Below are positions 1-64,000 of a DNA stretch of 64,000 nt, piece after piece. The position numbers were made by a program, and so were the translations under genes. Positions within the stretch are counted from its first letter, which is position 1. Each line of letters begins with the position of its first letter. The DNA lies in assembly GCA_027077805.1 (NCBI GenBank), contig JALWTS010000033.1:62001-126000 (forward strand), given 5' to 3'. Below the pieces are notes generated by a model. The model ran no database searches and was not told the DNA's origin. It saw only the letters and a program-made list of their open reading frames with translations. The stretch is from Gammaproteobacteria bacterium (GTDB lineage: Bacteria > Pseudomonadota > Gammaproteobacteria > JABHGC01).

Positions 1-24
1 TGAATGATTGCTGAGTGTTATTCC

Positions 25-1836
25 TTACAATCGATGATTTGCCATATATTTTAATAAGGCTTCTAAAGGGGCATATTGGGCAAAAATAAAATTAGTATAA
101 AAAGTATCAGGAGGAATCATTACATAGGTTGCTTGAGTTTCATCCCATAAGCCTTGCGTGTTTTGTTGTGCCATTAAATAGTTTATGCCATTATCTACAC
201 TAGTTTGATTTTCATCTTTACAATCTAATAAAGCAGATAAGACTAATCCAGTCGTTTTAGGCTGACTCATACCACAACCAGCTAATTTTACATTTTGATA
301 ACTTTCAGTGGTTTCACCCCAACCGCCATCGTGATTTTGTTTGGAGTGAATCCAAGTTAAAGCCGTTTGAATATAACTTTCTTTGGGATTTTCGCCCATA
401 CTCATTAGCCCCATTAAAACATAACTGCTCCCAGCTAAGTAATTTACTTCCCAACGTCCCCACCAAGCCCCAAAGGAATCCATTTGATAACGTAAAAATT
501 TTTTTACTTTAGCCAAGGTTTCTTTAGGAATATCGTAATAGTATAAGGCGGATAACACTCGTCCTGTTAAACCTGCGGTTGCGGGATCGCCTAACTCTAA
601 GGGTGGATTTAAAATCATTGCCAAAGGGCGACTAAAATCAGGCGGATGGTTAAACATGGCTCCCGCAGGTTTATCTTTTAAGCCATGGGTAAACGATGCC
701 CAGCCACCACAAGGATTTTGCATTCCCATTAACCAAGCTAAGCCTTTACGACTTGCTTGCTGGATGTCATAATCAGCTTGCAATTGTTGTGCTAGGCCTA
801 AAGTCCATAAGACCGCAGCTGTGGTATCACAATCACTGCATAATGGATTGCCCGATTCATAGGCCCAACCGCCTGTTCTTGGCATATTGCCTTGATGATT
901 TTGCCAATCTTTAGGCAAGGGCAATTGACTTTGTTGATTGCGTAAATAATTCAAACCATTTTTTACTGCCTCATGATGAGTGGATAATCCTGCCTGTAAC
1001 AAAATTCTTACCATTAAGGCGGTATTCCACACATTCGATAAATACGGCACCACATGCATACCATTTCTATCAAATACTTTCCATTGATTTAACGAACATA
1101 CGGCTTTTTTCCAACGCTGATCACTGGTTTTTATGCCCAAAAAACGATAACACAATACTGACCATAAACTTGGCATTAATACCCCCGCCCAATTACCATC
1201 AGGATTTTGGTGATGTGTTAAATAACAGCAAATTCTCTGATAAGCTAAGCGTTTAATTGCTTGCAAGCAAGAAGGACGTTTACCTTTATGTTGTAAACCA
1301 TACGTTAAAACAGGCAATTGATTAAATACTGTTGTAAGCATAATGCCAAAACGTCGTCCTAAAAAGCGATTGATATTAGGGAGTAATTGCGGAAAAAACA
1401 ATGCCCGACTTAAAATTTTCGGCGGTAATACCTCAGCTAAGACTAAATAAACCTTGCTTAAGGGGTCAACTTTTTCTAAACCACCCTGTTGATCAATAAA
1501 TGCTTTGATTTTTCTTAAATCATCCTGATCTTCATCCATGCCAACCGCACGGTAACAAGCATACACCAATGCCGTTGTTACTAAATCACCTTTAGTTGCA
1601 AACGGATAAGCAGGATAGGAGCCATCATCCAATTCTTGACTTTTTAACCAACGAACCCCTTCTGATGCCTCATGTCCACTCAGTAATTCTAAATAATGCT
1701 CGGTAATCAACAACATTGCCGTAAACATCGGTCCTGCATAATTGTAACCAGACCATGAACCATCGGAATTTTGTTGATCTAAAATTGCAGTAATAGCTTT
1801 GTCAATGGTTGCTTGTACTTTGTCTTGTTCTATCAT
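25..1836 (-). CDS. squalene-hopene cyclase family protein (variant DXDD motif)
   Basis: A 603-residue triterpene-cyclase-family protein with QW-type repeats throughout: DGSWSG near residue 25, GNWAG near 215, CGGWASF near 380, GAWWGRW near 465 and DGGWGE near 510. The last two match the SHC C-terminal half, and the length is close to the usual 630-720. The family cyclises squalene to hopene at the membrane by protonation from a D-x-D-D motif. Here the motif reads D335-C-D337-T338: the middle Asp, which is the acid, is kept, but the fourth residue is Thr. The surrounding S-D-C-D-T-T-A also recalls the D-C-T-A of oxidosqualene cyclases. The family is certain, but substrate and product are not. 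The ATG at 1836 has no strong ribosome site. It is the last gene of a minus-strand run. Confidence 0.85.
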   Translation of the reverse strand: MIEQDKVQATIDKAITAILDQQNSDGSWSGYNYAGPMFTAMLLITEHYLELLSGHEASEGVRWLKSQELDDGSYPAYPFATKGDLVTTALVYACYRAVGMDEDQDDLRKIKAFIDQQGGLEKVDPLSKVYLVLAEVLPPKILSRALFFPQLLPNINRFLGRRFGIMLTTVFNQLPVLTYGLQHKGKRPSCLQAIKRLAYQRICCYLTHHQNPDGNWAGVLMPSLWSVLCYRFLGIKTSDQRWKKAVCSLNQWKVFDRNGMHVVPYLSNVWNTALMVRILLQAGLSTHHEAVKNGLNYLRNQQSQLPLPKDWQNHQGNMPRTGGWAYESGNPLCSDCDTTAAVLWTLGLAQQLQADYDIQQASRKGLAWLMGMQNPCGGWASFTHGLKDKPAGAMFNHPPDFSRPLAMILNPPLELGDPATAGLTGRVLSALYYYDIPKETLAKVKKFLRYQMDSFGAWWGRWEVNYLAGSSYVLMGLMSMGENPKESYIQTALTWIHSKQNHDGGWGETTESYQNVKLAGCGMSQPKTTGLVLSALLDCKDENQTSVDNGINYLMAQQNTQGLWDETQATYVMIPPDTFYTNFIFAQYAPLEALLKYMANHRL

Positions 1837-1901
1837 TAGCCACTACTACTATTTTTGACGATAACGCTAATTATCATTTGTAAACAATGTTTGATTATTT
1901 A

Positions 1902-2696
1902 CTACCAAAATTTTATAGGGTATCGTTGATAAGGTTTCTCAGGTTGTTTGGGTGTATAAGCACAACTCCCCCCTAAATCAGAACGATAATATTCATCAAA
2001 GGCCTGCTGGTCGCTAGTATAACGATGACACTGTGGCGTATTATCCACTTCTGCTAAAAAATTTGCTTCACAACTGATTTTATAAGGTTCACCACAAGTA
2101 ATATTAGGCTGATCTTGCAAACGTTGATAATAAGGTGTTCCTTGAATGACATCGGCAACTTCACAATAAACTAATGCCGTAATTTCTCCTGTAATTTCGC
2201 CTAATTTTGCACATTTTTCCGCACATTGCTTGGCAATATCCGCTAGTTCATAACGTAAGCCATGCACAAACCCCTCTACAAAAGACACCGCTTGTTGCCC
2301 TTGCAATTGATGAATGGTTTGTTTAATTCCTTTAATTGAAGCACTAATGACATCCATTAAATCATCAGCAGCATCACAATGACGATGTTTACTTACTTTT
2401 TTCCAAGCCTTACGAGTGGTTTTTTGTCCAAGTTTTTTGCCGAGATAATAACTCCAGTCTTCTCCCATGATCATTTTACATAAGGTCGTGACCAATGCCG
2501 TATATTTTTCAACTTTATCATGGGAATGTTTTTTATCTAAAGTATATTCTAATTGTTCCATTGCTGATTCACAGCCACCTTGGCTGAAACCCTGAAGTAA
2601 TGGTGCAAATTGTTCAAATTTTTGCAGACTATCTGACCACCGATCAGCCAAACTTAATTGGCTGATCAGTAATAAACCCAATAAAAACCATCGCAT
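1902..2696 (-). CDS. secreted cysteine-rich protein, paralogue A (unknown function)
   Basis: A 264-residue protein with a clear signal peptide (hydrophobic residues 5-16, likely cleavage after LSLA), so probably periplasmic or exported. I do not recognise a named family. From about residue 78 it aligns along its whole length with the protein at 3304-3900: shared elements are DWSY-LG, CDAADDL, EG-HGLR, QC-KC-LG, CEVAD, QDQPNITCGEPYKISCE and GG-C-Y. Eight cysteines are conserved between the two, suggesting a disulfide-stabilised fold. The first about 75 mature residues have no counterpart in the paralogue. It is 9 bases downstream of the 2706-3284 gene in a probable three-gene operon. Confidence 0.75.
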   Translation of the reverse strand: MRWFLLGLLLISQLSLADRWSDSLQKFEQFAPLLQGFSQGGCESAMEQLEYTLDKKHSHDKVEKYTALVTTLCKMIMGEDWSYYLGKKLGQKTTRKAWKKVSKHRHCDAADDLMDVISASIKGIKQTIHQLQGQQAVSFVEGFVHGLRYELADIAKQCAEKCAKLGEITGEITALVYCEVADVIQGTPYYQRLQDQPNITCGEPYKISCEANFLAEVDNTPQCHRYTSDQQAFDEYYRSDLGGSCAYTPKQPEKPYQRYPIKFW

Positions 2697-2705
2697 AGTT
2701 TTCTC

Positions 2706-3284
2706 TTAATATTGACAGAAGTTTTCAAGTTGTTTGTTACTCAAACGCAGACCTAAATGGTAATTATAAGCCTCTCTGAGTTGATTCATACACACGGATG
2801 CTGACTGACAAATTCTAGGGGGATGGCTTAAACTCATGCTAGCGTTTACAATTTCGCTTAAACTCGCCACGGATCGTAAAGTACTTTTGCTACTTCTGAA
2901 AAACGGAATCAGCGTTCTTTCTATCAACACGACATCAACACATTGACCGACTGCCCTAGGACAACCATTATAACGTTGACTGTTAATTTTGGCTAACTCA
3001 TCGTAAAAGGCAGAAATATAGCTAGGCAGATAAAATTCTAACAAAATGGTTTTATCTATTAATTCTCGATTTAATGAGTTTAACAATGTTTTAGAAAAAA
3101 TTCTAGGCAATCGTGTCTCTAAAACCTGACACCAAGACAGTTGAGGATTATTTTTTACGGAAGCATATATTGTTTGCAAGGTGGTTCTTGCGGTGTCATC
3201 CGCCGAATTAATCGCATCTTGTTCTATTGATGCGAATCCAACTGATAACCATAGCCATCCAATGATAGTAATAAAATAACGCAT
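2706..3284 (-). CDS. small secreted protein (unknown function)
   Basis: A 192-residue protein starting at the ATG at 3284, which has a good ribosome site (GAGGA) 8 bases upstream and opens directly into a signal peptide (MRYFITIIGWLWLSVGFAS). An upstream in-frame start would add 27 residues and bury the signal peptide. The mature part is largely helical by composition and has six cysteines, including the last-but-two residue. I recognise no family and it does not align with its two neighbours, which are paralogues of each other. It lies between them with gaps of 9 and 19 bases, so the three are probably co-transcribed and may work together outside the inner membrane. Confidence 0.7.
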   Translation of the reverse strand: MRYFITIIGWLWLSVGFASIEQDAINSADDTARTTLQTIYASVKNNPQLSWCQVLETRLPRIFSKTLLNSLNRELIDKTILLEFYLPSYISAFYDELAKINSQRYNGCPRAVGQCVDVVLIERTLIPFFRSSKSTLRSVASLSEIVNASMSLSHPPRICQSASVCMNQLREAYNYHLGLRLSNKQLENFCQY

Positions 3285-3303
3285 AGTAATGTCCTCTTTT
3301 TTA

Positions 3304-3900
3304 TTAATAGGGACGTGGGTTGTATGAACAACAACCGCCCTGATCCGCTTGATAATAACGATCAAATAAACGCATAGGGTTTTGGTAAACTCGACATTGT
3401 GTTTCTAAATCAACGGCACTGATAAAGCTGGTTTCACAGCTAATTTTATAAGGTTCACCGCAAGTAATATTAGGCTGGTCTTGAGTACGGACAAACTCAG
3501 GTATGGCATCGATCAAATCAGCGACTTCACAAAAAACAATGGCACTTGCTTCACCAGCAACACGCCCTAAACTTCCACACTTATCAGTACATTGCAAGGC
3601 AATTTGGTTTAAAGTGCTACGCAAACCATGAATCCAACCCTCTGCATAATCCACGACATCTCGACCTTGGAAATCATGACGGCGGACATAAGACTTTAAA
3701 CGCATCGCCGAACGTGAAACAATTCGCAGTAAATCATCGGCAGCATCACAGTTACGTCGTTTTTTTAAGGTTATCCATGCCGAATGAGTAGTGCGTTCAC
3801 CTAATTGTCGCCCTAAATCATAAGACCAGTCATCGGCTTGAGCAATTTGCCAAGGGGTGAAAAATATTAGTAGTAAAAGGTTTAAAAGTAATTTATTCAT
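3304..3900 (-). CDS. secreted cysteine-rich protein, paralogue B (unknown function)
   Basis: A 198-residue protein starting at the ATG at 3900, supported by a GAGGA ribosome site and an immediate signal peptide (MNKLLLNLLLLIFFTPWQIAQA). The mature protein is one domain that matches the C-terminal about 185 residues of the 1902-2696 product, including eight cysteines and an almost identical stretch near the end (QDQPNITCGEPYKISCE). The DNA of that stretch is also nearly identical in the two genes (about 2095-2120 and 3455-3485), which points to fairly recent duplication or strong constraint. It is the first gene of the probable secreted trio. Function unknown. Confidence 0.75.
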   Translation of the reverse strand: MNKLLLNLLLLIFFTPWQIAQADDWSYDLGRQLGERTTHSAWITLKKRRNCDAADDLLRIVSRSAMRLKSYVRRHDFQGRDVVDYAEGWIHGLRSTLNQIALQCTDKCGSLGRVAGEASAIVFCEVADLIDAIPEFVRTQDQPNITCGEPYKISCETSFISAVDLETQCRVYQNPMRLFDRYYQADQGGCCSYNPRPY

Positions 3901-3994
3901 AAAAATATCCTCAAAATGAAACATGGAAATATGGAGAGATAACACTGTTTTAACGTATAGAACAGCTGACGAATATTTGCAAGTTAAACCGAGT

Positions 3995-4061
3995 TAAGAT
4001 TTAAGAAAATCTTATCGCAGGAAATTTTTTAAAGCAAGTTTCATATAGCGATAGTTCGCTA
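3995..4061. other. intergenic segment with two small inverted repeats
   Basis: Between the 4059-4727 gene and the secreted trio there are two short perfect inverted repeats: 3995-4014 (8-bp arms, 4-base loop) and 4046-4061 (6-bp arms, overlapping the stop codon of the upstream gene). Neither is followed by a convincing T-run on the minus strand. They could be weak transcript ends or sites near the trio's promoter. Confidence 0.25.
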
Positions 4062-4727
4062 AAACAAAACCATGTTATCATCCCAACTGATATTAATATT
4101 CCGCCATAATGGCAATGTTTGTAAGCGTTGCACATCGGCGAGCCGATCAACATCCCACAACGCTGGCATTAGTTTTAATGAATACCCTAAAGATTGCAGT
4201 TGTTGTTGCGTTTGTTGGCAAACGTCAGCACTGCCCCAAGTGATGTGTTCAAATAGTTTTGGGTGGGTTTGGTTTAAGCCCAATAATACATACCCGCCAT
4301 CTTCAGCAGGGATAATGACACTATCAACGCTTTGTAAATCACTTAATGCTTGTTCAATAAAATTAGCATTTAATAAGGGACAATCACTACCTATCAAAAT
4401 TATAGGTTTGGCTTGTTGTAAGGCAAAAACACTAGCATGATATAGCCTCTGACCTAAATCACCTGCGATTTGTTGCTGTAAACTTAATTGTTTTGGTTCA
4501 AATTGAGTATAGTTTTGAAAAAATGGATGTTGCCTATCACTGACCCAGAGTTGCATGGGGCAAATAGTGCGTTGATAAAAATATTGCACCAAATAATTCA
4601 GCAAATATTGATGAATTTCTGTTGCCGTTTTTACCCCTAAATCAGGAATTAAACGGGTTTTTACCTGACCTAATACAGGAGCTTTAGCAAAGATCAATAA
4701 ACAAGCATGAGGGCATAACATTGACAT
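4059..4727 (-). CDS. TIGR04282/DUF2064 family transferase-like protein
   Basis: A 222-residue protein of the nucleotide-diphospho-sugar-transferase-like DUF2064 family. The N-terminal LLIFAKAPVLGQVKTRL is the family signature. It is followed by GDLGQRLYHA, a DxD-like segment (IGSDCPLL) and the EDGGYVLLGL motif near residue 145. Members are often found beside TIGR04283 glycosyltransferases, but no such partner is in this window. The reaction is not established for most members. ATG at 4727 and a second in-frame ATG at 4721 are both possible starts, and no clear ribosome site decides. It is divergently arranged with hemD. Confidence 0.85.
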   Translation of the reverse strand: MSMLCPHACLLIFAKAPVLGQVKTRLIPDLGVKTATEIHQYLLNYLVQYFYQRTICPMQLWVSDRQHPFFQNYTQFEPKQLSLQQQIAGDLGQRLYHASVFALQQAKPIILIGSDCPLLNANFIEQALSDLQSVDSVIIPAEDGGYVLLGLNQTHPKLFEHITWGSADVCQQTQQQLQSLGYSLKLMPALWDVDRLADVQRLQTLPLWRNINISWDDNMVLF

Positions 4728-4828
4728 TATTTTTTAAAGGTTAAACAATAACAAAAAACAGCCAATAGTCTAGCATAAAACCAAAATATCGCCTATGCTT
4801 TGCGTATAAAACCAGACCTGCTATCATC

Positions 4829-5593
4829 ATGAATCAATCACTGAATAATTTGGGTATTTTAGTAACACGTCCCCAAGCTCAAGCTCAGAGTTTAGCGGAG
4901 CTTATTCAACAATATGGGGGTAAAGCAATTATTTATCCAACCATTATCATTACAGCTCAAGCTAATCACTGGTTACAGTGTCAACAGCAACTTAATCAAA
5001 GTCAATGGATTATTTTTATTAGCGTGAACGCCGTTAAATATGGCTTAGCACATCTTCATTTACCCCAAAATGCCAATATTGTTGCCATTGGTCAAGCTAC
5101 CGCAAATGCCATTACTGATCGTGGTTATACGGTTGATATTCAACCTCAACAAGGCGCAAGCTCAGACGATTTATTAGCTCACCCACGATTACAAGGAATC
5201 ACTCATCAAATGGTGACTATTATTCGTGGCGTAGGCGGTAGGGAAACTTTAGCTCAGCAGTTAATACAACGAGGGGCAAAAGTTGAATATATTGAAGTGT
5301 ATCAACGGCAATGCCCTAAAGATGCAAGCCCTTTAATTTTGGCATGGCAACAACATTTGATTCAAATCATCACAGCAACCAGTCATCAAAGTTTAAAAAA
5401 TCTGGTATATTTAATACAAGCTATGATTAATCCTGAATTTTTTGCCACACCTTTAATTGTAGTGAGTAATAGAATGCAATACTTAGCCCAACAAATGGGA
5501 TTTAAACAAATTAGTGTTAGCCCAGAAGTGAGCAATCAAGCGATTGTTGAAACCATATTACAACTTGATAATTACAATTTTCAGGAACAATGA
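4829..5593 (+). CDS. hemD: uroporphyrinogen-III synthase
   Basis: A 254-residue HemD. The enzyme closes and isomerises hydroxymethylbilane to uroporphyrinogen III in cytosolic tetrapyrrole synthesis. Recognisable features are the N-terminal GILVTRPQAQAQSLAELI, the first-domain segment WIIFISVNAVKYGL, the AIGQATANAI region and TIIRGVGGRETLAQQLIQRG in the second domain, followed by a T-S-HQSLKNL stretch. Sequence conservation in this family is normally low, and the neighbours hemX and hemY confirm the call. Its TGA overlaps the hemX ATG (ATGA). The usual upstream partner hemC is not in the window: a divergent unrelated gene precedes hemD. Confidence 0.92.
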   Translation: MNQSLNNLGILVTRPQAQAQSLAELIQQYGGKAIIYPTIIITAQANHWLQCQQQLNQSQWIIFISVNAVKYGLAHLHLPQNANIVAIGQATANAITDRGYTVDIQPQQGASSDDLLAHPRLQGITHQMVTIIRGVGGRETLAQQLIQRGAKVEYIEVYQRQCPKDASPLILAWQQHLIQIITATSHQSLKNLVYLIQAMINPEFFATPLIVVSNRMQYLAQQMGFKQISVSPEVSNQAIVETILQLDNYNFQEQ

Positions 5594-6819
5594 TGAGTGA
5601 AACTGACGTAGAATCGACGGAAACCAAAAAATCGAATAGCTCAGGTGTTGTTTGGATTTCATTATTAGCAATGGTCATAGCGGTTGGTAGCTTAGGAGCA
5701 GGTTTTGCAATCCGAGGGGAATTACGCTATGAGGTTTATAATAAATTTGAAACTCAACTAAAGTTAGAAATTGCCACTCTGCAAAAAAAAATCGAACAAC
5801 AAAACCAAACTCAACAACAAAAACTCTCGCAATTAGTGATTGAGAAAACCAAAGGTTTTCAAAATGCCATTAGTAAACTAGAACAATCACAAAAACGCTA
5901 TCAACAAATGACCTTAGATGTCGTATCAGGCTTACACCGTAAAGCAGGTAGAAACCGAAATGAATGGATATTAGCCGAAGTAGAATATTTGATCCAAGTG
6001 GCGAATCATAGAATTTTATTAGAACGTGATGTCAATACGGCGATTGCTACTTTAACACTGGCTGATCAACGCTTACGAGAAATGGGCGATCCAGCCTTAA
6101 TGCCGATTCGTGAAATTTTAGCCCAAGAAATCGGTCAACTAAAAGAAGTCAATCTACCTGATATTGAAGGTTATGCCTTAATTCTAACAGGCTTATTAGC
6201 CAGAGTGGATCAATATCCTATTATTGAACCAGAAACCCATGATAATACTAGGCAAATTAGACAAACTACTTCGCAATCTAAATGGGATAAGACCCTACAA
6301 GATATGTGGCAAGGTTTTCAACAACTAATTGTTGTCCGTCATAATAACAAACCTATTTCTGCGATGTTAGCACCACAAGAACGCTATTTTTTGCTACAAA
6401 ATTTACGTTTAAAATTAGAAGCCAGCCGATTAGCCTTGTTGCGTGAAGATAAAACCTTATACAAGCAAAATTTAAAAACCTCCAAACAATGGTTGACTGC
6501 TTGGTTTGATACTGACGCCAATAGTGTCAAATCTGCTTTACAACAATTAAGTGATTTGGAAAATATTGATATTTCGCCAACATTGCCTGATATTTCTGGC
6601 TCCTTACGAGCTTTACGCAATCTTCCAGAACGAGAACAGGTCGTAGAATCCGTTAAAGCGATGGATGTTAAGGCACTACCCGTCTTAAATAATCAACAAG
6701 CCCAAGATGCCACAGTAGATCAAACTCAAATAAAACAAAGCGGTGGTCGCAATAATACTAATATTAAACCCGAAACCAGTCCAGAAATAGACACAAGTAC
6801 CACGGAGAACAACCAGTGA
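5590..6819 (+). CDS. hemX: HemX family inner-membrane protein
   Basis: A 409-residue membrane-anchored protein. A short charged N-terminus is followed by one transmembrane helix (about residues 20-43) and a long Gln-rich coiled coil (about 50-105). The conserved HemX domain comes next, with RKAGRNRNEWILAEVEYLIQVANHRILLERD near 118-148. The family used to be annotated as a uroporphyrinogen C-methyltransferase, but it lacks the methyltransferase fold and its exact role is unsettled. It overlaps hemD by four bases and its TGA overlaps the GTG start of hemY, so the three genes are translationally coupled. Confidence 0.92.
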   Translation: MMSETDVESTETKKSNSSGVVWISLLAMVIAVGSLGAGFAIRGELRYEVYNKFETQLKLEIATLQKKIEQQNQTQQQKLSQLVIEKTKGFQNAISKLEQSQKRYQQMTLDVVSGLHRKAGRNRNEWILAEVEYLIQVANHRILLERDVNTAIATLTLADQRLREMGDPALMPIREILAQEIGQLKEVNLPDIEGYALILTGLLARVDQYPIIEPETHDNTRQIRQTTSQSKWDKTLQDMWQGFQQLIVVRHNNKPISAMLAPQERYFLLQNLRLKLEASRLALLREDKTLYKQNLKTSKQWLTAWFDTDANSVKSALQQLSDLENIDISPTLPDISGSLRALRNLPEREQVVESVKAMDVKALPVLNNQQAQDATVDQTQIKQSGGRNNTNIKPETSPEIDTSTTENNQ

Positions 6820-8096
6820 AAATATTAGCATTAATACTGGTTATCTTATTAAGTTCGGTGAGTATTGCTTTAATTGTACTCAGAGACCCTGGTTATATTT
6901 TAATTGCTTATGGTCTCTGGACAGTTGAAAGCACTTTAGCATTATTTGCTTTATTTGTGTTGTTATTATTAGCCGTACTGTATTTTAGTATTTATTTTAT
7001 TATACATTTATGGCGATTTCCTAGCCATTTAAAAACAACAGTAGAACAACAAAAAAAGCAATTAGCAAGACGTAAATATATTCGTGGACTCATGGCATTA
7101 GCAGAAGGTCGTTGGACAGAATCTGAAAAATATCTCTTAAGTTCCGTTGACAATTTTGAACATCCCTTATTAAGCTATTTATCAGCGGCAAAAGCCGCAC
7201 AACAACAAAATAACCATGAAAAACGGGATCAATATTTACGTCAGGCCTTAAAAAGTATGCCAGCGGCGGAAGTTGCCGTAGGCTTAACCCAAGCGGAATT
7301 ACAATTAGAACATCAACAATTAGAACAAGCCCTAGCAACCTTAATGCATTTACGCTCAATTGCACCACGCCATACTTATGTATTAAAACTACTAAAAGAA
7401 CTTTATTCTCGTTTATATGACTGGCAACATCTTAAAGATTTATTACTAACGTTAGTTAAACAAAATATTATTGAACAAGAAGAAGCGAAACAACTCGAAG
7501 TCATTATTTATACTCAGCTATTAAAACAGTGTATCGATTGTCAACAAATTGACCGTTTAATCAAAACTTGGGAAGAGGTACCTGAATACTTACAACAACA
7601 AGAACACTTATTATTAACTTATACCATTCAATTGCATAATTGTAGCTATGATCATATTGCAGAACCCTTAATTGCCGATTATTTACAACAACAATGGAGT
7701 GAAAAATTAGTCTATGTCTATGGCTTTCTACATGGCCCTGATTTAGCGAAGCAACTCACCCAAGCAGAAGAATGGTTACAAAACCAACCCAGAAATGCGA
7801 TTTTATTATTAACATTAGGACGGCTTTGCATTCAACAAAATCTTTTAGAAAAAGCTCATGATTATTTAGAAGCTAGCATAGAAGCACTCCCTAGAGCTGA
7901 AGCCTATCGAGAATTGGGAAATTTATTAGAGCGTCTAAATCAAACGGAACTGGCAATGGAATATTATCGTAAAGGTTTATTGCTGGCAACGAAAGAAATT
8001 TCCTTGTTTGATGTTGAAAATGAAAAAGCCTTGATTGAAACACCAACGATTATTAGTAACTCAAGGACTAAACTGGAGTTGATGTATAGTAGATAA
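6816..8096 (+). CDS. hemY: HemY family protein (two TM helices plus TPR-like repeats)
   Basis: A 426-residue HemY. Two N-terminal transmembrane helices (about residues 3-20 and 40-65) are followed by the HemY N-domain, with RRKYIRGLMALAEGRWTESEKYLL at about 84-107. TPR-like helical repeats run to the C-terminus and include a clear TPR (RAEAYRELGNLLERLNQTELAMEYYRKGL) near 360-390. The proteobacterial HemY is not the Gram-positive protoporphyrinogen oxidase of the same name; its function is uncertain but tied to haem synthesis by operon membership. Translation starts at a GTG overlapping the hemX stop (GTGA). Confidence 0.92.
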   Translation: MKILALILVILLSSVSIALIVLRDPGYILIAYGLWTVESTLALFALFVLLLLAVLYFSIYFIIHLWRFPSHLKTTVEQQKKQLARRKYIRGLMALAEGRWTESEKYLLSSVDNFEHPLLSYLSAAKAAQQQNNHEKRDQYLRQALKSMPAAEVAVGLTQAELQLEHQQLEQALATLMHLRSIAPRHTYVLKLLKELYSRLYDWQHLKDLLLTLVKQNIIEQEEAKQLEVIIYTQLLKQCIDCQQIDRLIKTWEEVPEYLQQQEHLLLTYTIQLHNCSYDHIAEPLIADYLQQQWSEKLVYVYGFLHGPDLAKQLTQAEEWLQNQPRNAILLLTLGRLCIQQNLLEKAHDYLEASIEALPRAEAYRELGNLLERLNQTELAMEYYRKGLLLATKEISLFDVENEKALIETPTIISNSRTKLELMYSR

Positions 8097-8235
8097 TTTT
8101 AACTATCAGCTTGTGTAAGAAAAGTTTTATGAAATGTTAATTTTTGTGAATGAAAAAGGATTAGGTGTATAAAAAAGGCATTTTCGATCTCGTCTATAAA
8201 ACCTGTTTAACATAAGTCGAACAAAACATAATTGA

Positions 8236-8259
8236 AATTTGTAGCGTTTACTACAAATT
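8236..8259 (-). terminator. hairpin at the 3' end of the 8258-8812 gene
   Basis: A perfect 9-bp inverted repeat (8236-8244 with 8251-8259, 6-base loop) touching the stop codon of the minus-strand gene. The T-run after it on that strand is broken (TTATGTTTTGTT), so termination may be weak. It lies in the convergent gap between hemY and that gene. Confidence 0.45.
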
Positions 8260-8812
8260 AGTGCTTAGTTATTGAAGCATGAGCCAAATGTGGCCAATTA
8301 TACTGCTGTTGCAGTTGTTGGTAAGCAAAATTGCAACCTAAGTCTTGGGATAATTCTATGGCTAATAAGGGTTTTAAGGCTTGCTTGCCTAAATATCGTA
8401 TGCTTAATAAAATTTCCATTAAGGTCAAAAATTGTTTGGCAATGGTATGGTAAAAGCCTGAGCTGATGTTAGCGAGTTCTCGATACGCCGATTGACCTAA
8501 TTCCACAAAATAACGGACTTTGACTTGGCGTTTTTGGGCTTGTTCGGGATACATGCCTGCGAATAATAAACATTGATCGCCAACGATTTGTAATTGTTGT
8601 TGCCGTCGTTGCCCTGTATCTAAATAACTTTGTAAATATTGCACTGCTAAGATGCGTTTAACGAGTTCTGGTGATTGCATAAAACGTATTAACAAAAACA
8701 CTAAATAGCTTTCTAATTCTTCGTCTAGGGTTTTATTCGCTTGTTGCTGGGCTTCTTTTACTAATTCATACCATTGAGCTGTGGTGGTTTTTTCTAGGAT
8801 TAATGTGGTCAT
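8258..8812 (-). CDS. conserved hypothetical protein (unknown function)
   Basis: A 184-residue soluble, mainly helical protein without signal peptide or membrane segment. Visible features are a charged N-terminal helix (EKTTTAQWYELVKEAQQQA), a motif GDQCLLFAGMYPEQA near 95-109, and RYFVELGQSAYRELA near 117-131 followed by an aromatic/hydrophobic C-terminal half. The spacing of these motifs looks like a real conserved family, but I cannot name it. A ribosome site (AAGGAG) lies just upstream of the ATG at 8812. It is monocistronic, convergent with hemY and divergent from the cysteine hydrolase gene. Confidence 0.7.
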   Translation of the reverse strand: MTTLILEKTTTAQWYELVKEAQQQANKTLDEELESYLVFLLIRFMQSPELVKRILAVQYLQSYLDTGQRRQQQLQIVGDQCLLFAGMYPEQAQKRQVKVRYFVELGQSAYRELANISSGFYHTIAKQFLTLMEILLSIRYLGKQALKPLLAIELSQDLGCNFAYQQLQQQYNWPHLAHASITKH

Positions 8813-9012
8813 TGTTATCTCCTTGAACTTGAAATGCTTTAGTATATGTTAATAAAGTTATTTTGAGCAATTATCATGCCTTAATACCAGATTATAAATA
8901 TATTTAATTTAAGTATAGTTTATTTTTATGAAAAATTTTATAAAAAATAGCTTTTCTTATTGTCTTAAAGCAACTATCATAGTAGTTATAAGCAACTAAG
9001 CGAAGAACACGA

Positions 9013-9810
9013 ATGAAAAAAACAATTTTAGTCGTCATTGATGGACAGAACGATTTTATGGATATTGATGGGGCAAGTTTGCCTGTTACAGGCGGTAGTA
9101 AAGATATGGATAGTGTTGCTCATATGTTGCAACAGGCAAGTCATAAATTTTGGGATGTGCAGTTAACCTTTGATTCTCACCATGTTTATCATATTGCCCA
9201 TCCGGTGTTTTGGGTAAATTCCCAAGGACAAAATCCCGCACCGTTTACCCAGATTACGGTAGCGGATGTAGAGAAAGGTATTTGGCAAGCAAGAGTACCT
9301 AATCATCAGGCAATGGCATTGGATTATGTCAAACAATTAGATGGTAATGGTCGCTATCAATTAACGATTTGGCCGTTTCACTGTTTAATTGGTTCTTGGG
9401 GACATAATTTGTATCAGCCATTATTTAATGCGGTAAAACAATGGGAACAAACGAATGTTGCGATTGCAGGTAAGTTGACTAAAGGCTCTAATTGGTCAAC
9501 GGAACACTATTCTGCGATTAAAGCTGATGTGGAACGTCATGATGATATTTCTACCCAATTAAATATTGAATTTATTCAATTATTGCAAGAGGCGGATAGG
9601 GTGTATTTATGTGGGCAAGCCTCTTCGCATTGTGTCGCTAATACTGTGAGAGATATTGTCGCTAATTTTGGCACTCAGCCTTTGGATAAATTGTGGTTAT
9701 TAGAAGATGGAATGTCACCTGTGCCGGGGTTTGAACAATTATCCCAAGACTTTCTTTATGATATGAAACAACAAGGCTTACATATTGCGAAAACCACTGA
9801 TTTGTTATAG
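9013..9810 (+). CDS. cysteine hydrolase (isochorismatase/nicotinamidase-like)
   Basis: A 265-residue protein of the isochorismatase-like cysteine hydrolase superfamily. The family triad is visible: D10 in VVIDGQNDFM, K157 in the LTKGSN segment, and the nucleophile C207 in CGQASSHCVAN. Family members hydrolyse nicotinamide, isochorismate or related amides. A histidine-rich stretch (FDSHHVYHIAHPVFW, about 56-70) could provide metal ligands as in nicotinamidases. The protein is longer than typical PncA (about 210 residues), so the exact substrate is open. It stands alone, with the MITE-like repeat directly downstream. Confidence 0.8.
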   Translation: MKKTILVVIDGQNDFMDIDGASLPVTGGSKDMDSVAHMLQQASHKFWDVQLTFDSHHVYHIAHPVFWVNSQGQNPAPFTQITVADVEKGIWQARVPNHQAMALDYVKQLDGNGRYQLTIWPFHCLIGSWGHNLYQPLFNAVKQWEQTNVAIAGKLTKGSNWSTEHYSAIKADVERHDDISTQLNIEFIQLLQEADRVYLCGQASSHCVANTVRDIVANFGTQPLDKLWLLEDGMSPVPGFEQLSQDFLYDMKQQGLHIAKTTDLL

Positions 9811-9829
9811 CAAGTAATGCCACAATTCA

Positions 9830-9974
9830 TAGAACCCATTTGAAATCTATATCAAGCAAATATTTTTACCAAAAAATGCATACCAAATAACCTAAAAAAC
9901 TGGGTTTACAGCATCATATTTAGCAAAACTTTCAAGAATTTTGGTTGCCTAAAAAAGATTTTCAATGGGTTCTA
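9830..9974. mobile_element. MITE-like element with about 16-bp terminal inverted repeats
   Basis: Two arms, 9832-9847 and 9957-9972, form an inverted repeat with a one-base register difference (GAACCCATTTGAAATC against GATTTTCAATGGGTTC). They bound a 141-bp non-coding AT-rich segment. Both outer ends are flanked by the dinucleotide TA, which would fit a TA target duplication as in IS630/Tc1-type elements. No reading frame lies inside. That it is a mobile element is an inference from structure; I see no second copy in the window. Confidence 0.45.
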
Positions 9975-10036
9975 TAAGTTTGCGATGAAGTGAATAAAGC
10001 TATTGCACATAAATAGCAATTAAGTTTAAAATCTAG

Positions 10037-10065
10037 CTAAAACCATATTTTGGTTAGATTTTTTT
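10037..10065 (+). terminator. hairpin plus T7 tract upstream of the TusA-like gene
   Basis: A short stem (10041-10045 with 10051-10055, extendable with a bulge to CTAA/TTAG) is followed by seven T (10059-10065). It looks like an intrinsic terminator, but it ends only 17 bases before the next start codon. It could end a transcript from upstream or act as an attenuator for the TusA-like gene. Confidence 0.45.
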
Positions 10066-10082
10066 ATGGTTGCTATTGGACT

Positions 10083-10343
10083 ATGACTATTTCTGAACAC
10101 ACGCTTACTGAAACAATTATTGCCGATCATATTATTGATGCACGGCGTTTATTTTGTCCACTGCCTGTCATTCGCACCCAAGATGCGATTAAAACTTTAG
10201 CAACGGGTACGATTGTTAAAGTCATTTGTACCGATCCGGGTGCCTTATCGGATATTCCTGCTTGGTGTCGTTTAAATCAACATAAAGTGCTTGCAACAAA
10301 ATCGCAAGCGTATGAGTATTTTGTGTGGCTTGAAGTAGTCTAG
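10083..10343 (+). CDS. TusA-like sulfur carrier family protein
   Basis: An 86-residue SirA/TusA-family protein with the diagnostic C25-P-L-P motif (LFCPLPVIRTQDAI) followed by the V-K-V-I-C-T-D-P-G strand and DIPAWCR helix of this fold. TusA-type proteins carry a persulfide on that cysteine, for tRNA thiolation or, in sulfur oxidisers, as sulfur carriers in dissimilatory pathways. The ATG at 10083 is preferred: a TTG at 10050 would place the start inside the terminator-like hairpin. No tus, dsr or hdr genes are adjacent, so the pathway cannot be assigned from context. Confidence 0.8.
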   Translation: MTISEHTLTETIIADHIIDARRLFCPLPVIRTQDAIKTLATGTIVKVICTDPGALSDIPAWCRLNQHKVLATKSQAYEYFVWLEVV

Positions 10344-10463
10344 TTCTGGTCTGATGAAAATTGATTGTTTTGATTATAATAATAATTGATCTAAATAATG
10401 GTTTTTTTTTCAAAATCACGCATAATTACTGATGAAATCATGTTTAATTTATAAGGGGACATT

Positions 10464-11372
10464 ATGACTGAGAAAAAGCATAGTCAAATTGATGATAAGC
10501 AGGCTTCTGAACCAAGAGCGGTAAAAGAAGTATTTGAAAAATTAGAAAAAGCCCATAATGTCAAAGGTAAAAAGGGTATCCTAAAAAACAGTGGTTATCC
10601 TTACAAGGAAAAAATGCCACGGGCTAAATATGAGAAACTTAAAACCGAATTACAGGTTGAGTTGTTAAAAATGCAAAATTGGGTGAAAGATACAGGGCAA
10701 CGAATTGTTATTTTATTTGAGGGACGAGATGCCGCAGGTAAGGGGGGAACCATTAAGCGTTTTATGGAACATTTGAATCCTAGGGGGGCTCATGTGATCG
10801 CACTGGAAAAACCAACCGAATATGAACGAGGGCAGTGGTATTTTCAACGTTATATTGAACATTTACCTTCCGCAGGGGAAATTGTGTTATTTGATCGTTC
10901 TTGGTACAACCGTGCAGGGGTAGAACGGGTGATGGGATTTTGTACGCCTGAGGAATATTTAGAGTTTATGCGTCAAACACCCGAATTAGAACGGATGTTA
11001 GTTAGAAGTGGTGTTTATGTGTTTAAACTTTGGTTTTCGGTCAGTCGTCCTGAACAATTTCGCCGTTTTCAACAACGCCGAGTCGATCCATTAAAACAAT
11101 GGAAACTAAGTCCGATTGATATGGCATCTTTAGATAAATGGGATGATTATACCAAAGCCAAAGAAGCCATGTTTTTTTACACGGATACCGCCGATGCACC
11201 TTGGACAGTGGTCAAATCGGACGATAAAAAACGGGCAAGAATTAATGCTTTACGGTTTATTTTAGATAAACTGCCTTACCGTAATAAAGACCCCAAAATC
11301 GCCATTAAACCTGACCCATTGATTGTTGGTTGTGCGGCGGATGTTTATGAACGGGATGAACAGATTTCGTAA
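10464..11372 (+). CDS. ppk2: polyphosphate kinase 2 (class I-like)
   Basis: A 302-residue PPK2. It transfers phosphate between polyphosphate and a nucleoside phosphate; single-domain class I enzymes mainly phosphorylate nucleoside diphosphates. Visible are the Walker A loop GRDAAGKGG (about 87-95), the lid-region ERGQWYFQRY, the Walker B-like FDRSWYNRAGVERVMGFC (about 140-157) and WKLSPIDMASLDKWDDYTKAKE further on. The first about 55 residues are a charged extension. A strong ribosome site (AAGGGGA) lies 5 bases before the ATG. A small gene and trkH follow on the same strand. Confidence 0.93.
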   Translation: MTEKKHSQIDDKQASEPRAVKEVFEKLEKAHNVKGKKGILKNSGYPYKEKMPRAKYEKLKTELQVELLKMQNWVKDTGQRIVILFEGRDAAGKGGTIKRFMEHLNPRGAHVIALEKPTEYERGQWYFQRYIEHLPSAGEIVLFDRSWYNRAGVERVMGFCTPEEYLEFMRQTPELERMLVRSGVYVFKLWFSVSRPEQFRRFQQRRVDPLKQWKLSPIDMASLDKWDDYTKAKEAMFFYTDTADAPWTVVKSDDKKRARINALRFILDKLPYRNKDPKIAIKPDPLIVGCAADVYERDEQIS

Positions 11373-11404
11373 TATTAATGTAACGATTGAAACATAAAGG
11401 AATA

Positions 11405-11632
11405 ATGATGACAAATATTCATGCGGAACATGCGAGTAAAGTTGTAGCAGCATTTAAAGAAAAGTTAAGTGAAAGTGGACGTCAACATGTGGGCGACATT
11501 CATTTTGATGAGTTAGCGTTGTTAATTGAATCAGCCATTAGCTCAGCAGTATTAGATGAAATGGAAACGGTTGTTCACAAACTGGATCAATGTCGTAAAG
11601 AGATACGCGTGCATATGGGACGTTTTTCCTAG
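11405..11632 (+). CDS. small conserved hypothetical protein
   Basis: A 75-residue soluble, almost entirely helical protein starting at one of two adjacent ATG codons (11405 or 11408), placed just after an AAGGA ribosome site at 11397-11401. It has no cysteine, signal peptide or membrane segment. The sequence is rich in Glu/His/Lys (GRQHVGDIHFDELALLIESA, then a second amphipathic helix ending RVHMGRFS). I do not recognise the family. It lies 32 bases after ppk2 and 16 bases before trkH, so it may be co-transcribed with them. Confidence 0.65.
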   Translation: MMTNIHAEHASKVVAAFKEKLSESGRQHVGDIHFDELALLIESAISSAVLDEMETVVHKLDQCRKEIRVHMGRFS

Positions 11633-11648
11633 TCAATGTGTTATGTAA

Positions 11649-13103
11649 ATGCGACATTTTTTAATTATTCAGCGAATTTTAGGTTTGCTGTTGATGATTT
11701 TTAGCGGCACTATGTTACCACCGATACTGGTGTCGTTATGGTATGATGATGGGGCGATGCTCCCATTTATTCTAGGGTTTTTGCTGACATTAATGGTAGG
11801 CTTGATTTGTTGGTTTCCTGTTCGAAATTTTCAACAAGAATTACGTTTGCGTGATGGATTTTTAGTGGTGGTAATATTGTGGATAATTTTAAGTTTGTCG
11901 GGATGTTTGCCTTTTATGCTGACAGATGATCCTCATATGCCATTTGTAGATGCCTTATTTGAATCTATTTCAGGGCTAACCAGTACTGGTGCAACAGTAA
12001 TTATTGGCATTGATATATTGCCAAAATCAATTTTATATTATCGTCAGCAATTGCAATGGTTAGGTGGCATGGGGATTATTGTGTTAGCGGTTGCCGTATT
12101 ACCCGTATTGGGTATTGGAGGGATGCAGTTATACCGTGCTGAAACCCCTGGACCTATGAAAGACAGTAAGTTAGTACCTAGAATTACTGAAACAGCAAAG
12201 GCATTGTGGTATATTTATTTAACCTTAACCATTGCCTGCTTTTTAGCGTATTGGGTGGCAGGTATGAATGCCTTTGATGCCTTAGGACATAGCTTTTCGA
12301 CAGTTTCCATTGGCGGGCTCTCCACCCATGATCAAAGTATGGGATATTTTGATAGCACTCTAATTGAAATGGTTGCTGTGGTATTTATGTTACTTTCAGG
12401 GATTAATTTTTCACTGCATTTTACAGCTTGGCAAAATAAAAATGTTAGATATTATTTCGATGATTCAGAGTTCAAATTTTATTTAGGCTTACTAAGCTTT
12501 GTTGCACTGATTGTGAGCGTCACTTTATATTTAACCGATACTTATATTGAAGCAGATAATGCCTTTTTTAAAGGCTTATTTCAAGCGGTATCCATTGGTA
12601 CTACCACTGGATTTACGACCGCAGAATATCATAATTGGCCTGGATTTATTTCAATTTTATTGTTAATGACGAGTTTTGTTGGGGGCTGTGCGGGTTCAAC
12701 GGGGGGGGGAATTAAGGTGATTCGATTTTTATTATTGATCAAACAAGGTATGCGAGAAATTAATCGCTTAATTCATCCTAATGCCCAGATTATCATTAGA
12801 GTTGGACAGCAAATTTTGAATAATCGAGTCATTGATGCTGTTTGGGGATTTTTTGCCTTATATGTGGCAAGTTTTGCCCTGATGTATTTAGCGATTGCTG
12901 CCACTGATTTAGATCTAATTACCGCTTTTTCTTCTGTTGTTGCTTGTATGAATAATCTGGGACCTGGTTTGGGAATGGCTGGGGTGAATTATGCTGGTTT
13001 AAACGACATTGCCAAATATATTTTGTGTTTTGCTATGTTATTAGGCCGTTTAGAAATTTTTACTTTATTAGTATTATTCACACCCGCATTTTGGAAGCGA
13101 TGA
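11649..13103 (+). CDS. trkH: Trk potassium uptake membrane subunit TrkH
   Basis: A 484-residue TrkH/KtrB family potassium transporter with about 12 hydrophobic segments. The four selectivity-filter loops are recognisable: SGLTSTGATV (about 110), STVSIGGLSTHD (about 220), SIGTTTGFTTAEY (about 317) and ACMNNLGPGLG (about 435). TrkH forms the K+ path in the inner membrane and needs the cytosolic regulator TrkA, which is not in this window. The conserved loop SFVGGCAGSTGGGIKV is encoded partly by nine consecutive G (12701-12709), a slippage-prone tract. No strong ribosome site precedes the ATG. Confidence 0.95.
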   Translation: MRHFLIIQRILGLLLMIFSGTMLPPILVSLWYDDGAMLPFILGFLLTLMVGLICWFPVRNFQQELRLRDGFLVVVILWIILSLSGCLPFMLTDDPHMPFVDALFESISGLTSTGATVIIGIDILPKSILYYRQQLQWLGGMGIIVLAVAVLPVLGIGGMQLYRAETPGPMKDSKLVPRITETAKALWYIYLTLTIACFLAYWVAGMNAFDALGHSFSTVSIGGLSTHDQSMGYFDSTLIEMVAVVFMLLSGINFSLHFTAWQNKNVRYYFDDSEFKFYLGLLSFVALIVSVTLYLTDTYIEADNAFFKGLFQAVSIGTTTGFTTAEYHNWPGFISILLLMTSFVGGCAGSTGGGIKVIRFLLLIKQGMREINRLIHPNAQIIIRVGQQILNNRVIDAVWGFFALYVASFALMYLAIAATDLDLITAFSSVVACMNNLGPGLGMAGVNYAGLNDIAKYILCFAMLLGRLEIFTLLVLFTPAFWKR

Positions 13104-13121
13104 TTGCTTGGTTACGGCTAT

Positions 13122-13153
13122 AATTTGTGCCATAATTGTATAAAGCACAAATT
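13122..13153 (+). terminator. hairpin between trkH and the FimX-like gene
   Basis: A perfect 9-bp inverted repeat (AATTTGTGC at 13122-13130, GCACAAATT at 13145-13153) with a 14-base loop, directly before the poly-G ribosome site of the next gene. Only four T occur at its end. It may be a weak trkH terminator or a leader structure affecting translation downstream. Confidence 0.4.
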
Positions 13154-13167
13154 TTAAGGGGGGGGCG

Positions 13168-15663
13168 ATGGGTAATCCATCCAACAATCAATTACAACAA
13201 GAGTTGTCAAGTCTACAAACCAATTATCTAAAAAAATTGCCGCGTGATGTGAGACAAATGCTAAATTTATGGCAAAAGCTGTTATATGTTGATTGGCATG
13301 AGGAGGCATTTAATATTTTATATAAGATCAACCATACGCTTGCAAGTAATGCAGGGACCTTAGGGTATCCTAAAATTAGTGAAGTTGCTCATGCCTTAGA
13401 ACTAGAATTTATCCCCTTATCTAAAACATTATGCCCTCCAAATGCAGAGCAAAAAGAACGAATTAATTTACTTCTAGGCAATTTAAAAAAGTTAGTTTTA
13501 AATGAAAAACCTGAAACAGAATTAAAATCAAAAGTAGATGACAGCAGAGAAAAACTTAGAGTTAAAGCTCATCAAAAAGAACTGGTTTTTATTATTGATC
13601 CTGATCCTGAATTATCGCAATATTTAGCCATATTTTTACAACGCTTTGGTTATAAAACAAAAGTATTTTCTGAGTTTGAAGATATGTTTGCGATGTTAGG
13701 CGCTGTGCCTAACGTGATTATTTCTGAAGTCGTGTTTCCGCAAGGGAGTTTATACGGTATTGAACAAATGAAAAATATCAAATCGGAACTCCCCGAAAAT
13801 ATTACCATATTATTTATGTCATTTCGGGGAGATTTAACCGCACGTCTTCAGGCGATTGAGGCAGGCGGAGAAGTTTATTTTAATAAGCCAGTGAATGTTT
13901 ATGATATTGTAGAAAAATTAGACGATATTGTCGCACAAAAGAAAGAATCAATTTTCCGAGTGCTAATTGTAGAAGATGATAAAACCCAGTCATCTTATTA
14001 TGCGGTATTATTAAAACATGCGGGTATGATTACCGAACAGGTGAACAAGCCAAAACAATTGTTGGAAGTACTGCATGATTTTCAGCCTGATACGATTTTA
14101 ATGGATATGCATATGCCTGATTATTCAGGGATTTTATTAGCTGACATGATTCACCAAATGCCTGAATATTTAACAATACCTGTCGTATTTTTATCCTCAG
14201 AAGAAGACCCGGAATTAAAACTAGAAGCGATGGTAAAAGGTGGCGATATTTTTTTAAGCAAACCTATTACGCCTAAACATTTGGTGATGGCATTAAAAAG
14301 TCGGGTACATAGAGGTCGGCGTTTAAGTAACCGCATGCGTTATTTAAGTCAGAAAGATCAAGTAACAGGCTTATATAATCGCCGAGCATTTCTTGTTGAG
14401 TTAAACCATAAGATTACCCAGATTAAAATCACTCATCAAACGATGCTATTGTTTTATATTAAAATTGCGAATTTTGATGAAATCAAAAAAACGGTAGGCG
14501 ATTGGGGGATGGAATTATTGTTATCCGAAATTTCACAAAAATTATGTCAGTATTTGATTAAAGAACCATTGTTAGGGAAAGTGAATGAAACCAGCTTTGC
14601 CTTATTGGTCAATCAAGACGATGTTGAGGATATTGTTGAGTATAGCGAAAAGATTAAAAAACTGATTGAAAAAGGAATTTATCAAATTAAACAAGCCTCA
14701 GTAACGGTAAGTTGTCATATTGGTATTGTGAATATTTTAGATGAAAAGCGGGAAGCGACGGAAATGTTAGCTTTAGCCAGTGATGCTTGTGAACAATCCC
14801 ATTCAAATTTACACAAAATTTATTTATTAGAAACCGATGCTTTAGAAAAACATGAATCAGGATTATCTGAAACCCAAATCGTACAGCTAGTTAGAACCGC
14901 ATTAGATAAAAATCAGTTTCGTTTAAACTATCAACCGATTGCGAATTTACAAGATGATCATTTGGAAAAATATGAAGTATTAATTCGTATGCTTGGTCGA
15001 AATAAACAGCAAATTTCTCCAAGCAAATTTATGCCAGTAGCAGAACGTTATGGTTTAACCGTTAGAATTGATCGTTGGGTAATTTATAATGCCATTAATG
15101 TTTGTTCATTAATGCAAAAAAATGGCAGAGAGGTTGAGTTTTTTGTTAAAATTACGCATGCCTCTTTAGCCGATCAAACTTTGATGCCTTGGGTTAAAAA
15201 ACAATTTAAAACCTTTCATGTTGAACCCAAGCGTCTGGTGTTTGAAATTTCAGAAGCCACTGCTGCCTCTTATTTATTATTTTCACAATCTTTTTCGCAA
15301 GAAATTAAAGACATTGGTTGTGGGGTTGCTTTAGAACATTTTGGTAGTACTCAGCAATCATTTCAAATCGCAGAACATTTACAACTTGATTATATTAAAC
15401 TTTCGGGTAAATACACGCAAGATTTAAAAGAAAAATCTGACAATCAAGAAAAGATTAGAGAATATGCCAAACTTGCCAATGCAAGAGGTATTGAAGTGAT
15501 TGCGGAACTTGTCGAAAGTGCGGATAGTCTTTATGTTTTATGGCAATGTGGGATTCAGTACATCCAAGGTAATTTTTTACAAGCACCGGATGATTCTTTA
15601 AGCTTTGAGTTTAATTTTCAGCCTGATGGTGGAAATGGAGAGGTAGGTCAATCGGAAGATTGA
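13168..15663 (+). CDS. FimX-like Hpt-REC-REC-GGDEF-EAL signalling protein
   Basis: An 831-residue cytosolic multidomain protein. Residues about 15-115 are an Hpt domain (H56 in INHTLASNAGTLG). About 140-255 is a receiver in which the phosphoacceptor Asp is replaced (IISE187). About 265-380 is an intact receiver (LMD313MHMP). About 390-550 is a GGDEF domain with a ruined signature (NETSF near 473-477), so cyclase activity is not expected. About 570-820 is an EAL domain with E603-V-L and LEHFGS in place of DDFG, suggesting c-di-GMP binding rather than hydrolysis. FimX of P. aeruginosa, a c-di-GMP-binding twitching regulator, also has a degenerate GGDEF and EVL; the pil-chp genes in this window fit that role. 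The FimX homology is inference. The ribosome site is an eight-G tract two bases from the ATG. Confidence 0.85.
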   Translation: MGNPSNNQLQQELSSLQTNYLKKLPRDVRQMLNLWQKLLYVDWHEEAFNILYKINHTLASNAGTLGYPKISEVAHALELEFIPLSKTLCPPNAEQKERINLLLGNLKKLVLNEKPETELKSKVDDSREKLRVKAHQKELVFIIDPDPELSQYLAIFLQRFGYKTKVFSEFEDMFAMLGAVPNVIISEVVFPQGSLYGIEQMKNIKSELPENITILFMSFRGDLTARLQAIEAGGEVYFNKPVNVYDIVEKLDDIVAQKKESIFRVLIVEDDKTQSSYYAVLLKHAGMITEQVNKPKQLLEVLHDFQPDTILMDMHMPDYSGILLADMIHQMPEYLTIPVVFLSSEEDPELKLEAMVKGGDIFLSKPITPKHLVMALKSRVHRGRRLSNRMRYLSQKDQVTGLYNRRAFLVELNHKITQIKITHQTMLLFYIKIANFDEIKKTVGDWGMELLLSEISQKLCQYLIKEPLLGKVNETSFALLVNQDDVEDIVEYSEKIKKLIEKGIYQIKQASVTVSCHIGIVNILDEKREATEMLALASDACEQSHSNLHKIYLLETDALEKHESGLSETQIVQLVRTALDKNQFRLNYQPIANLQDDHLEKYEVLIRMLGRNKQQISPSKFMPVAERYGLTVRIDRWVIYNAINVCSLMQKNGREVEFFVKITHASLADQTLMPWVKKQFKTFHVEPKRLVFEISEATAASYLLFSQSFSQEIKDIGCGVALEHFGSTQQSFQIAEHLQLDYIKLSGKYTQDLKEKSDNQEKIREYAKLANARGIEVIAELVESADSLYVLWQCGIQYIQGNFLQAPDDSLSFEFNFQPDGGNGEVGQSED

Positions 15664-16376
15664 TACAGTGTTCGCATGGCGTGTAATAAATTGGGAAATA
15701 GTTTATTATTGTGCTGTTCCTGAGTTGCCAGTAATTGTTTAATATATTGACGTTCAGTAGGATGTTGAAAACAGGCAGGGCAACTGTCAGCAATTACTGG
15801 CAACTTAGCCATTTGGGCAAAATCTCGGGTTTGACGTTCTCTAATATAAAGCAAAGGACGAATCACTCGAATATCTTTGCTATCGTTTAAATAACACGCT
15901 TTCATGGTTTGCAGTTGACCTTGATAAAAGGCTGACATTAAAAAGCTTTCGGCAAAGTCATCTAAATGTTGCCCTAAAGCTAAGACATTATAATTATTTT
16001 CTCGGGCAATACGGTACATAATTCCCCGTTTAATGCGAGAGCAATAGGCACAAAATGAGGGTTTTTTCATATGTTGTTTGGCTTGTGCTAAGATCGCCTG
16101 TGCTTGATAAAAATAGGGAATATTTAAGCCTTGGTAATACGCTTGTAATGGGCTTGGATCAAAGCCTTCGACTAATGGATCAACCGTAATCACGGCGAGT
16201 TTAAATTCAATGGGTGCATGACGTTGCAAATGGATTAATATCTGTAACAAACTCAAAGAATCTTTACCGCCAGATACGGCTAATAATACGCTATCATTGG
16301 CTTGGATCATTTGATAATCAGCAATGGCTTTACCAACTTGTCTTAGCAAGGATTTAGGGGGATTAAGCTTTTTCAC
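15648..16376 (-). CDS. ttcA: TtcA-like tRNA 2-thiocytidine synthetase family protein
   Basis: A 242-residue PP-loop ATPase of the TtcA group, which thiolates cytidine 32 of some tRNAs with a [4Fe-4S] cofactor. The PP-loop is LAVSGGKDSLS (about 32-42). Two CxxC pairs typical of TtcA are present: FCAYCSRIKRG and SCPACFQ. The HLDDFAESFLM motif is also kept. The protein is clearly shorter than E. coli TtcA (about 311), mainly at the C-terminus, so a TtcA-like paralogue is possible. Its 3' end overlaps the end of the convergent FimX-like gene by 16 bases. Confidence 0.8.
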   Translation of the reverse strand: MKKLNPPKSLLRQVGKAIADYQMIQANDSVLLAVSGGKDSLSLLQILIHLQRHAPIEFKLAVITVDPLVEGFDPSPLQAYYQGLNIPYFYQAQAILAQAKQHMKKPSFCAYCSRIKRGIMYRIARENNYNVLALGQHLDDFAESFLMSAFYQGQLQTMKACYLNDSKDIRVIRPLLYIRERQTRDFAQMAKLPVIADSCPACFQHPTERQYIKQLLATQEQHNNKLFPNLLHAMRTLYQSSD

Positions 16377-16446
16377 AATTTGTTTATTATTATTTGCTCA
16401 TTTCTTTTCTATAATTAGATAATATCAATAACTTTTAGGAAATGCT

Positions 16447-17394
16447 ATGGGTGAAGCCGTTATATTCTTTTTTTCATTAATTGTGGTGTTTTTGGTGCTT
16501 GGGGTGAAAAGAGTCAGCCAAGGTTGGGAATATACCATAGAACGTTTTGGACGTTATACCAAAAGTTTACCACCAGGCTTACATTTAATTATCCCCATCG
16601 TTGACATGGTGGGACATCGTATGAATATGATGGAACAAGTATTAGATGTGCCTTCACAAGATGTGATCACCAAAGATAATGTCTTAGTAACCGTAGATGG
16701 GATTTTATTTTTTCAGATTTTAGATGCGGCAAAAGCAGCGTATGAAGTCAATCGTTATGATGTGGCAATTTTAAATTTAACCATGACTAATATTCGTACG
16801 GTGGTTGGCTCAATGGATTTAGATGAATTATTATCACGGCGGGATCAAATCAATATGAGCCTATTAACCGTCGTTGATGAAGCCACGAATCCTTGGGGGA
16901 TTAAAGTGACTAGAATTGAAATCAAAGATATTGCGCCGCCTAGAGATATTGTGGATGCAATGGCACGGCAAATGAAAGCAGAACGGGATAAACGAGCGAA
17001 TATTTTAGATGCCGAAGGGGATAGACAATCTGAAATTTTACGAGCAGAAGGGGAAAAACAATCATTTATTTTAGAAGCCGAAGGTCGCAAAGAAGCCGCT
17101 TTTCGTGATGCGGAGGCGAGAGAGCGTTTAGCTCAAGCCGAAGCCAAAGCAACCGAAATGGTATCGGTTGCTATTGCCAAAGGGGATATTAATGCGATTA
17201 ACTATTTTGTTGCCCAAAAATATGTGGAAGCCTTGCAAAAAATCGGTTCAGCAGAAAATGAAAAAGTATTATTTTTACCCATTGAAGCGACGAGTTTATT
17301 AGGTTCTATTGGTGGTATTAGTGAAATTGCCAAAGAAGCCTTAGATAAAAAATCAAAACAAGACGAGTTTAAACGCCAAATGCAAGGGGACTAA
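16447..17394 (+). CDS. qmcA: SPFH/stomatin-like membrane protein QmcA
   Basis: A 315-residue SPFH-domain protein. One N-terminal transmembrane helix (about 3-22) is followed by the stomatin core ([25 protein letters not shown], then [13 protein letters not shown]). A long Ala/Glu/Arg coiled coil follows (about 175-250) and a hydrophobic C-terminal segment. Such proteins form large ring-like or caged oligomers and interact with membrane proteases such as FtsH. The gene is immediately followed by a NfeD-family gene (1-base gap), the classic partner arrangement. A TTAGGA ribosome site precedes the ATG. Confidence 0.93.
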
Positions 17395-17395
17395 G

Positions 17396-17854
17396 ATGGA
17401 GTTTTTGCAACAATTAAATTCTTGGCATTGGTTTAGCTTTGCCATGATTTTAATTATTTTGGAAATGCTGACCCCAGGGGCGTTTTTTTTATGGATGGGG
17501 GTGGGTGCTGGTTTCATTGCTTTATTACTAGTCGTTGCGCCTGATACCACTTGGGAAATGCAATTATTATTATTTTCGGTATTTTCAGTGGCGAGTATTA
17601 GTTTTTGGCGGGTATATTTAGCTAAAAATCCCACTGAAACAGCGGATCCAACCTTAAACAAGCGGGCGAATCAGTATATTGGTCGATTATTTACTTTAGA
17701 AGAACCCATTGTTAATGAACGTGGTCGAGTAAGAGTTGATGATAGCACTTGGACTGTAACGGGTAAGGATTGTCCTGCTCAGACTAAAGTCAGAGTAGTT
17801 GGGGTTGATGGCGTAATGTTAAAAGTAGAAGCGGTTCATGCCAATTCAGATTGA
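17396..17854 (+). CDS. NfeD family protein (short form)
   Basis: A 152-residue short-form NfeD protein with two or three hydrophobic segments in the first 80 residues (WFSFAMILIILEMLTPGAFFLW begins near 12; ATTWEM-LLLLFSVFSVAS follows). A C-terminal OB-fold domain includes NKRANQYIGRLFTLEEPI, GRVRVDDSTWTV and VRVVGVDGVMLKVE. NfeD proteins pair with SPFH proteins and are thought to help organise membrane protein quality control; the gene directly follows qmcA. Its downstream neighbour bioA is convergent. Confidence 0.9.
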   Translation: MEFLQQLNSWHWFSFAMILIILEMLTPGAFFLWMGVGAGFIALLLVVAPDTTWEMQLLLFSVFSVASISFWRVYLAKNPTETADPTLNKRANQYIGRLFTLEEPIVNERGRVRVDDSTWTVTGKDCPAQTKVRVVGVDGVMLKVEAVHANSD

Positions 17855-17901
17855 AATTGTGCAAGGAGAACGTAACGTGCGGTTAGTTTGTTATGAGAAA
17901 C

Positions 17902-19182
17902 CTAAATTTTGGCAATAACTTTAAGCATTGCTTGCGTCAAAGTCTGGATCTCAACTTTGCTGATAATATAAGGTGGCATCACATAAACTAAACGTCCAAA
18001 AGGGCGTACCCAGACCCCATGTTTAACTAATAGAGCTTGTATGGTTTTCATATCGACAGCTTGTTTAAGTTCAACCACGCCAATTGCGCCTAATACTCTT
18101 AGCTCTGCAACTTGTTCAAGTTCTAAACAAGGTGCTAAACCTTGTTGTAATTCTTTGGCTATCATTTGAACATTATTTTGCCAATTAGATTGTAATAATA
18201 ATTGAATACTAGCTAAAGCCACACGACAAGCTAAAGGGTTTGCCATAAAGGTAGGACCATGCATTAGGACATGGGGTGGGTTTTGGCGAATGGCCTGGCT
18301 AATTTTTTCAGTGGTTAAAGTCGCTGCCAAGGTCATATAACCCCCTGTTAAGGCTTTGCCTACACATAAAATATCAGGACTAATATTGGCATATTCACAG
18401 GCAAACAAACGCCCACTACGACCAAAGCCTGTAGCAATTTCATCGGCAATTAATAATACCTGATATTGATCACAAAGTTGGCGTACTTTTGCTAGATAAT
18501 GGGGGGAATAAAAACGCATACCCCCTGCACCTTGTACAATAGGTTCTAAAATTACCGCACAAATATTTTGATGATATTGCTCTAAATATTGTTCCATTGC
18601 CATAATATCTTGACTGACATCCGTTTGATCAAAACCTGCTTGCGGTGCGGCAATAAAATATTGTTGGGCTAAAATTCCTTTAAATAAAGCATGCATACCT
18701 TGCTCTGGATCACAAACTGACATGGCACCAAAAGTATCACCATGATAACCACGTTTTATGGTTAAAAATTTATGCTTATCAGGATAGCCTTGTGATAAGT
18801 AGTATTGAATGGCAATTTTCATGGCAACTTCTACCGATACCGAACCAGAATCAGCAAAAAATACCGATTGTAAGGGTGCTGGGGTAATTTCAATTAAGAT
18901 TTTTGCCAAATCAATCGCAGCTTGATGCGTAAGTCCACCAAACATGACATGGGAAAATTGTGCAATTTGTTGTTGTAGGGCTTGATTTAATACTGGGTGA
19001 TTATAACCATGAATCACTGACCACCAAGATGCCATGCCATCAATTAACGGTTGTCCACCTTCTAAGGTTAAATACACACCTTGGGCCGCCGTTACTTTAA
19101 AAACTGGATGATTCGCACCAATAGCACTGTAAGGATGCCAGATATGTTGTTGATCAAATTGCAAATTGGGGTTAAATTTCAT
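17902..19182 (-). CDS. bioA: adenosylmethionine-8-amino-7-oxononanoate aminotransferase
   Basis: A 426-residue fold-type I PLP aminotransferase that makes 7,8-diaminopelargonate in biotin synthesis, using S-adenosylmethionine as amino donor. The BioA signature is clear: HIWHPYSAIG at the N-terminus, MASWWSVIHGYNHP near 48-61, GYHGDTFGAMSVCDPE near 145-160, ADEIATGFGRSGRLFACEY near 246-264 and the PLP lysine in LCVGKALTGGY. The length is normal. It is separated from the other biotin genes, none of which lie in this window. It is convergent with qmcA-nfeD and divergent from the XRE gene. Confidence 0.95.
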   Translation of the reverse strand: MKFNPNLQFDQQHIWHPYSAIGANHPVFKVTAAQGVYLTLEGGQPLIDGMASWWSVIHGYNHPVLNQALQQQIAQFSHVMFGGLTHQAAIDLAKILIEITPAPLQSVFFADSGSVSVEVAMKIAIQYYLSQGYPDKHKFLTIKRGYHGDTFGAMSVCDPEQGMHALFKGILAQQYFIAAPQAGFDQTDVSQDIMAMEQYLEQYHQNICAVILEPIVQGAGGMRFYSPHYLAKVRQLCDQYQVLLIADEIATGFGRSGRLFACEYANISPDILCVGKALTGGYMTLAATLTTEKISQAIRQNPPHVLMHGPTFMANPLACRVALASIQLLLQSNWQNNVQMIAKELQQGLAPCLELEQVAELRVLGAIGVVELKQAVDMKTIQALLVKHGVWVRPFGRLVYVMPPYIISKVEIQTLTQAMLKVIAKI

Positions 19183-19387
19183 AATAGTATTTTACTATGT
19201 CGCTGTGAAAATAGGTAATTATCCTGAATTTGGGTATAAAGAGGCTTTTTTTATTGAGAAAAATAATCTTACCTATTCAGTTCCTTTAATATATCGATTT
19301 TTTAAGCCAATGGCAGTTCGGTTTGTTGCATAGAATTTGAATATATTTTCTGTGATATAGTATATTGGGTCATTGTTGATTTCCTTG

Positions 19388-19403
19388 ACTACTTATGAGT
19401 AGT
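19388..19403. promoter_or_regulatory. palindromic operator candidate upstream of the XRE gene
   Basis: A perfect 6-bp inverted repeat ACTACT-tatg-AGTAGT centred about 50 bases before the XRE start codon. The shape resembles the C-boxes bound by restriction-modification controller proteins and other small XRE dimers, which would fit autoregulation. The sequence is seen directly; the role is inferred. Confidence 0.45.
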
Positions 19404-19444
19404 GTTATTTTAAACAAACAATAGATTGAGTTCAAGAGATTTAA

Positions 19445-19669
19445 ATGAAAGCTGATGATGTTATTTTAATTGTTGCTAAAAATATTGTACGGTATCGAAA
19501 GGCAAAAAAATTATCACAGGCTTCTTTGGCGAAAGACTCTGGTTTACACAGAGCTTATATTGGTCAAATTGAACGTTGTGAGAAAAGCGTTGGCATTCGA
19601 AATTTGTATAAAATTGCGGTCGCTTTAGAGATTGATATTAAAAAATTTTTTGATGGCGTTGATCATTGA
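19445..19669 (+). CDS. small XRE-family helix-turn-helix regulator
   Basis: A 74-residue protein that is a single HTH_3/XRE domain. The helices are RYRKAKKLSQASLAKDSGL, HRAYIGQIERCEKSVGIRNL and YKIAVALEIDIKKFFDG. It resembles controller proteins of restriction-modification systems, but no methylase or nuclease gene is next to it. AAGAGA lies six bases before the ATG. The divergent neighbour is bioA and metH follows downstream. It probably acts as a dimer on a palindrome, and the inverted repeat at 19388-19403 is a candidate site. Targets are unknown. Confidence 0.85.
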   Translation: MKADDVILIVAKNIVRYRKAKKLSQASLAKDSGLHRAYIGQIERCEKSVGIRNLYKIAVALEIDIKKFFDGVDH

Positions 19670-19677
19670 AATCTAGT

Positions 19678-19713
19678 CGTAAATTAATCCATTTACTTAA
19701 AGGTGAATTTACG
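19678..19713. repeat. inverted repeat between the XRE gene and metH
   Basis: Perfect 8-bp arms (CGTAAATT at 19678-19685, AATTTACG at 19706-19713) separated by 20 bases, starting nine bases after the XRE stop. No T-run follows. It could be a transcript end, a processing site or part of the metH leader. Confidence 0.35.
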
Positions 19714-19784
19714 GATAATACAAGTTAATCATATTCAAGCTATTAAAACTGTGTATTTGAATGAAATCATGGAGTAATATATTT

Positions 19785-22700
19785 ATGACCGATCACCACC
19801 GCATTGCCAAATTTTATCAATTATTGCAAGAAAAGATTTTAATTCTCGATGGGGCAATGGGGACAATGATCCAGCAATATAAGCTGGAAGAAGCGGATTA
19901 TCGAGGCGAATTGTTTAAAAATCACCCCATTGATTTAAAAGGTAATAATGATATTTTGTCATTAACTCATCCTAAGATTATTACCGAAGTTCATCAAGCG
20001 TATTTGGATGTTGGCGTCGATATTATTGAAACCAATACTTTTAATGCGACAGCGGTCTCTTTAGCCGAATATGGGGTAGAGGATCAGGCGTATGAAATCA
20101 ATTATCAATCGGCACAATTAGCACGGCAAGCAGCGGATCACTATAGTACCGATGAGCAACCTAGATTTGTGGCAGGAATTATTGGTCCTACGAAATATAC
20201 TTTATCCGTATCGCCCGATGTGGAACGCCCAGATTATCGTAATATTAGCTTTGAGCAATTAGCCCAAAGTTATGAGCAAGCCTTAAAAGCCTTGATTGCA
20301 GGTGGGATTGATATTATTTTGGTCGAAACCATTTTTGATACCTTAAATTGTAAAGTGGCTTTATATGTGATTGAACAGGTGTTTGAGCAACAAGGCTTGA
20401 AACTACCTGTGATGATTTCAGGGACGATCACCGACGCCTCAGGACGCTTATTATCAGGTCAAACCCCAGAAGCCTTTTGGAATTCCGTCTCACATATTCA
20501 ACCGGTGAGTTTGGGTTTTAACTGTGCTTTAGGAGCAAAAACCTTATATCCTTATGTAGCAGAAGTATCTCCTAAAGTAAATACTTATATTAGTGTGCAT
20601 CCCAATGCGGGTTTGCCCAATGAATTTGGCGAGTATGATGAAACGCCTGATGATATGGCCGAGCAATTACAAGAATTTGCCCAAGATGGTTTGGTGAATA
20701 TTGTGGGGGGATGTTGTGGCTCTACCCCTGAACATATTGCGAAAATTGCGGAAACTGTTCGAGCTTATCCTAGACGTAGCATTCCTGAGGTAGCAATACA
20801 ATGCCGTTTAAGTGGTTTAGAGCCTTTAAATATTGATAATGATACTATGTTTGTCAATATTGGCGAACGGACGAATGTGACTGGTTCGGCTCGTTTTGCT
20901 CGTTTAATTAAAGAACAAGATTATGAAACGGCCTTAGATGTTGCCAGAGATCAAGTCGAAAATGGGGCTCAGATGATTGACATCAATCTGGATGAAGGCA
21001 TGTTAGATTCGACAGCAGAAATGGTAAAATTTTTGCAGTTAATTGCCAGTGAACCGAATATTAGTCGAGTGCCCATTGTGATTGATTCCTCTAAGTGGGA
21101 AGTGATTGAAGCGGGTTTGCAATGTATTCAAGGCAAAGGCGTAGTCAATTCTATTAGTCTTAAAGAAGGCGAAGCCAAGTTTATTGAACAAGCCAAAAAA
21201 GTTCGTCAATATGGGGCGGCGGTGATTGTCATGGCATTTGATGAAACAGGACAAGCCGATAGCAAACAACGTAAAGTCGATATTTGCCAACGTTCTTATG
21301 ATATTTTAGTCAATCAAGTCGGTTTTCCGCCTGAGGATATTATTTTTGATCCCAATATTTTTGCCGTTGCTACCGGTTTATCTGAACATAATCGTTATGC
21401 CTTAGATTTTATTGAAGCCACTGAAATCATTAAACAAACTTTACCCTATGCTAAAGTCAGTGGCGGGGTGAGTAATATTTCCTTTTCATTTCGAGGCAAT
21501 CATGTGATTCGTGAAGAAATCCATTCGGCATTTTTATATCATGCGATTAAAGCAGGTATGGATATGGGTATTGTGAACGCAGGGCAATTAACCGTTTATG
21601 AGGATGTGCCTAAAGATAATTTGCAACGCATTGAAGATGTCTTATTTAATCGCCGTGAGGATGCCACGGATAGACTTTTAGAACTGGCCGAACAATTAAA
21701 AGGCAAATCCAGCCAAAAACAACAGGATTTAGCTTGGCGTGAACAAGCTATCAATCAACGCTTAAACCATGCGTTAGTGCAAGGCATTGCTACTTATATT
21801 GAACAAGATACCGAAGAAGCACGACAACAATATCCCCATCCTGTGGAAGTGATTGAAGGCCCATTAATGGATGCTATGAATGTGGTAGGGGATTTATTTG
21901 GTGATGGGAAAATGTTTTTACCCCAAGTAGTGAAATCGGCACGAGTAATGAAACAAGCAGTTGCTTATTTAATTCCGTTTATTGAAGCAGAAAAAGGCGA
22001 AGGTGTCAGTAGCAAAGGCAAAATTTTAATGGCAACGGTGAAAGGCGATGTCCACGATATTGGCAAAAATATTGTGGCAGTAGTGTTGCAATGTAATGGT
22101 TATGAAGTCATTGATCTTGGGGTAATGGTGCCATGCGATAAAATTTTAGCCGAAGCCAAACAACATCAAGTTAATATTATCGGCTTAAGTGGTTTAATTA
22201 CGCCATCGTTAGAAGAAATGGTAGTCGTTGCGAAAACGATGGAAAAACAAGGCTTTGAATTGCCATTATTAATTGGTGGTGCGACTACTTCAAAAGTGCA
22301 TACGGCAGTAAAAATTGCCCCTAATTATTCGCAGGATGTGATTTATGTGACCGATGCGTCTCGTAGTGTGGGTGTGGTGAGTAATTTATTAAACAAAACT
22401 AAAAAGCCTGATTATGCCGCAGAAATTAAACAAGATTATCAACAAATCCGAGAACGCCATCAACAAAAAAAATCTAACCAACGCCGTTATAGTATTGAGC
22501 AAGCTAGAGAGCATGGCTTAAAGATTGATTGGGCTAACTATACACCACCCAAACCGAAACAGTTAGGCATTCAAACCTTTATTGATTATGACATGACAGT
22601 ATTGATTGATAGAATTGATTGGACACCCTTTTTTCAATCTTGGGAATTAGCAGGACGATTTCCTGCGATTTTACAGGATGACGTAGTGGGCAAAGCGGCA

Positions 22701-23453
22701 CGTGATCTTTATGCGGATGCTCAAGTGATGCTAGATAAAATAATGCAAGAAAAATGGTTGCAAGCCAATATGGTGATTGCTTTGTTTCCTGCGAATCGAG
22801 TGGGTGATGATATAGAAATTTATGAAGATGATACTAGAACTAAGGTGATGAGCAAGGTTTATAGTTTACGCCAACAAGCCATGAAAGCGTCTAATCGTTT
22901 TAATTATGCCTTAGCCGATTTTATTGCCCCTAAAGCATTAAACATTGCAGATTATATTGGTGGATTTGCGGTAACCGCAGGGATTGGGATTGAACAGGCT
23001 TTAGCTAAATTTCCCAGTACCGATGATTATAATCGTATTTTATTAAAAGCCTTAGCGGATCGTTTAGCCGAAGCCTTGGCTGAACACTGTCATGAACGTG
23101 TTCGGAAAGAATGGTGGGGTTATGCCCAAGCGGAACAATTTGACAATGAACAATTGATTGCCGAAAAATATCAAGGCATTCGTCCTGCTCCTGGTTATGC
23201 GGCTTGTCCTGATCATAGTGCCAAAAATGATTTGTTTGCATGGTTAGGTGCGGATAAAATTGGCATGAGTTTAACTGAAAGTTGTGCCATGTTGCCAACG
23301 GCATCCGTTAGCGGTTATTATTTTTCTCATCCACAATCTTGCTATTTTTCAGTGGGGAAGATTTCTAAGGATCAAGTGCAAGATTATGCAAAACGTAAGG
23401 GCGTGAGTCAGGAAGTGGTGGAGCAGTGCTTGGTGTCGGTGTTGAATTATTAG
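19785..23453 (+). CDS. metH: cobalamin-dependent methionine synthase
   Basis: A 1222-residue four-module MetH that transfers methyl from methyltetrahydrofolate to homocysteine through cobalamin. The homocysteine domain (1-330) carries the zinc ligands C247 and C310-C311 (NCALG, GGCCGST). The folate domain (about 360-620) begins [11 protein letters not shown]. The B12 module (about 650-900) has the cobalt ligand H757 in DVHDIGKN. The reactivation domain (about 900-1222) ends [12 protein letters not shown]...[15 protein letters not shown]. The ATG at 19785 is chosen over one at 19761 because a GGAG site lies about 10 bases upstream of it. It converges on rsmE-metF-sahH-metK, completing the methyl cycle. 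No cobalamin riboswitch is visible upstream. Confidence 0.97.
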
Positions 23454-23627
23454 CGTAGCTATGAAAAAAGACGCTATTATTGATAGAATAGTCCATTTGA
23501 ATAGAAAAAAAACAAGTATATTTTTCTGTTTTATGTCGAACTCAGGTCAAATATTGTTCAATATCACTAGCAACCGTATTTTCAATTATAGTAATCATCT
23601 TAAGATAATAATGTAAGCAATGATTTT

Positions 23628-24386
23628 TCAACCCAAATCTCCCCACAATAACTGCAAACAACTTAACACTGTTACAGTTGCGGTTTCAGTTCTTAAAACT
23701 CTTGGACCTAGTTTAATGGCAGTAAACCCTGATTGCTGAATTTGTTGAATCTCATTATCATTAAAACCCCCTTCCGCACCAATTAATACCTCAATGGCTT
23801 GATTGGTATTGACTGGCAGTGTTTTTAAACTATAACTAGCATCAGGCTGAAAAAATAGGCGTAAGTTATTTGAATTAGAATTAGACGGCTTAAGATAATC
23901 TGTTAATGCCGTAATGGGCTGAATTTGGGGCATATAATTACGTCCTGATTGTTCACAGGCGGAAATCATCACTTGTTGCCAATGGGCTAGTTTGGATTGT
24001 TGACGCTGAGTCGATAAGTGCAAATTACAATAGTGACTGCTTAAGGGAACAATTTCAGTTACTCCAAGTTCGACACTTTTTTGTATCACATAATCCATGC
24101 GTTGATTGCGAGAGATAACTTGGGCTAAACGAATGTTTAAGGGGCTTTCGTTTTCAGTCGTGATCGCTTTTGTAATAGTAACTTGAGCTTGTTTAGGATT
24201 GGCAACTTCAATTATGGCATGATACTCATGACCACCGCCATCAAATAAACGTAACGTAGCTTGTGGTTTTAAACGTAATACTCGACAGCAGTAATGGCTG
24301 GTTTTAGTATCTAGGGTGATGGTTTGGTTTAAGGTGAGGTTAGGGCAGTAGATTCTTGGGATTCGCATGGGTTTAGGCATTGGCAT
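23628..24386 (-). CDS. rsmE: 16S rRNA (uracil1498-N3)-methyltransferase
   Basis: A 252-residue RsmE, a SPOUT-family enzyme that methylates N3 of U1498 in 16S rRNA using S-adenosylmethionine. Family features include the N-terminal MRIPRIY with PUA-like domain, QVISRNQRMDYVIQKSVELGVTEIVPL near 110-136, SACEQSGRNYMPQI near 165, and the knotted C-terminal motif IGAEGGFNDNEI followed by LGPRVLRTETA. Three in-frame ATG codons (24386, 24380, 24368) could start it; homologues usually begin at the third. It lies 44 bases downstream of metF and may be co-transcribed with the methyl-cycle genes. Confidence 0.94.
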   Translation of the reverse strand: MPMPKPMRIPRIYCPNLTLNQTITLDTKTSHYCCRVLRLKPQATLRLFDGGGHEYHAIIEVANPKQAQVTITKAITTENESPLNIRLAQVISRNQRMDYVIQKSVELGVTEIVPLSSHYCNLHLSTQRQQSKLAHWQQVMISACEQSGRNYMPQIQPITALTDYLKPSNSNSNNLRLFFQPDASYSLKTLPVNTNQAIEVLIGAEGGFNDNEIQQIQQSGFTAIKLGPRVLRTETATVTVLSCLQLLWGDLG

Positions 24387-24430
24387 AGATATTTCAATGG
24401 GTAACTTGATTAAGTTCTAAAAAACTTCAC

Positions 24431-25270
24431 CTAAAACAAAACCACATCCAATTGCCGACAAATCGTAATCGTCGGTTCAGTTTTATTCATAGTGTAAAAA
24501 TGTAAGCCTGTTGTCCCTTGTTGCCGTAAGGTTTGACAGAGTTGCGTTACTACTTCTAAGCCAAATTGCTGAATGCTTTGCATATCATCACCATAACCTT
24601 CTAAACGTCGCCGAATCCAGCGAGGAATTTCCGCCCCACAAATATCAGAAAAACGGGAAAGTTGGGTATAGTTGGTAATTGGCATAATGCCGGGGATAAT
24701 CGGAATGTCAATGCCTAGTTTTTGACAGTCATCTAATAAACGAAAATAGGCATCAGGATTAAAAAAATATTGGGTAATCGCACTATTGGCACCGGCATCA
24801 ACTTTACGTTTAAAATTTTTTAAATCGCTTTGTAAATTTGGGGCTTGTGGATGTGCTTCTGGATACACAGCGACTTCAATATGAAAATGTTCCCCCGTTT
24901 GTTCTCGAATAAAACTCACTAATTCATTGGCATACCGAAATTCACCCATTTCTACCGTACCTGACGGAATATCACCACGCAAGGCAACGATTCGCCGAAT
25001 ATTTTGTTGTTGGTAGCGTTGAATAATATTGGCAACATTGTTTTTAGTTGAAGCGATACAGGATAAATGTGGAGCAGTTTCTATTTTCGTTTGGGCTTGG
25101 GTGTCTATGACTAAATCATAGGTTAAATCACGGGTTGAACCGCCGGCACCAAAGGTTATTGAAAAAAACTCGGGCTTTAGTTGAGCTAATTGTTGCCGAG
25201 TTTGGGCCAAGTTGGTTTGACCGTTTTCGGTTTTTGGCGGGAAAAATTCAAAGCTTAAATTAATTGACAT
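24431..25270 (-). CDS. metF: 5,10-methylenetetrahydrofolate reductase
   Basis: A 279-residue FAD-dependent MTHFR, supplying methyltetrahydrofolate to methionine synthase. Typical motifs are the N-terminal LSFEFFPPKT, FSITFGAGGSTRD near 46-58, the RRIVALRGDIP segment, EVAVYPEAHPQAP and KVDAGANSAITQYFFNPDAYFRL. The ATG at 25270 is preferred because an AGGA ribosome site sits seven bases before it and homologues begin MSIN-LSFEFFPPK; an upstream start would include a hairpin in the coding region. It is the third gene of metK-sahH-metF. Confidence 0.95.
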   Translation of the reverse strand: MSINLSFEFFPPKTENGQTNLAQTRQQLAQLKPEFFSITFGAGGSTRDLTYDLVIDTQAQTKIETAPHLSCIASTKNNVANIIQRYQQQNIRRIVALRGDIPSGTVEMGEFRYANELVSFIREQTGEHFHIEVAVYPEAHPQAPNLQSDLKNFKRKVDAGANSAITQYFFNPDAYFRLLDDCQKLGIDIPIIPGIMPITNYTQLSRFSDICGAEIPRWIRRRLEGYGDDMQSIQQFGLEVVTQLCQTLRQQGTTGLHFYTMNKTEPTITICRQLDVVLF

Positions 25271-25282
25271 GGTGTATCCTGG

Positions 25283-25307
25283 CAAGCCCATGTTTTGCAC
25301 GGGCTTG
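25283..25307 (-). promoter_or_regulatory. hairpin in the sahH-metF spacer
   Basis: Perfect 7-bp GC-rich arms (25283-25289 and 25301-25307, 11-base loop) in the 44-base gap between sahH and metF, ending 13 bases upstream of the metF ATG. No T-run follows, so it is more likely an mRNA-stability or translation-modulating structure than a terminator. It does not match the SAH or SAM riboswitch cores that I know. Confidence 0.35.
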
Positions 25308-25314
25308 AGAATGA

Positions 25315-26628
25315 TTAATAACGATAATGGTCAGGCTTATAAGGGCCTTCTACTGGAATTTTTAAGTAGTCAGATTGAGTTTGGGTTAATACGGTAAGAT
25401 CAGCCCCAAGTTTTTGTAAATGTAATCTAGCCACTTTTTCATCCAAATGTTTCGGCAAGACATAGACTTTTTTGCTATATTTATCGGCTTGTTGCCATAA
25501 TTCAATTTGAGCTAACACTTGGTTAGTAAAAGAATTGGACATCACAAAGCTGGGATGACCTGTGGCACAACCTAAGTTTACCAATCGACCTTCGGCTAAT
25601 ACGATTAAACGTTTATTATCTGGAAAAATCACATGATCCACTTGCGGTTTAATATTTTCCCATTGATATTGACGTAAAGAGGCAATATCAATTTCAGAAT
25701 CAAAATGACCAATATTACCGATAATTGCCTGGTCTTTCATGGCTAGCATATGCTTATGAGTAATCACATTGATATTACCTGTAGCGGTAACAAAAATATC
25801 AGCTTTTGAAGCCGCTTGTTCCATTGTAACGACTCGATAACCTTCCATGGCCGCTTGTAAGGCACAAATTGGATCAATTTCAGAAATCCAAACGGTGGCA
25901 CCTAACGCACGCAATGATTGGGCACAGCCTTTACCGACATCCCCATAACCTAAGACCATAGCAATTTTACCTGCAACCATAACATCGGTAGCACGTTTAA
26001 TTCCATCGACTAAGGATTCACGACAGCCATAAAGATTATCGAATTTAGATTTGGTGACGGAATCATTGACATTAATGGCAGGGACTTTTAAGCTGCCTTC
26101 TTCCATCATTTCGTATAAACGATGCACCCCTGTGGTGGTTTCTTCGGAAAGTCCTTTGACATCCTCTAATAATTTTGGATATTTTTCGTGCATGATTTGG
26201 GTTAAATCGCCACCATCATCCAAAATTAAATTAGGTCGCCAGTGATTGGGACCGAAAATGGTTTGTTCAATACACCACCAAAATTCTTCTTCGCTTTCAC
26301 CTTTCCAAGCAAAGACAGGAATGTTTTGATCGGCAATGGCAGCCGCCGCATGATCTTGGGTTGAAAAAATATTACACGAAGACCATCGAACTTCGGCACC
26401 TAAGGCAATTAAAGTTTCAATGAGTACGGCTGTTTGAATGGTCATATGCAAACAACCTGCAATTTTCGCACCTTTTAAGGGTTGTTGGTTTTGATATTCC
26501 TTACGAATCGCCATTAATCCTGGCATTTCAGTTTCGGCAATGCGAATTTCTTTATGACCCCAGTCGGCTTGGCTAATATCAGCAACTTTATAATCAGGGC
26601 TTAGGTTTTCTGCAACTTCAGTACTCAT
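25315..26628 (-). CDS. sahH: adenosylhomocysteinase
   Basis: A 437-residue S-adenosylhomocysteine hydrolase that splits SAH into adenosine and homocysteine using bound NAD. Signatures are [15 protein letters not shown] near 59-73, [16 protein letters not shown] near 83-98, [21 protein letters not shown] near 165-185, the NAD loop [19 protein letters not shown] near 225-243 and the C-terminal KPDHYRY found in essentially all SahH. The ATG overlaps the metK stop (ATGA), so translation is coupled. It removes the product inhibitor of methyltransferases and feeds MetH. Confidence 0.97.
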
Positions 26629-27779
26629 AATGATTCCTTTAATAATTCAACTTTATCGGTTTGTTCCCAACTAAATTCAGGTTCATTGCGACCAAAATGC
26701 CCATAACTGGCCGTGTTACGATAAATGGGACGCAGTAGATTTAACATAGTGATTAAACCTTTGGGACGTAGATCAAAATGTTCACGGATTAATGAGACTA
26801 AGCGTTGATCCTCTAATTTGCCTGTACCAAACGTATTCACACTAACCGAGGTTGGTTCTGCCACACCGATGGCATAAGAAATTTGAATTTCACAACGATC
26901 CGCTAAACCTGCGGCGACAATGTTTTTAGCAACGTAACGTGCGGCATAGGCAGCGGAGCGATCGACCTTAGACGGATCTTTTCCGGAGAAACAGCCTCCT
27001 CCGTGTCGCGCCATACCCCCATAAGTATCCACAATAATTTTACGCCCCGTTAAACCACAATCACCCACAGGGCCTCCAATCACAAAACGACCCGTCGGAT
27101 TAATCCAATATTTAGTATTTTGGTCTAACCATTGTGAGGGCAGTACATGTTTGATAATGGATTCCATGACTGCTTCTTCTAAGTCTTTAGGACTAATATC
27201 CGGATCATGTTGTGTGGATAATACGACTGTTTCAATGCCGACAGCTTGATTATTTTCATAACGAAAGCTGACTTGGCTTTTGGCATCGGGACGTAGCCAA
27301 GGCAAGGTGCCATTTTTTCTAAGTTCGGCTTGATGTTGTACTAAACGATGGGCATAAGTAATGGGTGCTGGCATTAGCACATCTGTTTCATTACTGGCAT
27401 AACCAAACATTAAGCCTTGATCACCTGCCCCTTGTTCATGTGCTTCGGCTTCATCAACACCCATAGCAATATCGGCGGATTGTTTGCCAACCGCAGAAAT
27501 TACGGCACAAGTGTCACTATCAAAACCAATATCAGTATGATTATAACCAATATCCTTAATGGTTTGGCGGACAATTTCTTCAAAATCTACCCAAGCGGAG
27601 GTAGTAATTTCACCCGCAATTAATACCATTCCAGTCTTCACTAAAGTTTCACAAGCTACTCTAGCTTTTGGGTCTTGGGTGAGTAGTGCGTCTAAGATGG
27701 CATCTGATATTTGATCCGCCACTTTATCGGGATGACCTTCTGAAACCGATTCAGACGTAAAAATTAAATTATTTGACAT
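26625..27779 (-). CDS. metK: S-adenosylmethionine synthetase
   Basis: A 384-residue MetK, the same length as the E. coli enzyme. It makes S-adenosylmethionine from methionine and ATP in the cytosol. The three domains carry [21 protein letters not shown] at the N-terminus, [12 protein letters not shown] near 117-128, the [21 protein letters not shown] segment and [19 protein letters not shown] near 262-280. The ATG at 27779 gives the family length and removes 15 unsupported N-terminal residues. It is the first gene of the metK-sahH-metF cluster. No SAM riboswitch is visible in the 81-base gap to the divergent gene. Confidence 0.97.
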
Positions 27780-27860
27780 AGGTAAACCATTTTTCCAATT
27801 GAGTAATTTAAGATAAACTAGCATGATTATTCTAGCAGTTTTTAAAAATGAGAGTGAAAT

Positions 27861-28334
27861 ATGAAAAGACTATTTTTTATGTTGGTTTTATTGCTAGCAT
27901 CTGCTTATTTATTATGGCCTTATGCGGTGTTATATCAAATTGACCAAGCTTTGTTAAAAAATCAGCGTGCAGAGTTTGAGCAATGGGTTGATTTGGCTCA
28001 AATTACGTCTAATGTAAAACAACAACATGAGGATTTAATTCAACGCAATTTAGGTCAAACGAATGTAGTCAGCCAGTTATTTCGTCAGGGTGCTAATACT
28101 ATCAGCAATTTTTCCATTGATCAAATTGATTTATTATGGGTAAAAAATGCGATTATACGCCGAGATTTATCGGTGGATAATCGACCTATTTCTTTATTTG
28201 ATCAGGTGGATTTCGCATTTTTTGAATCACCGCAGCGATTTTTAGTTAGAGTGGGTAAATTAGGTAAACAGCCTGTGCATTTTATTATGCAGTTAGAAGA
28301 ATCACAATGGCGGATTGTTGCCATTTATCAATGA
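27861..28334 (+). CDS. DUF2939 family exported/membrane protein
   Basis: A 157-residue protein with an N-terminal hydrophobic segment (about 4-22, [25 protein letters not shown]), likely a membrane anchor or uncleaved signal. It is followed by a DUF2939 domain: an [19 protein letters not shown] helix, then a C-terminal strand-rich part ending QWRIVAIYQ. Function is unknown for the family. It precedes queE by 34 bases and is divergent from metK. Confidence 0.75.
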
Positions 28335-28368
28335 TGGGGGTTATTAACAGTAAGAACCTATCAAAACC

Positions 28369-29025
28369 ATGGAGCAAGATTTGGCTAAAATTTACAGTGT
28401 AAAAGAAATTTTTTATAGTTTACAAGGGGAAGGGGCAAGAGCAGGGCGAGTGACTGTATTTTGTCGTTTTTCTGGTTGTAATTTATGGAATGGCTTAGAA
28501 AAAGATCGAGCCACTGCCATTTGCTCCTTTTGTGATACTGATTTTGTGGGTGTTAATGGGGTAAATGGGGGGAAATATCATCTTAATTCTTTGGTGAAAA
28601 ACATTACTGACCTTTGGTCAAAACATTGTGCCGAATACGCCCAACCTTATGTGGTTTTTACAGGGGGGGAGCCTTTATTGCAACTAGATTCAGACTTATT
28701 AATGGCACTTAAACAACAAGGTTTTGAAACAGGCATTGAAACCAATGGTACTTTAGCGGTGCCTGACGGTATTGATTGGCTATGTGTGAGTCCCAAGGCA
28801 GGATCAAGTTTAGTGGTAACGCAAGGCAATGAATTAAAACTCGTCGTGCCACAACAAGGCATTGATCCCAGTAATTTCGTTAATTTAGATTTCGACTATT
28901 TTTTCATCCAAGCAATGGATGGCATAGAAAAGCAAGCGAATATTCGCTATGCCCTAGCGTATTGTTTAAAATTTCCACAGTGGCGCTTGAGTATTCAGAC
29001 TCATAAGTTGTTAGGGATTAGGTAG
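28369..29025 (+). CDS. queE: 7-carboxy-7-deazaguanine synthase
   Basis: A 218-residue radical-SAM enzyme of queuosine synthesis that converts 6-carboxytetrahydropterin to 7-carboxy-7-deazaguanine. The N-terminal IFYSLQGEGARAGRVTVFCRFSGCNL is diagnostic. The cluster cysteines lie in CRFSGCNL...CSFCDTDF, in the QueE-type spacing with an insertion typical of proteobacterial forms. FTGGEPLLQLD near 98-108 and GIETNGTLAVP near 120-130 bind SAM and substrate. No other que genes are nearby. A promoter-like sequence follows before rnfD. Confidence 0.94.
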   Translation: MEQDLAKIYSVKEIFYSLQGEGARAGRVTVFCRFSGCNLWNGLEKDRATAICSFCDTDFVGVNGVNGGKYHLNSLVKNITDLWSKHCAEYAQPYVVFTGGEPLLQLDSDLLMALKQQGFETGIETNGTLAVPDGIDWLCVSPKAGSSLVVTQGNELKLVVPQQGIDPSNFVNLDFDYFFIQAMDGIEKQANIRYALAYCLKFPQWRLSIQTHKLLGIR

Positions 29026-29053
29026 GAATGTTTGGTTTTATCTTGTGCTATGC

Positions 29054-29082
29054 TTCTGATATGTGCTTGTAAGTGATATAAT
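29054..29082 (+). promoter_or_regulatory. sigma-70-type promoter candidate for rnfDGE
   Basis: TTCTGA (29054-29059), a 17-base spacer and a perfect TATAAT (29077-29082), 45 bases before the rnfD ATG. The -10 box is strong and the -35 moderate. It would let rnfDGE be expressed apart from queE. Confidence 0.45.
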
Positions 29083-29126
29083 AACAGGTTAAATCAAATG
29101 ATAACCCGCATTTTTACTACTTAATA

Positions 29127-30173
29127 ATGAAATCCCCCAGCGTTTTTAATCATAGTTCCCCTCATGTTCAGGCTAATACGGATGTGGCGAAAGTCATGCT
29201 ACAAGTATTACTCGCTTTATTGCCTGGTTTATTAGTAATTTTTTGGTTTTTTGGTTGGGGAATTTGGATTCATTTGGGCTTGGCTTGTATGACAGCGATT
29301 GCTTGTGAAGCGCTGGTATTAAAACTGCGTGGCAAAGATGTTATGCTGTATTTAAAAGATTATAGTGCCGTGGTAACCGCTGTATTATTAGTGATTGCTA
29401 TTCCTACTGTGGCTCCTTGGTGGATAACCGTGTTTGGGGTGTCGTTTGCCATTATTATTGCGAAACAATTATATGGTGGCTTGGGGTATAACCCATTTAA
29501 TCCTGCTATGGTCGGTTATGTGGCGTTATTAATTTCATTTCCATTACAAATGACAATCTGGCTAAGTCCTTTCACTGAATTCGGTTTTGTTGAGAGTGTT
29601 AACATTATTTTTTGGGGCTTTGATGCTCATTTAAGCGTTGATGCTTTGACGACGGCAACCCCTTTGGATGAATTAAAAACCCGTTTAGCTTTAGCTGAAA
29701 CAGTATCTGAAATTAAAATGTCAGGAATTTTTGGTGCTATTGCAGGCATTGGTTGGGAATGGGTAAATTTAGCATTTTTGGGGGGCGGGCTTTACTTAAT
29801 TTATCAAAAAGTGATTAGCTGGCATATTCCTGTGGCAGTATTGTCGGGATTATTTATCACTGCATTGCTATTTTATCTTATTGCCCCTGACTATTATTTA
29901 AGTCCTATATTACATTTGTTTAGTGGTGGGACGATGTTAGCCGCATTTTTTATTGCTACTGATCCTGTGAGTAGCAGTACAACACCCAAAGGACGCTTAA
30001 TTTATGGGGTGAGTATTGGGGTGTTGATTTATATGATTCGCACTTGGGGGGGGTATCCTGATGGGGTAGCGTTTTCAGTTCTATTGGTAAATATGGCAGT
30101 GCCTACCATTGATTATTATACTCGACCGCAAGTCTTTGGTTATCAAAAATTAGATGATACTAAGGAAGAGTAA
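29127..30173 (+). CDS. rnfD: electron transport complex subunit RnfD
   Basis: A 348-residue inner-membrane subunit of the Rnf ion-pumping ferredoxin:NAD oxidoreductase, with about nine hydrophobic segments. The covalent FMN site is visible as TTAT178PLDEL. Other family motifs are the N-terminal SPHVQANTDVAKVMLQVLLALLPG, the YGGLGYNPFNPAMVGYVALLISFP segment and FIATDPVSSSTTPKGRLIYG. It starts the rnfD-rnfG-rnfE set; the stop overlaps the rnfG ATG by one base. rnfABC are not upstream here; queE occupies that place. Confidence 0.95.
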   Translation: MKSPSVFNHSSPHVQANTDVAKVMLQVLLALLPGLLVIFWFFGWGIWIHLGLACMTAIACEALVLKLRGKDVMLYLKDYSAVVTAVLLVIAIPTVAPWWITVFGVSFAIIIAKQLYGGLGYNPFNPAMVGYVALLISFPLQMTIWLSPFTEFGFVESVNIIFWGFDAHLSVDALTTATPLDELKTRLALAETVSEIKMSGIFGAIAGIGWEWVNLAFLGGGLYLIYQKVISWHIPVAVLSGLFITALLFYLIAPDYYLSPILHLFSGGTMLAAFFIATDPVSSSTTPKGRLIYGVSIGVLIYMIRTWGGYPDGVAFSVLLVNMAVPTIDYYTRPQVFGYQKLDDTKEE

Positions 30174-30796
30174 TGACTCGTCTCATTAATGATAGGCAAT
30201 TATGGATAACAACATTATTATTGGCTTTATTCGCTATGCTTACTAGTACCTTGGTAGCATTTACTTATGCGAATACGAAACAGCGAATTATCAAAAATCA
30301 AGAACAAGCCTTATTGGATAATTTAAATGTTTTAATTCCTGCCGATTTATACGATAATCCATTACTAGAGGAAAAAATTCAAGTGACTGATCCTGATTTT
30401 TTAGGTACGAATAAAGCTATTTCAGTTTATCGAGCGACTAAGCAAGGCAAGCCTATTGCACTGGCATTAAATGTGATTGCACCAGACGGTTATGGTGGTG
30501 CCATTAAGTTATTGGTTGCGATTTGGGCGAATGGTGAATTAGCTGGGGTAAGAGTATTGCAACATAACGAAACCCCTGGTTTGGGGGATGGCATTGAAGC
30601 ACAGCGGTCTGACTGGATTTATCAGTTTAAAGGTCAATCTTTAGATAATACCACCCAAGCGCAATGGCGAGTGAAAAAAGATGGGGGGCAGTTTGATCAA
30701 TTAACAGGGGCAACAATTACGCCTAGAGCCGTAGTAAAAGCAGTTTATCTTAGTCTATTATATTATCAACAACATCGAGAAACTTTGTGGCAATAG
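30173..30796 (+). CDS. rnfG: electron transport complex subunit RnfG
   Basis: A 207-residue RnfG with one N-terminal transmembrane helix (about 10-32) and a periplasmic FMN-binding domain. The flavinylation motif is T178-G-A-T181, in [17 protein letters not shown]181 is the expected FMN-bearing residue. [10 protein letters not shown] near 140-149 is also typical. RnfG passes electrons between the flavin and iron-sulfur centres of the Rnf complex. Its start overlaps rnfD and its end overlaps the GTG start of rnfE, so the three are translationally coupled. Confidence 0.95.
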
Positions 30797-31530
30797 AAAA
30801 TTCCGTTAGTTCCGTTAATTCGGTTTCAATGCAAACCAAAGTCATTCAAGATGGCTTATGGCATAATAATCCAGCATTAGTGCAAATGCTGGGTTTATGT
30901 CCCTTGTTAGCAGTAACAACATCAGTGGTAAATGGTTTAGGTTTAGGTTTAGCAACGACTATGACTTTATTGGTGTCTGGTGTCGTGGTTTCTTTGATTC
31001 GACATTGGGTCAGGCCTGAGATTCGTTTGCCAGTATTTGTATTAATTATTGCTTCTACGGTTACGAGCATTGAGTTATTAATGAGTGCCTATTTTTATGA
31101 TTTGTTTAAAATTTTAGGCATTTTTATTCCATTAATTGTCACAAATTGTACTATTATTGGTCGAGCAGAAGCCTTTGCTTCTAGGAATCCCCCTTTGTTG
31201 GCAATGTTAGATGCTTTGGCAATGGGGATTGGGTTTACGGTTGTTTTAGTATTGCTGGGTGGTTTAAGAGAAATGATTGGTCAAGGCACTTTATTTGCCC
31301 AAGCCCATTTAATGTTTGGTGAGTTTGCCAGCGGGTTAACGATTGTGTTGCGAGGGGATTATTCTGGCGTATTACTCGCAATCTTACCACCTGGGGCATT
31401 TATTGGTTTGGGAATATTGGTCGCAATTAAAAATAGCATTGATCAATATCATAGTCGAATCATTGATAATAATAGCGTTTTAGTGAACAATGGTGATAGC
31501 ACTCACACAACAACAGCAAGTGGTCGTTGA
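30787..31530 (+). CDS. rnfE: electron transport complex subunit RnfE
   Basis: A 247-residue inner-membrane Rnf subunit with six hydrophobic segments. The family start region ([36 protein letters not shown]) and the [15 protein letters not shown] cysteine loop are clear. The GTG at 30787 overlaps rnfG by 10 bases and has a GAGA ribosome-site match; an ATG at 30829 would give the more usual N-terminus, so the first 14 residues are uncertain. The stop is directly followed by the ATG of a REC-kinase gene. Confidence 0.93.
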
Positions 31531-32628
31531 ATGGTCGAACAGCAACAAACCCAAACTCTATTGATTGTGGATGACAATCAAAGCAATGCACAATCACTTG
31601 CGAATATTTTGCAAGATTATGTTTTGAGTTTTGCCAAAACCGCAAAACAAGCCTTAGCGATTGTGCAAAGTCAATCATTTGATTTAATTCTAATTGATAT
31701 GGAAGTACCAAAACAAGAAGATTTTGAAGTGTGCATGCAGTTACACCAGTTATCTGAAACCAAAGCGATTCCAGTGGTATTTTTAGCGGAACAAAGCAAT
31801 GTCGATGACATTGTAAAGGGTTTAGAGGCAGGGGCAATGGATTATGTGCTTAAACCATTTAATGTCTTAGAATTATTGGCGAGAGTGAAGAATCAGTTAA
31901 AACTTAAGTCAAATCAAGATGCGTTAACCCGTACCAATCATGAGCAAAAAGAATTACTGCATGTGTTATGCCATGATTTAGTTAATATTTTAGGTGGCGT
32001 ATTCTCCATTAGTGAGGTATTAGATTGTGATCATGTGGATAAATATCGTGATATGTTATTGTTTTCGGCTAGCCATGGTTTGCAAGTGATTGAACTAGTG
32101 CGACAAATGCGGGTATTACAAGAGTATCCATTAACACTTCATGCGGTCAATTTAGCCCAGGCGATTAATGATTCACGGTCATTACTACAAGATAAACTAA
32201 AAGCTAAAATGATTAATTTGGGTATCCATTGTGCTAGTGATATTTCAGTGATGGCAGACTACACCTCATTGGTTAATTCGGTATTAAATAACCTATTGAC
32301 GAATGCCATTAAATTTTCCTATGAAAAATCTACGATTACGGTTCAAGTGACTATTAAAGATGCTAAAGCAATTTTAGTCATTCAAGATTCAGGGATTGGT
32401 ATGCCTGAAAAACTGATTGAAGGATTATTTGAAATGGGTAAATCATGCAGTCGAATAGGTACGGCTGGTGAAAGAGGCACAGGGTTTGGTATGCCTTTGG
32501 TGAAAAAGTTTGTCCTAGCCTATGGTGGTGAAATTTCAGTGTTTTCTAAAGATAAAAAAGTTTATCCTGAGGAACATGGTACTGCGATTACGGTCATATT
32601 ACCACTCGCTAGCCCACCAGTGAGTTAA
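31531..32628 (+). CDS. response-regulator/histidine-kinase hybrid (REC-HisKA-HATPase)
   Basis: A 365-residue soluble two-component protein. The N-terminal receiver (about 1-125) has D56 in LILIDMEVP and the conserved Lys in VLKPF. A histidine-kinase core follows, with the H-box around H148 (VLCHDLVNILGG), N-box NNLLTNAIKF, G1 box DSGIGMPEK and G2 box GTGFGMPLVKKF near the C-terminus. Receiver-first hybrids are often controlled by an upstream kinase. It abuts rnfE with no spacer, which suggests co-expression with the Rnf genes, but no functional tie is shown. No sensory domain or membrane segment is present. Confidence 0.88.
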   Translation: MVEQQQTQTLLIVDDNQSNAQSLANILQDYVLSFAKTAKQALAIVQSQSFDLILIDMEVPKQEDFEVCMQLHQLSETKAIPVVFLAEQSNVDDIVKGLEAGAMDYVLKPFNVLELLARVKNQLKLKSNQDALTRTNHEQKELLHVLCHDLVNILGGVFSISEVLDCDHVDKYRDMLLFSASHGLQVIELVRQMRVLQEYPLTLHAVNLAQAINDSRSLLQDKLKAKMINLGIHCASDISVMADYTSLVNSVLNNLLTNAIKFSYEKSTITVQVTIKDAKAILVIQDSGIGMPEKLIEGLFEMGKSCSRIGTAGERGTGFGMPLVKKFVLAYGGEISVFSKDKKVYPEEHGTAITVILPLASPPVS

Positions 32629-32641
32629 TTACCTTTGCTTA

Positions 32642-32669
32642 TCCCATACGACCGATGAGTCGCATGGGA
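32642..32669. repeat. hairpin in the convergent gap (possible relic of an IS200/IS605-type end)
   Basis: 11-bp arms with one mismatch (32642-32652, 32659-32669) and a 6-base loop, followed by CTTAGAAGCAGG at 32683-32694. Such hairpins followed by this kind of sequence recall IS200/IS605 right ends, but no transposase is present. It may equally be a transcript end shared by the two convergent genes. Confidence 0.3.
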
Positions 32670-32722
32670 AGGCGCTAGCAACTCTTAGAAGCAGGATAAC
32701 TAGGGAACAAATATTTTTTTAG

Positions 32723-33112
32723 TTAAGACGCTAAAGCCGTTTTAACTTTTTGCAAGCGATCCAAAGCATCTTTGCCTATTGCTTCTAATTCAGGATGTTC
32801 TGCCATTGCTAATACTGCCATAGGGTCCATAAAGGCTACCGTAATGTTATTATCCGCTTCTTGGCGTACTACAACATTACAGGGCAATAATAAACCAATA
32901 TCGGCATCTGCCGTAATGGCTTGATTGGCAAGTTTAGGGTTACAAGCCCCTAAAATACGATAAGGTTGATAATCTAAACCCAGTTTAGCTTTCATCGTTG
33001 CTTTGACATCAATATCGGTTAAGACGCCAAAACCTTGATTTTTAAGTTCAGCCGTAACTTTTTGAATGACATCATCAAAATTACCAGATATGCTTGTGTG
33101 AAAACTATACAT
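32723..33112 (-). CDS. DUF302 family protein
   Basis: A 129-residue single-domain DUF302 protein. Family features are the N-terminal YSFHTSISGNFDDVIQKVTAELKNQGFGVLTDIDVKATMKAKLG, then YRILGACNPKLANQAI with a conserved Cys, and GLLLPCNVVVRQ with a second Cys. DUF302 proteins are small and widespread in sulfur and methane oxidisers; biochemical function is not established. AAAAGGA lies seven bases before the ATG. It follows mpl on the minus strand and is probably the last gene of that operon. Confidence 0.88.
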   Translation of the reverse strand: MYSFHTSISGNFDDVIQKVTAELKNQGFGVLTDIDVKATMKAKLGLDYQPYRILGACNPKLANQAITADADIGLLLPCNVVVRQEADNNITVAFMDPMAVLAMAEHPELEAIGKDALDRLQKVKTALAS

Positions 33113-33133
33113 ATTTTTTTCCTTTTACTTTTA

Positions 33134-34522
33134 TTAATCGGCATAGTAAGCATTAAATGCTTGTATTAAACGCTGGTGAATATTGGCAAAGCCACCATTA
33201 CTCATAATGACAATTTGATCTTGAGGCTGTGCAAGTTTTACCAGTGCGGTAATTATATCATCAATATTATGATAAACATGGGTAGGATTTTGATATTGAT
33301 CAAGCGTATTGCTGAATGACCAAGATAAATTAGGCGATTGATATAATAACACTTGATCGGCTAAGGCTAATGAGGGGGCTAGGCTTTGTTGATGTATGCC
33401 CATTTGCATGGTGTTAGAACGTGGTTCTAATACCGCAATAATTCTTTGTTTAGGATATTGATGACGTAAACCTTGCAAGGTCGTGGCAATCGCCGTAGGG
33501 TGGTGAGCAAAGTCGTCATAAATGCTGATATTATTAATAGTGGCTAATTTTTCTAAACGACGTTTCACACTTTGAAATTGGCTTAAGGCTTGTATGGCGG
33601 TTTCAGGGTTTATGCCCGCATGTTGACAGGCTGCGATTGCAGCAAGGGCATTATTAATATTATGGTGTCCTGTTAATGACCAATTCACCGTGCTAACTAA
33701 CTGTTGTTGATAATAAACCGAAAATTCATTACCTGCTGGGGTATTTAGTTTTGCAGTCCAATCAGTATTAGCATTATTTGCTTGATTGCTTTGAATTGCG
33801 GTAGTAATAACTGGACTCCAATGCCCTTGTTTCAGCACATTATCCAAATTAGGGTCAATATGAGGACGAATAATACAACCATTTTCAGGAATAATACGGA
33901 CGAAATGATGAAATTGTTTTTCAATTTCCGCTAAATTGGCAAAAATATCCGCATGATCAAATTCTAAGTTATTTAAAATGCTTGTTTTAGCTTGGTAATG
34001 TACAAATTTGGAGCGTTTGTCAAAAAAAGCGGTATCATATTCATCTGCTTCAATGACAAAGTAGGGGGATTGACCCAAACGGGCGGATAAACCAAAATTA
34101 TGAGGAATACCACCGATTAAAAATCCGGGGTTATGTCCTGCGTATTCTAATATCCATGCGACCATACTCGCTGTCGTGGTTTTACCATGTGTCCCTGCCA
34201 CGGCAATAACCCAACGTTGTTGTAATAATGCTTGTGATAGCCATTGTGGGCCTGAAATATACGGATGTTTTTGGGCTAAAATTGCTTCAACCACAGGATT
34301 GCCTCTTGATAAAGCGTTGCCAATGACCACTAAATCTGGTTTTAGCTCTAATTGTTGCGGATCATAACCTGAGATTAATTCAATCCCTTGCTGTTGTAAT
34401 TGCGTGCTCATGGGTGGATAAACATTTTGATCGGAACCTGTAACCTTATGACCTAAGGCTTTGGCTAAAATCGCTAACCCTCCCATAAAAGTGCCACAAA
34501 TACCTAAAATATGAATATGCAT
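33134..34522 (-). CDS. mpl: UDP-MurNAc:L-Ala-D-Glu-mDAP ligase (murein recycling)
   Basis: A 462-residue Mur-ligase-family enzyme that attaches recycled tripeptide directly to UDP-MurNAc. The start MHIHILGICGTFMGGLA separates it from MurC. The P-loop is AVAGTHGKTTTAS near 109-121, with YFVIEADEYDTAFFDKRSKF near 170-190 and DDFAHHPTAI near 335-344. The length matches the family (about 450-460). It lies eight bases after the membrane-protein gene and 21 bases before the DUF302 gene. Confidence 0.95.
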   Translation of the reverse strand: MHIHILGICGTFMGGLAILAKALGHKVTGSDQNVYPPMSTQLQQQGIELISGYDPQQLELKPDLVVIGNALSRGNPVVEAILAQKHPYISGPQWLSQALLQQRWVIAVAGTHGKTTTASMVAWILEYAGHNPGFLIGGIPHNFGLSARLGQSPYFVIEADEYDTAFFDKRSKFVHYQAKTSILNNLEFDHADIFANLAEIEKQFHHFVRIIPENGCIIRPHIDPNLDNVLKQGHWSPVITTAIQSNQANNANTDWTAKLNTPAGNEFSVYYQQQLVSTVNWSLTGHHNINNALAAIAACQHAGINPETAIQALSQFQSVKRRLEKLATINNISIYDDFAHHPTAIATTLQGLRHQYPKQRIIAVLEPRSNTMQMGIHQQSLAPSLALADQVLLYQSPNLSWSFSNTLDQYQNPTHVYHNIDDIITALVKLAQPQDQIVIMSNGGFANIHQRLIQAFNAYYAD

Positions 34523-34530
34523 GGATAAAC

Positions 34531-35046
34531 TTAACTCGTTGGTGCTGGGAATAAAAGACTGCTAAGTAATAAGTGAATTAATACATAAGCGACACTTAAA
34601 ATCATGCCTTCAAAAAATTGGCAATCTAAAGCATGGCGTAAAATATGAGCAATAATGATTAAACTCCAAATAAATAAAATCAAAAAACCTAAGAGTGCTA
34701 ATGCATTGATCTGATCACTTGCTGTTGCTTGTAACAAGATAAATATAGGCATGGCGAAAATATTAATCAGACCACCACAAGCTGTGATTGCTGTGGCAGT
34801 TTGGGCGAATCGCATGGATTTTTGATTATGTTGTAGTAATAAAAACAACAAGCCTAGAAATAGCGTAATATCTAACAATGCTTGGGCAATGCTTGATAAA
34901 AGATTGCTGTCAATCAGTAATAACACCAAGCTGGTGATAAAATTGAAACTTATGGTTAATTGTAGCAAAAACCAAGAGGCAGGCAAATCTTGTGGCGATA
35001 GTTTTAACAAACATATCCCCCAAAATTTTTCTAATAGTAAATACAT
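34531..35046 (-). CDS. integral membrane protein (unknown function)
   Basis: A 171-residue membrane protein with about five hydrophobic segments (roughly 25-50, 53-72, 80-105, 115-138 and 145-167) and few charged residues. The layout resembles Yip1-like proteins, but I see no decisive motif. It is 9 bases downstream of the rhodanese gene and 8 bases upstream of mpl, so it is embedded in an operon linking an exported sulfurtransferase-like protein and murein recycling. Function unknown. Confidence 0.7.
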   Translation of the reverse strand: MYLLLEKFWGICLLKLSPQDLPASWFLLQLTISFNFITSLVLLLIDSNLLSSIAQALLDITLFLGLLFLLLQHNQKSMRFAQTATAITACGGLINIFAMPIFILLQATASDQINALALLGFLILFIWSLIIIAHILRHALDCQFFEGMILSVAYVLIHLLLSSLLFPAPTS

Positions 35047-35055
35047 ATTTAAGGA

Positions 35056-35748
35056 CTAGTCTTTAGGAATAACTGTGGTAAAACCACCTAATTGCCAAAG
35101 TTGCATCCCCCCTCGATAATAAAACAGCTTTTCAGGAGGATAACCTAGACCTAATAAACCTCTGATTGCCGTAGGTGATTGTCCACACCAAGGACCATTA
35201 CAAAACAAGGCTAATTCTTTCGCATGACTAAAATCCCATTTAGTATTTTTGTTATCACTAAACAGTGATGCAAAAAAACTATCCTTCTTTTGCTTTTTAG
35301 TAACACCTAGTTTTGCCAAGGTTTGAACCATAAGTTGTTCTGCTTTAGTATCGCCTAGTTTAGGGGTGAAGATCGTAAAAGGATAATTAACAGAACCAGG
35401 AATCGTACCTTGTTTATACCAACTGGATAAGCGAGCATCAATTAATAATCCTTTGCCTTTTTGCTGTTTAGTTTTAATAAATTCTAATAATTCAATTTCA
35501 CCAATGGTTGTTACGCCTTCGGCTACTTTTATCGGTTGGAAGCAAAAAGGGGGGCAGGGTCGAGAGGTTTTAGCATAACCCCCTTTGAGTGTATGTTCTT
35601 GATCTTGGATTCGCATAATATTAATTGTTTTACCATGATATTGAATGGGAACATAATCAACACCCGGTTTGATTTTTACCTTTAATGTGTCTGCTTGCAC
35701 TGAAAAAATAATAAAGTAACTCAAAGTAAGGAATAGATAACGAAACAT
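35056..35748 (-). CDS. exported rhodanese-like protein
   Basis: A 230-residue protein with a signal peptide (residues 1-19, cleavage near VQA) and a C-terminal rhodanese domain (about 85-228): GLLIDARLSSWYKQGTIPGS, then the active-site loop LFC183-N-G-P-W-C188, and YYRGGMQLWQLGGFT at the end. The catalytic Cys is C183; a second Cys five residues on makes the loop unusual and possibly redox-active. A Cys-Pro motif (SRPCPPFCFQP) precedes the domain. It is likely periplasmic; the sulfur donor or partner is unknown. It follows the small secreted protein gene by 54 bases. Confidence 0.85.
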   Translation of the reverse strand: MFRYLFLTLSYFIIFSVQADTLKVKIKPGVDYVPIQYHGKTINIMRIQDQEHTLKGGYAKTSRPCPPFCFQPIKVAEGVTTIGEIELLEFIKTKQQKGKGLLIDARLSSWYKQGTIPGSVNYPFTIFTPKLGDTKAEQLMVQTLAKLGVTKKQKKDSFFASLFSDNKNTKWDFSHAKELALFCNGPWCGQSPTAIRGLLGLGYPPEKLFYYRGGMQLWQLGGFTTVIPKD

Positions 35749-35802
35749 ATGCTTTGCCTTTTTGTTGTTTTGTGTTGATCCAGTGATGTTAGTTAATTTT
35801 GT

Positions 35803-36135
35803 TTAATATTTTTGAGATCTTGCTTTTGCTAGTGCAAATTTTACGACAGTTTTCGCTGCTTCAGTCATTTTTAAATCTTGAGTATATTGCTTCCAGATTT
35901 GGGTTTGTTGTGCTGGATCAAGTTTTTGATACAATTTATAGACACCTGGAATTTTTTGGGAAAACTTTTGCTCAAAATCTTCTCGGGAAATTTGTACGAT
36001 GGAGCTATTATCAACGGTTGCACCACCTTGTTCTACTTCTGCTTGTAGATCGGATAAATAATCCGCTTGTATGGGTGTCATTAGACTTAAACTTATAAAA
36101 AAACCAATGATGAAATAACTGATATAGCTATACAT
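35803..36135 (-). CDS. small secreted helical protein (unknown function)
   Basis: A 110-residue protein with an N-terminal signal sequence (hydrophobic 5-22, cleavage near IQA). The about 85-residue mature part is charged and helical: DYLSDLQAEVEQGG, then SREDFEQKFSQKIPGVYKLYQKLDPAQQTQIWKQY. It has no cysteine. A strong ribosome site (GGGAGGG) lies five bases before the ATG. I do not recognise the family by name. Its position between the TRAP-type binding protein and the rhodanese suggests a periplasmic role with one of them. Confidence 0.7.
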   Translation of the reverse strand: MYSYISYFIIGFFISLSLMTPIQADYLSDLQAEVEQGGATVDNSSIVQISREDFEQKFSQKIPGVYKLYQKLDPAQQTQIWKQYTQDLKMTEAAKTVVKFALAKARSQKY

Positions 36136-36206
36136 ATCACCCTCCCTTTTGTCACTAAAAAAACATGCACTCCAAATATTTTATAGTATCTTTTTTTTTT
36201 ACTAGC

Positions 36207-37292
36207 TCAGTTAAATTGACTACGTTTATTTAAATAGGCTTGTTCCGATATTTGATGCCATTGTATCACTTGTTTGCGAAATCGGTAATAAGAATTGTAA
36301 ATAGTTTTGGCAAAGTGATTTTGATTCGCTAATTCGGCGACTACTTCATTCGATAATTGGTATAATTTTTTTAATACACTGTCAGGCAAAGCTCTAACAT
36401 CGACTTTATGTTTATTGATCAAGGTTTGCAATGCAGCATGATTTAAACTAGTAAATTCAACTTCCATTTGTTGATTAGCAACTCGACAAGCATTTAAGAC
36501 AATGCTTTGTAGGTCTTTGGGCAATTTATTCAAGGCTTTTTGATTAATAAAACACTCTAAAGTTGTACCTGGTTCATGCCAGCCTGGGTAATAATAATAC
36601 TGAGCAATTTTGTGAAAACCAAAGGCCAAATCATTGTAAGGTCCCACCCATTCCGTTGCATCAATCGTCCCTGACTGTAAGGCTGTGAATAATTCACCCC
36701 CAGGTAGATTTACAGGGGTACCGCCTGCACGTTTTAATACTTCGCCACCTAAACCCGGAATACGCATTTTTAAGCCTTGCAAGTCTTCCAAATTATTAAC
36801 TTGTTTATTAAACCAACCTGCCATTTGTACACCCGTATTACCTGCGGCCGTAGGTTGTAAACCAAAAGGTTGGTAGGCTTTTTGCCATAGCGCCATGCCA
36901 CCACCATGATATAACCACGCATTCATTTCTTGAGCCGTCAGTCCAAACGGTACCGTTGAGAAAAATTGCAAGGCTTCGGATTTGCCTTTCCAATAATAAG
37001 CCGAACCATGACCCATTTCAGCCGTGCCTCGGGAAACCGTATCAAAAATCTCAAAAGCAGGAACTAATTCACCTGCACCATAGACTTTGACTCGAATTCG
37101 TCCTCCTGTCATTTGATTGATTAATTGGGCTAAAAAATTTGCACCTGTGCCTAATACCGGGAAATTTTTTGGCCAAGTCGTAACCATTTTCCAACGATAA
37201 CGAGTTTTTGCTTGAGCTTGGGTACTTAAACCTAAACTGCCAACGGCTAGTGTACCTACGCCTGCTTGTTTGATAAAATGTCGTCTGTTCAT
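36207..37292 (-). CDS. TRAP-type substrate-binding protein with Tat signal
   Basis: A 361-residue periplasmic solute-binding protein of the DctP/TakP type. The N-terminus has a twin-arginine signal (MNRRHFIKQAG...) ending near AQA at residue 28. Family features include WKMVTTWPKNFPVLGTGA, GAGELVPAFEIFDTVSRGTAEMGHGSAYYW, GLKMRIPGLGGEVLKRAGGTPVNLPGGELFTALQSG and DATEWVGPYND. These proteins often bind organic acids or keto acids. No DctQ/DctM membrane genes are adjacent, so it is an orphan receptor or uses subunits encoded elsewhere. It is divergent from the MoxR gene. Confidence 0.9.
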   Translation of the reverse strand: MNRRHFIKQAGVGTLAVGSLGLSTQAQAKTRYRWKMVTTWPKNFPVLGTGANFLAQLINQMTGGRIRVKVYGAGELVPAFEIFDTVSRGTAEMGHGSAYYWKGKSEALQFFSTVPFGLTAQEMNAWLYHGGGMALWQKAYQPFGLQPTAAGNTGVQMAGWFNKQVNNLEDLQGLKMRIPGLGGEVLKRAGGTPVNLPGGELFTALQSGTIDATEWVGPYNDLAFGFHKIAQYYYYPGWHEPGTTLECFINQKALNKLPKDLQSIVLNACRVANQQMEVEFTSLNHAALQTLINKHKVDVRALPDSVLKKLYQLSNEVVAELANQNHFAKTIYNSYYRFRKQVIQWHQISEQAYLNKRSQFN

Positions 37293-37345
37293 GAACTTTA
37301 CCTTATTTTTTTGTCTTATTCATAAAGAATTTTTAAGGGAAGCAT

Positions 37346-38317
37346 ATGTCAAATTTCGCAGTGATTCAAGCATTGCAAACATTTATTAATCAACAGATCA
37401 TTGGTCAGCCTAAATTAGTCAATCGCTTGTTAATCGCATTACTGGCAGATGGGCATCTTTTAGTGGAAGGTGCGCCTGGTTTGGCAAAAACTCGGGCGAT
37501 TAAAGTATTAAGTCAAGGCATTGAAGCCGATTTTCATCGCATTCAGTTTACACCTGATTTATTGCCTGCGGATTTAACTGGCACTGAGATTTATCGTCCG
37601 CAACAAGGCAGTTTTGAATTTGAAACAGGGCCATTGTTTCATCATTTAATTTTGGCCGATGAAATTAATCGTGCCCCTGCCAAAGTTCAATCTGCTTTAT
37701 TAGAAGCAATGGCAGAACGTCAGATTACTATTGGCAAACAAAGTTATTATTTACCTGATTTATTTTTGGTAATGGCAACGCAAAATCCGATTGAACAAGA
37801 AGGGACTTATCCTTTACCTGAAGCACAATTAGATCGGTTTTTACTGCATGTCATGATTGATTATCCTGATGTGAAGAGTGAAAAGCAAATTCTAGCATTA
37901 GCCAGACAAGAAGCAAAACACAATACTAATACTAAGACTGATTTAAGTTTTAAAGCGATTAGCCAAGCGCAATTGTTTAGTGCTAGGCAACAAACACTTG
38001 AAGTTTATATGGCAGAAAATTTAGAAGATTACTTATTAGAATTAGTATTAGCAACTCGTCAACCTGATAAATACCATACAGAACTGAGTCAGTGGATTCA
38101 ATATGGGGCGAGTCCTAGAGCGAGTATTGCTTTAGATCGTTGTGCTAAGGTTTATGCGTGGTTGCAACAGCGGGATTATGTGCAACCTGAAGATATTCAA
38201 ACCATTGCGTATGATGTGTTAAGACATAGAATTATTTTAAGTTATGAGGCACAAGCACAAGCGATAAGGGCTGATGATTGTATTACTCGTTTGTTAGAAT
38301 TAATTGCCGTACCGTAA
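37346..38317 (+). CDS. MoxR family AAA+ ATPase
   Basis: A 323-residue MoxR ATPase. Walker A is EGAPGLAKT (about 40-48), Walker B is LILADEINRAPAKVQSALLEAMAE (about 105-128), and the sensor region follows (MATQNPIEQEGTYPLPEAQLDRFLLH). MoxR proteins act as chaperone-like ATPases with von Willebrand A-domain partners, exactly the proteins encoded downstream. AAGGGA precedes the ATG by six bases. The stop shares one base with the DUF58 start. First gene of the six-gene MoxR-Bat operon. Confidence 0.95.
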   Translation: MSNFAVIQALQTFINQQIIGQPKLVNRLLIALLADGHLLVEGAPGLAKTRAIKVLSQGIEADFHRIQFTPDLLPADLTGTEIYRPQQGSFEFETGPLFHHLILADEINRAPAKVQSALLEAMAERQITIGKQSYYLPDLFLVMATQNPIEQEGTYPLPEAQLDRFLLHVMIDYPDVKSEKQILALARQEAKHNTNTKTDLSFKAISQAQLFSARQQTLEVYMAENLEDYLLELVLATRQPDKYHTELSQWIQYGASPRASIALDRCAKVYAWLQQRDYVQPEDIQTIAYDVLRHRIILSYEAQAQAIRADDCITRLLELIAVP

Positions 38318-39222
38318 TGTTTATTCGTTCTAAAACCCAAGTAGATATTCAAACACTAATTCAGTTACAACAATCAGCGAGAGTATTGCCATTAAAAACC
38401 TCAGCGATTCGTTCGCCTTATAGCGGTGGTTATGTGTCTTTATTTAAAGGGCGAGGTATGGAGTTTGACGAAGTAAGGGCGTATCAGGCAGGGGATGATA
38501 TTCGGCATATGGATTGGCGAGTCACTGCTAGACAAGGCAAACCGCATACTAAGTTATTTCGAGAAGAACGAGAACGAGCGGTGTTTATTTGGGTAGATTA
38601 TACTGCTGCTATGTTTTTTGCGACTCAAGGTTGTTTAAAATCAGTATTAGCCACTTATGCCACGAGTTTATTAGCATGGGCAAGTGTGCAACATCAAGAT
38701 CGTTTAGGTGGTTTGATTTTTTCCGAAACGCAACATATAGAACAACGCCCTATGCAGGGTAAAACAGGGGTGTTACGATTTTTGCAACAAATGGTGAATC
38801 ATTCCGCATGGCAACAACGCTATTGGGGACAAACCGATAGAAATGTGAAAGAGCAAGCATTGCTTCGCTTACGTCGAGTGTCTCACCCAGGGAGTTTAAT
38901 ATTTTTAGTCAGTGATTTTCGTTATTTTAGTCAAATCGCCCAAACCCATTTGGTTCAGTTATCGCAACATAATGATTTAGTATTATTATTATTCGCTGAT
39001 CCTTTAGAAGTATCACAGTTAAAACAGGGCAGTTATCGTATTAGCAATGGGCGACAACTAAAAACCATTACTGCCAGTCAACAAAACCAATGCCAACAAC
39101 GATTTAGCCAACGAGAGAAGAAACTAGAACAACTTTGTCAGCAATATGGCATGCACTTATTGCTTTGTATGACTCATCAAGATATTTTAGAGCAGTTAAA
39201 ACACGGATTGGTGAAAAGCTGA
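38317..39222 (+). CDS. DUF58 domain protein of the MoxR-Bat operon
   Basis: A 301-residue soluble DUF58 protein. The characteristic start of the domain is SPYSGGYVSLFKGRGMEFDEVRAYQAGDDIRHMDWRVTARQGKPHTKLFREERE (about 33-87), followed by a VWA-like fold with FIWVDYTAAM and IFLVSDFRYF. Its usual MIDAS Ser/Thr pattern is poorly kept, as in most DUF58 proteins. The ATG at 38317 overlaps the MoxR stop (TAATG). It likely couples MoxR to the membrane-bound VWA proteins encoded after it. Confidence 0.93.
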   Translation: MFIRSKTQVDIQTLIQLQQSARVLPLKTSAIRSPYSGGYVSLFKGRGMEFDEVRAYQAGDDIRHMDWRVTARQGKPHTKLFREERERAVFIWVDYTAAMFFATQGCLKSVLATYATSLLAWASVQHQDRLGGLIFSETQHIEQRPMQGKTGVLRFLQQMVNHSAWQQRYWGQTDRNVKEQALLRLRRVSHPGSLIFLVSDFRYFSQIAQTHLVQLSQHNDLVLLLFADPLEVSQLKQGSYRISNGRQLKTITASQQNQCQQRFSQREKKLEQLCQQYGMHLLLCMTHQDILEQLKHGLVKS

Positions 39223-39225
39223 ACG

Positions 39226-39720
39226 ATGGAACTTCCACTAAAAGATATTCATCTTCCTGAACCTATTTCTTGGTGGCCACCTGCTTTAGGTTGGTGGCTA
39301 TTATTGGCATTGATTTTGGGTGTTATTGCCTTTATTTTTTTAGTTCGGTGGCTATATTTGCGTTATCGTAAGCCTGCTTGGTATTATGATGCCAAGCAAT
39401 TATTACAAACCATAGAATATCAATATAAAACCCAAGCCGATGCGAATGTATGTTTACGAGAATTATCGATGTTATTACGGCGGGTAAGTTTAAGCCATGA
39501 TCCCGACCCTTTGGTTGCAAGTTTAACTGGAAAGGCATGGTTAAGGTATTTAGATAAAATCTTACCCCAAGCAAAATTTAATACCGAATTAGGTCAATTA
39601 TTGATTACTATTCCTTTTCAGAACAAAAGTAACATTGAATCTCGTCAAGTATTTAAATTACTAAAATTAGCACAGCAATGGTTAAGCATAATGGCAACTA
39701 GGAAGTTTAACTCATGTTAG
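39226..39720 (+). CDS. DUF4381 membrane protein of the MoxR-Bat operon
   Basis: A 164-residue protein with one transmembrane helix (about 20-42, WWLLLALILGVIAFIFLVRWLYL) after a conserved LKDIHLPEPISWWPPALGWW motif. A cytosolic helical domain follows with CLRELSMLLRRVSLSH and the LTGKAWLRYLD signature. DUF4381 is found almost only in these operons; role unknown. Its stop overlaps the start of the next gene by seven bases. Confidence 0.92.
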   Translation: MELPLKDIHLPEPISWWPPALGWWLLLALILGVIAFIFLVRWLYLRYRKPAWYYDAKQLLQTIEYQYKTQADANVCLRELSMLLRRVSLSHDPDPLVASLTGKAWLRYLDKILPQAKFNTELGQLLITIPFQNKSNIESRQVFKLLKLAQQWLSIMATRKFNSC

Positions 39721-40691
39721 TATTTGAATGGCTATGGGTGTTTTTATTCCTACCATTACCATTACTAGTTTACTGGTTATTACCACCAGTCAAACAATCC
39801 ACAACCATATTGTGGGTGCCATTTGTAGAAGAATTTGCCAGCAATCAAACCACTACCGAAGCCAAACAAACATCATGGTGGCAGGTGGGTTTATTAAGTT
39901 TGCTATGGTTATTATTGGTGATTGCGACAGCAAGACCGCAATGGTTAGGTGATGCTATCGCCTTGCCTGTTAATGGTCGTGATATTTTGTTAGCGGTTGA
40001 TTTATCCTATAGTATGAAAGAACAAGATTTTATCATCAATGGGCAAACCGTGAATCGACTGCAAGCCATTCAAAAAGTTGCAGGTGAATTTATTCAACGG
40101 CGGGAAGGGGATAGGATTGGTTTGATTTTATTTGGTGAACAAGCCTATTTACAAGCCCCATTAACTTTTGATCGACAAACAGTACAAACTTTACTGGATG
40201 AAGCAATCATAGGTTTAGCAGGCAAAGCAACGGCGATTGGTGATGCGATTGGTTTAGCGATTAAATATCTAAACCGACAATCACAAAGCAATAAGTTATT
40301 AATTTTACTCACCGATGGGGCGAATACTGCGGGGAATGTGAAACCATTACAAGCAGCCGCATTAGCCAAAGAGCAAGGGTTGAAAATTTATACCATTGGG
40401 GTTGGTGCCGATGAGCTAATGGTGCGTTCTTTGTTTGGTATGCATAAAATAAATCCTTCGGAAGATTTAGATGAAACCACTTTAAAAGCCATTGCTACTG
40501 AAACCAATGCTCAATATTTTCGAGCCAGAGATAGCCAGGCTTTAGAGAAAATTTACCAAATATTAGACCAATTAGAACCCGTTGCCAATGAACAACATTA
40601 TTTTCGACCTCAACAATCATTGTTTTATTGGCCTTTAGCCTTAGCTTTATTAATTGCGACTTATTTAGTGCTAGTTAATCAATATAGGTGA
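39714..40691 (+). CDS. BatA-like von Willebrand factor A membrane protein
   Basis: A 325-residue VWA protein with two N-terminal transmembrane helices (about 5-22 and 57-75), a VWA domain (about 88-275) and a C-terminal helix (about 303-322). The metal-ion-dependent adhesion site is intact: D96-L-S-Y-S, then T in APLTFDRQTV and D in LLTDGANTAG. The domain probably projects to the periplasm and binds a partner protein. In Bacteroides-type Bat systems the homologue supports stress tolerance; in this lineage the role is not known. Confidence 0.93.
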   Translation: MLVFEWLWVFLFLPLPLLVYWLLPPVKQSTTILWVPFVEEFASNQTTTEAKQTSWWQVGLLSLLWLLLVIATARPQWLGDAIALPVNGRDILLAVDLSYSMKEQDFIINGQTVNRLQAIQKVAGEFIQRREGDRIGLILFGEQAYLQAPLTFDRQTVQTLLDEAIIGLAGKATAIGDAIGLAIKYLNRQSQSNKLLILLTDGANTAGNVKPLQAAALAKEQGLKIYTIGVGADELMVRSLFGMHKINPSEDLDETTLKAIATETNAQYFRARDSQALEKIYQILDQLEPVANEQHYFRPQQSLFYWPLALALLIATYLVLVNQYR

Positions 40692-40695
40692 AATA

Positions 40696-42684
40696 ATGGA
40701 GACAATCACCGAATTTCATTTTTTACGACCTTATTTATTATTATTACTATTACCATTCGCTTGCTTATTATGGTGGTTAAAACAACAACCGTTAAAATCG
40801 AATTGGCAAGCTGTCTGTGATCCCGAATTATTACAATATTTAACTTTGAATACGGTCAAAGTTACATCGTATTATTTTGGATTGCTAAGTTTTGCTGCTA
40901 TGCTTGCCATCATTGCGATGGCAGGTCCAACTTGGCAACAATTACCACAACCTGTTTTTAAACAACAATCTGCATTGGTGATTGCTTTAGATTTATCATT
41001 ATCTATGCAGGCAACGGATATTAAGCCTAGTCGCTTACAACAAGCAAAATATAAATTATTGGATTTATTAGAACAACGCACAGAAGGTGAGACCGCCTTG
41101 TTAGTTTATGCTGCTTGGCCATTTGTGGTGACGCCTTTAACGGATGATACTAAAACGATTGCTTCTCAAGTGCCAGTATTAGATTCAGGGCTAATGCCAC
41201 AACAAGGTTCAAGGACGGATAGAGTCATTAATAAAGCATTGGATTTATTACAACAAAGTGCTTATCCACAAGGTGATATTTTATTGATCACTGATGGTGT
41301 GAGTACGACTGACCTTGATACGAGATTATTAAGACGATTACAACAAAGTCAAGTCCATTTATCAATATTAGGGGTTGGGACGACAGAAGGCGGGCCAATT
41401 AATTTAAAACAAGGGGGATTTTTAAAGGATGAACAAGGCGGTATTGTCATAAGCAAATTACCCGTATCAAAATTACAAGCATTAGCACAGCAATTTCAAG
41501 GGCGTTATCATAGTATTAGTGTGGATGATAACGATATTCAATATTTATTGGCGGGTTTCACTAGTACAGACGAAAATTTAGAGTTATCAGACTTAAAATC
41601 GGATCAATGGCGAGAATTTGGGCCTTGGTTATTATTATTGATATTACCCATTATTGCCTTAACTTTTCGTAAGGGCTTTGTATTATTAGTATTAGTTGTG
41701 ATTTTAGTGCCAAAACCGAGCTGGGCTTGGCATTGGGATAGTTTATGGCAAAATCAAAACCAACAAGCCCAACACGCGTTAGAACAACAGAAATTTAAGC
41801 AAGCTGCCCAATTATTTACGGATCCTGCTTGGCAAGCAACCGCTTTATATAAAGCAGGCGATTATCAGCAAGCGGCTGAGCAATTTGGGCAATTAAATAC
41901 TGCGGATGGTTTTTATAATCAAGGCAATGCCTTAGCGAAACTGCAACAGTTTGAGCAAGCAATTCAAGCGTATCAAAAGGCTTTAGAAAAAAATCCACAA
42001 CATCAAGATGCTAAAGATAATTTGAAAGTGATTGAAGATTCTTTAAAACGACAAGAACAACAACAGCAACAGCCATCACAATCACAACAAGATTCTGCCG
42101 AACAAGAACAAGAGAAATCAGCATCCCAACAATCGCAACAAGATTCTGCTGAACAAGAACAAGAGAAATCAGCATCCCAACAATCGCAACAAGATTCTGC
42201 CGAACAAGAACAAGAGAAATCAGCATCCCAACAATCGCAACAAGATTCTGCCGAACAAGAACAAGAGAAATCAGCATCCCAACAATCGCAACAAGATTCT
42301 GCTGAAAAAAAACAAGAGAAATCAGCATCCCAACAATTGCAACAAGATTCTGCTGAAAAAAAACAAGAGAAATCAGCATCCCAACAATTGCAGTCAGATG
42401 CCTCTCAACAAAAGGATGTTGATCAACAAGCCTCTGAACAAAATCAAACTAAAAACGAAGCAACAGCCGAACAACAGCAAGCGGAATTAGCAGAACAGCA
42501 ACAAGATTCAGACAATCAATACAATCAAGCTGAACTAGATTACAAGGATCAGTTATCAAAACAACAGTTAAAACAATGGTTGCAACGGATTCCAGATCAA
42601 CCTAGTATCCTATTACAACGTAAATTTCGTTATCAATATCAACAACAGTATCAACAACAACGTACTGAGGAACAAGCATGGTAA
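40696..42684 (+). CDS. BatB/BatC-like VWA plus TPR protein with tandem repeats
   Basis: A 662-residue protein. Two N-terminal transmembrane helices (about 12-28, 58-76) precede a VWA domain (about 92-290) with intact MIDAS (D99-L-S-L-S; LLITDGVSTTD). A transmembrane hairpin (about 313-345) and TPR repeats (about 355-450; FYNQGNALAKLQQFEQAIQAYQKALEKNP) follow. A Gln/Glu/Ser-rich tail contains six copies of a 17-residue repeat, then a basic aromatic end. The fusion joins what are separate BatB and BatC in other bacteria. The stop overlaps the BatD ATG by seven bases. Confidence 0.92.
   Translation: METITEFHFLRPYLLLLLLPFACLLWWLKQQPLKSNWQAVCDPELLQYLTLNTVKVTSYYFGLLSFAAMLAIIAMAGPTWQQLPQPVFKQQSALVIALDLSLSMQATDIKPSRLQQAKYKLLDLLEQRTEGETALLVYAAWPFVVTPLTDDTKTIASQVPVLDSGLMPQQGSRTDRVINKALDLLQQSAYPQGDILLITDGVSTTDLDTRLLRRLQQSQVHLSILGVGTTEGGPINLKQGGFLKDEQGGIVISKLPVSKLQALAQQFQGRYHSISVDDNDIQYLLAGFTSTDENLELSDLKSDQWREFGPWLLLLILPIIALTFRKGFVLLVLVVILVPKPSWAWHWDSLWQNQNQQAQHALEQQKFKQAAQLFTDPAWQATALYKAGDYQQAAEQFGQLNTADGFYNQGNALAKLQQFEQAIQAYQKALEKNPQHQDAKDNLKVIEDSLKRQEQQQQQPSQSQQDSAEQEQEKSASQQSQQDSAEQEQEKSASQQSQQDSAEQEQEKSASQQSQQDSAEQEQEKSASQQSQQDSAEKKQEKSASQQLQQDSAEKKQEKSASQQLQSDASQQKDVDQQASEQNQTKNEATAEQQQAELAEQQQDSDNQYNQAELDYKDQLSKQQLKQWLQRIPDQPSILLQRKFRYQYQQQYQQQRTEEQAW
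42076..42405 (+). repeat. 51-bp tandem repeat, six units plus a partial one
   Basis: Units begin at 42076, 42127, 42178, 42229, 42280 and 42331, each exactly 51 bases, with a partial seventh from 42382. Middle units are almost identical at DNA level; the first and the last two differ by a few bases. Each encodes 17 residues of the form QQSQQDSAEQEQEKSAS, so unit gain or loss keeps the reading frame of the BatB/C gene. Confidence 0.95.
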
Positions 42685-44390
42685 AATATTGCTATTTATG
42701 GCTTTGCATATGCTTATTGCCAAGTTTAGCTTGGGCAAAATTAGAAGTAAGTTTAGATCGCAATATAGTAACATTAAATCAATCATTTCAATTGCAACTA
42801 ATCGCCGATCAGTCTTTAGAGGGGTCACCTGATTTTTCGGTATTAAAACCTAATTTTGAGATTTTACAAACCCGTCAATCCAGTCAAATTTCTATTATTA
42901 ATGGCAAACAATCGCAACAATTTAAAATATTTTTAACTTTAATGCCAACTAAGGTAGGGGAATTTACGATTCCAAGCATTACTTGGGGAAATCAATCCAG
43001 TCAGGCCGTAAAAATTACAGTAACGGAAGCACCTGTCCAAAGCAATACAAAATCACAACAAAAGGTATTTTTAGAGGTGGATGTCCAACCTAAAACAGTT
43101 TATTTTCAACAGGAATTAGTTTATACCTTAAAAGTTTATCATAAAGTACCTTTGCAACAGGCACAGTTATCCGAATTAAGCTCAAGCGACAATCAAGCGA
43201 TTATTAAAAAATTAGGTGACGATAAAAGCTATGATACTTACCGACAAGGGCAACGTTATCATGTGATTGAACGGCATTATGCCATTTTTCCCCAACAAGT
43301 CGGCAAATTAAGCATTTATCCCATTCAGTTTGAAGCAGAATTAGCCTCACGACAACGACATAATTTTTGGTCATTACCCAGTAGTCAGATTCAGCGACTA
43401 CGCAGTCAACAACTGACGGTTGAGGTCAAAGCCATACCTGATTCGGTGAAACAAGGCTGGCTACCTTCCAAACAAGTCCAGTTAGTAGAAACATGGGATA
43501 AACCGATTGATAATTGGCAACAAGGGGAAACTTTAACTCGCACTATTGCTTTAATGGTTGATGATCAAGTTGCCTCACAATTGCCAGACATTCCCTTAGA
43601 TTATCCTGATGCCATAAAAATTTATCCAGATCAACCCGAATTAAAAAATAAAATGGATAATCAATCAATAGTTGCCATTCGCCAACAAAAAATTGCCATT
43701 CGACCTACTCAAGCAGGTCAATATATTTTACCTGAGATTCAAATCCCTTGGTGGAATGTTTTGACAGAGCGTTTAGAATATGCAAGTTTACCTGCAAGGA
43801 CGATTAATATTGTTAATACTATGTCTAATCAAGCACAAGCAACTGATAATACTATGGTGCTTGATGATGTTGCTGATGTGTCAATAACAGCGCCTGAGCC
43901 TTATATTCCTTCATGGTTATGGGCAATTGTAGTGTTTTTGAGTTTAGGATGGTTAACGACGATGTGGTTATGGTGGCGTGCGTTACAGATTGCTAATAAT
44001 ATATCACCATCTTTAAAGACTACTATCGCTAATGCTTCCGATAATTTATCTAGTACAGAATTAGAACAACAATTAAAACAAGCGTGTTTATCTAATCAAC
44101 CTCAACAAGCGAAAAAAATACTACTACAATGGGGACGATTACTGCCTGATAAAGCAAATATTACTCATTTAGAACATTTAGTCGATGATACTGAATCCCG
44201 TTTCTATCAACAAATTAGTCAACTGAATCAAACCTTATATTCACCAGATAAGCCGATTTGGCATGGTGAGGCATTATGGCAGGCGTTTTTGGATTTTAAA
44301 CAAACGCATCCGCCTGTTTCAACTCAGCTTAAATCTGATGATAAACTCGTCGCATTACGTTGGAATTTTGACCGCAAAGCTGGTCATTGA
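42678..44390 (+). CDS. BatD-like protein
   Basis: A 570-residue BatD-family protein with a signal peptide (1-20, CLLPSLAWA), a large periplasmic beta-rich region (LEVSLDRNIVTLNQSFQLQL; LVYTLKVYHKVPLQQAQL; a second repeat from about 270) and one C-terminal transmembrane helix (about 412-432). A cytosolic tail of about 135 residues follows. BatD proteins accompany BatA/B in MoxR operons and may be the periplasmic partner of the VWA domains. The ATG overlaps the BatB/C stop. The downstream neighbour is convergent. Confidence 0.9.
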   Translation: MVKYCYLWLCICLLPSLAWAKLEVSLDRNIVTLNQSFQLQLIADQSLEGSPDFSVLKPNFEILQTRQSSQISIINGKQSQQFKIFLTLMPTKVGEFTIPSITWGNQSSQAVKITVTEAPVQSNTKSQQKVFLEVDVQPKTVYFQQELVYTLKVYHKVPLQQAQLSELSSSDNQAIIKKLGDDKSYDTYRQGQRYHVIERHYAIFPQQVGKLSIYPIQFEAELASRQRHNFWSLPSSQIQRLRSQQLTVEVKAIPDSVKQGWLPSKQVQLVETWDKPIDNWQQGETLTRTIALMVDDQVASQLPDIPLDYPDAIKIYPDQPELKNKMDNQSIVAIRQQKIAIRPTQAGQYILPEIQIPWWNVLTERLEYASLPARTINIVNTMSNQAQATDNTMVLDDVADVSITAPEPYIPSWLWAIVVFLSLGWLTTMWLWWRALQIANNISPSLKTTIANASDNLSSTELEQQLKQACLSNQPQQAKKILLQWGRLLPDKANITHLEHLVDDTESRFYQQISQLNQTLYSPDKPIWHGEALWQAFLDFKQTHPPVSTQLKSDDKLVALRWNFDRKAGH

Positions 44391-44538
44391 TCGGATTGTT
44401 CAATCCATTTCAGCGATGAATGCAGAGTTTAAAAGCCTAAATAAGGTTGATAATATTTTATATCGTCATTATTTTTTGTTAATTATTTGATCATATTCGA
44501 TATTTTGTGGGGGATGCCCCAGACTCCCTTAGTTATTT

Positions 44539-45837
44539 TCAATTTATTGAGATTGATGAATCTTGATAAACCACTTCTCCCCGATACAAAGTATATTTAA
44601 CCCGTCCTTGTAAGGGCCAGCCTAAAAATGGTGTGTTATATGCTTGGCTATACATATTATCTTGAGTTAAAGTCCATTCAGTATTCGTATCTATAATACA
44701 AATATTGGCCCAAACGTCTGGATTTAGGGAGCCAGCATTGATTTGTAAAATTTGTGCGGGTTGCCAGCTTAATAATGAAACCATTTGGCTTAGACTGATG
44801 GTATTATCATTAACTAAGCGTAAGGCTAAGGGAATAAAACTATCTAAGCTGGAAATTCCGGGTAAACTGCTGGGAAAGGGGGCGAGTTTTGCGTCTTGGG
44901 TTAATGGGGTGTGATCTGAACAAATGGCTTGAATTGTACCATTAGCAATACCTTGTTTTAAGCCCAGTTGGTCTTGTTCCGTACGCAAAGGCGGAATCAC
45001 ATGGCAGTTGGTATTAAAATCAGCCACATCCATGTCAGTTAAATATAAATGGGAAATGCTAACATCGGCTGTTACAGGTAAGCCTTGTTGTTGGGCTTTG
45101 CTCACCATTTCTACCGATTTATGACAGCTTAAACGACAAAAATGGGCTCGGACACCTGTTTGTTCGATTAGGGCTAAATCTCTGGCAATGGCAATGGTTT
45201 CTGCTGCTTCTGGAATGCCAGTTAAACCTAATCTTAAGCTCACTTTCCCTTCATGCATACAGCCATGTCGTTGTAGCCAATGATCTTGGGCGTAAATAAA
45301 AACTAATAAGTCGTGAGTGCTGGCATATTCTAAGGCTCGACGTAAGACTAGGGTATCAGAAATAGCATAAACCCCATTGCTTACGGCAATACAGCCTGCT
45401 TGTTGTAAGGATACCATTTCACTTAAATGCTCACCTGCTAATTCTTTGCTTAAACTGCCAATGGGTAAAATTTGTAGTTGTTTGTTAGAATGATGTACCA
45501 TTTTCGCTACCGCAGGTGTGTCAATATAGGGACGTTGATGGGGAGGGCAACATAAGGTGGTAATCCCATTGGCTTGGGCTGCTTCACATTCTCGGTTAAA
45601 ATTAAATTTTGGTTCGATTTCAGGTGATTTTAGATGGAGATTTAAATCTACCAAGCCTGGAATGACTAATAAACCCGTGGCATCAATAATTCTATCTGGG
45701 GTAAAGTCAGTGAGATTAGGATGAATCGTAACAATTTTTTGCTTGGCAAGATAAAGATTGCTAATACCATCGAAATTTTCAGCAGGGTTGATGATATGAG
45801 CATTTTGAATGCAAATTTTTTCAGTGGCGGTTGACAT
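44539..45837 (-). CDS. dihydroorotase-like PyrC' (probably inactive)
   Basis: A 432-residue amidohydrolase of the class I dihydroorotase family encoded next to pyrB. The metal ligands are eroded: the usual H-x-H-x-R is N66-L-H68-L-K70, the CHVST motif is CRLSC, and the HH pair is SH, while SDHTP keeps the Asp. In P. aeruginosa and P. putida a similar pseudo-dihydroorotase beside pyrB has no catalytic role and is needed to assemble active aspartate transcarbamoylase; the same role is inferred here. A functional dihydroorotase must then be encoded elsewhere. It starts seven bases after pyrB. Confidence 0.9.
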   Translation of the reverse strand: MSTATEKICIQNAHIINPAENFDGISNLYLAKQKIVTIHPNLTDFTPDRIIDATGLLVIPGLVDLNLHLKSPEIEPKFNFNRECEAAQANGITTLCCPPHQRPYIDTPAVAKMVHHSNKQLQILPIGSLSKELAGEHLSEMVSLQQAGCIAVSNGVYAISDTLVLRRALEYASTHDLLVFIYAQDHWLQRHGCMHEGKVSLRLGLTGIPEAAETIAIARDLALIEQTGVRAHFCRLSCHKSVEMVSKAQQQGLPVTADVSISHLYLTDMDVADFNTNCHVIPPLRTEQDQLGLKQGIANGTIQAICSDHTPLTQDAKLAPFPSSLPGISSLDSFIPLALRLVNDNTISLSQMVSLLSWQPAQILQINAGSLNPDVWANICIIDTNTEWTLTQDNMYSQAYNTPFLGWPLQGRVKYTLYRGEVVYQDSSISIN

Positions 45838-45844
45838 ATTGGAT

Positions 45845-46855
45845 TTATTGGGATTGTGGTGGGGTTAAAATCATTGACATTACTGCCATACGAATGGCAA
45901 TACCATAACTGACTTGCTGTAAAATTACTGAGTGAGGACCATCCGCAACAATAGAATCCATTTCAACGCCACGATTAATCGGGCCTGGATGCATGACAAT
46001 AACATCAGGTTTGGCAAGTTTAAGTTTATTGGCTGTTAAGCCATAAAGTTGAAAGTATTCATTTTCACTGGGTAATAACGCCCCTTGCATACGTTCTTTT
46101 TGTAATCTTAACATAATAATGACATCAACATCTTTAATGCCTTGTTCTAAATTATGATAAACTTCAACGCCTAAGGTTTTTATGTGATTGGATAGCAAGG
46201 TTTTTGGGGCAATGACTCTAATTTCTCCTGTTTGCAGTAAATTTAAGGCATGAATTTGGGAACGAGCAACTCTGGAATGTAAAACATCACCTACAATCGC
46301 AACGGATAGTTTAGTAAAATCGGTTTTATGATGACGAATGGTAAACATATCTAACATTGCTTGGGTTGGGTGGGCGTGGCTACCATCCCCTGCATTAATC
46401 ACACTCACATCTGGATGGGTGTGTTGGGCAATAAAATGAGCAGCACCACTATCGGCATGACGCACAATAAACATATCGCACTGCATGGCTTCAATGGTAT
46501 GTAAGGTATCAAGTAATGACTCACCTTTTTTAGTGGCAGAGGTTTTAGGATGAAAGTTTAAAACATCGGCAGATAAACGTTTTGCTGCTAATTCAAAGGT
46601 TGTTAAAGTGCGAGTGCTGGGTTCAAAAAATAAATTAACAATGGTATGACCTCGTAATAAGGGGACTTTTTTGATACTACGCTTAGTGATGCCAACAAAT
46701 GATTCAGCGGTATCCATAATACTGATTAAATGTTGATAGCTAAGATCATCAAAGTTTAAAAAATGACGAAGGTGTCCTTGCGAATCAGTTTGTAGCATGG
46801 TCATATTGGGGGAATGAGTATTAATCTTGGCTAATAATGTACCTGATTTTGGCAA
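45845..46855 (-). CDS. pyrB: aspartate carbamoyltransferase catalytic subunit
   Basis: A 336-residue ATCase of the Pseudomonas-type class, which joins carbamoyl phosphate and aspartate in pyrimidine synthesis. Visible are the carbamoyl-phosphate loop STRT (in [19 protein letters not shown]), [11 protein letters not shown] with the catalytic-loop Lys, [39 protein letters not shown] and [11 protein letters not shown]. The position after STRT, usually Arg, is Leu. Two internal ATG codons (46804, 46798) would fit family N-termini better than 46855, and no ribosome site decides. It is adjacent to its probable scaffold PyrC'. Confidence 0.95.
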
Positions 46856-46878
46856 AAATATCTAATGTTAAAACAAGT

Positions 46879-47385
46879 TTAATTATTGGTGAGAATTTCT
46901 AATTTTAGTGGCTTAGGGCCAGTTATTTTTATCTGTTGGTGTTTTGACAATTGCCATGAATGTCCAATAATATCGGCTTGAATGGGTAATTCTCGACCAT
47001 TGCGTTCTGCTAATACCACTAATAATACAGAGGCAGGTCGGCCATAGTCAAAAATTTCATTTAAAGCGGCACGAATAGTACGTCCTGTATATAATACATC
47101 ATCGACTAAGATAATATGCTGATCTTCAACAGTAAAAGGCAGTTGTGAGGGTTTAACGCTAGGGTTAATGCCAATTTTAGTAAAATCATCACGATAAAAT
47201 GAAATATCTAAATAACCCAATTTGCTATTGAGATTAAGTTGTTGATGTAAATAATCCGCAACCCAAACACCACCTGTATGAATGCCTATCATTTTTGGAT
47301 GGGTGATCTGTTGTTGTGCCAGCTTGGCTTGCAGTTGTTGGGAGATGTTGGTAAGCATGGTGTCAATTTCAATTGCAGAGGTCAT
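46879..47385 (-). CDS. pyrR: PyrR: pyrimidine regulator/uracil phosphoribosyltransferase
   Basis: A 168-residue phosphoribosyltransferase-fold protein with the PRPP-binding motif HIILVDDVLYTGRTIRAAL (about 90-108), and LGYLDISFYRDDF in the flexible loop region. In Gram-positives PyrR is an RNA-binding attenuation factor; in pseudomonads it sits in the same pyr cluster and acts on gene regulation and/or uracil salvage. The ATG overlaps the ruvX stop by four bases, and pyrB follows after 23 bases. Confidence 0.94.
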   Translation of the reverse strand: MTSAIEIDTMLTNISQQLQAKLAQQQITHPKMIGIHTGGVWVADYLHQQLNLNSKLGYLDISFYRDDFTKIGINPSVKPSQLPFTVEDQHIILVDDVLYTGRTIRAALNEIFDYGRPASVLLVVLAERNGRELPIQADIIGHSWQLSKHQQIKITGPKPLKLEILTNN

Positions 47386-47801
47386 GGATTCTCTCTAAAC
47401 CAAGTTTCAATAATTAAAGTAGCCGCAATCGCATCCAGTCTATCCCGTTTGGGTAATTTTGCTTTAGGACGATGTTGGGTATGGCGTTGCCATGCTTCAC
47501 GAGTCGTTAAACGCTCATCCACTAAATGTATGGGTAGGTGATAACGTTGTTTCAGTTGCTCAGCAAATTGGCGTGCAAGTTGGCTAATCAGTTGTTCACT
47601 ACCATCCATATTGTAAGGTAAGCCAACAACGAAATCCGTGGGTTGCCATTCTTGGACTAACTTCGTAATTGCTTGCCAGTCTGGTTGTTGCCTATGATAG
47701 GGCAGGGTTATTAGGGGGCGCGCTTGTTTGGTCAGTGTTTGTCCTAAGGCAATGCCAATTTTTTTTTGACCAAAGTCAAAACCTAAGATTTGTTGTAACA
47801 T
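47382..47801 (-). CDS. ruvX: YqgF/RuvX family nuclease (pre-16S rRNA processing)
   Basis: A 139-residue RNase H-fold protein. The family acidic residues are visible in LGFDFGQKKIGIALG (D9), VVGLPYNMDGSEQ and HLVDERLTTREAW. YqgF is a putative Holliday-junction resolvase and in E. coli is required for 5'-end maturation of 16S rRNA. In P. aeruginosa yqgE separates it from tonB3; here that gene is missing and an 82-base gap takes its place. Confidence 0.94.
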   Translation of the reverse strand: MLQQILGFDFGQKKIGIALGQTLTKQARPLITLPYHRQQPDWQAITKLVQEWQPTDFVVGLPYNMDGSEQLISQLARQFAEQLKQRYHLPIHLVDERLTTREAWQRHTQHRPKAKLPKRDRLDAIAATLIIETWFRENP

Positions 47802-47883
47802 TAGGCATGTCCTATTTGTGATGACATGAAATAAATATCAAGGCCAAGCTACTGCTTGCCTAAGATCATTATTGCTCTCTGGA

Positions 47884-48774
47884 TTACTCTCTGGTTTTTA
47901 AGCGTTTATCTTTAAACTGCCAGGTGCGTACAATGCTTAAAATATTGGCTTGTTCATCATTATCTCGTTGTAAAATATCGTCCGTAATTTTATCAAATGG
48001 TGCGGATTTACGCACAATTTTGATGGCAGCATTGTCTAAAATTTCATGACCTGAGGATTGTAATAAGATAATATCATGGATCGTACCATCCATATTAACA
48101 TCAACTTGTAAACGCAACTCACCATAAATATTACGTTTAATGGCCTCTTGGGGATAATTTAGATTGCCTGTATATTCAACTTTACGACGCCAAGCCTCTA
48201 AATATTGGGCGGGAGCGTATTCTTTCGTATTGGCACTAATAAATTTCTTTTTGGGCGATTGGGCATAGGCTTGTTCGATTTCACTTAATTGGGAACTTAA
48301 TTTAGCAATTTCCATATCCTGTTCAATAAGCTCTTCTGCCGTTAAGGGTTTTTTTATTGGATTTTCTTGCGGTTGTTGCTTATTATTTAACGTCATTTTA
48401 GAACGCTGTTGTAAAATTAGCTTTGGACGTACAATTTCCACATGTTCTGGCGAAGCTGCTTGCATTTTTTGAGGTGAATGTCCTTGATCTGGGGTAATAT
48501 TAGGTGTGGACATTTGGCTTGATGGTCGCACTTTTTCTTGTTCGCTACCGCCACCTTCATGGCTGGCTTGGGCTAAGTATTTCGCATCTTTTGGTGTGGT
48601 TTCAGAGCGATGGTGAACCAAAATAATTTCCATTGTATTTAAGGTACGATCAGATAATTTTTTGGGAGGAATACTAAAGCCAATGGAAAAAATTAGAATG
48701 GCATGAATGCTACCTGCAATAAATAACATAATGCCAAATAAATTAGTAGAATTAACGGTATCTTTATCGGTCAT
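47884..48774 (-). CDS. TonB family energy transducer (TonB3-like)
   Basis: A 296-residue TonB-type protein with one N-terminal transmembrane helix (about 13-33, FGIMLFIAGSIHAILIFSIGF), a Pro/Gln/Ser-rich periplasmic linker and a helical stretch near 145-175. A C-terminal TonB domain (about 205-290) includes LNYPQEAIKRNIYGELRLQVDVNMDGTI. By position it corresponds to P. aeruginosa tonB3, reported to be needed for twitching motility and pilus assembly, so a role with type IV pili rather than iron uptake is plausible. No exbBD genes are adjacent. Confidence 0.9.
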   Translation of the reverse strand: MTDKDTVNSTNLFGIMLFIAGSIHAILIFSIGFSIPPKKLSDRTLNTMEIILVHHRSETTPKDAKYLAQASHEGGGSEQEKVRPSSQMSTPNITPDQGHSPQKMQAASPEHVEIVRPKLILQQRSKMTLNNKQQPQENPIKKPLTAEELIEQDMEIAKLSSQLSEIEQAYAQSPKKKFISANTKEYAPAQYLEAWRRKVEYTGNLNYPQEAIKRNIYGELRLQVDVNMDGTIHDIILLQSSGHEILDNAAIKIVRKSAPFDKITDDILQRDNDEQANILSIVRTWQFKDKRLKTRE

Positions 48775-48878
48775 AATATTTATTTTTAGTCTTGTGGTTT
48801 GTTTATTATTATAGTCATTAATTTATAATAATGAGCTATTAATGAGGAAATCGTTTTGTTACTGTATTGTTATTAGGT

Positions 48879-50156
48879 TTAATGGTAAGCGATTTCTCTA
48901 GCTGCGGCTAGTAATGCTAAGCGTGCGATTACACCATAGGCATAAAAGCGATTAGGTTGGGCATTGGCTTGTTGCTTGCGATCTGGGATAGTACAAGATT
49001 TTGCAAAGGCTAAGGGTTGAAATGACATACCTGGGGCATTAAGATTTTCATTACTTTTACGTTGGCTATGAATGCGATAAAATCCCCCTACTACAAAATG
49101 GTCAATCATATATACTACTGGCTCTGCCACGGCTTGTTGCTCTCCCCAAGTTTCATCCGTATAAATACCTTCTTGAATAATGACCTGGGTAACATTGTTG
49201 CCTTCTTTATTTGTCGCCATTTTAGTGCGTTGTCTGCGGTTTAATTGTCGCACATCGTCCGTGCTATGGGCTGTCATAATTCCCATGCCATAAGTACCCG
49301 CATCCGCCTTAACTATCACAAAAGGTGGTCGCTTAATTTGATATTGTTGATATTTTAGTTGAATGGCGTCGAGTAAGGTTTCAACATTGCGAACTAAGCA
49401 ATCTTCACCTTCACGTTTCATAAAGTTAATTTCACCACAGTTGCGATATAATGGATCAATCAACCAAGGGTCTATTTCTAATAATTGAGAAAATTCTTGG
49501 CATACTTGTTTGTATTCAAAAAAATGATTAGATTTTAGTCGATTAATCCAGCCAAAATGTAGGGGAGGGGCAATATCTTGTTCTAAATTTTCTAAAATTT
49601 CTGGACGACCGCCTGATAAATCGTTATTCAGCAATACCAAGCAAGGGTCAAAATCTTGATCTTTGATGACGAGACGTTGCTTTTTGCGAGTCATAGGATA
49701 TAAAGTTAGGTTTTGTTTTGAGGGTAATGCAATGCTCAATGGTTCTGAGTGTTGTAATGAGCCGATTTTAACTTCAAATCCTGCTAGGTCAATAATATTG
49801 GATAAGGTTGCTAAACTTTCTAAATAATAAAGATTGCGAGTATGATTTTCGGGAATGATAATAATTTTATAAGCCGTAGGGCAAATTCTTTCAATGGCAG
49901 ATTGTACGGCATGAATACACAATGCCATAAAGCCAGGGTTAAGATTGTTAAAGCCTGCTGGAAATAAATTAGTGTCAACGGGTGCCAGTTTAAAACTCGC
50001 ATTGCGTAAATCAACCGAAGCATAAAATGGTGCTGGCGTGTCTAGCCATTGATGTCTTAGCCAACCTTCAATAATGGTTTGATGTTTGAGCAAGTGAGTT
50101 TCTAATTCTAATAATGGACCAGACAAAGCGGTAATCAAATGTGGTACAGCATTCAT
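48879..50156 (-). CDS. gshA: glutamate-cysteine ligase, ferrooxidans type (TIGR02049)
   Basis: A 425-residue enzyme of the GshA family first described in Acidithiobacillus ferrooxidans, making gamma-glutamylcysteine for glutathione. Typical stretches are NAVPHLITALSGPLLELE at the start, FYASVDLRNASFKLAPVDTNLFPAGFNNL near 45-73, VIVKADAGTYGMGIMTAHS near 280-298 and the C-terminal NRFYAYGVIARLALLAAAREIAYH. The ATG at 50156 is preferred to a TTG five codons upstream. In P. aeruginosa gshB holds the corresponding place before pilG; no gshB is seen here. It is divergent from pilG across about 300 bases. Confidence 0.92.
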   Translation of the reverse strand: MNAVPHLITALSGPLLELETHLLKHQTIIEGWLRHQWLDTPAPFYASVDLRNASFKLAPVDTNLFPAGFNNLNPGFMALCIHAVQSAIERICPTAYKIIIIPENHTRNLYYLESLATLSNIIDLAGFEVKIGSLQHSEPLSIALPSKQNLTLYPMTRKKQRLVIKDQDFDPCLVLLNNDLSGGRPEILENLEQDIAPPLHFGWINRLKSNHFFEYKQVCQEFSQLLEIDPWLIDPLYRNCGEINFMKREGEDCLVRNVETLLDAIQLKYQQYQIKRPPFVIVKADAGTYGMGIMTAHSTDDVRQLNRRQRTKMATNKEGNNVTQVIIQEGIYTDETWGEQQAVAEPVVYMIDHFVVGGFYRIHSQRKSNENLNAPGMSFQPLAFAKSCTIPDRKQQANAQPNRFYAYGVIARLALLAAAREIAYH

Positions 50157-50455
50157 AAAATATTTTGCCAATTAAAAATCAATATTCTATCATGTTTATG
50201 AGCTTTGAAAAGATTTTGGATTTCGTAAAAAATTTTCAGTATTTTTTAGTTCTTGGTATAAAATTAAATAAAATTTAGTTGTGAATTATAAAATCATGCA
50301 CTACATTTAAAGCAGGATTTGGCTAAAGGTTTAGTGAAATTTCAAGCAATTTTACTATATTTATTACAAATAATGTTGCAGTTAGCATAATTCGTTGAGT
50401 AATTTTTGATTTAATGAGAATGAATCTTAACACATAACATAAATGAGGAGTGCCG
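50157..50455. promoter_or_regulatory. divergent intergenic region gshA / pilG
   Basis: A 299-base AT-rich stretch without a credible reading frame. It must hold the gshA and pilG promoters. No clear sigma-54 -24/-12 pair, palindrome or terminator is visible; the only firm element is the pilG ribosome site GAGGA at 50445-50449. Confidence 0.5.
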
Positions 50456-50848
50456 GTGGCAGAGCATGCAGTAGAACCCGATATTGCGGGGTTAAAGATT
50501 ATGGTGGTAGATGATAGTAAAACTATCCGTCGGACTGCTGAAACTTTATTAAAAAAGGCAGGATGCGAAGTAATTACCGCAATCGATGGGTTTGAAGCAT
50601 TATCCAAAATTGTGGATAACAAACCCCATGTTATTTTTATTGATATTATGATGCCACGTTTGGATGGTTATCAAACCTGTGCTTTAATTAAACATAATAG
50701 GGATTATAAAGCAACACCAGTCATTATGTTATCAAGTAAGGATGGTTTGTTTGATAGAGCAAGGGGTCGGATTGTCGGTTCTGAAGAATATTTAACTAAA
50801 CCTTTTACCAAAGATGAATTATTAGGGGCAATTCGAAAATACTCTTGA
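50456..50848 (+). CDS. pilG: twitching motility response regulator PilG
   Basis: A 130-residue single-domain receiver. It is nearly identical in key segments to P. aeruginosa PilG: KIMVVDDSKTIRRTAETLLKKAG, FIDIMMPRLDGYQTCALIKHN and TPVIMLSSKDGLFDRARGRIVGSEEYLTKPFTKDELLGAI. PilG takes phosphate from ChpA and promotes pilus extension. The GTG at 50456 is six bases after GAGGA; an in-frame GTG at 50450 touches the ribosome site and is less likely. First gene of the Pil-Chp chemosensory set. Confidence 0.96.
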   Translation: MAEHAVEPDIAGLKIMVVDDSKTIRRTAETLLKKAGCEVITAIDGFEALSKIVDNKPHVIFIDIMMPRLDGYQTCALIKHNRDYKATPVIMLSSKDGLFDRARGRIVGSEEYLTKPFTKDELLGAIRKYS

Positions 50849-50951
50849 AAATTAATAAAAACTAAATGTAACATAAAATGATACTATACTATAGGACTAA
50901 ATTTATTTCGTTTAACTTTCCTCTGCCTTTTACTCTTAACTAGGTGATAAA

Positions 50952-51371
50952 ATGAGGTGGTTATTTGGTTTGTTTAAGCCAAGAAAGGGAAAAAACCGGA
51001 TGGCACGTGTATTAATTGTCGATGATTCTCCAACAGAAACTCATGTTCTAAAATCAATTTTGGAACGCAATGGTTATGAAACTTTATCTGCACCTAACGG
51101 TGAAGAAGGTATTGAAACGGCAAGACAGGAACGCCCTGATCTCATATTGATGGATGTGGTGATGCCTGGTTTAAATGGCTATCAAGCCACGCGACGTTTG
51201 AGTCGTGATCCCGTTACATCTTCAATTCCTGTGCTAATTGTAACCACGAAAAATCAGGAAACAGATAAGGTTTGGGGTTTAAGACAAGGTGCAAAAGGAT
51301 ATATTGTGAAACCTGTGTCTGAGCATGAGTTAATGTCTAAAATTAAAGCTGTTTTACCTACGGGGAGATAG
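50952..51371 (+). CDS. pilH: twitching motility response regulator PilH
   Basis: A 139-residue receiver with ARVLIVDDSPTETHVLKSILERNGY, LMDVVMPGLNGYQATRRL and PVLIVTTKNQETDKVWGLRQGAKGYIVKP, the PilH pattern. PilH works with PilG downstream of ChpA and is linked to retraction. The ATG at 50952 has AGGTGA just upstream and gives a 16-residue N-terminal extension (MRWLFGLFKPRKGKNR) absent in P. aeruginosa PilH; an internal ATG at 51000 would give the classic start. The extension is aromatic and basic and might touch the membrane. Confidence 0.95.
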   Translation: MRWLFGLFKPRKGKNRMARVLIVDDSPTETHVLKSILERNGYETLSAPNGEEGIETARQERPDLILMDVVMPGLNGYQATRRLSRDPVTSSIPVLIVTTKNQETDKVWGLRQGAKGYIVKPVSEHELMSKIKAVLPTGR

Positions 51372-51380
51372 TTGGTGGGA

Positions 51381-51929
51381 ATGCCAAATATGCAAGACCC
51401 ATTTGATGTTTTGGTCAATATAGAGAATAAAAGCAGAAAGTATGCTCTCGTACCCGAACAGGAAAAAATGGAAGAATTGTGGCCGGGAATTGCCTTTAAA
51501 GTATGTGATGCTAAGGTAGTTTCACCCGTTGGGCAGATCACTGAAATTATTCACTATCCAGAGCCTTCCATCATTCCGGGTACTAAGATATGGATGAAAG
51601 GAATTGCGAATATTCGGGGTAGTTTAGTCCCTATTGTTGATTTGCAAGCATTTTTATGTGGTCATGTAATCGTTCCTAATCCACGAAGTCGCTTATTGAT
51701 GGTTGAGCATCAAAAACAAGATACCGTCTATCCCTTAGGTTTATTAATTGCTGATGTAATAGGGATGAAACAGTTTCGGCATGAGGAATCTTCCTCTAAT
51801 ATTGCAATGTATTCGGATTTTTTTCAACCTTATATGAAAGAATCATTTTACAGAGAAAAGGAGCGATGGGGTGTATTTGATATGACTATTTTATTACAAA
51901 ATCCTGACTTTTTGGAAGTGACATTATAA
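51381..51929 (+). CDS. pilI: CheW-like adaptor PilI
   Basis: A 182-residue CheW-domain protein coupling the receptor PilJ to the kinase ChpA. Family pattern: QDPFDVLVNIENKSRKYAL at the start, WPGIAFKVCDAKVVSPVGQITEII, GTKIWMKGIANIRGSLVPIVDLQAFL and a C-terminal FYREKERWGVFDMTILLQNPDFLEV. A GGTGGGA ribosome site lies 1 base upstream of the ATG at 51381 and about 9 before an ATG at 51390, so either may be used. It is 9 bases after the pilH stop. Confidence 0.93.
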   Translation: MPNMQDPFDVLVNIENKSRKYALVPEQEKMEELWPGIAFKVCDAKVVSPVGQITEIIHYPEPSIIPGTKIWMKGIANIRGSLVPIVDLQAFLCGHVIVPNPRSRLLMVEHQKQDTVYPLGLLIADVIGMKQFRHEESSSNIAMYSDFFQPYMKESFYREKERWGVFDMTILLQNPDFLEVTL

Positions 51930-51962
51930 TTATTTTTATTTTAAATAGATAATTTTTTTTTT
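51928..51962 (+). terminator. possible weak terminator after pilI
   Basis: A 6-bp all-AT stem (51928-51933 with 51949-51954) followed by ten T (51953-51962). The stem is weak, so partial termination between pilI and pilJ is the most that can be claimed. Confidence 0.3.
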
Positions 51963-52032
51963 CCAACTAAACTAAACTGTATAGTGTTTAAACAATAACA
52001 ATAATAATGCCTGAATTGGGAGAATATCTGCG

Positions 52033-54078
52033 ATGAAATCCATTGCCACCAATGATGCTTTGCAACGAATTACTGCAAATCGACTGACTGTTATCTTATC
52101 AACTTTACTTTTGTTAGTAATTACTTTAGCTCTGATCACCTTTATCTATGTTGCCCAATGGGAGTTACATGACAAAGGATATCTTAACCGTGCGGGGGAG
52201 CAAAGAGTATTATCTCAACAAATTGCAAAATACGCACTTGCGGCGGCAAGTGGTAAAAAGGAAGCCTTTCGTCAATTAGAAGCCTCACGCAATCGTTTTG
52301 ATGAAATTTTACAAGAGTTAAAAAACGGAATTCCTGGCAAATTACCTGCTTCTCCTAAGGATATCAATGACATTTTAGCAGATGTTGAATCTCAGTGGCG
52401 CATATTACGGGAAAATGCAGACGAAATTTTAAGTGGTGAGAATCCAATTACTTCTGTGGGGGAGTGGGTTAATGTGATCACTGAGTTAATGCCACAATTG
52501 CAAGATACTGCAGCATCTGTCGCAAAAGTTTTAGTAAAGCAAGGGGCTGATCCTCGTCAAGTTTATATTGCAACTCGTCAATTGATGTTAGCACAACGAA
52601 TTCAAAATAATGTGAATCAGGTATTAGCGGCAAGTAATGTTGAAACAGAACAATCAGTGGAACAATTTAAACGTGATTCCGATTTATTTGGACGGGTTTT
52701 AGAGGGCATGTTTAAAGGGGATGAAAAACTAAAAATCACCAAAGTGGAAGGTCCTGCTGAGCGACGTTTGGGTGATGTGGCAATGTTGTTTGTTACTATT
52801 CATGATCATGCCGAGGAGATCATTCAAACGACACCTAAAGTCATTCCTGTATTAAGAGCAGCCGTAAAATCAACTGAGGTTAGTGATTCGTTAGATCAGG
52901 CTACGAAAGAATTGATTGTTGCTTATGGTACATCACCTGGTCGTTTAAGTATTGGTCCTATGAAAGTTGGTACGAATTTGATTATTATCTTGGGTGGTTT
53001 TGCCTTACTTTTATTGGTAATTTTAGGTATTCACTTATTATTTGAATCACGTCGTCGTGAGCGTGTGAGTGATGAAATGAACCAACGCAACCAAAAAGCG
53101 ATTTTGCGTTTGATGGATGAGATGGATGCCTTAGCCGATGGTGACTTAACGGTACATTGTACCGTAACAGAAGATGATACGGGAGCGATTGCAGATGCAA
53201 TTAACAACGCCATTGAAACCTTAAGACGATTAGTAAAAACGATTAACACTACTTCAGAGCAGGTATCGGCTTCAGCACAAGAAACTCGGGCAACCGCAAT
53301 GCACTTAGCCGATGCAACCGAACACCAAGCCCAACAAATTAGTGGGGCGAGTCAGGCGATTCAACAAATGGCAGACTCCATTGATCAGGTCTCACAAGAT
53401 GCGACAGATACCGCGCAAGTCGCACAGCAATCGCTGATTACTGCAAATAAAGGAGCGGATAAAGTACGTTCTACCATTAATGGTATGGATTCCATTCGTG
53501 AGCAAATCCAAGAGACTTCAAAACGGATTAAGCGTTTAGGGGAAAGTTCGCAGGAAATTGGAGATATTGTAGAGTTGATTGATGATATTGCGGATCAAAC
53601 CAATATCTTAGCCTTAAATGCTGCCATGCAGGCGGCAATGGCAGGTGAGGCAGGTCGAGGTTTTGCTGTGGTAGCCGATGAGGTGCAACGCTTAGCTGAG
53701 CGTTCTGGTAACGCGACCAAACAGATTGAGGCACTGGTAAAAACGATTCAGGCGGATACCAATGAAGCAGTAAGTTCAATGGAATTAAGTACCGCAGGGG
53801 TAGTGAGTGGTGCACGTCTCGCAGAGGATGCGGGTGATACTTTAGAAGAGATTCAAAACGTATTTAAACAAGTGGTAAACTTAACCCAACGGATTTCTGA
53901 GGCATCACAACAACAGGTATCTTCAGCCACTAATATTTCTGATACTATGAATGTGATTCAGGAAATTACGAAACAGACTTCAGATGGTACAACCCAAACA
54001 GCACGTTCAATTGGACGATTGGCTGATTTGGCCGACGATCTACAGAAATCTGTATCCGGTTTCCGATTACCAACCTAG
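52033..54078 (+). CDS. pilJ: chemoreceptor PilJ
   Basis: A 681-residue methyl-accepting receptor for type IV pilus chemosensing. Transmembrane helix 1 lies at about 18-42. Two PilJ sensor repeats follow ([20 protein letters not shown] near 57-76; [20 protein letters not shown] near 187-206). Transmembrane helix 2 lies at about 315-335, then a HAMP segment and the cytosolic signalling hairpin with [42 protein letters not shown]. It senses pilus-related or lipid cues and controls ChpA through PilI. GGGAGA lies nine bases before the ATG. pilK, which follows pilJ in P. aeruginosa, is absent; a strong terminator is found instead. Confidence 0.95.
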
Positions 54079-54105
54079 TGTTTGCAGGTTGTTCCTTTAC
54101 CAAAG

Positions 54106-54145
54106 AAATACCTCACTTAGCAATCAAAGTGGGGTATTTTTTTTT
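54106..54145 (+). terminator. strong intrinsic terminator between pilJ and chpA
   Basis: A 13-bp stem with a single G-U pair (54106-54118 with 54127-54139), an 8-base loop and nine T from 54137 on. It ends about 90 bases before the chpA start, so chpA needs its own promoter or read-through. Confidence 0.88.
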
Positions 54146-54233
54146 AAAAAATCGACAGTCGCTAAAAATAAGCTAAAATTTTAAATAGGCTATATTTTTA
54201 TTTACTTGCAACTAAACTAAAGATGAAATTCTT

Positions 54234-57200
54234 ATGAACGATACTATTGATTATAGTGCTATCAAATGGATCAAAACGGAAGTTGATGAAACCCTTAAAT
54301 TAGCAGGACATGCTTTAGAACAGTATATGGAAAGTGGCTTTGATCTAGATGAACTTGACGCTTTGGCGAAGTTACTACATCAAGTTCATGGGGTCTTACA
54401 AATGGTTGGATTATATGGTGCTGTTCAACTGTTGGAGGAAATGAGCCATGTTATTTCAGGTCTAAAACAAGATGTTATTGCTAGAAAAGAAGATGCGGTT
54501 GAAGTATTATCAAGAGCGATTTTACAAATTCCTGATTATTTGGAAAGATTACAAGCTGGAAGTAAAGATATTCCCTTAGTTTTATTGCCATTGATGAATG
54601 ATTTAAGGGCAAGTCGAGGAGATAATTTACTCAGTGAAGAAGCCTTATTTTCGCCAAATTTATCAAATTTTAAACACAATCAAGTTTATCAACAAGATCA
54701 AGTCGAAAATGATTTATCAGCATTAGCAAAGTCCTTACGCCATAATTATCAGCGGGGTTTACTGAGTTGGTATCAAGGGGAAGCGAAAGAAGGCTTAAAG
54801 CGAATTCAAGATGTATTAGAAGTGTTGGAAAACTCAGCGACATTTTTACCTGTAAAAAAATTATGGTGGGTTTGTAGTGGTTTAGTGGATGCTTTAATTA
54901 ATGACGATTTAGAATCGAGTGTTGCGGTTAAGCTATTAGTAGGGCATGTTGATCGGCAAATATTAAAGTATTTAATTGATTATGATGAGTCAAGGCTTGC
55001 GAATAATTTGCCTGAAAATTTACTCAAAAATTTACTTTATTATATTGCGAGATCAAATCGAGGATCGCAAATTGTCAACCAAATCAAAGATGAATTTGCC
55101 TTAGATCGAGCATTGCCCAGTGAAGCAGAATTATCATCTGCCCAGGCGGATTTAAGTGCACCAACGGTTGATATGTTACGCACTGTGATTGTTGCCATTA
55201 AAGAAGATTTAGCAGGGGTTAAAGACGTATTAGATTTATATATTCGAGTGGGGCAAAATCAAGATGAGTTAAGTAAATTACAAGAAAGTTTACGCAAAAT
55301 TGCAGATACTTTAGGCATGATGGGGCAAGGTGGCTTGCGTCAGAAAATGATGGATCAAATTGAGTATTTGGCTTCATTATTATCAGCAGATACGAAAATC
55401 AAAGATGATAGCATCATGAATGTTGCCAGTGAACTATTAGTCATTGAGACAGCATTAGACGGTTTATTAACTGGGAAAATTGCCTTATTTGAATCAGGTT
55501 ACGATCAAGACGAAATGAATGCTGACTTATCACTAGATGGTTCTGTACCTGAAGTTGAGTTTCAACGGGTATTAGGAATGGTTTTACATGAGATTACCAT
55601 TGAGATTGGTCGGGCAAAAGATGCCATTATTGAATATATTGACAATCCTTCAAAATACCAACTGCTAGAAAATACCCCCAATTCTTTTCATATTATATGG
55701 GGAGCATTTGAAATCTTAGGTATGGATAGAATTAATTTGTCGTTAGATTCGATTTCTCAGTATATTACAACTAATTTATTAGAAAACAAAATTGAACCAA
55801 GTCAAGATCATTCCAATTACTTGGCAGATGCGATTACTGGCATTGAATATTATGTGGAAGCAGTCGATGAAGGGCGACCTTATCGTAGCGATATTTTGGC
55901 AATGATTGAAGAAAGTGTGGCAACTTTGGGTTATCCTATTGAAAATAATGATCCTGATTTAACCGTAAGGCATGATGAGGCTGAGTATTCCACACCTGAG
56001 CTTACTGAAAATGATATTAGCACTCAGCAATCAAGTGAGGTTGATGATAATGCGGTTGAGTTAGCACCCCTTGAATTTGAAAGCAGTCATGCTGATGGGC
56101 AAACGGATAGTAATGTTGTTGAAGCTTCATTAGCTGAACCTATGGTCGTTATTCCTGAAGCAGTTGCCCCTGTTGAATTAGTCATGGGTGATGTCGATGA
56201 TGAAATTAAAGAGATTTTTATTGAAGAGGCTTTAGAAGTTTTAGAAGATATTAAAACCTATTATCCTCAATGGAAAGCGACAGGTGATAAAGAGGCTTTG
56301 ACAATTTTTAGACGTGCTTTTCATACGATGAAAGGTAGCGGGCGTATGGTTCAAGCCTTGACAATTTCAGAATTAGCTTGGGCAATTGAAAATTTACTTA
56401 ATCGAGTGATTGATGAGACAGTGGAAATCACTGATGCTTTGTATCAAGTGATGGATAGTGTCATAGATGTATTACCTATAGTAGTTGATGCTTATCAACA
56501 TGGCACAGCTATTACGATTGATTTAGAAACGATTCAAGCAAAAGCAAATGCTTTAAGCGAAGGTCAAGCGGAAGATGTGGTAGCGTCAATGAGTCTTGAA
56601 TCAATTAATGCCGTTGAAATTCCAGAAACAGATGCGGAAGAATCAGTGGCTGAGACGGACGAAGCCATGAGTTTTGAGTTAGAAAGTACTGAAGAATCAA
56701 CGGATAGTGAATCTGAACAAGATCAAACCATGAGTCTTGATTTAGAAGCCTTAGGTATTGAATCTGAACAAGAGCAAACTATTGTTGATGCCGATATTGG
56801 GTATGATATTGAAGCCATTGATTTTGCTGAACAGGCACCTGCTCAACCTCGCATGGATGCAACATTACTCAGTATTTTTCAACAAGAAACGAAAGGTCAT
56901 ACTGATGTTATACAGAGTTTTATTAGTCAAGCTGGAGAGACAGGCGATGATTTACGTTGTAATGAGTCCTTAAAGCGAGCCTTGCATACGCTGCATGGCA
57001 GTGCCCATATGGCAGAAGTAACACCGATTGCTAAAGTGTCAAGACAGCTAGAATACATTGTCAAATCTTTGTTATTATCGAAACGACCTGTTAATGCTGA
57101 GATAATTCAAGCATTAGAAAAAGGTATGGGAATTATTGCAGATGTCATGGATTATCTAGCGGATGATAAGTTAGCAGAACCTGAATATCAGCCATTTGTA

Positions 57201-60050
57201 AGTTATTTGGAACAATTAAGAGAAAATGTTGAACAAGCCAGTAATGATATGAGTCATGATCGGGTTGAAGAAGAGCTTAAAGCGGATGTTTTAGATGATG
57301 AATTATTAACTATTTTCCTAGAAGAATGTTCTGATTTATTAGAAACTTTAGATGCTTCGCTACAGAGTTTTGTGGCAGAACCTACTAATATGAAATTTGT
57401 TGCTGATTTACAGCGTTCGTTACATACCATTAAGGGCAACGCGAAAATGTCTGGGTTTGAAATCATGGCAGATTTAACCCATAGTTTTGAGACTATGTTA
57501 ACTGCTGTGAGTCAAGGTAAATTAACCGTGTCAGAACCAGTCATTGATTTAAGTCATCAAGCGACAGATGGTTTGATTAATATGTTAGATACTATTGCCA
57601 CAAAACAAGACTTAGTGCCTGCTACTGCCTTAATTAATGATCTGGAAAATATTGTTAAGGAAGTCCCTGACACTGGTATTTCTGAGCGTGATCCATTGCT
57701 AGACAGTGAAAATATTGGTGGTGATACTGTTATTGAAGGTATTAGTAATACTGTGAGTGAATCTTTAACGGATTTAGTTGATACATCTGATGCCGATATT
57801 TCTATGGAAACTTTGGCTCAAGATTTACAACAAATTTCAGAAACTTTAACGACAGCTGAGTCTGATAGTCAATTAACTGTAAGTGATAGCCAAAAGCAAG
57901 TCAGCGAAATTGTGGAACAGCCACTTGATAGTTCTGAGCAAGTATCAGAAACAACTGAAACCATCGCTGAGTCAATTGAGCTAAGTAGTCAAGACCAAGC
58001 ACATCATTCTAAGGAGGCAAAAACCCAAAATACTGTTACTCCGCTTGAAACAAAATCACAACCCAAAGATCAACTTGAAGATTTTGTTAAAGCCTTGCCA
58101 AAATCAGTCATGACAAATCTTCAAACGGATCAACAACAAACTTCGATATCTAAACCTGTTAATAAAAAAGTTGAGGAAGAAGACATGGCCAAAGTTAAGA
58201 CGCCTAAAAGAGTTGCCCAAGAGCAAATTAAAGTTCGTGCGGATTTACTAGATGATATGGTGAATTATTCTGGGGAAATCAGTATTTATCGTGCCCGTTT
58301 AGAACAACAAAATGGTACGTTTCGATTTAACTTAACTGAGCTATCACAAACCGTTGCTCGCTTGCGTGAACAATTACGCAAGTTTGAAATTGAAACAGAA
58401 GCTCAAATGTTATTTCGTTATGAAAAAAATGCCCCTGATTCCAAAGATGAAGAGTTTGATCCCTTAGAAATGGATAGATTTTCTAATATGCAGCAGCTTT
58501 CTCGAAGTTTATTAGAAAGTATTAGCGATTTGGTGAGTATTCAGGAGATTATGGAAAATCTTAGTCGTGAATCTGAAACCTTATTACTACAACAATCACG
58601 AGTGATTACTGAATTACATGAAGGTTTGATGCGAACTCGTATGGTTCCTTTTTCTAGCATGGTACCTAGAATGAACCGCTTGGTCAGACAAACTTGTAAT
58701 CAATTAAACAAGAAAGTGGAACTAGAAGTCGTTGGTGCAGAAGGTGAAATGGATAGAACCATTCTTGATGGTATGATGGCGCCTTTAGAACATATGATTC
58801 GGAATGCTATTTCACATGGTATTGAAACCCCTGATGATAGAAAAGCAAAAGGTAAACCAGAGACAGGTAAAATTACTTTAACTTTATCTCGTGATGGTAC
58901 TGATATTGTGTTAGATATTGCTGATGATGGGGCAGGTATTCCCGTTGATGTGGTAAAAAATAAAGCCATTAAAGCAGGAATTTATACTCAAGAAGAAGCC
59001 GATCAAGCACCTAAAGAGGATATTTTACGTTTGATTTTACATTCTGGTCTAAGTACTGCTCAACAAATTACCCAGATTTCTGGACGTGGTGTTGGCATGG
59101 ATGTGGTGAATAGTGAAATTAAACAATTAGGTGGTGTATTAGAAATTGGCTCAGAAAAAGATAAAGGTTCGCAATTTACCATTCGCTTACCATTTACATT
59201 GGCAATTAACCAAGCCTTACTCGTTCAAGTTAATGAGGATGTGTATGCCGTACCTCACTCTAGTATTGATGGTGTGGTAAGGCTTTCTAGGGAAGAATTA
59301 GAACGTTCTTATACTAAGGATAAGGAATACGAATATGCAGGTCATAAATATCATGTACAACATTTATGTACCCTGTTAGGTAGTGCACAACCTTCACTAC
59401 CAGAACAAGGGCGATGGTTTCCAGTATTACTAGTGCGTTCAGGGCAACATAGGGTAGCATTACAAGTGGATGCATTAATGGGAAATAGAGAAATTGTAGT
59501 GAAATCAGTCGGGCCCCAGTTAAGTAATGTCAACTGGATATCAGGAGCGACAATTCTTGGCGATGGTCGTGTCGTATTGATTTTGGATGTAACTACTTTG
59601 GTTAGAATAGGGGCAATTAAAACACCTGATGAGGCAACGCCTGTTGAACAAAAAGTAGAGGAACAACGTCAACAAATCACAGTAATGGTTGTAGATGATT
59701 CGATCACCGTAAGAAAAGTTACCACCCGTTTATTAGAACGTCATGGCATGAATGTCTTTACGGCTAAAGATGGGGTGGATGCCGTTGGTAAACTACAAGA
59801 TCAAGTTCCTGATATTATGTTGTTAGATATTGAAATGCCCAGAATGGACGGTTATGAGTTAGCACAACATGTTCGTAATAACGAACGTTTAAGAGATATT
59901 CCCATTATTATGATTACCTCTAGGCATGGTGAAAAACATAGACAAAGGGCAATGGAAATTGGGGTAAATAGTTATTTAGGTAAACCTTATCAAGAAGCAG
60001 AGTTGTTGGATAATATTCATTCTTTATTAACTTCAACTCATTCAGTTTAA
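54234..60050 (+). CDS. chpA: ChpA: multi-Hpt CheA-type kinase with CheW and receiver domains
   Basis: A 1938-residue sensor kinase of the pilus chemosensory system, shorter than P. aeruginosa ChpA (about 2470). The N-terminal 560 residues are FimL/Hpt-like segments with degenerate motifs (H52-GVLQ; H486-IIWG). Three Hpt domains follow: H697-TMKG (about 660-770), H918-TLHG (870-980) and H1064-TIKG (1020-1130). A Ser/Glu-rich linker runs to about 1320. Next come the CheA dimerisation helices (VRADLLDDMVNYSGE), the ATPase (N-box RNAISHG near 1523, DDGAGIP, GRGVGMDVV), CheW (about 1615-1760) and a C-terminal receiver with D1865. It phosphorylates PilG and PilH. Only two of its Hpt motifs are fully canonical. 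Confidence 0.96.
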   Translation: MNDTIDYSAIKWIKTEVDETLKLAGHALEQYMESGFDLDELDALAKLLHQVHGVLQMVGLYGAVQLLEEMSHVISGLKQDVIARKEDAVEVLSRAILQIPDYLERLQAGSKDIPLVLLPLMNDLRASRGDNLLSEEALFSPNLSNFKHNQVYQQDQVENDLSALAKSLRHNYQRGLLSWYQGEAKEGLKRIQDVLEVLENSATFLPVKKLWWVCSGLVDALINDDLESSVAVKLLVGHVDRQILKYLIDYDESRLANNLPENLLKNLLYYIARSNRGSQIVNQIKDEFALDRALPSEAELSSAQADLSAPTVDMLRTVIVAIKEDLAGVKDVLDLYIRVGQNQDELSKLQESLRKIADTLGMMGQGGLRQKMMDQIEYLASLLSADTKIKDDSIMNVASELLVIETALDGLLTGKIALFESGYDQDEMNADLSLDGSVPEVEFQRVLGMVLHEITIEIGRAKDAIIEYIDNPSKYQLLENTPNSFHIIWGAFEILGMDRINLSLDSISQYITTNLLENKIEPSQDHSNYLADAITGIEYYVEAVDEGRPYRSDILAMIEESVATLGYPIENNDPDLTVRHDEAEYSTPELTENDISTQQSSEVDDNAVELAPLEFESSHADGQTDSNVVEASLAEPMVVIPEAVAPVELVMGDVDDEIKEIFIEEALEVLEDIKTYYPQWKATGDKEALTIFRRAFHTMKGSGRMVQALTISELAWAIENLLNRVIDETVEITDALYQVMDSVIDVLPIVVDAYQHGTAITIDLETIQAKANALSEGQAEDVVASMSLESINAVEIPETDAEESVAETDEAMSFELESTEESTDSESEQDQTMSLDLEALGIESEQEQTIVDADIGYDIEAIDFAEQAPAQPRMDATLLSIFQQETKGHTDVIQSFISQAGETGDDLRCNESLKRALHTLHGSAHMAEVTPIAKVSRQLEYIVKSLLLSKRPVNAEIIQALEKGMGIIADVMDYLADDKLAEPEYQPFVSYLEQLRENVEQASNDMSHDRVEEELKADVLDDELLTIFLEECSDLLETLDASLQSFVAEPTNMKFVADLQRSLHTIKGNAKMSGFEIMADLTHSFETMLTAVSQGKLTVSEPVIDLSHQATDGLINMLDTIATKQDLVPATALINDLENIVKEVPDTGISERDPLLDSENIGGDTVIEGISNTVSESLTDLVDTSDADISMETLAQDLQQISETLTTAESDSQLTVSDSQKQVSEIVEQPLDSSEQVSETTETIAESIELSSQDQAHHSKEAKTQNTVTPLETKSQPKDQLEDFVKALPKSVMTNLQTDQQQTSISKPVNKKVEEEDMAKVKTPKRVAQEQIKVRADLLDDMVNYSGEISIYRARLEQQNGTFRFNLTELSQTVARLREQLRKFEIETEAQMLFRYEKNAPDSKDEEFDPLEMDRFSNMQQLSRSLLESISDLVSIQEIMENLSRESETLLLQQSRVITELHEGLMRTRMVPFSSMVPRMNRLVRQTCNQLNKKVELEVVGAEGEMDRTILDGMMAPLEHMIRNAISHGIETPDDRKAKGKPETGKITLTLSRDGTDIVLDIADDGAGIPVDVVKNKAIKAGIYTQEEADQAPKEDILRLILHSGLSTAQQITQISGRGVGMDVVNSEIKQLGGVLEIGSEKDKGSQFTIRLPFTLAINQALLVQVNEDVYAVPHSSIDGVVRLSREELERSYTKDKEYEYAGHKYHVQHLCTLLGSAQPSLPEQGRWFPVLLVRSGQHRVALQVDALMGNREIVVKSVGPQLSNVNWISGATILGDGRVVLILDVTTLVRIGAIKTPDEATPVEQKVEEQRQQITVMVVDDSITVRKVTTRLLERHGMNVFTAKDGVDAVGKLQDQVPDIMLLDIEMPRMDGYELAQHVRNNERLRDIPIIMITSRHGEKHRQRAMEIGVNSYLGKPYQEAELLDNIHSLLTSTHSV

Positions 60051-60113
60051 GAATAAGAAGTAAGAACAAGAAGTAAGAACAAGAAGTAAGAAGAATAATA
60101 AGAAGAAGAAAAA
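60048..60113 (+). repeat. 13-bp purine-rich tandem repeat between chpA and the next gene
   Basis: Starting at the chpA stop codon, the unit TAAGAACAAGAAG occurs at 60061-60073 and 60074-60086, preceded by TAAGAATAAGAAG (60048-60060) and followed by a shortened copy and an AAGAAGAAG tract. The top strand is purine-only except for T and C at fixed places. The unit length is not a multiple of three, and each unit carries a TAA. Confidence 0.85.
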
Positions 60114-60150
60114 GTTTTGTTTTTAGATTATTTTGAGATAGGTAAATAAG

Positions 60151-63100
60151 ATGGCAGAAGCAGTTCAACAAATTGTTCGTAGTATGTTTATTCCTTATGG
60201 TAACAGCCAACTCGTGTTGCCTAACGTTGCTATTGCTGAGATTATTTCTTTTGTTGAACCAGAAATGGCACCAGGTACGCCAACATGGTTACTTGGTGGT
60301 CTTATTTGGCGAGATAAAGTTGTGCCTTTGGTCTCATTTGATGAACTTTGTGGTGAAGCCTGGACTCGCTCTGGGCCAAGAAAAAATCGGATTGCAATTT
60401 GTCACACTTTAAGTGATAACTCTGAAGTGGAATTTATTGCGTTTGTGGTAACAGGGACGCCATCTTTAATTCAAATTAAACGTGATTCTATTAAAGGTGA
60501 AGTGAGGAGTAAAAATGAATCTCCTGTGATTTTATATCATGTTATGGTTGGCAACAATACGGCGATTATTCCCAATCTAGTCGAGTTGGAGAATATGCTG
60601 AAAATGTATATTACGCCATTGAGAACTTATGCTCAAGAAGCCTTGGAACGCAAGAAAAAACCTGAACTTAAACCATTGGATCTTGGGGATGTTGATGAAG
60701 AAATCGTAGAAATCTTTATTGAAGAAGCTCAAGAAAATATGGCACTAATTCAAGAATATTATCCAAAATGGAGAGAGACGGGTGATGAAGAGGCCTTAAC
60801 GATGTTTAGACGTTCATTTCATACTATTAAGGGAAGTGGACGCATGGTTAATGTTGACTTTATTAGTGAATTAGCATGGTCAGTGGAAAATATGTTAAAC
60901 CGATTAATTGATAATAGCATTCAGGTCACGCCAGCTTTATATAGTGTCATGGATGATGTATTAAGCGTCTTACCAACTTTAATCCAGTTTTTCGTGGATA
61001 GATATTATCCTGATATTGATGTGCAAGCCTTACGAGATCGTGCCGATGCTTTAAGTCGAGGGGAAGAAATTGAGGCGACGTCAGTCTTTGATCAATCAGT
61101 GGAAACATCAAAAGCACAATTACAGCCACAATCCACTGCGGATATCGATGAAGACTTATTAGAAGTCTTCTTAGAAGAAGGTCAAGAATTGATTGATAAT
61201 ATTGAAACTGCGTTTCAATCCTGGAAACAATCCCCTAATGATGAAGCAATTATTGCTGGTTTACATCGTTCTTTACATACGTTAAAAGGCAGTGCTAGAT
61301 TAACTGGTTTGACAGTGATGGGGGATATTAGTCATGCTTTAGAATCTTTATTAAATGCCGTAGGTGACAAGAAAATTGCCGTGTCTGAAGAAGTCGTTAC
61401 TGTTGCAAATACGACGGTTGATCATTTATCAGTCATGTTAGAAAAGATTAAACAAAACAATATTCCCGATTCGGATTATGGTTTAGTGGCTGAGATCGAA
61501 GCATTGTTATCACCTCCTGATGATGCAGAAGAACAAGAGATTGATCCTGAATTAGTAGAAATCTTTTTAGAAGAAGGTCAAGATTTGATAGAAAGCATTG
61601 AACAAACTTTCCAAGAATGGAAACAACAACCGAATGATCATCAGTTAATTTCAAGTTTACATCGTAGTTTACATACTTTGAAGGGAGGGTCTCGCTTAGC
61701 AGGAATTAAAGTGATTGGTGATGTGAGTCATATGTTTGAGTCTATGTTAACTGCTGTATCTGAAGGACGACTTAAGGTCGATGATGAAGTGATTACAATG
61801 GCAAATACTACCATTGATAGTTTAGTTTCAATGTTAGATCAAGTCAAAGGAGGGAATATCCCAGATTCTGATTATGGTTTGACCACAGAAATTGAGGCAA
61901 TTTTATTTGCACCCACAGAACAAAGTGAGGATGACGTTGATCCAGACCTATTAGAGGTATTTTTAGGCGAAGCTCAAGAATTAGTCAATCAAATTGATCA
62001 CATTTTTCAAGATTGGAAAGTGAAACCTGAGGAACCTAATATCATTGCAGAACTTTATCGGGCCTTACATACTTTAAAGGGTGGGGCAAGACTGGCAGGA
62101 TTAACGGCAATTGCGAACTTAAGTCATAGCATTGAATCTGTGTTAACTTCAATTAGCGAGCATCGTTTAACCGTTTCAGATGACATTACTCGTGTGACTG
62201 AATTAACAGTTGATAATTTAGCTTCAATGGTAGAGTTGACACAACAAGGTGAGGTCCCTGATATTGATCAAGATTTATTAGCACAGATAGAACAAATATT
62301 AGAACGATCAACGGCACCAGAAGACAAAATTGACAAAGATTTATTAAGTGTTTTTGTTGATGAAGGTCAGGAATTAATGGATGCCATTGAGACTACCTTC
62401 CAAAAATGGAATGATAATCCGAATGATGTTGAAGTCATTGCTAGTTTAAAACGTTCGTTACATACTTTAAAAGGGGGAGCAAGACTCTCTGGTTTAGATA
62501 TTATGGGGGAACTCAGCCATGCTTTAGAATCGTTGTTAGGTGCCGTGGAAGAGCATCGTTTGCAAGCGTCTGATTCTATTATCCAACTGGCAAATATGGC
62601 AGTAGATGGGCTTGCATCTATGCTGGAAATATTACAACAAGGCGATATTCCAAGCAGTGATAATGGTTTGCTCATTGAAATTGAGGCGGTATTACCAAAA
62701 GCAGCGTTTGAGTCCGATGAAGAAGTTGATCCTGAGTTAGTCGCTATTTTTCTACAAGAAGCTCATGATTTGGTGGATAATGTTGATGCTAATTTCCAAA
62801 CTTGGAAAACTGATTCTTACAACAATGAATTAATTGCCGATTTACATAGAGCTTTACACACTTTAAAAGGGGGGGCAAGGTTAGCGGGATTAACTGTTAT
62901 TGGAAATTTAACACATGCAATTGAGTCGGTATTTACTGCGGTAGGTGAGCGTCAACTCGCAGTATCTGAGCATATTACTGAGGTTGTAAGTGCTGCTATT
63001 GATCATTTGGCAACTATGTTAGAACTTGTGGAAAAAAATATTATACCTACCTCTGATCAAGGCTGGATTGAGAAAATTGAGGCTATTTTAGAAAATGTGG

Positions 63101-64000
63101 CCACTACAAGTGTAGGTAATAGTGTGGATGATATTAGCGATACATTGCTTGCTGGTGATGGTGATACGGAGCTAACTGTTGCTGATGATCAAGTCGTTGA
63201 TGCAGGTGATGAGGAAGATGACGTTGATGAATTACTGCAAGTATTTTTAGAGGAAGGGCAAGACTTATTTGATGGGATTGATACCAGCTTCAAAGAATGG
63301 TTAAGTAATCCAACGGATCCAAATATTATCGCTGATTTACATCGTTTTTTGCATACTTTAAAAGGTAATGCAAGATTATCTAGTTTTATTGTCATGAGCG
63401 ATGTTGCTCATGCTTTAGAATCTTTGTTTATTGCTTTAGGTGAACATCAATTGCAAATTTCCGAGGATATTTTAGATATTGCTAGTCAAACCTTAGACCA
63501 TTTAACTTATATGTTTCACCAAGTGAAACAAGGCGAAATACCACAATCTGACAATGACTTAGTGGCGAAAATTGAAGATTTATTTAATGTAGTAGCAGTT
63601 GACGAAGAAGAAATTGATGAGGATTTATTAGAAATCTTTTTGGAAGAAGGTCAGGAGTTATTAGATGCCATTGAATTAAGTTTTCAAGATTGGATGGAAC
63701 AACCGACTGACGCGGGTATTATTGCTGATTTACATCGTTCCTTACATACGTTAAAAGGCAGTTCCAGATTAGCAGGATTAAAGGTTATTGGCAATTTAAG
63801 TCATGCTTTGGAGTCAATGTTTACTTCAATTGGCGAGAATAAAATGCCTGCAACTGATGCCATTATGAAGTTAGCAAATCAGGGGGTTGATCAACTAGTT
63901 GCAATGTTAGAGCAGATTGAGGGTGTGAGTACCATTCCTGATTCTGATCAAGGTTTAGCAGAAAGAATTAAATATTTGGTATCACATCCTGATAAAGTGG
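60151..64000 (+). CDS. ChpC-like CheW domain fused to at least eight tandem Hpt domains (partial)
   Basis: An open frame from the ATG at 60151 to the window end (1283 codons, no stop). Residues 1-155 form a CheW-like domain resembling P. aeruginosa ChpC (SMFIPYGNSQLVLPNVAIAE; WLLGGLIWRDKVVPLVSFDELCG). Eight Hpt domains follow with phosphoacceptors H224, H376, H508, H640, H771, H903, H1068 and H1199, all in H-T-(I/L)-K-G. Five of the seven intervals are 131-132 residues; the others are 152 and 165. Each Hpt of copies 2-8 begins with an acidic D-x-D/E-LL-x-x-F-L-E-E-G-Q stretch. The first Hpt closely resembles ChpA's H697 domain; copies 2-8 resemble its H1064 domain. An AGGT site lies upstream. 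Being next to chpA, it probably shuttles or buffers phosphate in pilus signalling. What follows the last Hpt, such as a kinase core, is unknown. Confidence 0.93.
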   Translation, partial: MAEAVQQIVRSMFIPYGNSQLVLPNVAIAEIISFVEPEMAPGTPTWLLGGLIWRDKVVPLVSFDELCGEAWTRSGPRKNRIAICHTLSDNSEVEFIAFVVTGTPSLIQIKRDSIKGEVRSKNESPVILYHVMVGNNTAIIPNLVELENMLKMYITPLRTYAQEALERKKKPELKPLDLGDVDEEIVEIFIEEAQENMALIQEYYPKWRETGDEEALTMFRRSFHTIKGSGRMVNVDFISELAWSVENMLNRLIDNSIQVTPALYSVMDDVLSVLPTLIQFFVDRYYPDIDVQALRDRADALSRGEEIEATSVFDQSVETSKAQLQPQSTADIDEDLLEVFLEEGQELIDNIETAFQSWKQSPNDEAIIAGLHRSLHTLKGSARLTGLTVMGDISHALESLLNAVGDKKIAVSEEVVTVANTTVDHLSVMLEKIKQNNIPDSDYGLVAEIEALLSPPDDAEEQEIDPELVEIFLEEGQDLIESIEQTFQEWKQQPNDHQLISSLHRSLHTLKGGSRLAGIKVIGDVSHMFESMLTAVSEGRLKVDDEVITMANTTIDSLVSMLDQVKGGNIPDSDYGLTTEIEAILFAPTEQSEDDVDPDLLEVFLGEAQELVNQIDHIFQDWKVKPEEPNIIAELYRALHTLKGGARLAGLTAIANLSHSIESVLTSISEHRLTVSDDITRVTELTVDNLASMVELTQQGEVPDIDQDLLAQIEQILERSTAPEDKIDKDLLSVFVDEGQELMDAIETTFQKWNDNPNDVEVIASLKRSLHTLKGGARLSGLDIMGELSHALESLLGAVEEHRLQASDSIIQLANMAVDGLASMLEILQQGDIPSSDNGLLIEIEAVLPKAAFESDEEVDPELVAIFLQEAHDLVDNVDANFQTWKTDSYNNELIADLHRALHTLKGGARLAGLTVIGNLTHAIESVFTAVGERQLAVSEHITEVVSAAIDHLATMLELVEKNIIPTSDQGWIEKIEAILENVATTSVGNSVDDISDTLLAGDGDTELTVADDQVVDAGDEEDDVDELLQVFLEEGQDLFDGIDTSFKEWLSNPTDPNIIADLHRFLHTLKGNARLSSFIVMSDVAHALESLFIALGEHQLQISEDILDIASQTLDHLTYMFHQVKQGEIPQSDNDLVAKIEDLFNVVAVDEEEIDEDLLEIFLEEGQELLDAIELSFQDWMEQPTDAGIIADLHRSLHTLKGSSRLAGLKVIGNLSHALESMFTSIGENKMPATDAIMKLANQGVDQLVAMLEQIEGVSTIPDSDQGLAERIKYLVSHPDKV

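Follow-up and report, generated by a model that had tools for sequence, protein, structure and literature searches.

In the Synechocystis split kinase Hik36/Hik43, the Hpt and the kinase core reside in separate proteins, as in the locus described here; its separate Hpt protein has no CheW domain and its core partner no Hpts. A CheW adaptor joined to a phosphorylatable module is found in CheV (CheW-REC fusion), the module being an Asp receiver. In R. sphaeroides, it is established that CheA3, which possesses Hpt and CheW but no kinase core, is loaded in trans by CheA4 (PMC10782961, PMC2924250). CheA3 comes from a CheA and has one active N-terminal Hpt, a decayed middle part, and a C-terminal CheW. 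In P. aeruginosa, the ChpA kinase autophosphorylates Hpt4-6, Hpt5 and Hpt6 load the receiver, the receiver exchanges with Hpt2-6, and PilG and PilH receive their phosphate mainly from Hpt2 and Hpt3 (PMC5812489). ChpC is a small adaptor between the surface-sensing receptor and the kinase that controls the type IV pili. In P. aeruginosa, it is not needed for basic twitching (PMC12632253), a point against the role favored below for the fusion. Why the CheA kinases of the Tfp class carry long Hpt chains is an open question of the field (PMC12632253, PMC10782961).

We analyzed a window of 64,000 nucleotides of an uncultured gammaproteobacterium that contains a pil-chp cluster in the order pilG-pilH-pilI-pilJ-chpA, directly followed on the same strand by a gene fusing a CheW domain to a series of Hpts (Table 1). 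The initial annotation had set this gene beside ChpA, and a complete chpA (Hpt, HATPase, CheW, REC) indeed lies 100 nt upstream. In relatives, chpB is usual between chpA and chpC, and a methylesterase gene (PF01339) was detected there in 5/5 tested; chpB is absent between chpA and the fusion gene in the window genome. About 0.8 kb downstream of the fusion gene lies a hybrid kinase with HisKA and HATPase but no Hpt, whose C-terminus is REC-like as read from the ORF.

Table 1 Positions of the pil-chp genes and of the domains of the fusion protein (window numbering unless L027 is given).
Feature	Position	Strand	Basis
pilG-like single REC domain	50450..50848	+	Pfam
pilH-like single REC domain	50952..51371	+	Pfam
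pilI, stand-alone CheW	51372..51929	+	Pfam
pilJ, chemoreceptor (PilJ + MCPsignal)	52033..54078	+	Pfam
chpA: Hpt, HATPase, CheW, REC; 1938 aa	54234..60050	+	ORF, Pfam, motif scan
chpA-to-fusion gap, 100 nt, polypurine repeat (TAAGAACAAGAAG x4.9)	60051..60150	+	sequence
CheW-Hpt9 fusion gene	60151..64000 in window, stop at 64752 (L027:12151-16752)	+	ORF, contig continuation
CheW domain, predicted ChpC type, aa 8-150	60172..60600	+	Pfam, ChpC conserved columns, AlphaFold, Foldseek
Hpt1 (His224), class I, sister to first canonical ChpA Hpt	60685..61050	+	motif, trees, predicted structure
Hpt2 (His376), class III, H-K-H-E complete	61138..61470	+	motif, tree, alignment, structure comparison
Hpt3 (His508), class III	61537..61869	+	motif, tree
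Hpt4 (His640), class III	61933..62265	+	motif, tree
Hpt5 (His771), class III	62326..62658	+	motif, tree
Hpt6 (His903), class III	62722..63054	+	motif, tree
Hpt7 (His1068), class III	63217..63549	+	motif, tree
Hpt8 (His1199), class III	63610..63942	+	motif, tree
Hpt9 (His1449), class III	beyond window, L027:16360-16700	+	motif, tree

The initial annotation read the gene as CheW followed by eight Hpts, with no stop before the window ends. Pfam agreed on this count, finding CheW at aa 16-142 (E 1.6e-10) and eight Hpt stretches (E 2e-112) in the in-window part. The carrying contig (169 kb) goes on beyond the window and, as had been proposed, was read past position 64,000, giving a stop-terminated gene of 4.6 kb with a product of 1533 aa. 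The array announced as "eight or more" Hpts is therefore real, but its exact number is nine, the protein ending after a ninth Hpt that lies beyond the window. In the full protein, a domain search returned one CheW (39.6 bits against a cut-off of 23.5) together with nine Hpt stretches (E 9e-126); HATPase_c, H-kinase_dim, and REC were not found in it by Pfam. Weak Pfam matches to SesA, FAD_binding_2, HTH_35, and ExsD_C inside the Hpt helices were rejected, as no stretch passes alone. Neither NCBIfam nor PHROGs yielded a family for the CheW-multi-Hpt architecture. Taken with the comparisons below, this is a real, selected, and lineage-specific architecture, in which a ChpC coupling protein bears nine complete phosphoacceptors of the CheA P1 type but lacks a kinase.

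The likeness of the CheW domain to ChpC, proposed at the outset, was borne out. The residues conserved in ChpC (P24, W46, G49, W53, R54, P59, P104, and P141) are all kept, AlphaFold modeled most of the domain with a pLDDT of about 92, a helix is predicted to come next (aa 143-168), and the best Foldseek matches of the model were solved CheW structures. A homolog of the domain was found in 161 of the 369 genomes of the class; outside this order, among the matches listed, the homologs lie in open frames of at most 335 aa, i.e., they stand alone. Stand-alone ChpC is elsewhere about 150-200 aa long, and the homologs measure about 160 aa. In 41 of 46 loci with a stand-alone ChpC homolog, a ChpA ends no more than 1.5 kb upstream in the same orientation, which puts these homologs, next to the 3′ end of chpA, in the ChpC position; no relative of Hpt1 was found nearby in any of the 46. 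By these features the CheW part of the fusion is a predicted ChpC adaptor, sharing with ChpC the domain, its conserved residues, the site downstream of chpA, and PilI as a second adaptor. ChpC elsewhere, however, stands alone, whereas the fusion adds nine Hpts (three in a sister genus) and chpB has been lost from between chpA and chpC. Because it measures 1533 aa with nine Hpts and is not single-domain, we classify the protein as a ChpC-derived fusion rather than an ordinary ChpC.

The analysis covered two draft genomes of the order, the window genome and a sister genome of another genus (Methylococcales bacterium isolate SI037_bin4), which encodes the same fusion on contig JABHHM010000320.1. 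The sister protein consists of CheW and three Hpts, counts 630 aa with its own stop, and shares 48-49% protein identity with the window protein over CheW, linker, and Hpt1. Its gene, on a 5.4-kb contig, lies away from chpA; a single REC gene follows it, and a hybrid kinase without Hpt is divergent from it. Since this fusion is not beside chpA and has its own REC gene, its partner may differ from ChpA. A contig search with the window protein as query gave no further match, and with the alignment as query the sister MAG was the only match. Searches with CheW plus Hpt1 found no other CheW-Hpt fusion in 398 genomes of the phylum nor in 26 genomes from the two orders whose ChpC matches ranked best; elsewhere, this query matched with its CheW part in short frames or with its Hpt part in long ChpA-type frames. 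The search for the architecture in relatives thus yielded the sister genome, and the fusion was not seen in roughly 790 further genomes beyond the two carriers.

The Hpts of ChpAs fall into three classes by order, with the signatures HTLKGSGRMV...AW..EN (class I), HT.HG or HTLKGSAHMA (class II), and HTLKGGARMA...H..E (class III). The fusion begins with class I and continues with class III, as the Hpt segment of ChpA has the same classes in the same order, but it lacks class II, the N-terminal degenerate Hpts, and the dimerization, ATPase, P5, and REC domains of ChpA. In the trees, Hpt1 of both genomes groups with the first canonical ChpA Hpt (support 96/100; 98 SH-aLRT), placing it as a descendant of that domain, and Hpt2-8 form one group (support 87/90; 94 SH-aLRT). 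Hpt9, the two further Hpts of the sister genome, and the last Hpts of ChpA belong to the same broad class III, within which the branching order is unsettled. By class, Hpt2-9 are all of the type found beside the ChpA kinase core. Given the single tree group and the repeat spacing of 393-396 nt over Hpt2-6, a 396-nt tandem duplication is the most likely origin of Hpt2-8, within the window lineage after its split from the sister genome. It looks as though ChpC had received a kinase-less, expanded copy of a ChpA Hpt segment lacking class II. A relocation of the ChpA Hpts to the fusion found no support: in the window genome, ChpA has the His motif in only three Hpts (HTMKG, HTLHG, and HTIKG), and the ChpAs of relatives have three to seven such Hpts, so the array would have been added rather than simply moved.

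The initial annotation also held every Hpt to be canonical with an intact H-T-(I/L)-K-G motif, and this extends to all nine of the full protein. All three residues of a CheA P1 active site (the His, the Lys at +3, and the helix-C Glu) are present in 9/9 and occupy invariant columns, despite a pairwise identity between copies of only 21-56%. Hpt2-9 keep the equivalents of E. coli CheA His48, Lys51, His67, and Glu70; in Hpt1, where His, Lys, and Glu are likewise present, a Trp takes the place of His67. In an alignment, the His48, Lys51, and His67/Glu70 equivalents of Hpt2 line up with those of the P1 domains from Thermotoga and Salmonella CheA and from R. sphaeroides CheA3. CheA P1 domains, among them that of R. 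sphaeroides CheA3, are the closest solved structures to the fusion Hpts; the predicted Hpt2-3 pair matches CheA P1 (TM 0.82 on target, rmsd 1.9), and Hpt1 is predicted as a helix bundle. The copies are under purifying selection (dN/dS about 0.2-0.5, with dS near saturation for some pairs), and the retention of intact motifs and active sites is judged to be far from chance. While the Xpts of P. aeruginosa ChpA and R. sphaeroides CheA3 have partly decayed sites (PMC10782961), none is decayed in the fusion.

An array-bound phosphate reservoir or relay, as suggested initially, would fit this anatomy. We lean modestly towards a role as an array-tethered auxiliary phosphodonor and buffer, built on a ChpC-type adaptor, receiving phosphate in trans from ChpA and passing it on to PilG/PilH. 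Going by its CheW domain alone, the fusion would be seated in the PilJ-PilI-ChpA array. There, the P4 domain of ChpA would phosphorylate Hpt2-9 in trans, as CheA4 does CheA3; the phosphoryl groups would exchange with the ChpA receiver and then reach the class I Hpts (Hpt1 of the fusion and the first canonical Hpt of ChpA), which would pass them to PilG and PilH. This assignment of roles draws on a Pseudomonas-like ChpA (L138) with five canonical Hpts, in turn of class I, II, III, III, and III, which by order and motif would be P. aeruginosa Hpt2 to Hpt6; the mapping would make Hpt2-9 kinase-loaded acceptors and Hpt1 an output donor. With the nine of the fusion added to the three of ChpA, the acceptor pool held at the array would comprise twelve His sites instead of three, all drawing on one ChpA core, and the larger pool would buffer and slow, or amplify, the PilG-P/PilH-P output independently of receptor methylation. 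By architecture, R. sphaeroides CheA3 is alike in having CheW and a phosphorylatable Hpt, no kinase core, and a core-bearing partner in the array, encoded in the same gene cluster. In the fusion, however, the domain order is reversed, CheW is of ChpC origin, and nine Hpts have stayed intact; its partner ChpA has three motif Hpts of its own, whereas the partner in a CheA3-type split kinase lacks Hpt. CheV is similar as an adaptor with a phosphorylatable module, but the fusion bears His phosphoacceptors and no REC.

The source of the phosphate could be a different one. The Hpts might form a shared phosphorelay hub, charged by the receivers of Hpt-less hybrid kinases, feeding the phosphate to the pilus pathway, and thereby integrating several kinases on the receptor array. 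The hybrid kinase downstream of the fusion gene would suit such a hub, as would the divergent Hpt-less kinase and the following REC gene of the sister genome, and a REC domain can charge Hpt2-6 of P. aeruginosa ChpA (PMC5812489). But the sensor halves of the neighboring kinases of the two genomes are unrelated, so they do not represent one conserved partner and a conserved pairing with one hybrid kinase found no support; ~800 bp separate the downstream kinase from the fusion gene, with no shared operon shown; and Hpt2-9 are of the CheA P1 type, with CheA P1 as top PDB matches, not of the ArcB/HptB type. We consider the hub unlikely. Input "from several kinases", as first envisaged, is accordingly not what the domains point to: because Hpt2-9 are of the P1 type and most closely resemble the Hpts next to the kinase core of ChpA itself, ChpA alone is the likely source. 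The downstream hybrid kinase could still act as a second phosphodonor, but the sensor half of its sister-genome counterpart is unrelated. A second, seemingly Hpt-less CheA of the window genome was discarded as a partner, its appearance being due to an assembly cut: the core ORF on C28 is cut short where its contig stops, and C1 breaks off within the matching N-terminal part of an Hpt-bearing CheA.

Phosphorylation might also be secondary, the nine Hpts mainly binding PilG/PilH or the ChpA receiver and concentrating or sequestering them at the pole. Multivalent tails favor recruitment, and a scaffold role was suggested for the four of nine Xpt domains of P. aeruginosa ChpA that are unphosphorylated (PMC12632253). 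Such a docking scaffold or sponge seems rather improbable here: the His is no longer present in domains known to be unphosphorylated, namely some P. aeruginosa Xpts as well as Hpt2 and Hpt3 of R. sphaeroides CheA3 (PMC10782961), while all nine Hpts of the fusion retain His, Lys, and Glu under purifying selection. A repetitive gene in a draft genome further raises the question of an artifact: it could be misassembled, its repeats could have been collapsed or expanded, or it could be the start of a second, ordinary ChpA. This we regard as highly improbable. The longest exact repeat in the gene is 24 nt and the copies have 61-72% DNA identity to the reference copy, making a short-read collapse unlikely. 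Of the two explanations named beforehand as fatal, two genes joined by misassembly and the N-terminus of a second ChpA-type kinase, neither survived: the same junction recurs, at the identity given above, in an independent genome of another genus, and the gene closes with a stop, the next large ORF beginning only about 0.8 kb further on, with no kinase core following.

No CheW-multi-Hpt adaptor was found in the literature, among the open-access papers searched. The parts, adaptor and Hpt, are known and CheA3/CheA4 offer a functional precedent; their combination on a coupling protein is new, and it adds a coupling protein bearing His phosphoacceptors to the known adaptors (CheW, CheV). With a chain of nine Hpts (three in the sister genus) placed on the adaptor instead of the kinase, all active sites kept, and no detectable methylation genes, the locus offers a naturally occurring test of the reason for the many phosphate-accepting domains in pilus kinases. 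A chain on the adaptor separates "many Hpts" from "kinase", so the buffer, relay, and scaffold ideas can be tested singly.

Neither CheB nor CheR gave a match in the window genome (a 2.55-Mb, 94%-complete draft), and for this reason phosphate buffering by the fusion may partly replace methylation-based adaptation. It is a more speculative and doubtful idea that the adaptor is a phosphoryl capacitor that replaces such adaptation, CheR/CheB having been lost and sensory memory being phosphate on adaptor histidines loaded by the neighboring kinase. The sister genome has three CheB and six CheR matches. Two points only are thus available, a three-Hpt array in a genome with CheB/CheR versus a nine-Hpt array in one without. 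The window genome encodes only two MCPs, in two Tfp-like systems.

Across the whole genome carrying the fusion gene (G000), two Tfp-like chemosensory systems and two MCPs were found but neither CheB nor CheR, and receptor methylation seems to be absent despite this content. The genome's second pilus-type chemosensory cluster was found in two parts at contig edges (L152 and L151, see the table), which are probably a single locus split by the assembly.

Class I Hpts, the type of the first canonical ChpA Hpt, are doubled in the ChpAs of two other loci, lying at positions 1 and 3 in L134 (G308:C45) and consecutively in L140 (G525), which indicates that Hpt classes duplicate independently in ChpA.

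The gap between chpA and the fusion gene is occupied by 4.9 copies of a polypurine tandem repeat, TAAGAACAAGAAG, at the place of chpB in relatives. This repeat could be a scar of chpB loss or could influence translation.

Two potential partners were noted. The GGDEF-EAL protein encoded in the window is a candidate c-di-GMP partner downstream of Hpt signalling, and a stand-alone REC gene, which comes after the CheW-Hpt3 gene in the sister genome, possibly encodes a dedicated partner of that protein.

Finally, a Bat-like protein contains six nearly perfect in-frame 51-nt repeats (unit SQQDSAEQEQEKSASQQ), which look like a Q/E/S-rich tract in recent expansion.

Locations of these features
Feature	Location	Description
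L152	G000:C1:24000-33012	first part of the pilus-type cluster, encoding a pair of REC proteins, CheW, an MCP and the Hpt-bearing N-terminus of CheA; stops at contig edge
L151	G000:C28:64000-71046	CheA core-CheW-REC half, two more CheW-like ORFs; starts at contig edge
GGDEF-EAL protein	window 13168-15663	Hpt (weak)-REC-REC-GGDEF-EAL
Bat-like protein	window 40696-42684	VWA/TPR; hosts 51-nt repeats
51-nt repeats	window 42078-42392	
Polypurine repeat	window 60048-60110	
Stand-alone REC	L102:387-764 (-)	sister-genome locus
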